The notes: generated from the sequence alone by a model not told the origin. Shown: positions 1 to 45,847, numbered from the stretch's first letter. The stretch is 45,847 nt of DNA from Deltaproteobacteria bacterium (GCA_018266075.1 JAFEBB010000058.1:1-45847); one strand, 5' to 3'. Numbers and translations are program-made.

Positions 1-176
1 GAAATCATCGCCCGAGGGCGCTCGGGAGGAGATTTTGCCGGAGAAATCTCGATCCCACCTACATTCGCACACAATTTCTCGCGCGAAATCCCTTCATGGC
101 GGCCCGGAAGGCAGTTTGGCTCGCGAGCTCGAATGATTCGGGCATGAGCGCCTTGAGCTCGCTCGCGAAATGGCCT

Positions 177-256
177 CCGCGATCCGGAGAACTCAATTCC
201 GCACCGAGGAATGGCTTTCCGCGATCCGCAGGGCCCGATTCCGCACCGCGGAATCT
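177..256. repeat. Imperfect direct repeat, 42-bp period
   Basis: Two copies of a block starting CCGCGATCCG and ending in ATTCCGCACCG-GGAAT are seen at about 177-218 and 219-256. They differ in the middle. The role is unknown; the block lies in non-coding DNA. Confidence 0.55.
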
Positions 257-444
257 CGGTCCTGGTTTCGCACGTGCGAAAGAACGCCGCGTCGCAGCTT
301 TCGCGGGTGCGGAAATCGGGAGCGCACGCGCTCAAATGTGATCGTCGGCGCGCTCGAGGCGAACGTCACCTCGCACTGCCGACCCAGGGCCGGCCACGAC
401 CTCCTCATATGCGCGCGCACGCCGTCGTCGCCGCATGACCTCGG

Positions 445-488
445 GGTGTCCGCGCGGCGATCGCGAGGTGTCCGCGCGGCGATCGCGA
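445..488. repeat. Perfect 22-bp tandem duplication
   Basis: A 22-bp unit beginning GGTGTCCGCGCGG and ending CGATCGCGA occurs twice with no spacer (445-466 and 467-488). Each unit contains the palindrome CGCGATCGCG or part of it. It is followed by two copies of TTCTGAGCGA 13 bp apart (about 495-517). The location 190 bp upstream of the gene at 676 makes a regulatory role possible, but this is not shown. Confidence 0.75.
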
Positions 489-675
489 GCAATCATTCTG
501 AGCGATCGTTCTGAGCGACCTCTGGAGCGCGAGCTCTGCTCGCCACGCGTGATTCCGCGCGCTTCGTCATCCGGACAGTGTTGGCATTCCTTTCGCAAGA
601 TCTCTTCACGTGACTGCGACGCGGAGTGAAGTCCGCGCCGCGGCCACGAGGGCAAATCCAACCAAGGAGCGACGC

Positions 676-1731
676 ATGAACGCCTCGATCGAGGTGGAGG
701 GGAGCGGTGTGCCGAGTAGCTCGGCCAACGCCGCTCCAGGGCAAGTGACCGCGGAGCCGACGGCCTCGGCCAACAGCAGTCCAAACCAGGAGCCAGTCAT
801 GAGCACGAGCGACACCAGCAGCACCGCGGAGCCGACGGCCGCGGCCACCAGCAGTCCAAACCAGGAGCAGGTCATGAACACGAGCAACACGAACCCCGTC
901 CCCAGCAACGGTGCGCCGAACGCGTCGGCGAGCTCAGGAACCACCAACCCGGCGCCCGCGAGCGACAAGCCCGCGAGCGCCCGGAGCCGTGGTTCTGCCA
1001 AGGCGAAGAAGCCCCGGGCGCTGAACAAGGACGGCAAGCCGCGCAAGGAGTACACGCCGTTCGACCCCACCGACGTCCTCAAGGAAGGCGCCGCGGCGGT
1101 GGGCAACGCGGAGGGCATCACCGATCCCGTCATCATCAATGACGTGACCCAGGTGCGCGCCCTCATGCAGCCGATGCGCGGCCTGGCCGGCGCGATCCGC
1201 TCGGCGCGGAGCACGGCCATGGCCGAGCAAGCCACGTGGGAGGGTGACGACAAGAAGCTCGAGGCGGCGGCCCGGCCGGTGTTCGGCGTGCTGCGCGCGA
1301 CCGACGACGGGCGGGTCTGGCTGGAGACCTGCAAGGCGTCCTCGTACACCGATCGCGTGTCCAACCTCAGCGCGGGGTTGGCGAGCAGCGGCTACGTGGT
1401 GCCTGACCAGCTCCTCCAGCCCATGGCGGCGGCGCTGAGCGTGGCGGAGGCGTCGAAGAAGCGCTACGACGACGCGCAGGCGGCCAAGGACAAGGCCATC
1501 GCGAGCTACTCGACCGCCAAGGCCGAGCTCGAGTCCGCGACCTCGGCGCTGAAGGGCAGCCTGGTCCGCTACAAGGCCACCCAGCGCGCCCCGAGCGCGA
1601 ACGTGGTCCAGCCCGTCACCCCGCCAGCGCCGCCCCAGCTCAACGGCCCCTCGCCCGGTCCGGGCTCCAAGGCGGCGAGTAAGTCGGTCAAGCGCAACCA
1701 CGCCAACGGCGTGAACGGAGTCGGCCACTGA
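676..1731 (+). CDS. Hypothetical Lys/Ala-rich protein with disordered N-terminus
   Basis: A 351-residue protein of unknown function. The ATG at 676 is chosen because AAGGAG lies seven bases upstream; an in-frame upstream start at 610 has no such site. Residues 1 to about 110 are Ser/Asn/Thr/Pro-rich and probably disordered, and contain a 25-residue tandem duplication. A basic stretch (SRGSAKAKKPRALNKDG) follows, then an alpha-helical, Ala/Lys-rich body with coiled-coil character near residues 250-310 and a Pro-rich, basic tail. There is no signal peptide or membrane segment, so it is probably cytoplasmic. The basic, Lys/Ala-rich composition would suit a nucleic-acid-binding protein, but this is only a guess. 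The gene stands alone and ends at a strong terminator. Confidence 0.75.
   Translation: MNASIEVEGSGVPSSSANAAPGQVTAEPTASANSSPNQEPVMSTSDTSSTAEPTAAATSSPNQEQVMNTSNTNPVPSNGAPNASASSGTTNPAPASDKPASARSRGSAKAKKPRALNKDGKPRKEYTPFDPTDVLKEGAAAVGNAEGITDPVIINDVTQVRALMQPMRGLAGAIRSARSTAMAEQATWEGDDKKLEAAARPVFGVLRATDDGRVWLETCKASSYTDRVSNLSAGLASSGYVVPDQLLQPMAAALSVAEASKKRYDDAQAAKDKAIASYSTAKAELESATSALKGSLVRYKATQRAPSANVVQPVTPPAPPQLNGPSPGPGSKAASKSVKRNHANGVNGVGH
751..900 (+). repeat. 75-bp in-frame tandem duplication
   Basis: Two copies of a 75-bp unit (751-825 and 826-900), both beginning GCGGAGCCGACGGCC and both containing AGCAGTCCAAACCAGGAGC. Each encodes 25 residues of the disordered N-terminus of the gene at 676. 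The nucleotide identity is high, pointing to a fairly recent duplication. Confidence 0.8.
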
Positions 1732-1746
1732 TGTGGCCAGCCTCGA

Positions 1747-1782
1747 CGAAGGGCGCCGCGCTCGGACAGGCGGCGCCCTTCG
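1747..1782 (+). terminator. Intrinsic terminator of the gene at 676
   Basis: A perfect 12-bp stem (CGAAGGGCGCCG at 1747-1758, CGGCGCCCTTCG at 1771-1782) with a 12-nt loop, followed by TGTTTCT. It lies 15 bp after the stop codon. The T-rich tail is only on the plus-strand side, so it mainly serves the upstream gene, though it may also stop the convergent histidine kinase transcript. Confidence 0.75.
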
Positions 1783-1829
1783 TGTTTCTGCAGGCCCAAT
1801 CGAAGCGAAGGCGCCGAAGATCGAATTCG

Positions 1830-3260
1830 CTAACGCGGCAAGTAGATCGCGAACGTCGCGCCCTGGCCCGGCTGCGAGAGCGCCACCACCGCGCCGTGGT
1901 GCGCCTCCACCACGCGTCGCACGACCGCGAGCCCCAGCCCGGTGCCCGCGGCGCGCGTCGTAAAGAACGGCTCGAAGATGCGCGGCAGCACCTCGGCGTG
2001 GATGCCGCGGCCCGTGTCGCGGACCTGGACCTCCACCCAGTTCTTTCCGTCCCGCGCCTCGGGTGCGGCCACCACGGTGAGCTCGCCGCCCGCGGGCATC
2101 ATCGCCTGGAGCGCGTTGTCGAAGACGTTGGTGAGCGCCATGCGCAAGAGCTGGCTGTCCACCGGCACCGGCCCCAGCTCCGGCGCGACCTCGAGCTTCG
2201 TCGTCACGGGGCAGGGATCCGCCTGTGCGCGGAGCGAGGCCTGGAGCGCGTCGCGCAAGATGGGCTCCATCTCCTCCGGCACCAGGTGCGGATGGAACGG
2301 CCGCGCGAACGAGAGCAGGCTGCGCACCATCTGATCCAGCCGGCTCGCTTCCTCGGTGATGATGCCCAAAAGCATCTCTTCGAGCTCGGGCGTGGGCTGC
2401 TTCTTGATCTGGGTGAGCGAGTTGAAGATGGCGCCGAGGGGATTTCGCACCTCGTGGGCCACCACCGCGGCCAGCTCGCCCAGGGCCGCGAGGCGCTCGC
2501 GCGCCACCAGCCGGAGCTGGGCCTGATCGAGCGCCTCGAGGCTCTTCTTGAGCTCGGTGGCGAGCTTCTCGCGCTGCTGCTCCGCCTGCCGCCGCTCGGT
2601 GACGTCGATGTTCAGGCCCACGATGCCGCGAATGGCTCCCGCCTCGCGCACGGGCGAGAGCACGTTGATCATGCGCCGCTTCTCGGCGCCGACGAGCATC
2701 TCCACCTCCTCGCGGATCACCTCGCCGGCGTACGCGCGGGCATTGTTGGTGGCCCAGAGCCGCCGCGTCTCCTCGGGGATGGGCACCTGGTCCAGCCTCT
2801 TGCCCACCTGGTCGCCCCACATCTTCTTGGCCTGCGCGTTCTGGCGGACGTACTGGCCGCTCATGTCCAGCTCGAAGTAGTCGAAGGGCAGATTGTCGAC
2901 GAGCGCCTCGAGCTGGGCGTCCGCCGCGCGGGTGGCGTCCTCGTGCAAGTCCGTCGTGCCCACCGCCACCGCCAGGAGCTCCTTGCCCAGCGGCCGGAGC
3001 TCGAGCCGCACCCAGCGCCAGCCGCCCTGGCTGTCGCGGAGCTGCTGATCCAGCGTGGCCGCGCGCGTGCTGAGCGCCGCGCGGTGATCGGGGTGCACCA
3101 GATCGGGCCACAGCGGCAGCGGACCCGCAGCCAGGCAGAGCAGCTCGCGCCCCGCGGCCGTGACGGCGGTGAGCTGGAGCGTGTCGGGCGTGGCCGTCCA
3201 GGCCGCGAGGCCCAGCACGTCCAGCTCGGCCAGCAGCTCGGCTGTGCCCCGGGCGGTCAT
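1830..3260 (-). CDS. PAS-domain sensor histidine kinase, soluble
   Basis: A 476-residue two-component sensor kinase that would autophosphorylate on histidine and pass the phosphate to a response regulator. PAS-like regions cover about residues 1-105 and 115-225, the second ending in the typical DVTERRQAE linker. The H-box AHEVRNPLG has the phospho-acceptor His near residue 269. The ATPase domain follows with the N box (NVFDNALQAM), G1 (DTGRGI), F box (FEPFFTT) and G2 (GTGLGLAVV). There are no membrane helices, so it senses a cytoplasmic signal. No response regulator gene is adjacent, making it an orphan. It is divergent from glyQ and shares a spacer holding two dyads. Family assignment is firm; the signal and partner are unknown. 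Confidence 0.95.
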   Translation of the reverse strand: MTARGTAELLAELDVLGLAAWTATPDTLQLTAVTAAGRELLCLAAGPLPLWPDLVHPDHRAALSTRAATLDQQLRDSQGGWRWVRLELRPLGKELLAVAVGTTDLHEDATRAADAQLEALVDNLPFDYFELDMSGQYVRQNAQAKKMWGDQVGKRLDQVPIPEETRRLWATNNARAYAGEVIREEVEMLVGAEKRRMINVLSPVREAGAIRGIVGLNIDVTERRQAEQQREKLATELKKSLEALDQAQLRLVARERLAALGELAAVVAHEVRNPLGAIFNSLTQIKKQPTPELEEMLLGIITEEASRLDQMVRSLLSFARPFHPHLVPEEMEPILRDALQASLRAQADPCPVTTKLEVAPELGPVPVDSQLLRMALTNVFDNALQAMMPAGGELTVVAAPEARDGKNWVEVQVRDTGRGIHAEVLPRIFEPFFTTRAAGTGLGLAVVRRVVEAHHGAVVALSQPGQGATFAIYLPR

Positions 3261-3304
3261 GGGCCAATTGGAGCGGGTTCAGCTCGGGCCTGCCACAGGA
3301 ATCG

Positions 3305-3388
3305 GCGCTGGGAAGCGCCTCCCAAAAACCTCCCTCTGCCCACTCTGGTGAATAGCGGGTGCTCGACGTGAGAGGCGCTTCCCAGCGC
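3305..3388. promoter_or_regulatory. Paired dyad sites between histidine kinase and glyQ
   Basis: Two sites of the form GCGCT-N4-AGCGC occur at 3305-3318 and 3375-3388, starting exactly 70 bp apart. They are also the two arms of a perfect 17-bp inverted repeat (3305-3321 against 3372-3388). Each is an operator-like palindrome, and together they could bind a dimer pair across the divergent promoters. As RNA they could form a long stem. Function is inferred from position and symmetry only. Confidence 0.6.
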
Positions 3389-3416
3389 GAACGTCATCGT
3401 CTAGCTTGCCCCGGCC

Positions 3417-4400
<984 letters not shown>

Positions 4401-6488
4401 ATGGCCACCAAGGACCTGATTCTGGAGCTGGGCAGCGAGGAGATCCCCGCCTCGTTCGTGGTGCCCGCGCTGGCCGACATGGAGAACTCGCTGGCCGCGA
4501 GCCTGTCCGAGGCGCGGCTCTCGACGGGCGCGATGCGCGCGTACGGCACGCCGCGCCGGCTGACCATCATCATCAAGGACGTGGCCGAGCAGCAGGCGGA
4601 CATGACCGAAGAGGTCGTCGGGCCGCCGTCGAAGGTGGCGTTCAACGCCGACGGCACGCTCACCCCGGTGGGCGCGAACTTCGCCAAGGGCAAGGGGCTG
4701 GATCCGAGCCAGGTGTCGAAGAAGCAGACCGAGAAGGGCGAGTACCTCTACGCGCAGAAGTTCGTGAAGGGCGGCCGCGCGCTCGAGGTGCTGCCTGCGT
4801 TGCTGACGAAGGCGATCACCGACATCAAGTTCAAGAAGAGCATGCGCTGGGGCCACCAGGACGTGACCTTCGCGCGGCCGCTGCATTGGATCGTGGCGCT
4901 CTTCGGCGAAGAGGTGGTGCCCGTCTCGCACGGCGACGTGAAGAGCGGCCGCACGACGTTCGGCCACCGCTTCCTGAGCCCCGAGCCGATCACCCTGCGC
5001 TCGCCGCACGACTACGCGCAGGTGATGGAGAAGGCGCACGTGAACGCGGACGTGGCGAAGCGTCGCCACGACGTGGAGCACGCCGCCCAGGCCGCCGCGC
5101 GCAGCGTGAACGGCTTCCTCTTGAAGGACGAGGCGCTGCTCGACACGGTCACGAACCTGGTCGAGTGGCCGAGCGCCGTGCTCGGCGACTTCGACGCGCG
5201 CTATCTGGATCTGCCACCCGAGGTGCTCATCTCGGAGATGAAGAGCCACCAGAAGTACTTCTCGGTGGTGGACGCGGCCGGCAAGCTCATGCCGCACTTC
5301 GTGGCCATCTCGAATACGCCGGTGAAGGACCCGAAGGTGTCCAAGCGCGGCTACGAGACGGTGCTCCTCTCGCGCCTGGCCGACGCGCGCTTCTTCTTCG
5401 ACGAGGACCAGAAGCGCAAGCTGCAGGAGCGCGTGGAAGACCTCAAGCGTGTGGTGTTCCAGCAGCAGCTCGGCAGCTCGTACGAGAAGATGGAGCGCTT
5501 CCGCACGTTGGCGCTCGAGCTCGCGAAGTCGACGGGCAAGGGCGACGCGGCGACGGTGGAGCGCGCGGCCACGCTCTGCAAGGCCGACCTCGTCACCGGC
5601 ATGGTGGGCGAGTTCCCCGAGCTCCAGGGCATCGTGGGCCGCGAGTACGCGCGCAAGCAGAACGAGGGCGACGCGGTGGCCGTGGCCATCGACGAGCACT
5701 ACATGCCCCGCAACGCGGGCGACAAGGTCCCCGCGGGCGACGCCGGCGCGCTCATCGGCATCGCCGATCGGCTCGACTCGGTCGTCGGCCTCATCGGCAT
5801 CGGCAAGAAGCCCTCCGGCGCGACCGATCCCTTCGGCATCCGCCGCCAGACGCTGGCCATCATCAACATCATCCTGGAGAAGGGCTACCGCCTGAACCTG
5901 GGCGACGCGATCGATCGCTCGCTGGCGCTGCTTAACAACAAGGTTAACGATCCCAAGAAGACGCGCGCCGAGGTGCTCGACTACTTCCGCGATCGCCTGA
6001 AGAACCTCTGGACCGAGGCGCACCGCGCGGACGTCGTCGAGGCCGTGCTCAGCGCCGGCTTTGGCGATCTCGTGGCTGCGGCGGAGCGGGTGTCGGCGCT
6101 CTCGGGGATCGTGGGGCAGGCGGGCTTCGAGCCCCTGGCCATCGCGTTCAAGCGCGTGGTGAACATCGTGCAGAAGCAGGCCTCGGCGGTGCCGGGGGGC
6201 GAGGTGGACTCGGCGCTCTTCCAGGACGACGCCGAGCGCGCGCTCTTCAAGGCGTTCCACGGCGCGCGCGCGAAGGTGGATGAGTCCATCAAGAGCAACG
6301 ATTTCGCGGGTGCGCTGAAGGAGATCACCGGGCTCAAGCCGGCCGTGGACACCTTCTTCGACAAGGTGCTCGTGATGGCCGAGGACGCCCGCGTGCGCGA
6401 CAACCGCGTGCGGCTGCTGCGCGAGATCGGCGCCATGTTCGGGCGCATCGCGGACTTCAGCCAGATCCAGGCGGGCGAGAAGGCCTAG
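4401..6488 (+). CDS. glyS: Glycyl-tRNA synthetase beta subunit
   Basis: The 695-residue beta subunit, which recognises tRNA-Gly and is needed for the alpha2-beta2 enzyme to charge it. Typical sequences include LILELGSEEIPA at the N-terminus, MRWGHQDVTFARPLHWIVALFG, the SEMKSHQKYF block, KADLVTGMVGEFPELQG and the IADRLDSVVG..GKKPSGATDPFGIRR region, with an anticodon-binding (DALR-like) C-terminus from about residue 580. Length fits the family (about 690). The ATG abuts the glyQ stop codon with no gap, so translation is probably coupled. The stop overlaps the stop of the convergent lipoprotein gene by four bases (CTAG). Confidence 0.98.
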   Translation: MATKDLILELGSEEIPASFVVPALADMENSLAASLSEARLSTGAMRAYGTPRRLTIIIKDVAEQQADMTEEVVGPPSKVAFNADGTLTPVGANFAKGKGLDPSQVSKKQTEKGEYLYAQKFVKGGRALEVLPALLTKAITDIKFKKSMRWGHQDVTFARPLHWIVALFGEEVVPVSHGDVKSGRTTFGHRFLSPEPITLRSPHDYAQVMEKAHVNADVAKRRHDVEHAAQAAARSVNGFLLKDEALLDTVTNLVEWPSAVLGDFDARYLDLPPEVLISEMKSHQKYFSVVDAAGKLMPHFVAISNTPVKDPKVSKRGYETVLLSRLADARFFFDEDQKRKLQERVEDLKRVVFQQQLGSSYEKMERFRTLALELAKSTGKGDAATVERAATLCKADLVTGMVGEFPELQGIVGREYARKQNEGDAVAVAIDEHYMPRNAGDKVPAGDAGALIGIADRLDSVVGLIGIGKKPSGATDPFGIRRQTLAIINIILEKGYRLNLGDAIDRSLALLNNKVNDPKKTRAEVLDYFRDRLKNLWTEAHRADVVEAVLSAGFGDLVAAAERVSALSGIVGQAGFEPLAIAFKRVVNIVQKQASAVPGGEVDSALFQDDAERALFKAFHGARAKVDESIKSNDFAGALKEITGLKPAVDTFFDKVLVMAEDARVRDNRVRLLREIGAMFGRIADFSQIQAGEKA

Positions 6489-7582
6489 AGACTCCCGAGC
6501 TCGCTCTGCAGTTGCTGGATCTGCGCGTCTCCCGGCGCGAGCTGCAGCGCGTGCTTCAACGCGTGCTTGCTCGCGTCGGTCTTCCCCGCGGCGAGCTGCG
6601 CGCGCGCCAGCCACGCCCAAGCCACCGCGCTCTCTTGCAGCTCCGCCGCGCGCTCGAACCGCTCCGCCGCGCCCGCGTAGTCGCGATCGCCGAAGCGGTG
6701 CAGCCCTTGCCCGAAGACGTAGAGCGGATCGTCCTCGGCGACCTCGCGGCCGCGCGCCTCGAGCGCCTGCGCCTCCACGCCGTCGCCGAGCTGCAGCGCC
6801 ACGCTCATGGCGTTCGTGTACAGCGGCGCGTAGCGCGGGAACTGCTCCAGCGCCGCGTTCAAGACCTCGCGCGCCTCCGGCGCCTGCCGATTCCGCGAGA
6901 GCGCGACGGCGAGATTGTTCGCGAGCTCCGGCAGCGACGGCTCCTGCTCGGCCAGGAAGCGCAGGATGCGCTCGGCCAGGTGCGCGCGGCCCTCGAGGAG
7001 CTGCTGCACCGCGAGGTTGCTGTTGAAGAGCGCGGCCGCCTCGGCGTCGCCGAGCTCGCGGTAGGCGTAGAGGGTGTGCGCGTCGGGCGTGCGCGCGAAG
7101 TCGATGATGTCGTTGTCGGGGAAGGTGCCCAGCTCCGCCGCCACGTGCGAGGAGACGAGGTAGCTGCCGTCCCTCTCCTGGAAGCGGCCCACCTCACGCA
7201 CGTACACGTAGTGAACTTGGAGTCCCACGGCGCGCGAGAGCGCGATGAAGAGGTTCGTGAACGCGAAGCAGTCGCCGCGCTTGGCTTCGAAGGCTTCACC
7301 CGCAGTGAAGGTCTCGCTCGCGTACTCGAAGTTGCCCTGGTGGTTCTCCATCCAGCGCAGCACCCGGTGCGCGCGCGACTCGGGCCGGCCGTCGCGTCCG
7401 ACTTCTTCGACCACCTGCGCGATCACATCCGGCGGCAGCTCGAGCGGATCGCGCAGCGGAATGCCCTGCGCGAGCCCCGCTTCCTGGAGCGCGTCGCTGG
7501 AGGTGTCGGCGCGGACCGCCAGCCGCTGCCCCGCGCAGCCCACCAGCGCGACTGCCGCCAGCGTGAAAGGAAAGCGAAGCAT
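6485..7582 (-). CDS. Transglutaminase-like/TPR lipoprotein
   Basis: A 365-residue predicted lipoprotein. The ATG at 7582 is preferred over longer frames because AAGGGAGG lies just upstream and it starts a signal peptide (MLRFPFTLAAVALVGC) with a lipobox Cys at 16. Residues of about 60-170 resemble a transglutaminase/papain-like fold: a Cys in RGDCFAFTNLF, a His in SSHVAAELG and an Asp in NDIIDFA fit a Cys-His-Asp triad. From about residue 180 to the end there are TPR-type helical repeats (e.g. AGAAERFERAAELQ). It would sit in the envelope facing the periplasm. The substrate is unknown. It converges with glyS, sharing the CTAG that forms both stops. Confidence 0.8.
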   Translation of the reverse strand: MLRFPFTLAAVALVGCAGQRLAVRADTSSDALQEAGLAQGIPLRDPLELPPDVIAQVVEEVGRDGRPESRAHRVLRWMENHQGNFEYASETFTAGEAFEAKRGDCFAFTNLFIALSRAVGLQVHYVYVREVGRFQERDGSYLVSSHVAAELGTFPDNDIIDFARTPDAHTLYAYRELGDAEAAALFNSNLAVQQLLEGRAHLAERILRFLAEQEPSLPELANNLAVALSRNRQAPEAREVLNAALEQFPRYAPLYTNAMSVALQLGDGVEAQALEARGREVAEDDPLYVFGQGLHRFGDRDYAGAAERFERAAELQESAVAWAWLARAQLAAGKTDASKHALKHALQLAPGDAQIQQLQSELGSL

Positions 7583-7734
7583 GCAAAGCCTCCCTTCTCC
7601 TCGACGAAGATCGTACCGCTTCACTCCCAGTCGCTGTCGACCCCACGTCTCGCCACATCGGCTCTGGCGTGACGAAGATCCGAACACCGCGGGAGCCGGT
7701 CAGGTTCGCGCTACGCTTGTGGGCGGAGGTGCCC

Positions 7735-9177
7735 ATGACGCGCGCGCTCACGTTGGCATTGACGATCGTCGTTGCGGGCTGCGGTTCGTCGTCGGGCGGC
7801 TCGAGCGCGTCGGGCTCGACCACCGGCGGCATCCACGGCAACGGCACGACGACCAGCTCGACGACCGCAGGCGCGACCACGACAGCCGGCGCGGGCACGA
7901 CCAGCACGGGCACGACGACGTCGACGGCCACGGGCACGACGAGCGCCACCTCGACGGCCACGGGCACCACGAGCGCCACCTCGACGAGCACGGGCACGAC
8001 CAGCAGCGGCACCACCGGCAGCGGCTGCATCACCGACGAGCTCGCGCAGGCCACGGGCAAGTCGCACCTGCTGATGGGCGCGTCGATGAGCGACACCACG
8101 GCCGCCGCGGCGCCGTATGACCTGCGCTACCTCTACATCTCCGGCGGTTTCCCCGACGGCACCGGCCCGTGCGCGAGCTGCGCCTCGGGCTGCGCGACCA
8201 ATGGCCAGTCGTGCGCGAACAGCGCGGGCGGCTGCGGCTGGTGGGGCTGCTGGCAGTGGGACCACGATCCGCCCGGAAAGTACGCAAGCGGCTTCGTGGG
8301 CACAGCCCAAGGCGACCACCAGATCCCGATGTTCACCTACTACGAGATCCTCCAGGCGAGCGGCGTGAACGAGGGCCCCGACGAGGTGAACATCGCTGCC
8401 AACGACACCGCGTTCATGACCCGCTACTTCAACGACTGGCGCTTCCTCCTGCAGCAGATCGGCAGCAACCAGGCCTTCCTGCACATCGAGCCCGACTTCT
8501 GGGGCTACGCCGGCCAGATCAACCTGGATCCCACGCAGATCACCGCTTCTGTCGCGAGCGCGAACCCCACCGACTGCGCGAGCTCCCCCAACACCATCGC
8601 CGGCTTGGGCCAGTGCATGATCCACATGGTCCGCATCTACGCGCCGAACGCGCTGGTGGGCCTGCACGGCTCCGCATGGGGCACCAACATGGACGTGCTC
8701 GGCAACACCGATCCCAACTTCGACGTGGTCGGCGAGGCGAACAAGCTCGGCGACTTCTTGAGGGCCGCGGGCGCGGATACGGGCGACTTCGTGGTCGTCG
8801 ACGCCTCGGATCGCGACGCCGCCTGGTACACGACCCAGGGCCGCAACACCTGGTGGGACGCCACCAACGCCACCCTCCCGAACTTCACCCAGGCCTTCAA
8901 CTGGGCCAGCGCCGTCGCCTCTCGCGTGGGCAAGCCCATCGTCTGGTGGCAGGTGCCGGTGGGCAACATGAGCCTGCCCAACACGCACCAGGAGTGGCAG
9001 GACAACCGCGTGGACTACTTCTTCGACCACCCGGACCAGCTCGTGGCCTCCAAGGCGTTCGCGGCCGCGTTCGGCGCGGGCGACAGCGAGCAGACCACGC
9101 CGGACACCGACAACGGCCACTTGAGCTCGCGCGTGACCACGTACGAGACCGGCGGGGGCCAGGCGCTGTGTCCCTGA
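7735..9177 (+). CDS. Secreted lipoprotein of unknown function, possible hydrolase barrel
   Basis: A 480-residue predicted lipoprotein. The ATG at 7735 has GGAGG eight bases upstream and starts a signal peptide with lipobox VAGC (Cys16). A Ser/Thr/Gly linker of about 80 residues follows, partly built of a 10-residue repeat. The body (from about residue 100) is rich in Trp, Tyr, Asp and Cys and holds ASGCATNGQSC and GGCGWWGCWQW, then HIEPDFWGY, GLHGSAWG and KPIVWWQVPVGN. The alternation of such conserved-looking blocks is reminiscent of a glycoside-hydrolase TIM barrel with acidic residues at strand ends (HIEPD, VVVDASD), but I do not recognise the family. Surface location is well supported; enzymatic role is a guess. 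Confidence 0.75.
   Translation: MTRALTLALTIVVAGCGSSSGGSSASGSTTGGIHGNGTTTSSTTAGATTTAGAGTTSTGTTTSTATGTTSATSTATGTTSATSTSTGTTSSGTTGSGCITDELAQATGKSHLLMGASMSDTTAAAAPYDLRYLYISGGFPDGTGPCASCASGCATNGQSCANSAGGCGWWGCWQWDHDPPGKYASGFVGTAQGDHQIPMFTYYEILQASGVNEGPDEVNIAANDTAFMTRYFNDWRFLLQQIGSNQAFLHIEPDFWGYAGQINLDPTQITASVASANPTDCASSPNTIAGLGQCMIHMVRIYAPNALVGLHGSAWGTNMDVLGNTDPNFDVVGEANKLGDFLRAAGADTGDFVVVDASDRDAAWYTTQGRNTWWDATNATLPNFTQAFNWASAVASRVGKPIVWWQVPVGNMSLPNTHQEWQDNRVDYFFDHPDQLVASKAFAAAFGAGDSEQTTPDTDNGHLSSRVTTYETGGGQALCP
7921..8010 (+). repeat. 30-bp coding repeat, three copies
   Basis: Three consecutive 30-bp units starting TCGACGGCCACGGGCAC (7921-7950, 7951-7980, 7981-8010; the third diverged) encode a repeating Ser-Thr-Ala-Thr-Gly-Thr-Thr-Ser-type linker in the lipoprotein at 7735. 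Such linkers hold a surface domain away from the membrane anchor. Confidence 0.85.
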
Positions 9178-9325
9178 GAAGCTCCGAAGCACTTGACGCG
9201 CGGTCGAAAAAACCGCCTGTCGAACGTTTCGGCCTGCCTTGCGAGCCGCGGGGCAGCGTGTAAGGCTTCGGGGGCCCGGGAGCGACGTTTTTGCCGTCGA
9301 ATCTCGCCCTGCGGCAGGAGCGACG

Positions 9326-11111
<1,786 letters not shown>

Positions 11112-11134
<23 letters not shown>

Positions 11135-11942
11135 GCTTCGCGCGGAGCCTGGCGAGGTTCTCGGCGCCCGTATCGGCCGTGCCCAGGTGGCGGCCCGGCG
11201 CGACGGCCTCGCCGTGGAAGTCCGAGCCGGACGTGGGCACCAGGTCCAGCTCCCGGGCGAACTTGAGGTACTTCTCGCGCACGCTGGGGTTGTGGTCGGT
11301 GTGAAGCGCTTCGATGCCGTCGAGGCCGGCCTTGGCCAGCGCGGCGAGCTCGTGGCGCTCCACCTTGTTCACGCCCGGGTGGGCGAGCGTGGCGGTGCCG
11401 TCGGCGCCGTGGATGAGCGCGATGGCCTTCTCGGCGAGCAGGGGCTCGCGCTCCACGCAGGCGGGCTTGCCCGAGCCGAGGAAGCGATCGAACGCCTCGC
11501 GGACGTCGGCGACCCAGCCGCGCTCCACCAGCGCGCGCGCGAGGTGCGGCCGGCCGAGGTTCTCGCCGCCGGAGAGCTTCTCCACCTCGGCCATGGTCAC
11601 GGGCAGGCCCATGGCGGCGAGCTTGGCGAGCATCTTCTCCATGCGGGTGCGGCGCTCGGCGCGCGCGGCCTCGGCCATGCCTGCGAGCGCGGCGTTGGCG
11701 GGGTCGATGAAGTGGCCGAGCACGTGGATCTCGCGGCCGTTGAGGTGCGCGGAGAGCTCGATGCCGGGGATGATCTCCACGCCGAGGCGCTGGGCGGCGG
11801 CCTGGGCGTCGGCGATTCCGGCGACGGTGTCGTGATCGGTCACGGCGAGCTGGCGGACGCCAGCCTGCTGGGCGAGCCGGACGAGCTCTGCGGGCGGGTG
11901 CTGGCCGTCGGAGGCGGTGGTGTGGGCGTGGAGGTCGATCAT
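11112..11942 (-). CDS. PHP-domain metal-dependent phosphoesterase (TrpH/YciV type)
   Basis: A 276-residue PHP protein. Metal-binding motifs are visible in order: DLHAHTTASDG at the N-terminus, TDHDT, the GIELSAH block, LAHPG and the final GSDFHG. This arrangement is that of the TrpH/YciV group, whose studied members hydrolyse 3',5'-nucleoside bisphosphates or degrade short RNA from the 5' end. Length fits (about 280-290). It is probably cytoplasmic and monocistronic. The gene is divergent from the Rrf2 regulator with an 81-bp spacer and its end overlaps the kinase gene by 23 bp on the other strand. The exact substrate cannot be told from sequence. Confidence 0.93.
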
Positions 11943-12023
11943 CGAGCGGGGAGCCTACCCCAGGGCCGCTCACCTTGACGGTGCGTTGGGGCCGCGGTTA
12001 CGTTGGCCAGACGGACGGCCCCC

Positions 12024-12494
12024 ATGCAGCACTCCCTGCAAATCTCCCGCAAGGTGGACTACGCGCTGCGCGCGATGATCTACCTCGCCTCGATCCCGAG
12101 CGAGCGCATCGCGCCGCTGCCGGAGATCGCCAGCCGGATGAACACGCCGGAGGACTTCCTGGCGAAGATCCTCAAGACGCTGGCGGACGAGGGGCTCGTT
12201 CGCAGCACGCGCGGGGCGCACGGCGGCTATCAGCTGTCGCGGGCGTCGCGGGAGATCTCGTTTCTCGACGTGATCGAAGCGGTGGAAGGCAAGATCACGG
12301 TGAACCTGTGCCTCGACGGCAAAGAGAGCTGCAAGCTCACGCCGAGCTGCACGATGTACGGGGTCTGGAAGCTGGGCCAGGAGCGGATGCTCGAGGTCTA
12401 CCGGGCGGCGACGCTGGACACGCTGACGATGAAGGTCAGCGAGTTGCCGCCGCGCGTCGCGCCGGGCTCGACGGCGCTCCCGGTGGTGGGCTGA
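12024..12494 (+). CDS. Rrf2-family transcriptional regulator, probable Fe-S sensor
   Basis: A 156-residue winged-helix repressor/activator of the Rrf2 family (relatives IscR, NsrR, CymR). The N-terminus QISRKVDYALRAMIYLA and the wing GLVRSTRGAHGGYQLSR are typical. Three cysteines in the pattern C-x6-C-x5-C (CLDGKESCKLTPSC) lie where IscR and NsrR bind an iron-sulfur cluster, so it may sense iron-sulfur status, oxidants or nitric oxide. The ATG at 12024 is preferred over an in-frame TTG at 12003 because the family begins close to the QISRK block. No isc or suf genes are nearby, so its targets lie elsewhere or it controls itself and the divergent PHP gene. Confidence 0.93.
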   Translation: MQHSLQISRKVDYALRAMIYLASIPSERIAPLPEIASRMNTPEDFLAKILKTLADEGLVRSTRGAHGGYQLSRASREISFLDVIEAVEGKITVNLCLDGKESCKLTPSCTMYGVWKLGQERMLEVYRAATLDTLTMKVSELPPRVAPGSTALPVVG

Positions 12495-12553
12495 GCCGCT
12501 GCGGCGGGCTTTCCCTGGAACGCTCCGAACCCAACTTGCTCGGGGAACGGTAC

Positions 12554-12610
12554 AGGTGAGCGGTTCTCGGTGATCGGCAGCCGATCACCGCACACCGATC
12601 ACCGTCACCG
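12554..12610. repeat. Heptamer repeat/hairpin between convergent genes
   Basis: A perfect 10-bp stem with a 3-nt loop (CGGTGATCGG at 12568-12577, CCGATCACCG at 12581-12590) followed by another CCGATCACCG at 12595-12604. The bases follow a 7-bp period (CCGATCA, CCGCACA, CCGATCA, CCGTCAC). It lies between the 3' ends of the Rrf2 gene and the envelope-protein gene, so it may act as a bidirectional transcription stop, though no T run follows. Confidence 0.65.
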
Positions 12611-12694
12611 TTTCCCAGGTCCGCGTGCGTCGGAGTGACGTCGGGGAACCCGAGCGTCTCCGTCGTGCGCGCGCCCGCGCACCCCGAGGAGCAC

Positions 12695-15025
12695 CTACGG
12701 GGCGCGCTTGGCATCGGCGTCGATGGCGTCGGCGATGGGGAAGGTGGGGCCGGAGCCCGCGTCCTGGCTCCCGAGCCGCGTGGCCAGCACCGCGCCGATG
12801 ACCACCACCCAGGCCAGCACCGCGATCACCGAGCCCAGCGTGGGGATGCTGGTGGCCACGGTGATGATCGCCGTGCCCGCCGCGAGCTGGCCCACCGGGC
12901 TGAGCTTGCGGTGCAGGGGCAACACCCGGCCGATGAGCACCGCCAGCGCCGAGAAGCCCAGCAGCGAGCCCAGCATCACCAGGATGGCCTCCACCGGCAG
13001 CAAGATGATGCCGATGAGGGTGACGATGAGCAGCAGCGCCAGCACCGGGATGGCCACCGAGCCCAACAGGCCCACCGCGGTGGAGCGCGCCGGCGTCGAC
13101 TGCAGCGCGTGCACCACCCGCTCGATGCCCCGCGGCCAGCCCACCAGCAGAATCAGCCCCAGCGCGAAGTAGAGCCCGAACTTGGCCACCACCCAGCCCA
13201 TGGTGAAGAGCAGCGAGCCGTGCTGCTCATGCGGCGTGGGCATGCCCGGCATCACCGGGATGGAGGGGATGTTCACGTCGGCCTTGAAGCCGTGCACCTG
13301 CGCGCCCGGGTCGATGTGCACCTTGCCGCCCACGCTGGTGGCCTCGTGGCCCACCTCGGCGCCGGGCGCCACGTGGATGTCGCCGCCGAAGGCGCGCACG
13401 TCGTGGTCCACGATGGCGCCGGGGCCGATCTCCACCGAGCCCGCCAGCGCGGTCACGTCGCGGGCGTGGGCGCCGGGCCCGAGCCGCGCGTTGCCGTGCA
13501 CCGACACCAGGTCGCGCACCCGCTCGCCCGGCCCCAGGGTCACGTCGCCGGTGGAAACGCGGTCGTTGCCGTCGGAGCCCTGGGCGTCGGCGGCCTCCTG
13601 CGCGGCCTCGCGCGCCGACTCCTGCGCTTCACGCCGCGCCTCCTCGGCCTCTTCCTGCGCCTCGCGCCGCGCGTCCTCGGCCTCCTCGCGGGCCTCTTCG
13701 GCCGCTTCCTGGGCGTCGTCGCTGTGCACCGAGGCGGTGAAGCCCGGGAACTGGAAGTTGAAGCCCAGGGTGGGGCCGTTGCGCGCCACCGTGACCACCG
13801 TGCCGCGCCGCACCGCCGAGAGCCCCGCCTCCGCGCACACCGCGCGCAGGGCGTCCTCCACGGCCGCGTCTTTGAAGTGCGCGGTGATGGGCCGATAGCT
13901 GCCCTTGGGCATCACCACCGAGAGCCCCGCGGCGTCGAGGATCTTGCGCACCGCCTGGTCGGCCGGCGTGTTCTCGAACTCGCCGGTGAAGGTCTTGCCG
14001 ATGGGCGTGTCGAAGCCCTCGAGCACCTCGCGCGGAGCCTCGGGCGCGGAGTCGCTGCTGCTCACGGTGACGATGGCCCCGTGGCGCTGCACCGAGAGCG
14101 GCGTGCCCCACACCAGCCCGGCGAAGGCCTGCTCCACCGGGATCTTCTCCATGCGCACGCGCACGGTGGCGTCGCCGGCGCGGCCGGTGTGCAACACCAC
14201 GTTCCAGCCCGCCTCTTCACCCACGTGCTGGAGGGCGTCGTCGAGCGAGGTCTGGTCGTCGTAGTCCACCCGCTTGCCCGAAGGCGGCCCGAGGTTCACC
14301 GGGTGCTCCGGGCCAGGCCGAGCGACGGTGATGAGCGAGCCCAGCCGGTGCGCGACGAAGGGACTCCCGCCGAGCACGCCGATGAGCGCTTCTTCCGCGG
14401 GGACGTCGGAGAGCGTGGCGAGCACCGGCTCGTCGCCGGCGCGGCCGGTGTTGAGCACCAGGCCCCAGTTCGCCTGCTCGGTGATCTCGGTGACGGCGTC
14501 GTCGACCGACATCTTGTCCTCGATGGACACGCGCTTGCCCGAGCGCCGGCTCGGCCACTCGCCAGAGAGCGGGCCGTGCATCACCGGCGGCGGAGGCGGC
14601 GCAGGCGAGGCGGGTGCGGCCGGAGGCGCAGGGATGGCCGCGGGCGCGGCTGGAGCCGCGGGAGCAGGGGGCGGCACCGAGAGCCCTGTCGGCGGAACGG
14701 GCGGCACCGGCGCCACCACGGGCATCACCGCGGGCGCGGCGTCGATGGTCTCGCCGCGGCTGCCGTGCCCGTCGAGCTCCAGGCGCATGGTGGTGTCTTG
14801 CCCGGCCTGGATCTTCACCGTCCGCACGACATGGATGCGGTGGGCGCTGCTGGTCAGCCGCAGCTCGTGGGTGCCGGGCGGCAGCGCGAACTGCTGCAGA
14901 GGCGTTTGACCCATGGCCTGCCCGTCGATGGCGATCTCGGTGGTCGGCTCGGTCTCCACCGTGAGGTGGCCCTGGGCCGGCGCGGCGAGCAGCAGCGCGA
15001 GCGCGAGTGTGGACGGCGTTGCCAT
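12695..15025 (-). CDS. PEGA-STN-bactofilin-like multi-domain envelope protein
   Basis: A 776-residue protein with an unusual domain order: signal peptide (1-19), PEGA-like domain (20-86), Ala/Pro-rich linker (95-150), three STN-like modules (about 164-236, 250-322, 343-415), an Ala/Glu/Arg coiled coil (436-482), a run of short beta repeats resembling bactofilin/polymer-forming proteins (490-582; LGPGAHARDV, IGPGAIVDHD, VAPGAEVGHE) and four or so membrane helices (about 605-750). STN modules normally sit in the periplasm before secretins or TonB receptors; here no such channel follows. The protein should be anchored in the inner membrane with its large N-terminal part in the periplasm. It is the last gene of an ECF sigma/anti-sigma operon, 18 bp after the anti-sigma gene, so it is probably an output of that system. 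Confidence 0.85.
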   Translation of the reverse strand: MATPSTLALALLLAAPAQGHLTVETEPTTEIAIDGQAMGQTPLQQFALPPGTHELRLTSSAHRIHVVRTVKIQAGQDTTMRLELDGHGSRGETIDAAPAVMPVVAPVPPVPPTGLSVPPPAPAAPAAPAAIPAPPAAPASPAPPPPPVMHGPLSGEWPSRRSGKRVSIEDKMSVDDAVTEITEQANWGLVLNTGRAGDEPVLATLSDVPAEEALIGVLGGSPFVAHRLGSLITVARPGPEHPVNLGPPSGKRVDYDDQTSLDDALQHVGEEAGWNVVLHTGRAGDATVRVRMEKIPVEQAFAGLVWGTPLSVQRHGAIVTVSSSDSAPEAPREVLEGFDTPIGKTFTGEFENTPADQAVRKILDAAGLSVVMPKGSYRPITAHFKDAAVEDALRAVCAEAGLSAVRRGTVVTVARNGPTLGFNFQFPGFTASVHSDDAQEAAEEAREEAEDARREAQEEAEEARREAQESAREAAQEAADAQGSDGNDRVSTGDVTLGPGERVRDLVSVHGNARLGPGAHARDVTALAGSVEIGPGAIVDHDVRAFGGDIHVAPGAEVGHEATSVGGKVHIDPGAQVHGFKADVNIPSIPVMPGMPTPHEQHGSLLFTMGWVVAKFGLYFALGLILLVGWPRGIERVVHALQSTPARSTAVGLLGSVAIPVLALLLIVTLIGIILLPVEAILVMLGSLLGFSALAVLIGRVLPLHRKLSPVGQLAAGTAIITVATSIPTLGSVIAVLAWVVVIGAVLATRLGSQDAGSGPTFPIADAIDADAKRAP

Positions 15026-15043
15026 GGGGAGCCTCGAAGACGA

Positions 15044-15550
15044 CTAGGCGAGCTGCGCCCGGGGCGCGGTGGAGCGCTGCAGCGCGATCAGCGTGGGGAT
15101 GCACACCGCCGCCGCCGCGGCCAGGAGCGGGAGCCGCCAGGCCTGGAGCACGGGGAGCACCCCGTCCCAGATGACGTGGCTGAAGCGGCCCAGCTGCAGG
15201 ACGGAGGAGAAGACCATCGTGAGCTGCCGGGCCCAGGCGCCGTTGCCAGCGAGGGCGAAGCAGAAGAAGGCGAGCGCCGCGCTGGAGGCGAGCACGGAGA
15301 TGGCCACCTTGCGCTGGCGGGCCAGGGCGGCCTCGCGGTTGGCGATCTGCCCCATCACCGCGGACGTGAAGCGCGGCGGCGGAGGAGGAACGGGCAGCGA
15401 CTCGAGCCCACCGAAGAGCTCGCAGTACTCGGCGAGCTGCGAGCGGCACGCGGGGCACTCGGCGGCATGGGCCTCGGCCTGGACCAGCGCCTCGCCCTCG
15501 ATGAGGTCTTCCGCCAGCTGCTGCAGGAGCTCGTCGGAGAGGTGGTTCAC
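15044..15550 (-). CDS. Zinc-finger anti-sigma factor
   Basis: A 168-residue membrane anti-sigma factor. The N-terminal domain has the zinc-binding HAAECPACR motif (H-x3-C-x2-C), which grips the cognate ECF sigma factor in the cytoplasm. A Pro-rich link leads to hydrophobic helices at about 84-102 and 140-158, so most of the rest lies in or near the membrane with a short outer loop. Its ATG overlaps the stop of the sigma gene by four bases, ensuring balanced synthesis. Release of sigma presumably follows an envelope signal; whether by proteolysis or conformational change cannot be seen. Confidence 0.92.
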   Translation of the reverse strand: MNHLSDELLQQLAEDLIEGEALVQAEAHAAECPACRSQLAEYCELFGGLESLPVPPPPPRFTSAVMGQIANREAALARQRKVAISVLASSAALAFFCFALAGNGAWARQLTMVFSSVLQLGRFSHVIWDGVLPVLQAWRLPLLAAAAAVCIPTLIALQRSTAPRAQLA

Positions 15551-16206
15551 GGCGCCACCTCCTCGGCGCCGGCGAGCTGCTTGCGGAGCTGGGCGCGGGC
15601 GCGGTGCAGCCAGGTCATGACGGTCCCGATGGGCACGTTCAGCACCTCGGCGATCTGCTGATAGGTGAGGTGCTGCTGATGGTACAGCGAGACGACCGTC
15701 CGGTACTTCTCGGGCAGCGCGGCCACGGCCGCATCCAGGGCCTGGGCGGTCTGGGCGCGCTCGAGCTTCTCGTCGCCGCGCTCGGCGCGCTCATCGACGA
15801 GGTCGCGGGGGCGGACGTCGTCCTCATCGCGCGGGGCGTCGAGGGCGACCACGCGGTCGGCCGGCAGCCTGCGGCGCAAGAGGTCGAGGCAGTGGTTGCG
15901 CGCGATGCGCAGCACCCAGGGCGCGAACGGCTGGGCCACGTCGAACGAGGCGATCGACGCGTAGGCGCGCACGAAGGCTTCCTGCGCGGCATCGCCGGCC
16001 TCGTCGCGCTCGCGGAGCAGGCGGTAGCAGAGGGCGAAGACGGCGCGGTGGTGCTGCTCGACCAGGCGGGCGAAGGCGTCGCGCTCGCCGCGGACGGCGG
16101 CCTTGGCGAGTTCGGCGTCGGTTGCGCGAGCCGTGTCGGCCACCCGCTCCCCCGAGGCCCAGTTGGGCCAGGCCATCCCCGATGCCATGGCGAGCGATGC
16201 GATCAT
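15547..16206 (-). CDS. ECF-family RNA polymerase sigma factor
   Basis: A 219-residue sigma-70 factor with only regions 2 and 4. Region 2 spans about residues 42-110 (DAFARLVEQHHRAVFALCYRLL and DAAQEAFVRAYASI, PWVLRIARNHCLDLLRR). Region 4 spans about 160-212 (LPEKYRTVVSLYHQQHLTYQQIAEVLNVPIGTVMTWLHRARAQLRK), including the helix-turn-helix that reads the -35 element. It is held by the anti-sigma factor encoded next. Starts at 16206, 16188 and 16176 are all possible; the first is given because a G-rich site precedes it. The operon probably autoregulates, but I could not define its promoter. Confidence 0.95.
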   Translation of the reverse strand: MIASLAMASGMAWPNWASGERVADTARATDAELAKAAVRGERDAFARLVEQHHRAVFALCYRLLRERDEAGDAAQEAFVRAYASIASFDVAQPFAPWVLRIARNHCLDLLRRRLPADRVVALDAPRDEDDVRPRDLVDERAERGDEKLERAQTAQALDAAVAALPEKYRTVVSLYHQQHLTYQQIAEVLNVPIGTVMTWLHRARAQLRKQLAGAEEVAP

Positions 16207-16263
16207 GCCCCCAACTACGGCCTCCGCGGGACCTTATTTCACGCCCTCGACGCGCTCCGGGAT

Positions 16264-16276
16264 GCCGTGAAACGGC
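16264..16276. promoter_or_regulatory. Small dyad between ECF operon and HupE-like gene
   Basis: GCCGT-GAA-ACGGC forms a 13-bp palindrome in the 81-bp divergent spacer. A related TTTCACG at about 16237 is the inverse of the CGTGAAA inside it. It could be a regulator site for either gene. Support is weak. Confidence 0.3.
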
Positions 16277-16287
16277 CCTGATCTCTG

Positions 16288-17283
16288 GTGTTTGGCGTGC
16301 CCTGGGTGTACGACACCTTCGTGCGACGCGCGCTCTGGCTCAGCATCTGGTTGCTGCCGGCTGCCGCGCAGGCGCACCCGCTGGACGTGGCCTACCTGGA
16401 AATCCAGGCCGACGGCGATGTCGTCACCGCGACGATCGACCTCGGCGTGCCGGTGGCGCTGGAGGCCTCGCGGCTCGGAGCCGATTCGGATCTGTCGCCG
16501 GCCGGGATCTCGAAGGCGGCGCCGGCGCTCTTCGCGGGCACGATCGGATCAGGCGTGCTCGAGGTGGAAGGCCAGGCGTGTCGCTGGGGCGAGCCGGTGG
16601 CCGCGATCGACGGGATCCGGATCCGGATCCGCGCGGCGGCCCGGTGCGCGGACGCGCCGGGGCGGCTGCACTACACGCTGCCCTTCGTGGAGAGCACGGC
16701 GCCCACGTTCCGGCTGCTGGGTCAGGCGCGGCTGCAAGGCCAGAAGCGCGACTTTCAGCTCGGGCCGGGGCGCGAGGTGGTGAGCCTCGACGGTCCGGCG
16801 CCGTCGACGGCGCCGCAGCTCGTGCGTGGCGCATTTCAGCTCGCGGATGGTGTGGGGCTGCTCGCGCTGCTCGGGGCGCTCGCGCTGGCCCTCGCGGGTC
16901 GAGAGCGCCTCGCCGCGGTGATGGCGTTGGCGCTGGCGGTGCTCGCGGGAAGCTTGCTGGGGCGATTCGTGCCGCTCTCGCCGCGGCCGCTGCAGTGGGC
17001 GGCGGTGCTCGGCGGCGTGGCGCTCGCGCTGGAGTCGGCGTGGATCCGCGAGCCCACGCGACGCTGGCGTTTCGCGGCGCCGATTGGGCTGGTGCTGGGC
17101 CTCGCGCTCGCGCCGTCGCTGCCGGGCATGGCTGCGCTCGGTGGGCTCGGCGTCGCGCTGCTCCTGGCGTGCGCGCTGGCGTTGGGTTTGGGGCGGCTGC
17201 TGAAGTCGGGTCGGCTCTCGCAGCTCGCGACGCTGCTCGTGCTTCTGGGAACGCTCGCCGCGAGCGTGGACGCGCTCCGCTAG
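16288..17283 (+). CDS. HupE/UreJ-like membrane protein
   Basis: A protein of up to 331 residues with a signal peptide, a periplasmic domain and six or seven membrane helices. The mature start HPLDVAYLEIQADGDVVTATIDLG resembles the outer domain of HupE/UreJ_2-type proteins, which are linked to nickel or metal uptake in some bacteria. Residues of about 185-330 form hydrophobic Leu/Ala/Gly-rich helices. Starts are uncertain: GTG 16288 gives the longest form and GTG 16321 leaves a compact signal peptide (VRRALWLSIWLLPAAAQA), which I find more natural. No metal-enzyme genes are nearby. Its stop shares the bases CTAG with the stop of the convergent HD gene. The transport role is inferred only. Confidence 0.7.
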   Translation: MFGVPWVYDTFVRRALWLSIWLLPAAAQAHPLDVAYLEIQADGDVVTATIDLGVPVALEASRLGADSDLSPAGISKAAPALFAGTIGSGVLEVEGQACRWGEPVAAIDGIRIRIRAAARCADAPGRLHYTLPFVESTAPTFRLLGQARLQGQKRDFQLGPGREVVSLDGPAPSTAPQLVRGAFQLADGVGLLALLGALALALAGRERLAAVMALALAVLAGSLLGRFVPLSPRPLQWAAVLGGVALALESAWIREPTRRWRFAAPIGLVLGLALAPSLPGMAALGGLGVALLLACALALGLGRLLKSGRLSQLATLLVLLGTLAASVDALR

Positions 17284-17834
17284 ATCACCGACTCCAGCTC
17301 GCGCAGGGTGGCCCTCACCTCGTCGACCAGCGGGTGCGACCAGCCGTCGGCGAGCGCCTCGACGAAGCGGTGAAAGCGATCCAGCTGCAGGTCGCGGCCG
17401 CGCTTCATCTGCGCGAAGGGATCGAACCCGGCGCGCTTGGCGTTGATCATGCTCTGCATGTTGTGGAGCTTGTCGGCGGCGCTGATGGCGCGCGCGTCGG
17501 GGTCGGCCACGCGCAGGTGGGCGATGTAGCGCGCCTTGCGCTCTTCCCAGGGCAGGCTCTTGTCGGGCTCGCTGCAGCTCTCGACGAGAAAGAGCACGCG
17601 CGCGCCGAACGCCTTCTCGAGCTCCTGCGCGGTGACCTCGGTGTCCTCGAGCGTGTCGTGCAGCGCGCCCGCAGCGACCACCTCGTCGGCCAGGCCGTGC
17701 CTCGCGAGCAAGAGCGCCACGCCCGCGCAGTGCGAGACGTACGGGATCTGCGCCTCGGGGCTCTTGCGGAGCTGGGTGCGGTGGGCGATCGCGGCGAAGT
17801 CCAGGGCGCGGTGGACGAGCGTGGGATAGGCCAT
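17280..17834 (-). CDS. Small HD-domain protein, RelA/SpoT hydrolase-like
   Basis: A 184-residue HD phosphohydrolase. The order of motifs matches the (p)ppGpp hydrolase domain of RelA/SpoT and small alarmone hydrolases such as MESH1: YVSHCAGVA (first His), ALHDTLEDTEV (His-Asp plus Glu-Asp) and AADKLHNMQSM (last Asp). There is no synthetase, TGS or ACT domain. It may remove the 3' diphosphate from ppGpp or act on a related nucleotide such as NADPH. It is the last gene in a run of five starting at dapB, 12 bp after the TPR lipoprotein gene. The catalytic set looks complete; the substrate is not proven. Confidence 0.87.
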   Translation of the reverse strand: MAYPTLVHRALDFAAIAHRTQLRKSPEAQIPYVSHCAGVALLLARHGLADEVVAAGALHDTLEDTEVTAQELEKAFGARVLFLVESCSEPDKSLPWEERKARYIAHLRVADPDARAISAADKLHNMQSMINAKRAGFDPFAQMKRGRDLQLDRFHRFVEALADGWSHPLVDEVRATLRELESVI

Positions 17835-17846
17835 GCGCGCTCCCGG

Positions 17847-19265
17847 CTACTTCAGCTTGTCGGCGACCTTGTTGGCGTTGAAGTACTCGGGTGCGGCGGC
17901 CTGTATCGCCGCCCAGAGCGCCTTCGCGTGGGCGGCATCGCCCTTGGCCTTGAGCGCGTCGGCGAGCGCGTCGACGGTCTTGGGATCGCCGTTGGCCGCC
18001 TGCTGCATCATCATCGGCCCCATCGGCGCGCCCTTGCCCATCATGTACAGGCCCATCAGCGCCTGCGCCTTCGCGCGCGTGGGCGCGGGGATCTTGTTGG
18101 TGCCCTTCTGCTGATCGGCCATCACGAAGGGGAACACGCGCACGATGTTGGTGCGCGCGCCGTCGATGTCGTTCTTGGCGAGCTGGCCCGTGGCCTCGTC
18201 GAGCACCTGGTTGAAGCCCTGGATCATGTCGGGCGTCACCTCGGTGTTCATGATCGCTTCCTGCGCGCCGGGATCGAGCGGGGCCGGGCGCAGCCCGCCG
18301 CCTTGTTGCATCGGCGGCGCCTGCTGCGGCTGCTCCGCTTCGGCCACCGGCTGCGCGCGCGGCAACTTCGACGCGCCGCCCAGCCGGATCGCCTCGGACA
18401 GCTTGGGCAGCATCTCCTTCACCGCGCGGGCGCGCGGCGAGCTCGGCGCGACCTGCAGGAAGCGCGTCCAGCTCGCCTGGGCCTGCTTGAGCGCCTCCAC
18501 GTCGTCGCCGCGCGAGTCGAAGAGAATCGCGCCGCGGAAGAAGAGGCTCTCGGCGTGGTCGGGCTCGATCTGCAGCGCCTTCTCGTGCTCGTGCACCGCC
18601 TCGCTGGGATTGCCGATGAGGAAGAACGCGTTGCCGCGGCGCTCGTGGGCGAGCACCACCGGGCGCACGGCTTCCGTCGCACACGCGAGCGCGTCCGCGA
18701 GCTTGCCCTGCGACTTCAGCGTGCGCGCGCGTTCCATCATCGGATCGCTGTCGTGGATGACGTTGCGATCGCAGCCGGCCGCGTTGAGCTCGCTCGGCTT
18801 CACCCCGGCCTTCTGCGCCGCGGTGGAGATGGCCTGGTAGTCGCTCGCGAGCTTGGCGCCCTGGTCGATGGCCTGCCGGTAGTAGTCGACGGCGTCCAGG
18901 TACTTGCCGTTGTCGTAGTACAGGCTGCCCAGCGCGACCGTGACCTCGATGGTCTTGGGCTTGTCCTTGAGCTGCTCCTTCATGGCCTCCACGCGCGCCA
19001 GGAGCGCCTTCGCGTCGTCATGGGGGACCTGCGCGTCATCGCCTTGCGGGGCAGCATCGGCCGCATCGTGCGTGGACGCCCCATCGCCGAGCTTGGGGTG
19101 GTTGGGCGGGAGCTGCGCGGTGTCGCCGGCGGGCGTGGGCATCGCCGGCGCGGCGGGCGCGCTGTCGTGCTGGATCGTCGTCTGACCGCCGAGGTGCTTG
19201 GGCGGCGGATCTTCACAGGCCAGGACCAGCGCCAGACCCGCGAGAATGAAGGGCAAGGACCGCAT
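17847..19265 (-). CDS. TPR-repeat lipoprotein
   Basis: A 472-residue predicted lipoprotein with lipobox LVLAC (Cys17) after a short signal sequence. Residues 20-80 are Pro/Ala/Asp-rich. TPR-like helix pairs are visible near 105-150 (LGSLYYDNGKYLDAVDYYRQAI), 190-240 (RGNAFFLIGNPSEAVHEHEKALQIEPD) and 245-280. A Gln/Pro-rich hinge follows near 300-330 and a helical C-terminal domain with a Met-rich stretch (MGKGAPMGPMMMQQ). It probably serves as a periplasmic scaffold. It starts 9 bp after folK and is followed 12 bp later by the HD gene, so it lies in the dapB run, but its link to metabolism there is unclear. Confidence 0.85.
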   Translation of the reverse strand: MRSLPFILAGLALVLACEDPPPKHLGGQTTIQHDSAPAAPAMPTPAGDTAQLPPNHPKLGDGASTHDAADAAPQGDDAQVPHDDAKALLARVEAMKEQLKDKPKTIEVTVALGSLYYDNGKYLDAVDYYRQAIDQGAKLASDYQAISTAAQKAGVKPSELNAAGCDRNVIHDSDPMMERARTLKSQGKLADALACATEAVRPVVLAHERRGNAFFLIGNPSEAVHEHEKALQIEPDHAESLFFRGAILFDSRGDDVEALKQAQASWTRFLQVAPSSPRARAVKEMLPKLSEAIRLGGASKLPRAQPVAEAEQPQQAPPMQQGGGLRPAPLDPGAQEAIMNTEVTPDMIQGFNQVLDEATGQLAKNDIDGARTNIVRVFPFVMADQQKGTNKIPAPTRAKAQALMGLYMMGKGAPMGPMMMQQAANGDPKTVDALADALKAKGDAAHAKALWAAIQAAAPEYFNANKVADKLK

Positions 19266-19274
19266 TGCGTTCTC

Positions 19275-19805
19275 CTACCAACCGCCGGGGAACGACGCCA
19301 CGCGCTGCAGATCCTGATCCGGCAGCAGCGCGAGGAGCTCCTGGATGGTCTGGTTCAACACCGGGTGGCGCGCGCTGGGCGCGAGCTCGCAGAGCGGCGC
19401 GAGCGCAAACCCGCGCTGGTGCAGCGCGAGGTGCGGCACCTGCAGCAACGGCTCGGCGACGACCGTTCCGCCCCAGAGCAAGATGTCCACGTCGATCGTG
19501 CGCGGGCTCCAACGCGGTCCGGGCTGACGACCGAGCTGCTTCTCCAGGGCCTGCAGCTTGCCGAGCAGCTTGGTGGGCGGGAGCGCGCAGCGCGCTTCGA
19601 TCACCGCGTTCAGGTAGCGCGGCTGCTCGGGGCCGATGGGCGCGGAGTCATACACGGCGCTGCAGCGCTCGAGCTCCAGGCCTTCGATCTCGGCCAGCGC
19701 GGCGGCCGTGCGCGCGAGGTTGGCCTCGCGGTCGCCGAGGTTGGTACCCAGGCCCAGGTGGATGGTCTCCGCGTCCGGTCGCGGCTCGACGGCAGGCGCG
19801 CTCAA
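19275..19805 (-). CDS. folK: 2-amino-4-hydroxy-6-hydroxymethyldihydropteridine diphosphokinase
   Basis: HPPK, the folate-pathway enzyme that transfers diphosphate from ATP to 6-hydroxymethyl-7,8-dihydropterin. Signature blocks: LGLGTNLGDREANL at the N-terminus, SAVYDSAPIGPEQPRYLNAVIE, and RWSPRTIDVDILLWGG with the catalytic Asp pair, followed by VPHLALHQRGFALAPL. The start is taken as TTG 19805, which overlaps the TGA stop of the upstream hydrolase gene (TTGA); this gives 176 residues, close to the family norm of about 160. Longer frames run into that gene and are not credible. folB and folP are not in the window. Confidence 0.95.
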   Translation of the reverse strand: MSAPAVEPRPDAETIHLGLGTNLGDREANLARTAAALAEIEGLELERCSAVYDSAPIGPEQPRYLNAVIEARCALPPTKLLGKLQALEKQLGRQPGPRWSPRTIDVDILLWGGTVVAEPLLQVPHLALHQRGFALAPLCELAPSARHPVLNQTIQELLALLPDQDLQRVASFPGGW

Positions 19806-20578
19806 TCGGCCTCCATCGCCACGGGATTGCGAAGCACGCCCAGCCCGTCGATCTCGACCTCCACCACGTCGCCGTCGACCAGCGGTCCCACGCCTTCCGG
19901 CGTCCCGGTGGCGATGATGTCGCCCGGCAGCAGCGTCATGCAGGCCGAGGCGTGGGCGATGAGCGCGGGCACGTCGAAGACCATGTCGCGCGTGTTGCCC
20001 TCCTGGCGGAGCTCGCCGTTCACGCGCACGCGCAGGCCGAGCTCGCGCGGGTCGAGCTCGGTCTGCACGAACGGGCCGAAGGGCGCGAAGGTGTCGAAGC
20101 CTTTGGCGCGGGTGAACTGCACTTCCTTCTTCTGGATGTCGCGCGCGGTGACGTCGTTGAAGCACGCGTAGCCGAACACGTGCTCCAGCGCGTTCTCCTT
20201 CTTCACGTGGCGCGCGAGCTTGCCAATGACGACCGCCAGCTCGCCCTCGTGCTCCACGCGCTCGCTGGCGCGCGGCAGGCGAATCGTGAGCTCGGTGGGC
20301 AGGAGCGCGCTCGGGGGCTTGAGGAAGAGGAGCGGGCTCTCGGGCACCTCGTTGCCGAGCTCCTTGGCGTGCTTGGCGTAGTTGCGGCCCACGCACACCA
20401 GCTTGCTCGGGAGCACCGGCGTGAGCAGGCGAACGCTGGCGCGCTCGACCTTCTGCCCATCAGGCTGGAGCGCGGTGAAGCTGCGGCCCACCAACGGCTG
20501 GATGAGGCCCTCGTCGGATCCCGTGAGGAGCTCGCCGTAGCGGGCCTCGCCCTGGAGCTCGTAGCGGCACAAGCGCAT
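19802..20578 (-). CDS. Fumarylacetoacetate hydrolase family protein
   Basis: A 258-residue FAH-fold enzyme. It has the family blocks KLVCVGRNYAKHAKELGNEVP, PLLFLKPPSAL, EHEGELAVVIGK (the Glu-x-Glu metal ligands), GYACFNDVTARDIQ, AKGFDTFAPFGPF and DIIATGTPEGVGP. Members cleave or hydrate acylpyruvate-like compounds, decarboxylate oxaloacetate, or remove the enol tautomer of oxaloacetate. The order and length are closest to bacterial acylpyruvase/oxaloacetate-type members rather than the tyrosine-pathway enzyme. It is 16 bp downstream of dapB and overlaps folK at its stop. Confidence 0.92.
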   Translation of the reverse strand: MRLCRYELQGEARYGELLTGSDEGLIQPLVGRSFTALQPDGQKVERASVRLLTPVLPSKLVCVGRNYAKHAKELGNEVPESPLLFLKPPSALLPTELTIRLPRASERVEHEGELAVVIGKLARHVKKENALEHVFGYACFNDVTARDIQKKEVQFTRAKGFDTFAPFGPFVQTELDPRELGLRVRVNGELRQEGNTRDMVFDVPALIAHASACMTLLPGDIIATGTPEGVGPLVDGDVVEVEIDGLGVLRNPVAMEAD

Positions 20579-20594
20579 GTCGTACTCGATCCCT

Positions 20595-21419
20595 TCAGCG
20601 CGCGGGCGAAAGGCCCAGCACGTCCATCATGTCGTAGAGGCCGGGCTTCTTGCCGACCACCCAGCGGGCCGCGCGCACCGCGCCCGTGGCGAAGGTGTCG
20701 CGGCTGGTCGCCCGGTGGGTGAGCTCGAGCCGTTCGCCGTCGCCGAGAAAGAACACCGTGTGCTCGCCCACCACATCCCCGCCTCGCAGAGCCATCACGC
20801 CGATCTCGTTGCTGGTGCGCTCGCCGACCATGCCCTCGCGGGCGGTGCGGAGCGCCGGGCGCTCGCTCGACCTGGCGATGGTGTCGGCGATGACCTCGGC
20901 CAGGCGCACCGCGGTGCCGCTGGGGGCGTCGCGCTTCTTGCGGTGGTGCAGCTCCACGATCTCCGGCTCGAAGCGCGGGCCGAGGATCTGCGTGGCCTCG
21001 GCCACGAGCTTGAGCATCAAGGTCACGCCCACGCTCATGTTGGGCGCCATGACCACGGGCACCTTCGCCGCGGCCTGGGCGACGGCGGCCTTGTCCTGCG
21101 CGGAGAATCCCGTCGAGCCCACCACGAGGGCCACGCCGCGATTGGCGCAGACGGCCGCGTGGACCACGCTGGCCTCGGCCGAGGTGAAGTCGATGACCAC
21201 GTCGACCTTTCTTGCGGCGGTGATCGCGCGATCGAGGTCGTCGAAGACCTGGGCCTCGAGCGGGCCGAGGCGCGCGGCCAGGCCGGCGTCGAGCCCGATG
21301 GAGGGCGAGCCCTTCTTGTCGGTGGCGGCGACGAGCTGCATCTCGTCCTCGTCGCGCACGAAGCGCACGATCGACGAGCCCATGCGGCCCGAGCACCCGG
21401 TGACGACCACGTTGATCAC
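20595..21419 (-). CDS. dapB: 4-hydroxy-tetrahydrodipicolinate reductase
   Basis: DapB, which reduces hydroxy-tetrahydrodipicolinate with NAD(P)H in the lysine and diaminopimelate pathway, feeding cell-wall synthesis. The N-terminal nucleotide-binding loop is [39 protein letters not shown] and the catalytic signature [15 protein letters not shown] are all present. Length of 274 fits the family. It starts with GTG at 21419 after a strong GGGAGGGAG ribosome site. It leads the tightly packed minus-strand run dapB, FAH hydrolase, folK, TPR lipoprotein and HD protein. dapA is not in the window. Confidence 0.98.
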
Positions 21420-21477
21420 GGCGCAGCTCCCTCCCCGACGCGCCGGTTTCTAGCCCAGCCGGCAGCGTCGGGAAAGC

Positions 21478-22509
21478 TCAGCGCCCGTCTTTGAGCGGCC
21501 CAACCGGCACCGAGTTCGGCTGGGTGAGCGGGAGCTGTCGCGAGAAGAACTTCCAGATCTCCTCGGGCGCGTCGAAGTTGGTGCTGGTGGCGCCCAGGGC
21601 GCGCATGTTCTTGGCGTGCGGGGTGGGGATGACGTGCCCGCCCCCGCGGACGGCGTCGAGCTCCACCTCGCGCTTGCCAGGCTCGTCCCAGATGGTGCGC
21701 TCGACGTCGGTGGGATCGTCCGCATGCGCCCTGGGCAAGAGCATCACCGCGGGCGGACCCGCCATGGCGTTGCGCTGGGCGAAGAAGGCGCCGCTCTCCT
21801 TCGCGGAGAGGACGTGGCCGCGGCTGGCGAAGCCGAAGAGGGACACGTTGCCGCCCTTGAACGGATTGATGGGGTCGTCGGTGCCGTCGACGATCATTGC
21901 GGGCACGTGGCCGCCCTCGACGGGCTTGCAGTCCATGTTGTCCGGGGTGGGCACGCCCGCGGCGATGGCGGCGATGCCCGCGATGCGCGACGGCGCCTCG
22001 AGCGCGAGCCGGATCGCCATCTGCGCGCCGCTCGAGTAGCCCACCGCGAACACGCGCGCGGGCTCGATCTGGTAGCGCGCGTGCATCTTCTCGACGATCG
22101 CCAGCGCGAAGCCGACGTCGTCGATGTTCTCTTTGCGCGCGGCGTACGACGCGGCCTTTCGGCAGTCGTTCCAGTTGCCCTGGTAGCCCTCGGCGTAGAC
22201 CACGGCGAGCTGGCTGCGGTCGGCGATGCGGTCGAAGCCGTAGCCGGTGGCCCGGCGGACCTCGTCGGCGCTCTGGCCCGAGCCGTGGAAAACGATGATC
22301 AGCGGGGCCGACGGCCCGATCATGCGCGGCGCGTAGATCAGAAACGAGCGCGTGCGCCCGCCCACCTCGACGGTGTCGCGCTGGATCGTCGATGCCACCT
22401 GGGGCAGCTCGAACTCGGGTGTCGTGAAGTAGGAGCGCCGCGCGGCGACAGCGCCGGCCGCGAGCGCCAGCACGACCGCGATCACGAGGAGGATCGTCTT
22501 CATGCGCAT
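21478..22509 (-). CDS. Alpha/beta-hydrolase esterase, PHB-depolymerase-like
   Basis: A 343-residue exported esterase. Residues 1-22 form a signal or anchor helix. The body is like the LpqC/poly(3-hydroxybutyrate) depolymerase and feruloyl esterase group: SFLIYAPRM, PLIIVFHGSGQSADE (oxyanion region), the nucleophile elbow VGYSSGAQM, an Asp in VDGTDDPINP and the catalytic His in GGGHVIPTP. QGNWNDC is also typical of this group. It would hydrolyse ester bonds in the periplasm or outside the cell. A second ATG six bases in (22503) is equally possible. It stands 58 bp upstream of dapB and might be co-transcribed with it. Confidence 0.9.
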   Translation of the reverse strand: MRMKTILLVIAVVLALAAGAVAARRSYFTTPEFELPQVASTIQRDTVEVGGRTRSFLIYAPRMIGPSAPLIIVFHGSGQSADEVRRATGYGFDRIADRSQLAVVYAEGYQGNWNDCRKAASYAARKENIDDVGFALAIVEKMHARYQIEPARVFAVGYSSGAQMAIRLALEAPSRIAGIAAIAAGVPTPDNMDCKPVEGGHVPAMIVDGTDDPINPFKGGNVSLFGFASRGHVLSAKESGAFFAQRNAMAGPPAVMLLPRAHADDPTDVERTIWDEPGKREVELDAVRGGGHVIPTPHAKNMRALGATSTNFDAPEEIWKFFSRQLPLTQPNSVPVGPLKDGR

Positions 22510-22579
22510 GGCGACAGTTGATCACGCGCGCCGCCTGCGCGCCACGTGGAGCATTTCAGCAGCAAGTTTCTGCGAGCTT

Positions 22580-23341
22580 CTAGAAAGCGAAGCCGAGCAA
22601 CTTCGCCGAGGGCGGCGGCGGTGGCATGGAGGGCGGCGAGTACGGCGGCGGCGGCGCATACGTCGGCGGCGGCGCGTCGCTCGGCGGTGCTTCGGGCGAG
22701 GTCGTGGGCGGCGAGGGAGGCACGGCCGCGGCCACCGGTCCTGCGGCCAGGTGGTAGAAGGCCATCGAGCCGCCCGAGATGCTGGCGGCGTCGAGCGCGA
22801 GCGACGCCACCGCCACGATGACGGCCAGCACGCTCGAGCTGGTGCCGTTCACCGCGGTCAGCAGGACCGCGGCCGGAATGGCGCCCACCAGCTCGCCGAG
22901 GAAGCCGCCCAGGTAGCCGGCCGCGAGCGCGCCGCCGCTGTGATCGCCGTGCACGGACGCGATGGCGTACGTCGCCGCGAAGGGTGAGCCGAAGAAATCG
23001 GCCGTGGCCACCAGCAGCAGGCCCACCAGGCCCACCGCGAGCAGGCCGCCGTCGTTGGCGATGGCGCCGATGACGGTGACCAACAGGAAGGGCAGCTCGA
23101 CCACCAGCGCGATGCCGTGCACGGCGAACGGCGCGCCGAAGCCGAAGAGGAACTCGCGGCCGAGATCGTGGGTCGGCGGCGGGGCCGGCGGCGTGAGCGT
23201 GAGGTGCCCGGGCGGCGGCGCCACGGGAATGACGCCGTCGTTCTGCGCGAGCAGGAGCCGGTCGGTTCTCGGCATCAAGTGCAGCTTGGGCGTGGGCGTG
23301 GAGGCGCCGAGCAGGTGCAGCGAGAGGACGAGGGCGGTCAT
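22580..23341 (-). CDS. Pro-rich membrane protein of unknown function
   Basis: A 253-residue protein not recognised. It has an N-terminal hydrophobic stretch that may be a signal sequence, a Pro-rich part (PPPGHLTLTPPAPPPTHD), about four to five hydrophobic segments between residues 68 and 205 (e.g. LLAVGLVGLLLVATADFFG, SVLAVIVAVASLALDAAS) and a Pro/Ser/Tyr-rich tail (about 205-245) ending in LLGFAF. The two Pro-rich ends suggest contact surfaces on either side of a membrane. It lies 70 bp upstream of the esterase gene on the same strand and diverges from the gene at 23425. Confidence 0.7.
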   Translation of the reverse strand: MTALVLSLHLLGASTPTPKLHLMPRTDRLLLAQNDGVIPVAPPPGHLTLTPPAPPPTHDLGREFLFGFGAPFAVHGIALVVELPFLLVTVIGAIANDGGLLAVGLVGLLLVATADFFGSPFAATYAIASVHGDHSGGALAAGYLGGFLGELVGAIPAAVLLTAVNGTSSSVLAVIVAVASLALDAASISGGSMAFYHLAAGPVAAAVPPSPPTTSPEAPPSDAPPPTYAPPPPYSPPSMPPPPPSAKLLGFAF

Positions 23342-23424
23342 GGGCGCGATCGTCGCGCACGCGTTGGCGACTTGGCAATCGCCGGCTCGGGCTACACTTC
23401 CCTCAACCGTCTGGGAGGGCGCGC

Positions 23425-24174
23425 GTGGGATTGCACCAGTTCGTGGCGATCGAGGCGATGAGGGCGACCAAGCTGCTCGGCGCCGACGACAACTTCCTGG
23501 AGCAGCTGAACATCCCCACGCCGGTGCCGCGCGTGGCCGGCGCCATCGACGCGGTCGCTCAAGAGCCGTTCACCGCGCGCACGCTCAAGCGGCTCATCGA
23601 TCTCGTGGTGGTCTTCACCATCGGCGACTTCCCGAACACGCTGGCGTGCAGCTCGTACTACGACCCGACGAGCCCCTGGTACAACGTGTTCTACGGCGCG
23701 TACGGCATCCGTTCGCACAAGCAGGACGGCGCCGCATGGGGCTACGACACGTCGGGCAAGCCGCTCTTCGACGAGATCACCCAGATCCCCTTCATCGACT
23801 ACAACTTCCTCACCGCGGGCGAGCTGGGTTGTCCGCCGGATCGGATGTGCTTCCGCATCGACAAGCAGACCACGGGCAAGCAGGGCCGCTGGGACATGGT
23901 CGACGCGTACGCGACGATCCCCTCGGGCCTGCATCACCCGATGGACGCGGTGGATCCGAACCTCGAGTACTACATGGTGTTCGGCGTGCCCGATGACAGC
24001 CTGCTGGTGGGTGGCCGCCAGAGCTACGAGCCGGTGAAGATGCACGGCACCATGTTCTTCCGCGAGGTGCAGCCGCGCATCACGCTGGTGTGGGGCGGCA
24101 TGTGCCCGGACACGCCCGCGGGCAACGCGCTGCTCGCGCAGATCGTCGCGGCGATGACGCCGCTCTATCCCTAG
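23425..24174 (+). CDS. Hypothetical cytoplasmic protein beside LhgO-like gene
   Basis: A 249-residue protein of no recognised family. GTG 23425 has GGAGG about eight bases upstream. It has no signal peptide or membrane segment. Its many aromatic and acidic residues in long conserved-looking blocks (IGDFPNTLACSSYYDPTSPWYNVFYGAYGI, split by loops, and PFIDYNFLTAGELGCPPDRMCF) indicate a compact globular domain. The stop is followed three bases later by the start of the flavoprotein gene, so the two are translated together, and a role near its substrate or product is plausible. Confidence 0.75.
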   Translation: MGLHQFVAIEAMRATKLLGADDNFLEQLNIPTPVPRVAGAIDAVAQEPFTARTLKRLIDLVVVFTIGDFPNTLACSSYYDPTSPWYNVFYGAYGIRSHKQDGAAWGYDTSGKPLFDEITQIPFIDYNFLTAGELGCPPDRMCFRIDKQTTGKQGRWDMVDAYATIPSGLHHPMDAVDPNLEYYMVFGVPDDSLLVGGRQSYEPVKMHGTMFFREVQPRITLVWGGMCPDTPAGNALLAQIVAAMTPLYP

Positions 24175-24177
24175 ACG

Positions 24178-25242
24178 ATGCGCGCAGCGGTGATTGGCGC
24201 CGGCGTGGTGGGGCTCGCGGTGGCGCGTGCGCTCGCCCGCGCGGGCAACGAGACGCTCATCCTCGAGCGCGAACCGCGAATCGCGACGGGCGTCACGAGC
24301 CGCAACAGCGGCGTGATCCACGCACCCATCCACTACGCGACCGGCTCGCTCAAGGCCACGCTCTGCGCGCGCGGGCGCGAGCTGCTCTACGAGTTCTGCG
24401 ACACGCACGGCGTGGCGCATCGGCAGACGGGAAAGCTCATTGTCGCGAGCAACCAGGGCCAGCTCGCTGAGCTCGAGCGGATCCGCATCCGCGCAGCGGA
24501 GAATGGCGCTCCCGAGATTCGCATCTTCGATGCGGCCGAGCTGGCGAAGCACGAGCCGCACGTGGCCGGCGTGGGCGCGCTGCTTTCGCCGCGGACGGGG
24601 ATTGTCGATGCGCAAGCGCTCGCGCGGGCGCTGCTTCGCGATGCGCAGGATCACGGCGCCTCGCTCGCGGTCGGCGCGCGCGTGGAGGCCGCTGGACGCA
24701 AGAGCGACGGCTTCTCGCTGCGCACGTCGCTGGGGCCAATGGACGCGAACGTCGTCGTCAACGCTGCGGGCCTCTTCGCGGACGACGTCGCCGCGCTGAT
24801 GGGCGCGCCGTACACGGTGCACCCCTGGCGCGGCGACTACTTCGTGTTCCAGCCGGATCGACCGCTCGAGCGGCTCGTGTATCCCGTGAAGGACGCGACC
24901 GCGCCGGGCCTGGGCGTGCATCTCACCCTTGATCTGCAAGGGCGATATCGACTCGGGCCGGATGTCGAGCTGGTGACCAGCAAGACGGATTTCACTCCCC
25001 GTGAAGCAAAGCACGCGCGCTTTCTCGAGGCGGCGCAGCGGCTCTTTCCGTGGGCGCGCGCGGAGATGCTCCGATACGACACTTGCGGCATCCGGCCCAA
25101 GCTGCGCGGGCCCGAGCACACCGATGAGCGCGACTTCGTGATCCGCGCGGACGCGCCGGGCTGGATCAACCTGGTGGGCATCGAGTCGCCGGGGCTGACC
25201 GCGTCGCTGGCGATCGCGGAACGCGTGCTCGAGCTGGTCTAA
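24178..25242 (+). CDS. FAD-dependent L-2-hydroxyglutarate oxidase-like protein
   Basis: A 354-residue DAO-family flavoenzyme resembling LhgO and human L2HGDH. The N-terminus has the dinucleotide-binding motif VIGAGVVGLAVARAL with the acidic end ILEREP. Family features include TSRNSGVIHAPIHY, TGKLIVA, LLSPRTGIVDAQAL, VNAAGLFADDVA, the YFVFQP and YPVKDATAPGLGVHLTLDLQG block and the C-terminal IRPKLRGP and LVGIESPGLTASLAIAE. It would oxidise L-2-hydroxyglutarate to 2-oxoglutarate, or a similar hydroxyacid, and pass electrons to quinone or oxygen. Length is slightly shorter than LhgO (about 400). The stop overlaps the convergent propeller gene by four bases. Confidence 0.9.
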   Translation: MRAAVIGAGVVGLAVARALARAGNETLILEREPRIATGVTSRNSGVIHAPIHYATGSLKATLCARGRELLYEFCDTHGVAHRQTGKLIVASNQGQLAELERIRIRAAENGAPEIRIFDAAELAKHEPHVAGVGALLSPRTGIVDAQALARALLRDAQDHGASLAVGARVEAAGRKSDGFSLRTSLGPMDANVVVNAAGLFADDVAALMGAPYTVHPWRGDYFVFQPDRPLERLVYPVKDATAPGLGVHLTLDLQGRYRLGPDVELVTSKTDFTPREAKHARFLEAAQRLFPWARAEMLRYDTCGIRPKLRGPEHTDERDFVIRADAPGWINLVGIESPGLTASLAIAERVLELV

Positions 25243-27107
25243 GGCCCGAGCACGGTCATCACGCCGCCGTTGAGCGAGTAGACGCGGCCGTTGCCGTCGA
25301 TGGTGAGCGGCGTGTACGCGGCGCCGACGGACTCTTCGAGGAACACGTGCGTCTGCTCTACCGCGCCCTGGCCGATGGCGTAGACGCGGCCGTCCTCGCT
25401 GTTCGCGTAGACCACGCCGTTGGGATCCACGGCGGGCGCGTTCACGCACCACTCGAAGCCGTCGGGGTTGGACTCGTAGCAGACCTGACCGCCGTCGCCG
25501 AGCGCGGTGCAGCGCTGCGGGCTGCACTGAACCGTGCCATCGCTCTGGCGGTAGCAGTTCTGCGTGTTGGTGGACTCGAACTTCCACTCCGGCACCAGGT
25601 TCGAGTCGAGCTGGGTGATGTCGTAGGGCCCGTCGAGTGACGAGTTGTAATTAAAGTAGTGATTGTCTTTCGTGACTATCGAATAGGTCCCGCCGTGGCT
25701 CCAGACGGCCGGCGTGTCGTCCCAGCCGAAGTCGTAGCTCGCGAGGAACTGGCCGGAGCTGCTGAACTTCATCAAGTGGCCGCGATCGTTGTTGTAGTAG
25801 GTGAGCGTGCCGTAGAGCACCGAGCCATCCGGCAGCACCACCGGCGACGACGAGCTCGAGTCGTCCGCGAGCCCCACTGGCGGCGCGTTGGTGGCCGGGT
25901 CCACGCCCACGGTCGCGACGATGCGGCAGTGCGAGGTGTGCAGGCCGCCGTCGGGGAGCTGGCCGGCCGAGTCCACGTCGCTGGGCACGCTCACGCCGCA
26001 GCCGTCGTTCAGGTGGCCGGCGAAGGGCGCGATCCACCTCGGCGTGAGGTCGTCGTTCACCGCCACGAGGTAGCCCGCGCGCTCGGCGCCGTGGGCCCGG
26101 CTGATCACGTAGATCGTTCCGTCCGCGCCGATTGCGGGCGCCGCGTTGATCACCGGCCGCTGCTCGAGGCAGGTCGCCTGGCGCGTGGGCTCGGGATTTC
26201 CGGCGTCGTCGACGGGCGGCCAGGGCAGCGCGTCGAGGCCGTAGCTGAAGCCGATGTCGCAAAGGTCGGTGGGCGCGGGCGCGCCCGGGGTCAGGTCCTG
26301 GAAGCTGGCCTTCTGCACGTTGCCCTGCGCATCGCTGCGCACGAGCCAGCCATTGGCCACGCTGAACGGATTGGGCGTGCCCACCTGCAGCACGGTGAAG
26401 AGCACGCGGCCCTTCGCGTCGACGGTGAGCGGGCTGACCACGAAGCGCGTGGGATCGAGCTCCATGCCGCCATCGCCGGGCGCGAACGGATCGATTCGCG
26501 TGATCTCCAGATCCGTCTTGCGGTCGATGACGTGCACCGTGCCGCCCGCGCCAGGCATGAACAGGTCGTCGTTCGAGATGGCCGCGGCGAACACGGGCTC
26601 GAAGCCGGTGAACGCGTCGCTCGGCGGCTTCCAGTCGCTGAGGAAGTCGTGCAAGCGAATCAGCCCGCCGTTCTCCCAGCGGAAGTGGACCTCGCTCCAG
26701 GTCTGCAGCTCCCAGCGGTCGCGGCCGCAGGCGCCGCCGTCGTCGAGCGTGCCCACGCCGCCCGGCGGGCACGAGAGCCAGCTTCCGCCCTTGACCTCCA
26801 TGTACACGTCATCGCCGAGCACCAGCGGCGCTTGATAGTGCGCGGTGAGATCGCCCTGGGGGTCGTCGGCCTGCTCCAGCGGCGCGTTGGGATCGAACGT
26901 CACCGTGGCGAGCACGTTCGAGAGCGGGCCCGCGGGCACGCAGGCCTGCCCGGTGTGCGCGGGGTTCTGGCCCCACTGCGTCCAGCCGCAGGCGGTGTTG
27001 GGCGGTCCGGCGTCGGCTCCCGCGTCTGGTGTCTCGGGCGTCGATTTCCGACACGCGCCCAGCGCGAGCACCAGCACCGCCAACGGCACGCCGATCGTTC
27101 GGTTCAT
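25239..27107 (-). CDS. Beta-propeller lipoprotein (PQQ-like repeats)
   Basis: A 622-residue predicted lipoprotein. ATG 27107 starts a signal peptide (MNRTIGVPLAVLVLALGAC) with lipobox Cys19; a longer frame upstream is Pro/Arg-rich and not credible. The mature N-terminus is Pro/Asp-rich. The remainder shows repeated outer-strand motifs typical of PQQ-like propeller blades: PLVLGDDVYMEVKG, GGTVHVIDRKTD, PLTVDAKGRVLFTV, APAIGADGTIYVISR, PVVLPDGSVLYGTL, APAVDPNGVVYANSEDGRVYAIG and PLTIDGNGRVYSLNGG. Several cysteines could form disulfides. It is likely surface- or periplasm-facing. Its binding partner is unknown. It converges with the flavoprotein gene. Confidence 0.88.
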   Translation of the reverse strand: MNRTIGVPLAVLVLALGACRKSTPETPDAGADAGPPNTACGWTQWGQNPAHTGQACVPAGPLSNVLATVTFDPNAPLEQADDPQGDLTAHYQAPLVLGDDVYMEVKGGSWLSCPPGGVGTLDDGGACGRDRWELQTWSEVHFRWENGGLIRLHDFLSDWKPPSDAFTGFEPVFAAAISNDDLFMPGAGGTVHVIDRKTDLEITRIDPFAPGDGGMELDPTRFVVSPLTVDAKGRVLFTVLQVGTPNPFSVANGWLVRSDAQGNVQKASFQDLTPGAPAPTDLCDIGFSYGLDALPWPPVDDAGNPEPTRQATCLEQRPVINAAPAIGADGTIYVISRAHGAERAGYLVAVNDDLTPRWIAPFAGHLNDGCGVSVPSDVDSAGQLPDGGLHTSHCRIVATVGVDPATNAPPVGLADDSSSSSPVVLPDGSVLYGTLTYYNNDRGHLMKFSSSGQFLASYDFGWDDTPAVWSHGGTYSIVTKDNHYFNYNSSLDGPYDITQLDSNLVPEWKFESTNTQNCYRQSDGTVQCSPQRCTALGDGGQVCYESNPDGFEWCVNAPAVDPNGVVYANSEDGRVYAIGQGAVEQTHVFLEESVGAAYTPLTIDGNGRVYSLNGGVMTVLGP

Positions 27108-27152
27108 GGGCTGGCGATGAGAAGCGAAACGCGCCGGCCGAGCAACTCGTCC

Positions 27153-27190
27153 AAAACGGCACGAGGCCGGCCCCGGAGAGGCCGACCTCG
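27153..27190 (-). terminator. Intrinsic terminator of the second ECF operon
   Basis: On the minus strand an 11-bp stem with one mismatch (27180-27190 pairing with 27162-27172) is followed by TGCCGTTTT (T run at 27153-27156). It lies 45 bp after the stop of the Spy-like gene and ends the sigma/anti-sigma/Spy-like operon before the propeller gene. Confidence 0.7.
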
Positions 27191-27235
27191 CGCGGAGCCG
27201 ATGCGCCCCCAGCTGCGCACCCGCAGATGCGGTGC

Positions 27236-27751
27236 TTACTCCTGGAAGCCCGGGCCGCCCTGGGCGCCCCTCCACTTGCCCTCGCGGCCGCCGTGCATGC
27301 GCTCCATCATCTCGTGCTTGAAGTGCGCGAGGAACACGGAGAGCTTGGCCTTCTGCGCCGGGGCCATGCCCTTGCTCACGGTGAGGAGCATGTCGCGGTC
27401 GATCTGCTCCAGCTGGGCGCGGGCGTCGAAGGCCTGCTGGATGGCGGAGTCCACCTGACCGGCAGCCGAGGGGTCGCCGTCCGCGGCGCGATCGAGGATC
27501 TGCTTGCTGGCCTTGAGCTGCTCGTGCAGCGGCTTGCGGCGCTCGTCGAAGGGCGTCATGGCCGCGTCGAGCTGCAGGGCGGCGTTGGCGTCGAGATCGA
27601 GGGCCTCCGCCAGGCCGATGGTGCGCATGGTGTGCATGCGCTTCTCCATCTTGGCCTTCAAGGCCGGGTCGGGCGCCTTCTCATTGAGGATGGGCGCGGC
27701 CAGGGCGAGGGTGGGCGTGAGCAGCAGGGCGGCAGTGATCAGGCGGTTCAT
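27236..27751 (-). CDS. Spy/CpxP-like periplasmic protein (LTXXQ type)
   Basis: A 171-residue exported protein. The signal peptide MNRLITAALLLTPTLALA is followed by an all-helical, Met/Lys/Asp-rich body. The stretch AEALDLDANAALQLDAAMTPFDERRKPLHEQL is like the LTXXQ repeat region of Spy, CpxP and periplasmic heavy-metal sensors, and a His/Met-rich end (HFKHEMMERMHGGREG) could bind metal. It may bind unfolded proteins or metal in the periplasm, as an output or negative signal of the sigma system. Its ATG shares one base with the anti-sigma stop (TGATG). It is followed by a terminator. Confidence 0.83.
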   Translation of the reverse strand: MNRLITAALLLTPTLALAAPILNEKAPDPALKAKMEKRMHTMRTIGLAEALDLDANAALQLDAAMTPFDERRKPLHEQLKASKQILDRAADGDPSAAGQVDSAIQQAFDARAQLEQIDRDMLLTVSKGMAPAQKAKLSVFLAHFKHEMMERMHGGREGKWRGAQGGPGFQE

Positions 27752-28233
27752 CAGTCGTCTCCTTCATCGGAATAGAGGTTAGGGGCGACCTCGGGGTCGT
27801 CAGAGAGCGTGTCGGAAAGGTCGTCGGCGGACTCGACTGGGCCATCGGCCAGGGCCTCGACGACGAGCTCGGAGTCATCCGAGCTGACCGGGTGCTGCGG
27901 CACCGGGATCTTGCCCATGTGGGCCAGCACCAGCAGGCTGGCGGCGATGGCCATCACTGCGCCCACCGTGGCGCGCCAGTAGGTGCGCCGGGTGCGCTGC
28001 TGCGCATTCCACCCGGCGTGCACCTGGCCGGGCATGGCGCCGAGGGCGTGCAGCTCCAGCTCGCCGGGGTTGGGCAGGGTGGCGAGGGCCAGGGTCTCCG
28101 CGAGCGACTCGCGCTCGGCGGCGCACGCGTCGCAGCTCGCGAGGTGGGCTTCGATGCGCTCCCGCTCTTCTGCGGAGCAATCGCCCACGGCATAGGCGGA
28201 GAGCAGGGGCTCGAGCTCGTTGCAGACGCTCAT
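27751..28233 (-). CDS. Zinc-finger anti-sigma factor
   Basis: A 160-residue membrane anti-sigma factor. The N-terminal domain carries AHLASCDACAAER (H-x3-C-x2-C zinc site). One membrane helix is near residues 88-107 (VGAVMAIAASLLVLAHMG). The periplasmic tail is short and very acidic (many Asp/Glu/Ser), unlike the two-helix anti-sigma at 15044. It overlaps the sigma gene by four bases (ATGA) and the Spy-like gene by one. It should hold the ECF sigma factor until an envelope signal arrives; the acidic tail could sense metal or protein. Confidence 0.92.
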   Translation of the reverse strand: MSVCNELEPLLSAYAVGDCSAEERERIEAHLASCDACAAERESLAETLALATLPNPGELELHALGAMPGQVHAGWNAQQRTRRTYWRATVGAVMAIAASLLVLAHMGKIPVPQHPVSSDDSELVVEALADGPVESADDLSDTLSDDPEVAPNLYSDEGDD

Positions 28234-28841
28234 GGGGACTCCTCGGCGGCGCTGACCAGCTTCTGCAGGCGCTTGACCGCGTGGTGGAACGTGACCTTGG
28301 CGTTGTTCTCGGTGATGCCCAGCGCCTTGGCCACGTCGGCGAAGGGAAGATCGGCGTCGACGCGCAGCGTGAAGACCTCGCGCTCGCGGCGCGGCAGTCC
28401 CACGACGGCGCCGCGCACGCGTCGCGAGGCCTCTTCGCGCTCCAGGCGCTGCTGGGCGCTCGCGGCACGATCCGCGCCCACCGCGCCTTCGTCCAAGGCC
28501 ACCAGCTGCCAGCGGGCGCCGTCGCGCGCGTGGTTCTTGCCCAGGTTGATGGCGATGCGGAACAGCCAGGCGCGGAAGGGGAAGGGCTCGTTGCCGCGCC
28601 AGGTGAGGCGGGCGCGGCGGGCGGCGGCGAAGGCGCGGAGGAAGGCGCGCTGGGCCAGGTCGCGGGCGTCGTCGGGGCGGCTCGCGTAGCGGCGGCAGAG
28701 CCCGTACACCGGCTGCTGGTAGCGCCGCACCAGCTCCTCGAAGGCGCTGCCCTTGCCGGCGAGGAAGGCGCGCAGGAGCGCGTCGTCCGTGTCGGGGGGC
28801 GCCGCGGGCACCGGCGAGAGAATGGGACGCAACGCGCTCAC
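28230..28841 (-). CDS. ECF-family RNA polymerase sigma factor
   Basis: A 203-residue sigma-70 factor with regions 2 (about 30-100; SAFEELVRRYQQPVYGLCRRYA, DLAQRAFLRAFAA) and 4 (about 145-195; LPRREREVFTLRVDADLPFADVAKALGITENNAKVTFHHAVKRLQKLV). GTG 28841 is the start. The order sigma, anti-sigma, Spy-like recalls metal- or misfolding-responsive ECF systems such as CnrH/CnrY/CnrX. It is not closely similar in order or tail to the other ECF factor in this window, so the two are probably not recent duplicates. Confidence 0.95.
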   Translation of the reverse strand: MSALRPILSPVPAAPPDTDDALLRAFLAGKGSAFEELVRRYQQPVYGLCRRYASRPDDARDLAQRAFLRAFAAARRARLTWRGNEPFPFRAWLFRIAINLGKNHARDGARWQLVALDEGAVGADRAASAQQRLEREEASRRVRGAVVGLPRREREVFTLRVDADLPFADVAKALGITENNAKVTFHHAVKRLQKLVSAAEESP

Positions 28842-28850
28842 GACCTTTCA

Positions 28851-28877
28851 GACCCCATCCCGGACCCCAGGTTAACC
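28851..28877 (-). promoter_or_regulatory. Candidate ECF promoter
   Basis: On the minus strand the palindrome GGTTAACC (28877-28870) is followed after 16 bases by GTC (28853-28851), then the GTG start of the sigma gene nine bases on. The AAC core plus GTC with this spacing is the usual form of an ECF -35/-10 pair and would suit self-activation. It would give a very short leader. This rests on motif and spacing only. Confidence 0.35.
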
Positions 28878-28966
28878 CACGCCCCTGGCGGGCCGCAGGC
28901 CATGGAAATCAGGGATCTGCGTCGGAGGTGTGAGGTGGATCACCGGGCCGTCGGGCGTCAACTGGG

Positions 28967-29812
28967 TCAGCGGCCGCCGTGGCTCTTGAACTCGCCCTTC
29001 GGATCCATCAGCGGCGCCATCACGCTCCAGTAGCGCTCGGGCAGGTTGCGGGCGAGGCCGTCGAGGAGGTGCGCGTCGGCGCCGATGAGCACCCGCGGCT
29101 TGTTGCCCTTCACGCCCTTCAGGATCACCTCGGCCGCTCTTTCGGCGGACGTGCGCGCGGCCAGACGGTTGAACTTCTCGGCGCGGCGCTGCGCCTCTTC
29201 TCTCGAGAAGCCGTCGGGCGCGCGCGAGCGGTTGGCGATGTTGGTCTTGATGCCGCCGGGGTGCACCACGGTGATCGCCAGGCGGCTGCCCGCGTACTCG
29301 TGGCGGATCGACTCGGTGAAGCCGCGCACGGCGAACTTCGCCGCGCAGTACGCGGCCTGCCCCGGCGGCGCCACGAAGCCGAACACGCTGGAGACGTTCA
29401 CCAGGTTGGCCTCGTCCTTCGCGAGCAGCTGGGGCAGGAACGCGCGCGTACCGTACACCACGCCCCAGAAGTTGATGCCCATGAGCCAGGCGAAGTCGGC
29501 GTTGGTTTGCTCCTCGAAGCGCCCGTGCAGGCCCACGCCGGCGTTGTTCACCAACAGGTGCGCGCCGCCGAGCTCCTGCTCCACGGCCTTGGCGAAGTCC
29601 TGGAGCTCGAGCTCCTTCGACACGTCGACGCGCCGGGTGATCACCTTCGCGCCCGCGGCCTTCACGCGCTCGGCGGTCTCCGCGAGCCCGGCCTCGTCGA
29701 CGTCGCAGATGGCCACGTTTGCGCCGGCCTTGGCCAGGTGCTCCGCGAGCGCGCGTCCGATGCCGCTGGCCGCGCCGGTGATGGCCGCGGTGCGACCCTG
29801 AAAGCTCTTCAT
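28967..29812 (-). CDS. Short-chain dehydrogenase/reductase
   Basis: A 281-residue classical SDR. TGAASGIGRALA binds the dinucleotide, the acidic CDVDEAG end favours NAD over NADP, LVNNAGVG is the structural motif and VSSVFG...YCAAKFAVRG supplies the Ser-Tyr-Lys catalytic residues. The C-terminal extension after residue 215 (RLAARTSAERAAEVILKGVKGNKPRVLIGADAHLLDGLARNLP) is typical of a group of actinobacterial and myxobacterial SDRs that act on bulky hydroxyl or keto compounds. It is the last gene in the minus-strand run from 33702, 13 bp after the preceding gene. The substrate is unknown. Confidence 0.93.
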   Translation of the reverse strand: MKSFQGRTAAITGAASGIGRALAEHLAKAGANVAICDVDEAGLAETAERVKAAGAKVITRRVDVSKELELQDFAKAVEQELGGAHLLVNNAGVGLHGRFEEQTNADFAWLMGINFWGVVYGTRAFLPQLLAKDEANLVNVSSVFGFVAPPGQAAYCAAKFAVRGFTESIRHEYAGSRLAITVVHPGGIKTNIANRSRAPDGFSREEAQRRAEKFNRLAARTSAERAAEVILKGVKGNKPRVLIGADAHLLDGLARNLPERYWSVMAPLMDPKGEFKSHGGR

Positions 29813-29825
29813 GCGGACCTCGGTG

Positions 29826-30641
29826 TCAGCGCACGCGCTCGCGCGCTTGCGTGGGCAGCGCCGCGGGCTCGTCGAAGCTGAGGAACTCCTGCAGCTCGCG
29901 CACCGTGGACTCGGTGGTCTCCACCTCGGCGGCGATGGTCTCCAGCTGCCGGTCGACGACCTCCGGATCGCGCATGCCGATGGACTGCTCGTGCAAGAGC
30001 CGCAGCATGTCCTCGATCGACGCGAGCTGGTGGCTCATGAGCTCGCGGTGCTCGGCGGCCTGGTCGAAGCGCTTGAGCCGCTTGCGCAGGATCTCCGCCC
30101 GCTTGAGCTGCACCTCGCGGACCTTCTCCGGCCCGGGCTCGCGCTCGAGGTCCGACACCAGCTCGGCAAGCTCGCGCTCCACGTCGGCGCGGTTGCTCTG
30201 GCCGAGGTACTGGCGGTACGCGTTCAGCGTCGACAAGAGCCGCAGGAACGACGCCAGGAGCTGATCGATGCGCTGCTCGCTCGAGCTCACCAGGATCCGC
30301 GACGAGCCCAGCCGCTTGTAGTTGGCCAGGATCCGGTCCTTGAGCTCGCGCAGCACGTAGAAGTGCTCGCGCTGGCTGGGCGAGAGCTCGGCGAGCATGG
30401 CGTCGGCGAGGGCGGTGGCCTCCACCGTGCGCTGCTGGGCGAGGCGGCGCTCCACGCTGCGCTTGAACACGGGCAGCGCCGGCACCGTGCCCAGGTAGAC
30501 GAGCTCCGCGCCGAGCGCCAGCAGCACCGGCAGCGGGTTCATGAGCGCCACCGAGGCCACCCCCGCGGCCCCGAGGGCGCTCAGGTTCACGCCGTTCAGG
30601 AGCGCGGCGCGCACGTATCGGGGCTTGGCGTCGGCGGGCAT
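29826..30641 (-). CDS. Membrane-anchored coiled-coil protein of unknown function
   Basis: A 271-residue protein not recognised. ATG 30641 is used; an in-frame TTG 30653 is also possible. Two hydrophobic segments lie near residues 12-35 and 36-55, then a long helical, charged region from about 60 to 250 with heptad character (RTVEATALADAMLAELSPSQREHFYVLREL; RLDQAAEHRELMSHQLASIEDMLRLL, each shown in part). The end is Pro/Arg-rich. It would sit in the inner membrane with the coiled coil in the cytoplasm, where it could be a scaffold or a target for the kinase encoded immediately upstream. Confidence 0.78.
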   Translation of the reverse strand: MPADAKPRYVRAALLNGVNLSALGAAGVASVALMNPLPVLLALGAELVYLGTVPALPVFKRSVERRLAQQRTVEATALADAMLAELSPSQREHFYVLRELKDRILANYKRLGSSRILVSSSEQRIDQLLASFLRLLSTLNAYRQYLGQSNRADVERELAELVSDLEREPGPEKVREVQLKRAEILRKRLKRFDQAAEHRELMSHQLASIEDMLRLLHEQSIGMRDPEVVDRQLETIAAEVETTESTVRELQEFLSFDEPAALPTQARERVR

Positions 30642-30668
30642 CTCGGGAGGCAATCTATGCCGGTCGCG

Positions 30669-32072
30669 CTAGCGCCGCGACACCTTCGGCACCACCACCG
30701 GCTTCCCCTGCCGCGTGCCGATCTCGAAGCGCACCTTCATTCCGGGCCGCTGCTTGAGGATCTCCTCGCGCCGGCCGATGAGCAGGTGGCGGAACTCCAC
30801 GGCCGACATGTCCACGGCCAGGCCCGCAGCGCGGCGCGCCTTCTGGAGCTCGCCGTAGAGCCGGTCGAAGTCGATGTCCGGCGCGGGCGGCATGGGCGCG
30901 GTGCCCACCCCCGTGACGGCGCGGCCCTTGGCGCGGGCGAGCTGAGCGGTGACGAAGCTGGGCAGGCCGAGCTCGGTGCGCTCGACGTCCGTGTCCTCGT
31001 CCACCAGCGAGGGCTTCGGCGCCAGGGGCGGCCGGCGGAGGGGGATGCCGGGCTCGGTGGTGGCGTCGTCGGCGTCCTCTTCGGTCCCGGGGATGACGTC
31101 GAAGTCCTGCGCGTACTCCTCCATGCTCACGTGGTCGTCGGTGGTGGGGCGCTGGAGGGGCAGCTTGCGGATTCGCTCGGCCACCTGCGCCGGGCCCATG
31201 CGCTCCCCGCTGTGCACGACGTACGCGTCGAGCGCCTGCGCCATGGCCGCCGCGGTGGGAAAGCGCGCGTCGGGATCGCGGGCGAGCGCGGACTTCAAGA
31301 CGCGCCAGAGGCCATCCGGCATCTCGCGGGGCCGCACCGGATCCTCCGTGCGCGCCCGCTGGAAGTGCTCTTGCGGCGTGGGTGCGCTGAAGGGGTGGCT
31401 GAGCGCGAAGAGCTTGTAGAGCGTGATGCCCAGGGCGAAGAGGTCGCCGCGGGCGTCCTGGGGCTTGCCGGTGATGATCTCCGGCGGGAAGTACTCCCAC
31501 TTGCCCTTCACGATGCCCACGGCCGTGGCCGAGTTCGACATGCGCACCACGCCGAAGTCGGCGAGCTTCACCGCCCCGCGCGCGGAGAGGAGCACGTTGC
31601 TGGGGGAGATGTCGCGGTGGGCGGTGATGAGCGGCGCGCCCGTGGCGTCACGCAGGCCGAGCACGTAGGTGAGCGCCTCGCACACCCGCGCGCCCACGTA
31701 GGCCACGAACGCCGGCGAGATGCGCTGGTTGCCGCGGTAGGCCGCCTCGATCACCGTGTCCAGGTCGGGGCCGTCGACGTACTCCATGCTCAGGTACGGA
31801 CGATCCTCCTCCACGCCCGCGTCGAAGACCTTCACCACGTTGGGGTGGTTGAGCTGAGCCGCCACCCGGAGCTCGCGCACGAAGAGCTCGAGCTGCGTGG
31901 GATCCATGGCCGCGGCGCGCTTCATCTTCTTCAGCGCCACCAGCTGCGGCTCGCCCTTCTCGCGGTAGGTGGCCAGGTGCACCGTGGCCATGCCGCCTTC
32001 GCCGAGCTTGCGGATGATGGTGAAGCGGCTCATGCGTGGGGCGTTGTCCTCGATGGCGAGGATAGGCGCCAA
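30669..32072 (-). CDS. Ser/Thr protein kinase, soluble
   Basis: A 467-residue Hanks-type kinase. The kinase domain (about 16-285) has GEGGMATV, the lysine in LVALKKMKR, a catalytic loop HRDISPSNVL, DFG, and a GKWEYFPPE activation end. HRDIS in place of HRDLK is typical of many myxobacterial kinases and still carries the catalytic Asp. After residue 330 there are Pro/Asp-rich linkers and a C-terminal basic domain of about 80 residues (ELQKARRAAGLAVDMSAVEFRHLLIGRREEILKQ) of unknown nature. No membrane segment is seen. The ATG at 32033 is an alternative start. It is 4 bp downstream of the 2H-like gene and heads towards the membrane coiled-coil gene. Confidence 0.94.
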   Translation of the reverse strand: MAPILAIEDNAPRMSRFTIIRKLGEGGMATVHLATYREKGEPQLVALKKMKRAAAMDPTQLELFVRELRVAAQLNHPNVVKVFDAGVEEDRPYLSMEYVDGPDLDTVIEAAYRGNQRISPAFVAYVGARVCEALTYVLGLRDATGAPLITAHRDISPSNVLLSARGAVKLADFGVVRMSNSATAVGIVKGKWEYFPPEIITGKPQDARGDLFALGITLYKLFALSHPFSAPTPQEHFQRARTEDPVRPREMPDGLWRVLKSALARDPDARFPTAAAMAQALDAYVVHSGERMGPAQVAERIRKLPLQRPTTDDHVSMEEYAQDFDVIPGTEEDADDATTEPGIPLRRPPLAPKPSLVDEDTDVERTELGLPSFVTAQLARAKGRAVTGVGTAPMPPAPDIDFDRLYGELQKARRAAGLAVDMSAVEFRHLLIGRREEILKQRPGMKVRFEIGTRQGKPVVVPKVSRR

Positions 32073-32076
32073 TCCG

Positions 32077-32460
32077 CTATTCCCGCCAGCCCACGCTTCC
32101 CCGGAGCGCGAGCTCCAGCGGCCGCCCCGGATCCGCGGCCAGCAGGTCGTTCGAGTCGCGCGAGCGGGCGTCGAGGGCGCGGCTCACGGTCACGTGAAGC
32201 ACGCGGCCGTCGTGCGGGCGCTCGCTCGAGCCGGCGATCTCCACGCGCAACGCCTGGATGCGGTCGTTCTCGGCGAGGGCCACCGCGCGCAGCTCGACGG
32301 TCTCGCCGATCTGGTAGCCGCCCGGGATCCAGCGCGGATCCAGATCAGCCGGGTGGATTCCGAAGACGAGCGTGACGTGGTCGCCGCGGAGCTCGGGGAG
32401 CGTCGCCAGGGCGCGCACCGCCTCACGCGACGCGGCGTCGAGCTCGATGACCAGGTTCAC
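32077..32460 (-). CDS. Small 2H-phosphoesterase-like protein
   Basis: A 127-residue protein. It carries two short His-x-Thr motifs, DHVTLVFG near residue 28 and LHVTVSRA near residue 88, each flanked by hydrophobic residues. That is the hallmark of the 2H phosphoesterase superfamily, whose members open 2',3'-cyclic phosphates or hydrolyse 2',5' links in RNA and nucleotides. The small size and the ELRGDHVTLVFG start recall the cyclic-phosphodiesterase domains of RNA-repair enzymes. GTG 32460 begins directly after the stop of the lipoprotein gene, so the two are coupled. No membrane segment is visible. The fold call rests on these two motifs. Confidence 0.6.
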   Translation of the reverse strand: MNLVIELDAASREAVRALATLPELRGDHVTLVFGIHPADLDPRWIPGGYQIGETVELRAVALAENDRIQALRVEIAGSSERPHDGRVLHVTVSRALDARSRDSNDLLAADPGRPLELALRGSVGWRE

Positions 32461-33702
32461 TCAGTTGTGCGTGACGATGGGCGCCAGCGGCGTGGTGCCC
32501 GCGCCATAGAACACCGTGTTCGGCTCGTTGTGGATGAGCGTGGCCACGCCCGTCACCGGATCGATGGTGAGGACGTTCCCGTTCCGGTCGAAGCCGTAGA
32601 ACTCGCCGGCCCAGTAACCGAGGCCGAAGATGCCGTGGTAGCCCGTCGACTGGCTCGACACGCGGGTGGCGAAGTAGCCGTTGTTCGGATCCAGGGTGAC
32701 CAGCACGTCGGTGGCGTTGGAGCCGCCGTCGAGGATCTTGGCGGTGGCGTAGAACGTCCCGTCCGAGAGCGCCACGATGTCGCCGGAGCAGCCCAGGTTG
32801 GTGCCGAAGTGGCCCGCGTCGCTCACCTGGCCGGTGGTGGTGTCGATGGTGACCACGTGGCCGTCGGCGTCGGCGGCCACCAGCGTGTCCGCGTCGCTGA
32901 AGGTGAGCCCGTTGAAGCCGCCCGCGCTCTGCGCCAGCGCGGCGACGTGCGTGCCCGCGCAGGTGTTGGCGTCGATGCTGTAGAGGTCGGTCCGGGTGAT
33001 GCCCCAGAGCGCGCCGTTGCGCTGCACGGCGATGTCGTTCACGCCCGCGTCGCCGGGGATGGCGCCGTTGAAGTCGCACACCGAGGTGAGCGTGTTGGGC
33101 GGGTTGGGGTCCACCCGGTAGAGCGTGTGCTGGCTCTCCGCGTAGACCACGCAGGCCTGGGTGCCGCAGATGGCGCCGGCGTCGAAGCTGCCCGAGGTGC
33201 CGGTCGTCCCCGTCGTGGTGGTGCCGCCCAGGCAGGTGCAGGCGTTGATGTCGCAGCCGCCGGGGCAGTTGAGCGCCGCGCAGCAGTTGCCGGTGGTGCC
33301 GCTGGTGGCGCCGGAGCCGCTGGTGGTCGTGGTCGTCGTGGTGGTGGACGACGCGCCGGCCGTGGTGGCGGTGGTGCCCGAGGAGCCGGTGCTGGTGGTC
33401 GTCGTCGAGCCGCTGCTGGTGCTGCCGCTGGAGGTGCTCGCCGTGCTGCCGGAGCTGGAGCCGCCGGTGACGCCGCCGGGCTGCTCGCAGGTGCCGTTCA
33501 CGCACTGGTTGCCGGCGTTGCAAGCCTGGCAGGCCGCGCCGGAGACGCCGCAGGTCTGCGCGGAGGGGAGCTGGCACACGCCGCTCGCGTCGCAGCAGCC
33601 CTTGCAGTTGGAGGCGTTACAGGATCCCGCGGTCGACGAGCCACAGCCGGCGAGCAGCGCGCCGCACGCGAGCGCCGCGCAGAGGAGGGTGAGCTTCGAC
33701 AA
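32461..33702 (-). CDS. Cys-rich beta-propeller lipoprotein
   Basis: A 413-residue predicted lipoprotein starting at TTG 33702. Lipobox LAGC gives Cys20. Residues 25-75 are rich in cysteine (CNASNCKGCCDASGVC, CGVSGAACQACNAGNQC, NGTCEQ), like the small disulfide-rich modules found at the start of many myxobacterial surface proteins. A Ser/Thr/Gly linker of about 65 residues, then a second Cys cluster, leads to a C-terminal propeller (about 185-410) with repeats such as TLYRVDPNPPNTL, VVTIDTTTGQVSDAG and VLTIDPVTGVATLI. It should be on the cell surface or in the periplasm. It is the first gene of the five-gene run. Confidence 0.88.
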   Translation of the reverse strand: MSKLTLLCAALACGALLAGCGSSTAGSCNASNCKGCCDASGVCQLPSAQTCGVSGAACQACNAGNQCVNGTCEQPGGVTGGSSSGSTASTSSGSTSSGSTTTTSTGSSGTTATTAGASSTTTTTTTTSGSGATSGTTGNCCAALNCPGGCDINACTCLGGTTTTGTTGTSGSFDAGAICGTQACVVYAESQHTLYRVDPNPPNTLTSVCDFNGAIPGDAGVNDIAVQRNGALWGITRTDLYSIDANTCAGTHVAALAQSAGGFNGLTFSDADTLVAADADGHVVTIDTTTGQVSDAGHFGTNLGCSGDIVALSDGTFYATAKILDGGSNATDVLVTLDPNNGYFATRVSSQSTGYHGIFGLGYWAGEFYGFDRNGNVLTIDPVTGVATLIHNEPNTVFYGAGTTPLAPIVTHN

Positions 33703-33875
33703 GGGGGACCTCGGGAGTACCGGCCGAACGCACGCTCATCTCACGCCCGCACATGGACGGTCAACGAGCCCCAGATAGGCCTCCCGACAATTTTCGAAGG
33801 CGTCACCCACCCGGGCCAAGGATGAGACGCGTATCATTTCCGGAAGCGCCGCGAATCGGCGGTTAGAAGTGGGCC
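33703..33875. promoter_or_regulatory. Divergent spacer between propeller and GNAT genes
   Basis: A 173-bp non-coding gap between divergent genes, so it should hold promoters for both. On the plus strand CGTATCATTT near 33830 could be a -10 element for the GNAT gene. I see no convincing -35 or operator. Confidence 0.3.
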
Positions 33876-34415
33876 ATGGCCACGGACACGCGCGATTTTC
33901 CGCTCACCTTCGCCTGGCGCGTGGAGATGGCCCGCGAGCTGGCGAGCGCGCTGCCGGAGCCGGAACTTCCCCGCGGGATGCTGTTCGTCGATTTCCGGCC
34001 CGTGCAGCTGCCCAAGCTCGCGCGCGTGGAGCACCGCGCGTTCGCCGGCGGCGCGGACGCCAAGATCTTCCGCGAGCACCTCCAGAACGAGCACGCATGT
34101 CAGCTCGCATGGAAGACGCGGCGCGACTTTGATCCGCGGACGTCGGTGGTCTTGCAGCAAGGCGCGGAGCCGGTGGGCTTCGTGCGTGCCGGCGGCGCGC
34201 GCGGGGTGGCGGTGATCGACTGCGTGGCGGTCGTGCCCGAGCTGCGCGGCGGCACGGGACGGGCGCTGATGCTCGAAGCGCTGCGGCGCATGCGCGCGCT
34301 CCGGTTCGAGGTGGCGCTGCTCACCGTGACCGCCGAGAACGCGACGGCCGTGCGCCTGTACGAACGCCTGGGCTTCCGCGAGGTGGGCTGGTCGATGGCC
34401 GTCTACCGGCGCTGA
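33876..34415 (+). CDS. GNAT-family N-acetyltransferase
   Basis: A 179-residue acetyltransferase that would move an acetyl group from acetyl-CoA to an amine. The acetyl-CoA binding motif A is VAVVPELRGGTGRALMLEALRRM, with R-G-G-T-G for the pyrophosphate loop, and motif B is TVTAENATAVRLYERLGFREV, both at the usual places. The N-terminal 80 residues are less conserved. ATG 33876 is the only sensible start. It is 35 bp upstream of the TPR gene on the same strand. The acceptor is unknown. Confidence 0.92.
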   Translation: MATDTRDFPLTFAWRVEMARELASALPEPELPRGMLFVDFRPVQLPKLARVEHRAFAGGADAKIFREHLQNEHACQLAWKTRRDFDPRTSVVLQQGAEPVGFVRAGGARGVAVIDCVAVVPELRGGTGRALMLEALRRMRALRFEVALLTVTAENATAVRLYERLGFREVGWSMAVYRR

Positions 34416-34450
34416 CCGCGCGGCGGCTGCCGTGGGAGAATGGCGCCGCC

Positions 34451-35623
34451 ATGTCCGATGACGAGGAGCTCGAGACCAGCCCCGCAAACGTCCCGCCCGG
34501 TGGACTGCGCCGGACGCTGATCGTGCTCGGCATCCTCGGCGGGCTGGGCGCGGGCGTGTGGGCCGTCTACAACATCCGCGGCCAGGCGGCGGTGCACGAA
34601 TCGATCAGCCAGGCCACCCGGGCCATCGACGACCACCGCTACGACGAGGCCGAGCGCATCCTCAAGCGCGCCGAGAGCGAGGGCTGCGATCCGGAGACGC
34701 TGGAGGCGCTGCGCCGCGAGGTGCGCTCCGGGCAGATCCAGATGCGCGCCATCGACGAGGCCCGCGCCGCGCTCGCCGCCCACCGCTTCGACGACGCGCG
34801 CGTCACCCTGCAAGGCGTGACCAGCGACGCGCCCACCTACGTCGAAGCGCAGAAGCTGCTCGCCCAGATCGAGCCCGCGCGCGTGCACTGGCTCTACGAG
34901 CAAGCGCAGGAGGCGCTCAAGGCGGGCCAGCTCGATCGGGCGCGGCAGCTGCTCCCCGAGGTCGCGCAGCTCGAGCCGGAGCTGGGCAAGACGCTGGGGC
35001 TGGCGATCGCCGCGCAGACGCCGACCACCACCCTCGGCCTCTCGCTCGACCTCGACCGCAATGGCCCCGAGCCCGCGGTGCGCAAGGCGTTCGCGCCGGC
35101 GTTCGCGAAGTTCGCGTCGGGCGATCTCCCGGGCGCCAGCAAGGCCTTCTCCGAGGCGGGCCAGAGCCACCCCGACGGCACCCTGCGCGCGGCGGCGCGA
35201 TCGCTCGCGCTCGCGAGCCAGTCGTGCGGCCAGGCCCTCGCGGCGGCGTCGACCAACGGCGTGGCTGATCTCTCGACGGCGATTCGCACCTGCGGTGACG
35301 TCGAGCCCGCGGGCAGGACGGTATCCGGCCTGCGCGCGCGCCTGGCCCAGACCTACGACGCCCAGGGCAACGCCGCGCTTGCGAAAGATCAAGCGCTCGA
35401 CGCCGCGCGCGCCTTCCGCTCCGCCCAGCTGGCGACGCCAGAAGATCCGGGCGCGGCCCAGGGCATCGCCGCGCTGCGTGCCAAGGCGCCGGCGCTGGCC
35501 ACGGCCGCTCGGGCGTCGAAGGATCCCCAGGCCGCTCGCAACATCTGGCAAGCGCTGGCGAATGTGCTCCCGGAGGCCGATCCGCTCCGCGCGGAGGCGC
35601 TCCAGGCCTCGCAGGGCCCCTAG
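34451..35623 (+). CDS. Membrane-anchored TPR protein
   Basis: A 390-residue protein with a short acidic N-terminus (MSDDEELETSPANVPPGG), one membrane helix (about 20-42; TLIVLGILGGLGAGVWAVYNI) and then helical, Ala-rich repeats of the TPR type across the rest, for example DDHRYDEAERILKRAE, AHRFDDARVTL and AGQLDRARQLLPE. The orientation (negative end inside) puts the repeats in the periplasm. It is probably an assembly scaffold. It follows the GNAT gene by 35 bp and could be co-transcribed with it. Confidence 0.83.
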   Translation: MSDDEELETSPANVPPGGLRRTLIVLGILGGLGAGVWAVYNIRGQAAVHESISQATRAIDDHRYDEAERILKRAESEGCDPETLEALRREVRSGQIQMRAIDEARAALAAHRFDDARVTLQGVTSDAPTYVEAQKLLAQIEPARVHWLYEQAQEALKAGQLDRARQLLPEVAQLEPELGKTLGLAIAAQTPTTTLGLSLDLDRNGPEPAVRKAFAPAFAKFASGDLPGASKAFSEAGQSHPDGTLRAAARSLALASQSCGQALAAASTNGVADLSTAIRTCGDVEPAGRTVSGLRARLAQTYDAQGNAALAKDQALDAARAFRSAQLATPEDPGAAQGIAALRAKAPALATAARASKDPQAARNIWQALANVLPEADPLRAEALQASQGP

Positions 35624-35680
35624 CGAGTGTCGCGCAGGCGGCTTTTCTAAGTGCGGCCGGCTGTTATAGATGGCCGCGCC

Positions 35681-38569
<2,889 letters not shown>

Positions 38570-38579
38570 GGCAGCAGGG

Positions 38580-38608
38580 CGCGCGGCTCGCCGGGAGCCG
38601 TGCGCGCG
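38580..38608 (+). terminator. Probable gcvP terminator hairpin
   Basis: CGCGCGGCTC (38580-38589) pairs with GAGCC-GT-GCGCG (38595-38606) around a short loop, 10 bp after the gcvP stop. AAAAT follows rather than a T run, so on the plus strand it is not a classical intrinsic terminator. The GTG at 38600 used by the longest reading of the next gene lies inside it. Confidence 0.45.
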
Positions 38609-39367
38609 AAAATCGCGAGTTGGAATTTGGTCACTGCCAGCCACGAGCCACCCGCCACCAGCCACCGGCCCGCGGCCGCGCTGGCGTCGAACCGCTGGAC
38701 GCTGGTGAAGGCCAGCGCGCTGCTCGCGTTCCTGGTCTTCCACATCGTGGCCATCACCGTGCGCGCGCTGCCGGCGCCCGACGGCGCGATGGATCGCTCG
38801 ACCTGGTCCGACCCGACGGTGCAGCAGGAGATGAGCGCCTGGACCGAGCGGCTCGGGCAGCTCGGCATCAAGCTCTCGAGCAACCAGCTCCAGGACGCGC
38901 TGTACGTGGTGGCGGGCAAGATCTTGAGCGCGCGCGACACGCTCGTCTCTCCATTCGGCCGCTACTACGACTGGTGCGGCACCTTTCAGAGCTGGCAGAT
39001 GTTCGTGGCGCCGCACCGGCACCCCGCGCGCGTGCGCGTGGACGTGCAGGAGCACGGCGTCTGGCGCACCGTCTTCCGCGAGCGCGACCCGAACGCCACC
39101 TGGCTCGCCAGCGAGCTGGGCGACACGCGCTTCCGCTCGCTCTTCTTCCGAGTCTCCTGGCCGAACTTCCGCGGGATGCTGGAGCGCATCGCGGATTACG
39201 TGGCGCGCCGCGCGGCCGTCGACTTTCCCGACGCCACGCGCGTGCAGCTGGTGCTCTCGCGCGCCGAGACCCCCACGCCGGACGAGGTGAAGCGCGGCGA
39301 GCTCCCGCGCGAGGTCGACGACACGCCTGTCGTCCGCGACCTCGCGCGCTGGCGGAGGGCCCATTGA
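38600..39367 (+). CDS. Membrane-anchored HTTM partner protein
   Basis: A protein of up to 255 residues. The start is uncertain: GTG 38600 gives the longest reading, but residues 12-32 (SHEPPATSHRPAA and on) come from a repetitive intergenic-like tract, so GTG 38705 (220 residues) may be the true start. One membrane helix follows (ALLAFLVFHIVAITVRAL). The rest is a soluble domain with FGRYYDWCGTFQSWQMFVAPHRHPARVRV, an aromatic stretch often seen in small proteins encoded beside HTTM genes. It overlaps the HTTM gene by four bases, so they act together. Confidence 0.72.
   Translation: MRAKIASWNLVTASHEPPATSHRPAAALASNRWTLVKASALLAFLVFHIVAITVRALPAPDGAMDRSTWSDPTVQQEMSAWTERLGQLGIKLSSNQLQDALYVVAGKILSARDTLVSPFGRYYDWCGTFQSWQMFVAPHRHPARVRVDVQEHGVWRTVFRERDPNATWLASELGDTRFRSLFFRVSWPNFRGMLERIADYVARRAAVDFPDATRVQLVLSRAETPTPDEVKRGELPREVDDTPVVRDLARWRRAH
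38637..38671. repeat. 7-bp tandem repeat (CCAGCCA-type)
   Basis: Five consecutive 7-bp units: CCAGCCA, CGAGCCA, CCCGCCA, CCAGCCA and CCGGCCC. They lie just after gcvP, within the longest frame of the following gene. Seven-base repeats with different units also occur at 12554-12610 and 44744-44817. Confidence 0.7.
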
Positions 39368-40317
39368 GCGCGCCGGCGATCGACGTGCCCGTCGAGGCGG
39401 CGCCAGTGTCTGTTCCGCGCTGGGCGGAGCGGCTGCTGGTGCGCGAGCCGGGGACGCCGCTGGCGCTCTTTCGAATCGGCGTGGGGCTGAGCCTGCTGCT
39501 CTCGCTGGGCTCGGTGTGGCTGCACGGCGACGTGGGGATCTTGTGGCTCGATCCTTCGCACGGCGGTCTCTCGCCGACGTCGCCGGGCTGGCTCTTTCAT
39601 CTTCTCGGCGGCGCGGATCTCACGCGCATCCACCTCGTGCTCGGCGCCACGATGGCGTGCGGCGCGTGCCTGGTGCTCGGGCTCGGCAATCGGCTGCCGG
39701 CGGTGATCGCGCTGGTGGGGTATCCCGCGCTGGTGGGCCTGCAGGTCGATGCGGGCGGCTCGTACGACTCGCTGATGGGCAACGCGCTCTGGCTGCTGGT
39801 GCTCGCCGATTCGACCGCGACGCTCTCGCTCGATGCGCGCCTGCGCAAGGGCAGCTTCATCACCGGCGCGCGCGTGCCTGCCTGGCCGCGCTGGCTCGTG
39901 CTCTACCAGCTGGTGCTGATGTACCTCTGCACCGGGCTCCAGAAAGTCAGCGACACCTGGGTGCCCGGGGGAAGTCTCTCCGCGATCTACTTCATCATGC
40001 AGCAGCCCACGTGGCAGCGCGGCGACATGCACTGGCTCGCGCACATCTTCCCGCTCACCCAGGCCGCGACGCTCTCGGTCTGGCTCTTTGAAGTGGGCTC
40101 GCCGCTGCTCTTGCTGGCGATCTTGCTCGAGCGCGGCCAAGGGCGCGTCGCGAGGTTCCTGCGCTTCATTCCCTATCGGCGCGCGTGGGCGGCGTTCGGG
40201 CTCTCGTTGCACCTGGGCATCTGGTTGGCGCTCGAGGTGGGCTGCTTTCCGATCTTGGCGATGTCGTTCTACGCGGCGCTCTGGGCCCCGCACGACGTGG
40301 AGCGCGCGCGCGGCTGA
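39364..40317 (+). CDS. HTTM-domain membrane protein
   Basis: A 317-residue protein of the HTTM type (related to vitamin K-dependent gamma-carboxylase and SdpB). TTG 39364 overlaps the previous stop (TTGA). About seven membrane helices are visible (e.g. LFRIGVGLSLLLSLGSVWL, IHLVLGATMACGACLVLGL, AVIALVGYPALVGLQV), with family signatures YDSLMGNALWLLVLADSTATLSLD, WLVLYQLVLMYLCTGLQKVSDTW and YFIMQQPTW and HWLAHIF. Its chemistry in bacteria is unknown; sterol or quinone-linked or disulfide roles are suggested for relatives. It is translated with its partner at 38600. Confidence 0.9.
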   Translation: MSAPAIDVPVEAAPVSVPRWAERLLVREPGTPLALFRIGVGLSLLLSLGSVWLHGDVGILWLDPSHGGLSPTSPGWLFHLLGGADLTRIHLVLGATMACGACLVLGLGNRLPAVIALVGYPALVGLQVDAGGSYDSLMGNALWLLVLADSTATLSLDARLRKGSFITGARVPAWPRWLVLYQLVLMYLCTGLQKVSDTWVPGGSLSAIYFIMQQPTWQRGDMHWLAHIFPLTQAATLSVWLFEVGSPLLLLAILLERGQGRVARFLRFIPYRRAWAAFGLSLHLGIWLALEVGCFPILAMSFYAALWAPHDVERARG

Positions 40318-40333
40318 GGCTAACCTCGCCGCC

Positions 40334-42934
40334 ATGAACGCACTGCTCGCGATTGTTCTCGTGGCCGCGCCGCCGCCGGTGAAGTCGATCGTGCTTCGTC
40401 ACGCGACCGTGATGCCCGCGTCGAAGCCGACGATTCCCGACGGCGCGGTGGTCATCACCAACGGCAAGATCGCCGCGGTCGGGCCGAGCGCGAGCGTTCC
40501 TGCTCCGGCGGGCGCGGAAGAGCTCGACGTGCACGGCGCGTATGTCACGCCGGGCATCATCGACGTGCATTCGCACCTGGGCGTGTACGCATCGCCCTCC
40601 AGCGTGGCCAGCGACGACGGAAATGAAGCCACGAACCCCGTCACGAGCGATGTCAGCGCCGAGAGCTCGTTCTGGCCGCAGGATCCGGGATTGCGTCGCG
40701 CGGTCGCGGGCGGTGTAACCAGCGCGTTAATACTTCCCGGCTCGGCGAACCTCATCGGCGGCCGCGGCTTCCCCATCAAGATGCGCTTCGCGACCACGGC
40801 GAGCGGCTGGCGATTCCCGAACGCAAAAGACGGCCTGAAGATGGCCTGCGGCGAGAACCCCAAGCGCACCTACGGCAAGAAGAGTGGCCCGAGCACGCGC
40901 ATGGGCAACGTGGCCGGCTATCGCACCGCGTTCGCGCAAGCCAAGGACTACGCGGCCAAGTGGGACGAGTGGCGCGAGAAGCAAAAGAAGGACGCGAAGA
41001 CGGCCGGCGCGCCGCCGCCCCGCGACTTGAAGATGGAGACGCTGGCCGATGTGATGGCCGGCAAGATCCTCGTCGACGTGCACTGCTATCGCGCCGACGA
41101 CATGGACGACATGCTCCACGTCGCCGACGAGTTCGGCTTCCAGGTGCGCGCGTTCCACCACGCGCTCGAGGCGTACAAGATTCGCGCGGAGCTCGCGAAG
41201 CGCGGCGTGGCCGTGGCGACGTGGGCCGACTGGTGGGGCTTCAAGCTCGAGGCCTACGACGGCATCCAGCAAAACGCAGGGCTCGTGGCGCAGGCTGGCG
41301 GACGCGTCGCGATTCACAGCGACTCGGCGATCGGCGGCCAGCGGCTCAATCAAGAAGCGGCGAAGGCCATGTTCCGCGCACGCGAGGCCGGAATTCAGAT
41401 CAGCGAAGACGACGCGCTCAAGTGGCTGACCGTGAACCCCGCGTGGATCCTCGGCGTGGACGATCAGACCGGCTCGCTCGACGTCGGCAAGATGGGCGAC
41501 GTCGTGGTGTGGGATCGTGATCCGTTCTCGAGCTACGCGCGCGCCACGCGCACCTACGTCGACGGCGAGCTCGTCTACGACAGCGAGCACGGCCCCGCGA
41601 ACACGAGCGACTTCGAGCTCGGCTCGTTCGAACAGCAGGGTGCGCTGCTCACCGCGAAGCCTTCGAGGGTGCCCGAGCTCCCGCGCTGCGATGGCAACGC
41701 CACCGCATGTGCCAAGCCGCTCGACGCGCCGGATTCGAAGTGCATCGCCATCCAGAACGCCACGCTGCTCATCGACGGCGAGGCGCACGCGAACGGCCAG
41801 GTGATCGTCGAAGGCCAGAAGATCTCGCGCGTGGATCTCACGCCGAAGCCGCCGCCTGCGGGCTGCACCAGCGTCGACGCGAGTGGCCGCGTGCTCGCGC
41901 CCGGCTTCATCGATCCCTGGAGCGCGCTCGGGTTGGCAGAGATCACGCTCGAGGAGAGCAGCGTCGACGTGGGCCCCAAGGGCGACGCGGCGAAAGAGCC
42001 GGTGCACGCGGCGCTCGAGGCAGCGTCGAGCATCGATCCGCACTCGACGCTGTTTCCCGTGGCGCGCGGCGGCGGAATCACCAGCGCCATCGTCGCGCCC
42101 GACGCGCTCTTGATGGAGGACGGCAGCCCAGCGCTCATCGCCGGCCGCGGCGCCTGGGTCTCGACCGACGGCAGCATCACCAAGAACGACGCAGCGCTCA
42201 TGATTCGCCTTGGCCAGGGCGCGCGCGATTCGCTGGGGATGCCGCGTGGCGCCGCGCTCGATCGGCTGCGCGCCGTCTTCGAGGACGCGCGCTTCGTGCA
42301 GAAGCACCGCGCCGACATCGACGCCAACAAGAGCCGCACGCTCGCTGCGCCGCTTCGCGAGTTGCTCGCGTTGCAGCCCGCGCTCGAGGGCAAGCAGGTC
42401 GTCTTGCTCTATGCAGATCGTGCGAGCGACATCCTCGGCGCGCTCGCACTGGCGAAAGAGTTCAAGCTCAAGCTGGTGCTCGCCGGTGGCGCCGAGGCGT
42501 GGGAGGTGGCGAGCGAGCTGCAGGCCGCGAATGTGCCGGTGATCGTCGACCCAACTGCGAACCTGCCCTCGAGCTTCGAGCAGCGCGGGAGCCGCAGCGA
42601 CGCGGCCGCGATGCTCCATGCCGCGGGTGTGAAGGTGCTCATCGGAACCGGGACGGATCCGCACTTCGCGCGCGGCGCGGCGCAGCTTGCGGGCAACGCC
42701 GTCGCTTGGGGCTTGCCGCACGCGGCCGCGGTTCAGGCGCTCACCAAGAACATTGCCGACGCGTTCGGGCTGCCCGCGGGCAAGCTCGCCGCGGGCGCGC
42801 GCGCGGATCTCGTGCTCTGGAGCGGCGATCCGCTGGACGTCTCCAGTCGCCCGGTGGCCATGTGGCTCGCCGGAAAGCCCGCGTCGCTGACCTCGCGGCA
42901 AGACGCGCTGCTGCACAAGTACGCGGGCAAATAA
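40334..42934 (+). CDS. Double amidohydrolase, second site degenerate
   Basis: An 866-residue protein made of two amidohydrolase domains in tandem. ATG 40334 starts a short hydrophobic leader, so it may be exported. The first domain (to about 420) has the beta-sandwich start and a complete metal site: GIIDVHSHLG (His79, His81), KMR near the lysine position, VHCYRADDMDDML, FHHALEAYK and HSDSA, ending in VNPAWILGVDDQTGSLDVGKMGDVVVWDRDP. The second (from about 445) repeats the pattern (ATLLIDGEAHANGQV... VLAPGFIDPWSALGL) but its HxH is PWS and later ligands are lacking; LIGTGTDPHF and the NIADAFGLPAGKLAAGARADLVLWSGDP end remain. The first half should be catalytic and the second perhaps structural or a binder. 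The substrate is unknown. Confidence 0.92.
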   Translation: MNALLAIVLVAAPPPVKSIVLRHATVMPASKPTIPDGAVVITNGKIAAVGPSASVPAPAGAEELDVHGAYVTPGIIDVHSHLGVYASPSSVASDDGNEATNPVTSDVSAESSFWPQDPGLRRAVAGGVTSALILPGSANLIGGRGFPIKMRFATTASGWRFPNAKDGLKMACGENPKRTYGKKSGPSTRMGNVAGYRTAFAQAKDYAAKWDEWREKQKKDAKTAGAPPPRDLKMETLADVMAGKILVDVHCYRADDMDDMLHVADEFGFQVRAFHHALEAYKIRAELAKRGVAVATWADWWGFKLEAYDGIQQNAGLVAQAGGRVAIHSDSAIGGQRLNQEAAKAMFRAREAGIQISEDDALKWLTVNPAWILGVDDQTGSLDVGKMGDVVVWDRDPFSSYARATRTYVDGELVYDSEHGPANTSDFELGSFEQQGALLTAKPSRVPELPRCDGNATACAKPLDAPDSKCIAIQNATLLIDGEAHANGQVIVEGQKISRVDLTPKPPPAGCTSVDASGRVLAPGFIDPWSALGLAEITLEESSVDVGPKGDAAKEPVHAALEAASSIDPHSTLFPVARGGGITSAIVAPDALLMEDGSPALIAGRGAWVSTDGSITKNDAALMIRLGQGARDSLGMPRGAALDRLRAVFEDARFVQKHRADIDANKSRTLAAPLRELLALQPALEGKQVVLLYADRASDILGALALAKEFKLKLVLAGGAEAWEVASELQAANVPVIVDPTANLPSSFEQRGSRSDAAAMLHAAGVKVLIGTGTDPHFARGAAQLAGNAVAWGLPHAAAVQALTKNIADAFGLPAGKLAAGARADLVLWSGDPLDVSSRPVAMWLAGKPASLTSRQDALLHKYAGK

Positions 42935-42935
42935 G

Positions 42936-42966
42936 AAAGGCGCGCCCGTTTCCGGACGCGCCCTTC
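42936..42966. terminator. Terminator between convergent genes
   Basis: AAAGGCGCG and CGCGCCCTT form a short GC stem around CCCGTTTCCGGA. A rich on the left and T-rich on the right, it could stop transcripts from both sides: the double amidohydrolase (which ends at 42934) and the DUF5684-like gene (ending at 42990). Confidence 0.55.
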
Positions 42967-42989
42967 GAAGCTTCAAAACCACTCGCGAC

Positions 42990-43388
42990 TTAGGCCGCGG
43001 CCGCAGCGCCGCCGCCGTTGCCCACGTACTGCGCGTCGCCGAAGCCGAGCATCGGGTAGAAGATCGGCGCGAGCAGCGCCAGGCCAATGCCGAACCCTGC
43101 ACCCTTCCCGAACGCCTTCGCCACGTCGATGGAGACGATGATCACCGCGATGATGCTCACCAGCGGGATGAGGTAGAGCACGATCCACCAGATCGGGCGG
43201 TTCGCGATCTTCAGGATGATCACCAGGTTGTAGATGGGGACGAGGCACGCCCAGCCCGGGTGACCGGCCTTGACGAACGTCTTCCACATGCCGGCCACGA
43301 CGACAGCAACGATGGCCAGCTCGATGACGAGGAAGATGATGGCGCCAATGCCGCCACCCGACGAGTGTGCTGCGTAATCGTTATCCAT
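42990..43388 (-). CDS. DUF5684-like small membrane protein
   Basis: A 132-residue membrane protein with about four hydrophobic segments. ATG 43388 follows a clear AGGAG. The central block KAGHPGWACLVPIYNLVIILKIANRPIWW matches the DUF5684 pattern seen in many bacteria: a small hydrophobic protein with a conserved Gly-Trp and Pro-Ile-Tyr-Asn. The tail is Gly/Ala-rich (GDAQYVGNGGGAAAAA). The function is not known. It is monocistronic. Confidence 0.88.
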   Translation of the reverse strand: MDNDYAAHSSGGGIGAIIFLVIELAIVAVVVAGMWKTFVKAGHPGWACLVPIYNLVIILKIANRPIWWIVLYLIPLVSIIAVIIVSIDVAKAFGKGAGFGIGLALLAPIFYPMLGFGDAQYVGNGGGAAAAA

Positions 43389-43558
43389 GCGTTCTCCTGC
43401 GCCGCGCGGCGCTTATTGAGGCGTCGTGTTGCGCGGAGAGCGTGCGCGGTTTGAGCCGCGAGCGCCCCCGCTCGGTCTCTGCAACGCAGCACTATCGGCA
43501 GAAAGGCAAGGATTCGGCAAGCGCCGTTGCGGGGGCCTGGGGAACGGCTGAGAAGACC

Positions 43559-44737
43559 TCAATGCCCCAGCATTGGCGCAGGGTTGGCCACGATCGAGCG
43601 CAGCGGCGCCGACTCGAGGATCTCTGCGGGATCGAGCCCGCTTGGGGCTTCGCCGAGCTTGGTGGCGAGGTTGGCGGCGCTGGCGAGGAGCTCGTCGAAG
43701 TGCACCGGCGCGTCGCCGCTCACGCCGAAGAAGGCCAGGTTCTCGGCGACGGTCGCCGGCGGCTCGTCCTTGATGGCCTGCACCGGATCCCCGAGCGCGG
43801 GCGCGGCGGAGTCGAGGAGCCGGGCGGCCTCGATGGCGTTCTTGCGCACCGCCTCGTTGGCCTCGAGCGTGCCGCGCACCAGGCGGCGCACGGCTTCGGG
43901 ATAGCGGGCGACGAGCTCCCCGCGCACGACGAGAACGAGATCGAGCAAGTAGGGCGAGTCGGCGCTGGTGGCGAGCACGGCGCCCGCGCGATCCCGCGCC
44001 GCGAGCGACATCTCCGGCGTGAGCCCGGCAGCCGCATCCGCGCGCGACTCGCGAAGCGCGACGGCGGTGCGGGTGGAGTCCGATTCCGGCCCGAGAATCA
44101 CGTCGTGCGCGCTCAGGCCCGCGCGCGCGAGCTCGAAGAGGGCGAAGTAGCGCTCCGGCCCCGAGCGCGGCACGGCGAGCCGCTTGCCGCGGAGGCCCGC
44201 GAGGTTTCCCACGCCCGGCGCCCCCGCGAGCGCCACCGAGCCCTGGCTCCGCGCCACCAGCGCCACCGCGCGCGGCGCCGCAGCGTGGTACGCGGGCCAG
44301 CGCATGCCCAGGTCATCGACGGAGACGAGCGCCGCGTCCACGCCGCCCTGGTCGGCGCCGAGGGTGAGCGCCTGGCGGACGGCGTCGGCGTCGGCGTAGA
44401 CGTCGAGCTGGAGATCGAGGGCGTAGGCCTTGGTCGACGGCGCTTCGGGATGACGGCCGGGCCCGCCTGCGAGCCAGAGAAGCGGAGCGGCGGCGGCGCG
44501 TGGCGGCACGGCGAGCTTGAGCGGCCGGCTGGGCATGGCGTTCAGCCCGGAGCTCGGCGCGACCGCGCCCGGCGGAAAGTCACCCAGCGACAGCGGCGGC
44601 GCCGGCGGCGGCTTCTTGCCCAGCTTCACCAGCCAGGGATCGAGCTGCGGCAGGAAGCCGTAGTGGTGCAGCGTGCCGGCGATGATCGCCAGGCCGGCCA
44701 GGACCAGAAGCAGTTTTCCACCTGGTCCAAGTGACAT
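43559..44737 (-). CDS. Membrane-anchored substrate-binding-like protein (NMT1/THI5 type)
   Basis: A 392-residue protein. Residues 7-25 are a signal-anchor helix (KLLLVLAGLAIIAGTLHHYG), without lipobox. After a Pro-rich linker the body is a periplasmic two-lobe binding protein of the NMT1/SsuA/THI5 type: LKLAVPP, VDAALVSVDDLGMRWPAYH, LAGLRGKRLAVPRSGPERYFALFELARAGLSAHDVIL and AVALRESRADAAAGLTPE. No ABC permease or ATPase is nearby, so it is unlikely to be a simple importer part. Its ribosome site (AGGA) lies in a CAGGAAC repeat unit. It follows the PspA gene by 83 bp on the same strand. Confidence 0.83.
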   Translation of the reverse strand: MSLGPGGKLLLVLAGLAIIAGTLHHYGFLPQLDPWLVKLGKKPPPAPPLSLGDFPPGAVAPSSGLNAMPSRPLKLAVPPRAAAAPLLWLAGGPGRHPEAPSTKAYALDLQLDVYADADAVRQALTLGADQGGVDAALVSVDDLGMRWPAYHAAAPRAVALVARSQGSVALAGAPGVGNLAGLRGKRLAVPRSGPERYFALFELARAGLSAHDVILGPESDSTRTAVALRESRADAAAGLTPEMSLAARDRAGAVLATSADSPYLLDLVLVVRGELVARYPEAVRRLVRGTLEANEAVRKNAIEAARLLDSAAPALGDPVQAIKDEPPATVAENLAFFGVSGDAPVHFDELLASAANLATKLGEAPSGLDPAEILESAPLRSIVANPAPMLGH

Positions 44738-44743
44738 GAATCA

Positions 44744-44817
44744 GTTCCTGGTCGCTGGTTCCTGGTTCCTGGTTGGCGTCCGCCAGGAACCAGGAACAAG
44801 GAACCAGGAACCGAACC
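44744..44817. repeat. Inverted 7-bp repeats forming a 15-bp hairpin
   Basis: GTTCCTG units at 44744, 44758 and 44765 (with degenerate copies between) face CAGGAAC units at 44784, 44791, 44798 (AAGGAAC) and 44805. The arms at 44758-44772 and 44783-44797 are perfectly complementary over 15 bp with a 10-nt loop. It lies between the PspA gene and the binding-protein gene and could change their relative expression or protect the upstream message. Confidence 0.85.
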
Positions 44818-44820
44818 GAG

Positions 44821-45567
44821 CTACTTCACTTCGACCTTCTTGCCGATGGTCTTCTCGCTGCTGCTCGAGCCGACCTCAGAGACCGGGCTCGGCGCTGCGG
44901 GCTCGTTCACGCCCATCTCGAGCTTGAACTGCTTCACCAGCTCCATGGCCTGGATTTTCTGGGCGTCTTCTTCGATCTGCACGCGCTGGTGGTCCACGCT
45001 CTCGAGCGCCATCTGCATGCGCGCCTCGTTGACCGCGGTCTGCTCTTCGATCTTGCGGACCATCTCGTCATGCGTCGCATCGATGCCGGCGACCTGGAAG
45101 CTCTCCAGCGCGTCGGCGACCTTGGACTGCCACTTGGCGCGCCGCGCGTCGCGGATGGCCTGCATGGCCTCCTGGGTCTTCTTCTCCTTCTCCGCCATGA
45201 AGACCTTCTTCACCGTGAGGGCCTTGTCGTAGGCGGCCTTCGCGGTGGTGAGCTGGCCGTCATTGCGGGCCAGCGCGGCCTTCTTCTCCTGGAGCTGGGT
45301 GGCGTACTGGGCGGCGAGGTCGTCGCGGCCGGCCTGGATTCCGGCCTTCACCTTGGCGGTGAGGTCGGCCAGCTCGGCCTTGTACTTGGTGTTTTCCTTC
45401 TCGAGCAGGGTCACGTTCGCCCGAACCATGGCGATGGACTCGTTCATCTTGGGGACCTGGTCGTTCAGGTCGCGCACGTTCTGCTCGAGGATGAGCTCAG
45501 GGTCCTCGACCGACGAGACGAAGAAGCCCACGAACGACCGCATCGCACGCTTGAAGCGGTTCCACAT
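44821..45567 (-). CDS. PspA/IM30-family envelope-stress protein
   Basis: A 248-residue coiled-coil protein of the PspA/Vipp1 (ESCRT-III-like) family, which binds and mends stressed inner membranes. The start is ATG 45567 ([19 protein letters not shown]), giving the basic amphipathic helix of the family; an in-frame ATG 24 bases upstream is less likely. [31 protein letters not shown] and long alpha-helical heptad stretches to about residue 210 match. The C-terminus is Ser/Lys-rich. It lacks the PspBC/PspF partners, so it is probably regulated differently. It is followed by the substrate-binding-like gene on the same strand. Confidence 0.93.
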
Positions 45568-45725
45568 GGCGCAAAGACCCCTTGCCGGCACTGCCGGCCA
45601 CTCCCGCGGACCGTATTCCCCGTGCTGCGTTGAGTCAACGCCAGAGGCGCGGCCCTATTTCGTGAGAACGAACAGTGGGCGGAGAAGGATCTGACCGCTC
45701 GGCAGCTTGTGGAACCTGGTCGGGG
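45568..45725. other. Short spacer with no gene seen
   Basis: No gene is visible. It probably holds the promoter of pspA (minus strand) in its first part. No clear -35/-10 or terminator was seen. Confidence 0.4.
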
Positions 45726-45847
45726 TCAAAGGCGGCCAGCGCGAAGCTGTTTCACGACCAGCAGAAATCCGACCATCACCGGCAGCGCGACGAACTGAAG
45801 TGGACCCCGTTTTTCCGACCACCCCGATCTTTGCGTTCGAGCCGGCT
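45726..45847 (-). CDS. Membrane protein C-terminal fragment, cut by window edge
   Basis: A minus-strand frame open to the edge and ending in TGA at 45728-45726. Its last residues, PLQFVALPVMVGFLLVVKQLRAGRL, split as a hydrophobic segment plus a basic tail, look like a last membrane helix. The part nearer the edge (RTQRSGWSEKRG) is not hydrophobic and coincides with the possible insertion-sequence end, so the gene may be broken there. It was too short to be scored as a standard frame. Confidence 0.45.
   Translation of the reverse strand, partial: PARTQRSGWSEKRGPLQFVALPVMVGFLLVVKQLRAGRL
45796..45847. mobile_element. Possible IS3-type insertion-sequence end
   Basis: TGAAGTGGACCCCGTTTTTC at 45796-45815 looks like the terminal sequence (TGAA-TGGACCCC) of some IS3-family elements. 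If so the element runs off the right edge. No transposase is in view, and the match is from memory of the motif only. Confidence 0.3.

Follow-up and report, generated by a model that had tools for sequence, protein, structure and literature searches.

ECF systems related to the locus

The RpoE-RseA-RseB system is encoded in the order sigma factor, anti-sigma factor and envelope co-regulator, and the operon described here has the same gene order. SigW of Bacillus subtilis, together with its partner RsiW, is not known to have an STN/beta-helix third component. The promoter consensus of SigW is TGAAAC-N16/17-CGTA (PMC2375139), and in the same species an SPFH protein links PspA to the membrane (PMC8581546). 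In the cell-surface signalling systems FecA-FecR-FecI, FoxA-FoxR and PupB-PupR, an ECF sigma factor and a membrane anti-sigma factor are combined with periplasmic STN-fold domains that bind the anti-sigma factor (PMC7186176; PMC11637429). For example, the STN-type signalling domain of FoxA protects FoxR (PMC11637429). A survey of PSP/Toastrack systems counts Toastrack (DUF4097/DUF2807), PspC and Band-7 proteins among the PSP components or their partners (PMC11237479). In the available passages of this survey, no control by an ECF sigma factor with an STN/beta-helix protein is described, and the word 'anti-sigma' is absent from its main text.

We analysed a 45,847-nucleotide stretch of DNA (hereafter the window) from Deltaproteobacteria bacterium, which belongs to the myxobacterium group. 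The closest named model for the sigma factor of its ECF operon is SigW, of the SigW-RsiW system, with a nearly identical promoter type (PMC2375139) and candidate target genes for PspA and an SPFH protein that are comparable to those for B. subtilis PspA and YdjI (PMC8581546), although the sigma factor of the window scores below the SigW equivalog cut-off. Like the cell-surface signalling systems, the operon encodes an ECF sigma factor, a membrane anti-sigma factor and STN-fold domains predicted to be periplasmic. However, it contains no TonB receptor gene, beta-barrel or FecR/CSS domain and thus falls outside TonB cell-surface signalling, and its STN carrier is a predicted inner-membrane protein. 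The likeness to PSP/Toastrack systems lies in the candidate regulon, which includes the PspA, PspC, DUF2807/DUF4097 and Band-7/SPFH families. Despite the shared gene order, no sequence or fold relation to RseB was found for the third protein. The initial annotation of this DNA had noted that no described system is known to have this layout, and the literature searched likewise held no description of the operon or of its third protein; a mention in the main ECF classification paper, which lay outside that search, is possible.

Organization of the operon and its promoter

The proposal of an ECF sigma operon that ends in a gene for a PEGA/triple-STN protein was borne out. Three ORFs on the minus strand, each with a strong coding signal (GC3 ~0.95), encode a SigW-like ECF sigma factor of 219 aa (15547–16206), an anti-sigma factor (15044–15550) and a third protein of 776 aa (12695–15025), for which we propose a sensor/co-regulator role. 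The sigma and anti-sigma genes have 4 nt in common (15547/15550), and 18 nt separate the anti-sigma stop codon from the start of the 776-aa gene. A scan for sigma-70 promoters and terminators was empty.

Pfam matches of the sigma factor to Sigma70_r2 and Sigma70_r4_2 (65 bits each) are far over the cut-offs, region 3 is absent, and a score of 112 bits against TIGR02937 (cut-off 42.9) identifies the protein as an ECF sigma factor. Its best NCBIfam model is SigW PRK09641, at 155 bits under a cut-off of 209, and it reaches 137 bits against the SigW equivalog model TIGR02948, for which the cut-off is 243. The anti-sigma factor, a candidate member of the zinc-binding (ZAS) class, carries an HxxxCxxC motif in its N-terminal domain, with sub-threshold matches to zf-HC2 (Pfam, 15.9 bits; cut-off 22.2) and to an NCBIfam anti-sigma model (32.7 bits, below cut-off), and most homologous loci have this gene at the equivalent position. 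Hydropathy predicts two membrane segments (about residues 81–104 and 137–160) that enclose a short periplasmic loop. Because the loop is short and a CSS/FecR domain is absent from the anti-sigma factor, an STN contact of the FecR type is not obvious.

A predicted ECF promoter, TGAAATA-N15-CGTA (TGAAATAAGGTCCCGCGGAGGCCGTA; 16216–16241, minus strand), is conserved ahead of the sigma gene, with 9 nt between the end of its -10 element and the sigma start codon. The consensus ahead of the operon, [TC]GAAATA-N15/16-CGTA, is SigW-like, and the motif in the window differs from the published SigW consensus at one base (PMC2375139). The pattern GAAAT-N15-17-CGTA precedes the sigma gene at 11 of the 33 loci, which without exception belong to the window's order or other Myxococcota, versus 0.24% of random segments. 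In a relaxed form, the motif is found at 26/33 loci, many from close Acidobacteriota, versus a background of 1.2%. The sigma operon is apparently autoregulated, and the sigma factor that it encodes probably reads the motif itself.

Architecture of the 776-aa protein

A putative signal peptide of the 776-aa protein was read directly from its sequence. The N-terminal region contains a PEGA domain (residues 19–84; 14774–14971, minus strand as for all features of this protein) that scores 33.8 bits against Pfam PF08308 (cut-off 20.8), followed by a Pro/Ala-rich linker (about residues 95–150; 14576–14743) modelled at pLDDT ~40. Three STN modules come next, at about residues 163–237 (14315–14539), 250–325 (14051–14278) and 343–417 (13775–13999). 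The protein as a whole matches STN PF07660 with 49.6 bits (cut-off 28.4); module 3 is strong by Pfam (40 bits), and the first two modules, with weak scores of 16 and 15 bits, owe their STN identity to the structure model and to similarity between modules. The alignment of modules 1 and 2 has a BLOSUM62 score of 179, which looks like the outcome of a recent duplication. Beyond the STN modules lie a charged coiled-coil helix (residues 435–481; 13583–13723), modelled as a single long helix with 19 acidic versus 6 basic residues in the span 435–483, and a right-handed beta-helix with bactofilin/hexapeptide-like repeats (residues 488–585; 13271–13564) whose VAxGGDxxxxPGAxV pattern is conserved among homologues. 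A membrane domain of approximately five TM helices (residues 605–748; 12782–13213), seen in both hydropathy and model and kept in homologues, completes the protein.

An AlphaFold2 model was built from 13 aligned sequences and has a mean pLDDT of 74. It contains three beta-alpha-beta STN-like modules (pLDDT about 75–94), the beta-helix at residues 489–585 (pLDDT 90–95) and the membrane helices at 605–748 (about 80–94). The PEGA region is poorly modelled, at low confidence, because no homologues cover it, so that every domain except PEGA is backed by the model. Structure prediction had been set as a test of the STN assignment, and the STN fold was found: in a Foldseek search of the PDB, a match to the N0 domain of PilQ (E 8e-4) passed E 0.001. 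Further matches, which did not reach this value and were judged by match probability and target TM-score, were to the signalling domains of FpvA, PupB, FecA and PupA and to the CSS domain of the anti-sigma factor PupR. Matches to the SV2A transporter and to ice-binding proteins were rejected as generic membrane-helix and beta-helix likeness, respectively, and those from a PDB sequence search were driven by composition alone. Hydropathy and the placement of basic loops suggest a topology with the N-terminal part outside and the C-terminus inside.

The label 'bactofilin-like' holds in part. Bactofilins (PF04519) likewise have beta-helix repeats, sub-threshold Bactofilin matches occur in 12 of the 31 homologues scanned, and the Thermus bactofilin 6rib appears as one late Foldseek match (TMt 0.52). 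However, the 776-aa protein itself has no Pfam Bactofilin match, its Hexapep hint (19 bits) is below cut-off, and it is predicted to be periplasmic and is fused to a membrane domain. Known bactofilins are cytoplasmic. The beta-helix and the sub-threshold matches could be taken to indicate that the protein forms a bactofilin-type filament in the periplasm and thereby shapes the envelope. Against this, the helix is short (~100 residues), weakly bactofilin-like and flanked within the fusion by the coiled coil and the TM helices, on the predicted periplasmic side. The filament suggested initially is therefore unsupported; we consider this reading very improbable and the weakest of those considered.

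Linkage of the beta-helix/membrane core to ECF sigma genes

Searches of genome contigs, plasmids and phages, among which no other member of the window's genus or family was included, returned no full-length relative of the 776-aa protein, and the C-terminal core was therefore taken as the query. The C-terminal 270 residues yielded matches in 14/16 genomes of the order. An alignment of four sequences, searched against 84,980 species genomes, yielded 24 loci from Anaeromyxobacter, an Archangium MAG, Myxococcota, Acidobacteriota, Zixibacteria, Bacillota, Armatimonadota and Verrucomicrobia. Neither search had the sigma factor in its query.

An ECF sigma gene lies directly upstream of the beta-helix/membrane core at 32 of 34 evaluable chromosomal loci, distributed over several phyla, with 11 of these 32 from closely related Acidobacteriota. 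This total comprises 9/11 full-module loci from the order and 23/23 evaluable loci from the species genomes (L047, at a contig end, was excluded). The anti-sigma gene is located between sigma gene and core in most loci, often with 4-nt overlaps. The loci without a linked sigma gene are the chromosomal L038 and L044 and a Nostoc plasmid locus (L013), and no downstream (fourth) gene is consistently shared among homologous loci. The layout is not a chance arrangement, as many genomes have the core in this position behind a sigma gene. The initial annotation had named homologues never linked to a sigma factor as a refuting result, which did not occur, and had proposed a search for other proteins with the same domain order. 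PEGA is present in 1 of 31 homologous proteins scanned, that of the window itself, and STN matches in 13/31, with 0 to 3 STN modules across the family; the PEGA-triple-STN layout is not a conserved unit, and what recurs is the beta-helix/membrane core. The conserved unit is sigma factor, anti-sigma factor and core, with a variable N-terminal part. Because STN and PEGA are not universal, neither can be what the family as a whole depends on for sensing.

The main Acidobacteriota group yielded no separate anti-sigma gene, and its core protein is extended at the N-terminus by a region with matches to the anti-sigma profile. These matches have E values of 7e-8 to 1e-3 by hmmsearch (filters off) and of 4e-5 by hhalign (probability 70%, along the helix that precedes the first TM segment). 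The zinc motif is absent from the extension, and the fusions may nevertheless possess anti-sigma activity. In a Myxococcota MAG (L054), a single 680-aa ORF starts at the sigma stop codon, and its product combines a soluble N-terminal part with TM segments, one STN module, the beta-helix and the membrane domain. The N-terminus is modelled at low confidence and shows no significant similarity to the anti-sigma profile (E 0.14), which leaves position and layout as the grounds for calling this a fusion.

The 776-aa protein had been described as the 'output' of the operon. It could be purely that, as a membrane scaffold that protects the envelope, is encoded in the operon for co-expression and has no role in signalling. 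Its gene does belong to an apparently autoregulated sigma operon, and to this extent the term stands; the Nostoc homologue, moreover, adjoins a PspC gene and has no sigma gene. In contrast, it would be unusual for a mere target gene to follow the anti-sigma gene so directly and almost universally in different phyla, or to be fused with anti-sigma-like sequence as in Acidobacteriota; the fusion points to a regulatory role. We therefore regard a purely output function as unlikely.

Proposed mechanism

We propose that the operon is an autoregulated ECF envelope-stress module in which the 776-aa protein acts as a third regulatory component, a sensor/co-regulator of the anti-sigma factor (probability about 0.58). 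The earlier suggestion of a membrane-anchored periplasmic sensor tied to an ECF factor finds support in the fold, the predicted topology and the very strong gene linkage. In this model, the two-TM anti-sigma factor would hold the SigW-like sigma factor at the inner membrane. The 776-aa protein, anchored by its approximately five C-terminal TM helices, would extend into the periplasm with its beta-helix, coiled coil, three STN modules and PEGA domain. These periplasmic domains would sense envelope damage, perhaps with PEGA and STN contacting cell wall or outer-membrane partners. The signal would then reach the anti-sigma factor by way of the membrane domain, and the sigma factor, once free, would transcribe its own operon. 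We infer the topology, the contact with the anti-sigma factor, the direction of regulation and the signal, and the action of STN domains on anti-sigma factors in cell-surface signalling serves as a working analogy rather than as a sign of membership.

A more specific form of this proposal holds that the 776-aa protein shields the anti-sigma factor from proteolysis, like RseB with RseA or FoxA with FoxR, until stress lifts the shield and proteolysis releases the sigma factor. The STN fold match, the FoxA precedent (PMC11637429) and an operon order resembling rpoE-rseA-rseB are consistent with protection. However, no RseB fold was found, the periplasmic loop of the anti-sigma factor is short, and the present data do not separate this mode from other regulation of the anti-sigma factor. 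Protection from proteolysis is thus a doubtful refinement of the sensor/co-regulator model.

Candidate regulon

The ECF system is best read as controlling a phage-shock-type envelope stress regulon. Under the sensor/co-regulator model, free sigma factor would transcribe membrane-protection genes, namely those for Yip1, DUF2807/DUF4097 Toastrack, SPFH, PspC and probably PspA proteins. The link to a PSP-type regulon (PspA/PspC plus Toastrack partners) is a promoter linkage observed in silico. In the window's own genome, GAAAT-N15-17-CGTA has 30 sites versus 2 for a reversed control. Some of these sites precede genes for DUF4097, DUF2807, Yip1, SPFH and several membrane proteins. Many of the 30 have no envelope gene behind them, and among the others are sites by unrelated genes or where no gene start is evident.

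In the related genome G011, the seven sites include those of the sigma operon and of genes for Yip1, DUF2807, PspC and a small beta-helix protein. The last of these indicates that beta-helix proteins can be regulon members, as a purely output role of the 776-aa protein would have it. Sites in G003 include those for sigma, Yip1, DUF2807 and PspC, in a list that needs care because the motif and its control each occur 9 times. The motif is linked to sigma and Yip1 in G006, to sigma and, weakly, Yip1 in G013, and to sigma only in G004. With 1–3 Yip1 genes per genome, the expected chance overlap with the motif is <0.001 per genome.

Within the window, a PspA/IM30 gene (44824–45591, minus strand; PF04012, 60.8 bits) is a candidate regulon member. 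A probable promoter of the same type, CGAAATA-N15-CGTT (45637–45662, minus strand; two mismatches), is located 46 bp upstream of the ORF as called and ~70 bp from a likelier ATG. It is the sole other match in the window within 2 mismatches and the second best in a PWM scan (16.0 bits; next best 14.1), and was found only after the regulon idea had formed.

We tentatively extend the proposal to a class of ECF signalling that would span several phyla and have no earlier description. In it, an STN/beta-helix protein of the inner membrane would sense envelope damage, gate the anti-sigma factor and, in Myxococcota, control a phage-shock/Toastrack membrane-repair regulon. If true, this would supply a sensor component and a testable regulon for an ECF group without a known signal, connect STN signalling domains with stress sensing at the inner membrane that needs no TonB receptor, and bring the phage-shock-type repair of Myxococcota under an ECF sigma factor. 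With its natural fusions and conserved promoter, the system lends itself to a direct test of the hypothesis in cultured Anaeromyxobacter. The TGAAAC variant of the motif has 7 matches in the window's own genome versus 2 in the control.

Promoter spacing and further gene groups

The -10 element (CGTA) of the SigW-like promoter motif lies exactly 9 nt upstream of the start codon of the ECF sigma gene in six genomes (positions 16206-16219 in the window, and loci L111, L117, L128, L132 and L133 elsewhere). This spacing suggests that the sigma mRNA may be leaderless.

On the minus strand at 42993-45591, pspA (PF04012) heads a gene group whose next members are an NMT1-like gene and then a DUF5684 gene; a putative promoter of the sigma operon's type accompanies this group at 45637-45662. 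A further ECF sigma/zf-HC2 anti-sigma pair, followed by a gene for a Metal_resist-like protein (a sub-threshold match), is encoded on the minus strand at 27239-28841, and possibly represents a different kind of ECF system.

In other genomes, a core homologue carried without a sigma gene on a Nostoc plasmid (L013, 3902-5523) adjoins a PspC-domain gene. The gene following the core in a Zixibacteria MAG (L055, 4901-5794) encodes a product that, as judged by eye, resembles a DUF4097-type Toastrack protein. The related genome G011 encodes a 169-amino-acid protein (L108, 967-1473, minus strand) with beta-helix-like repeats and without the C-terminal membrane domain, and its gene is preceded by a promoter motif of the sigma operon type.
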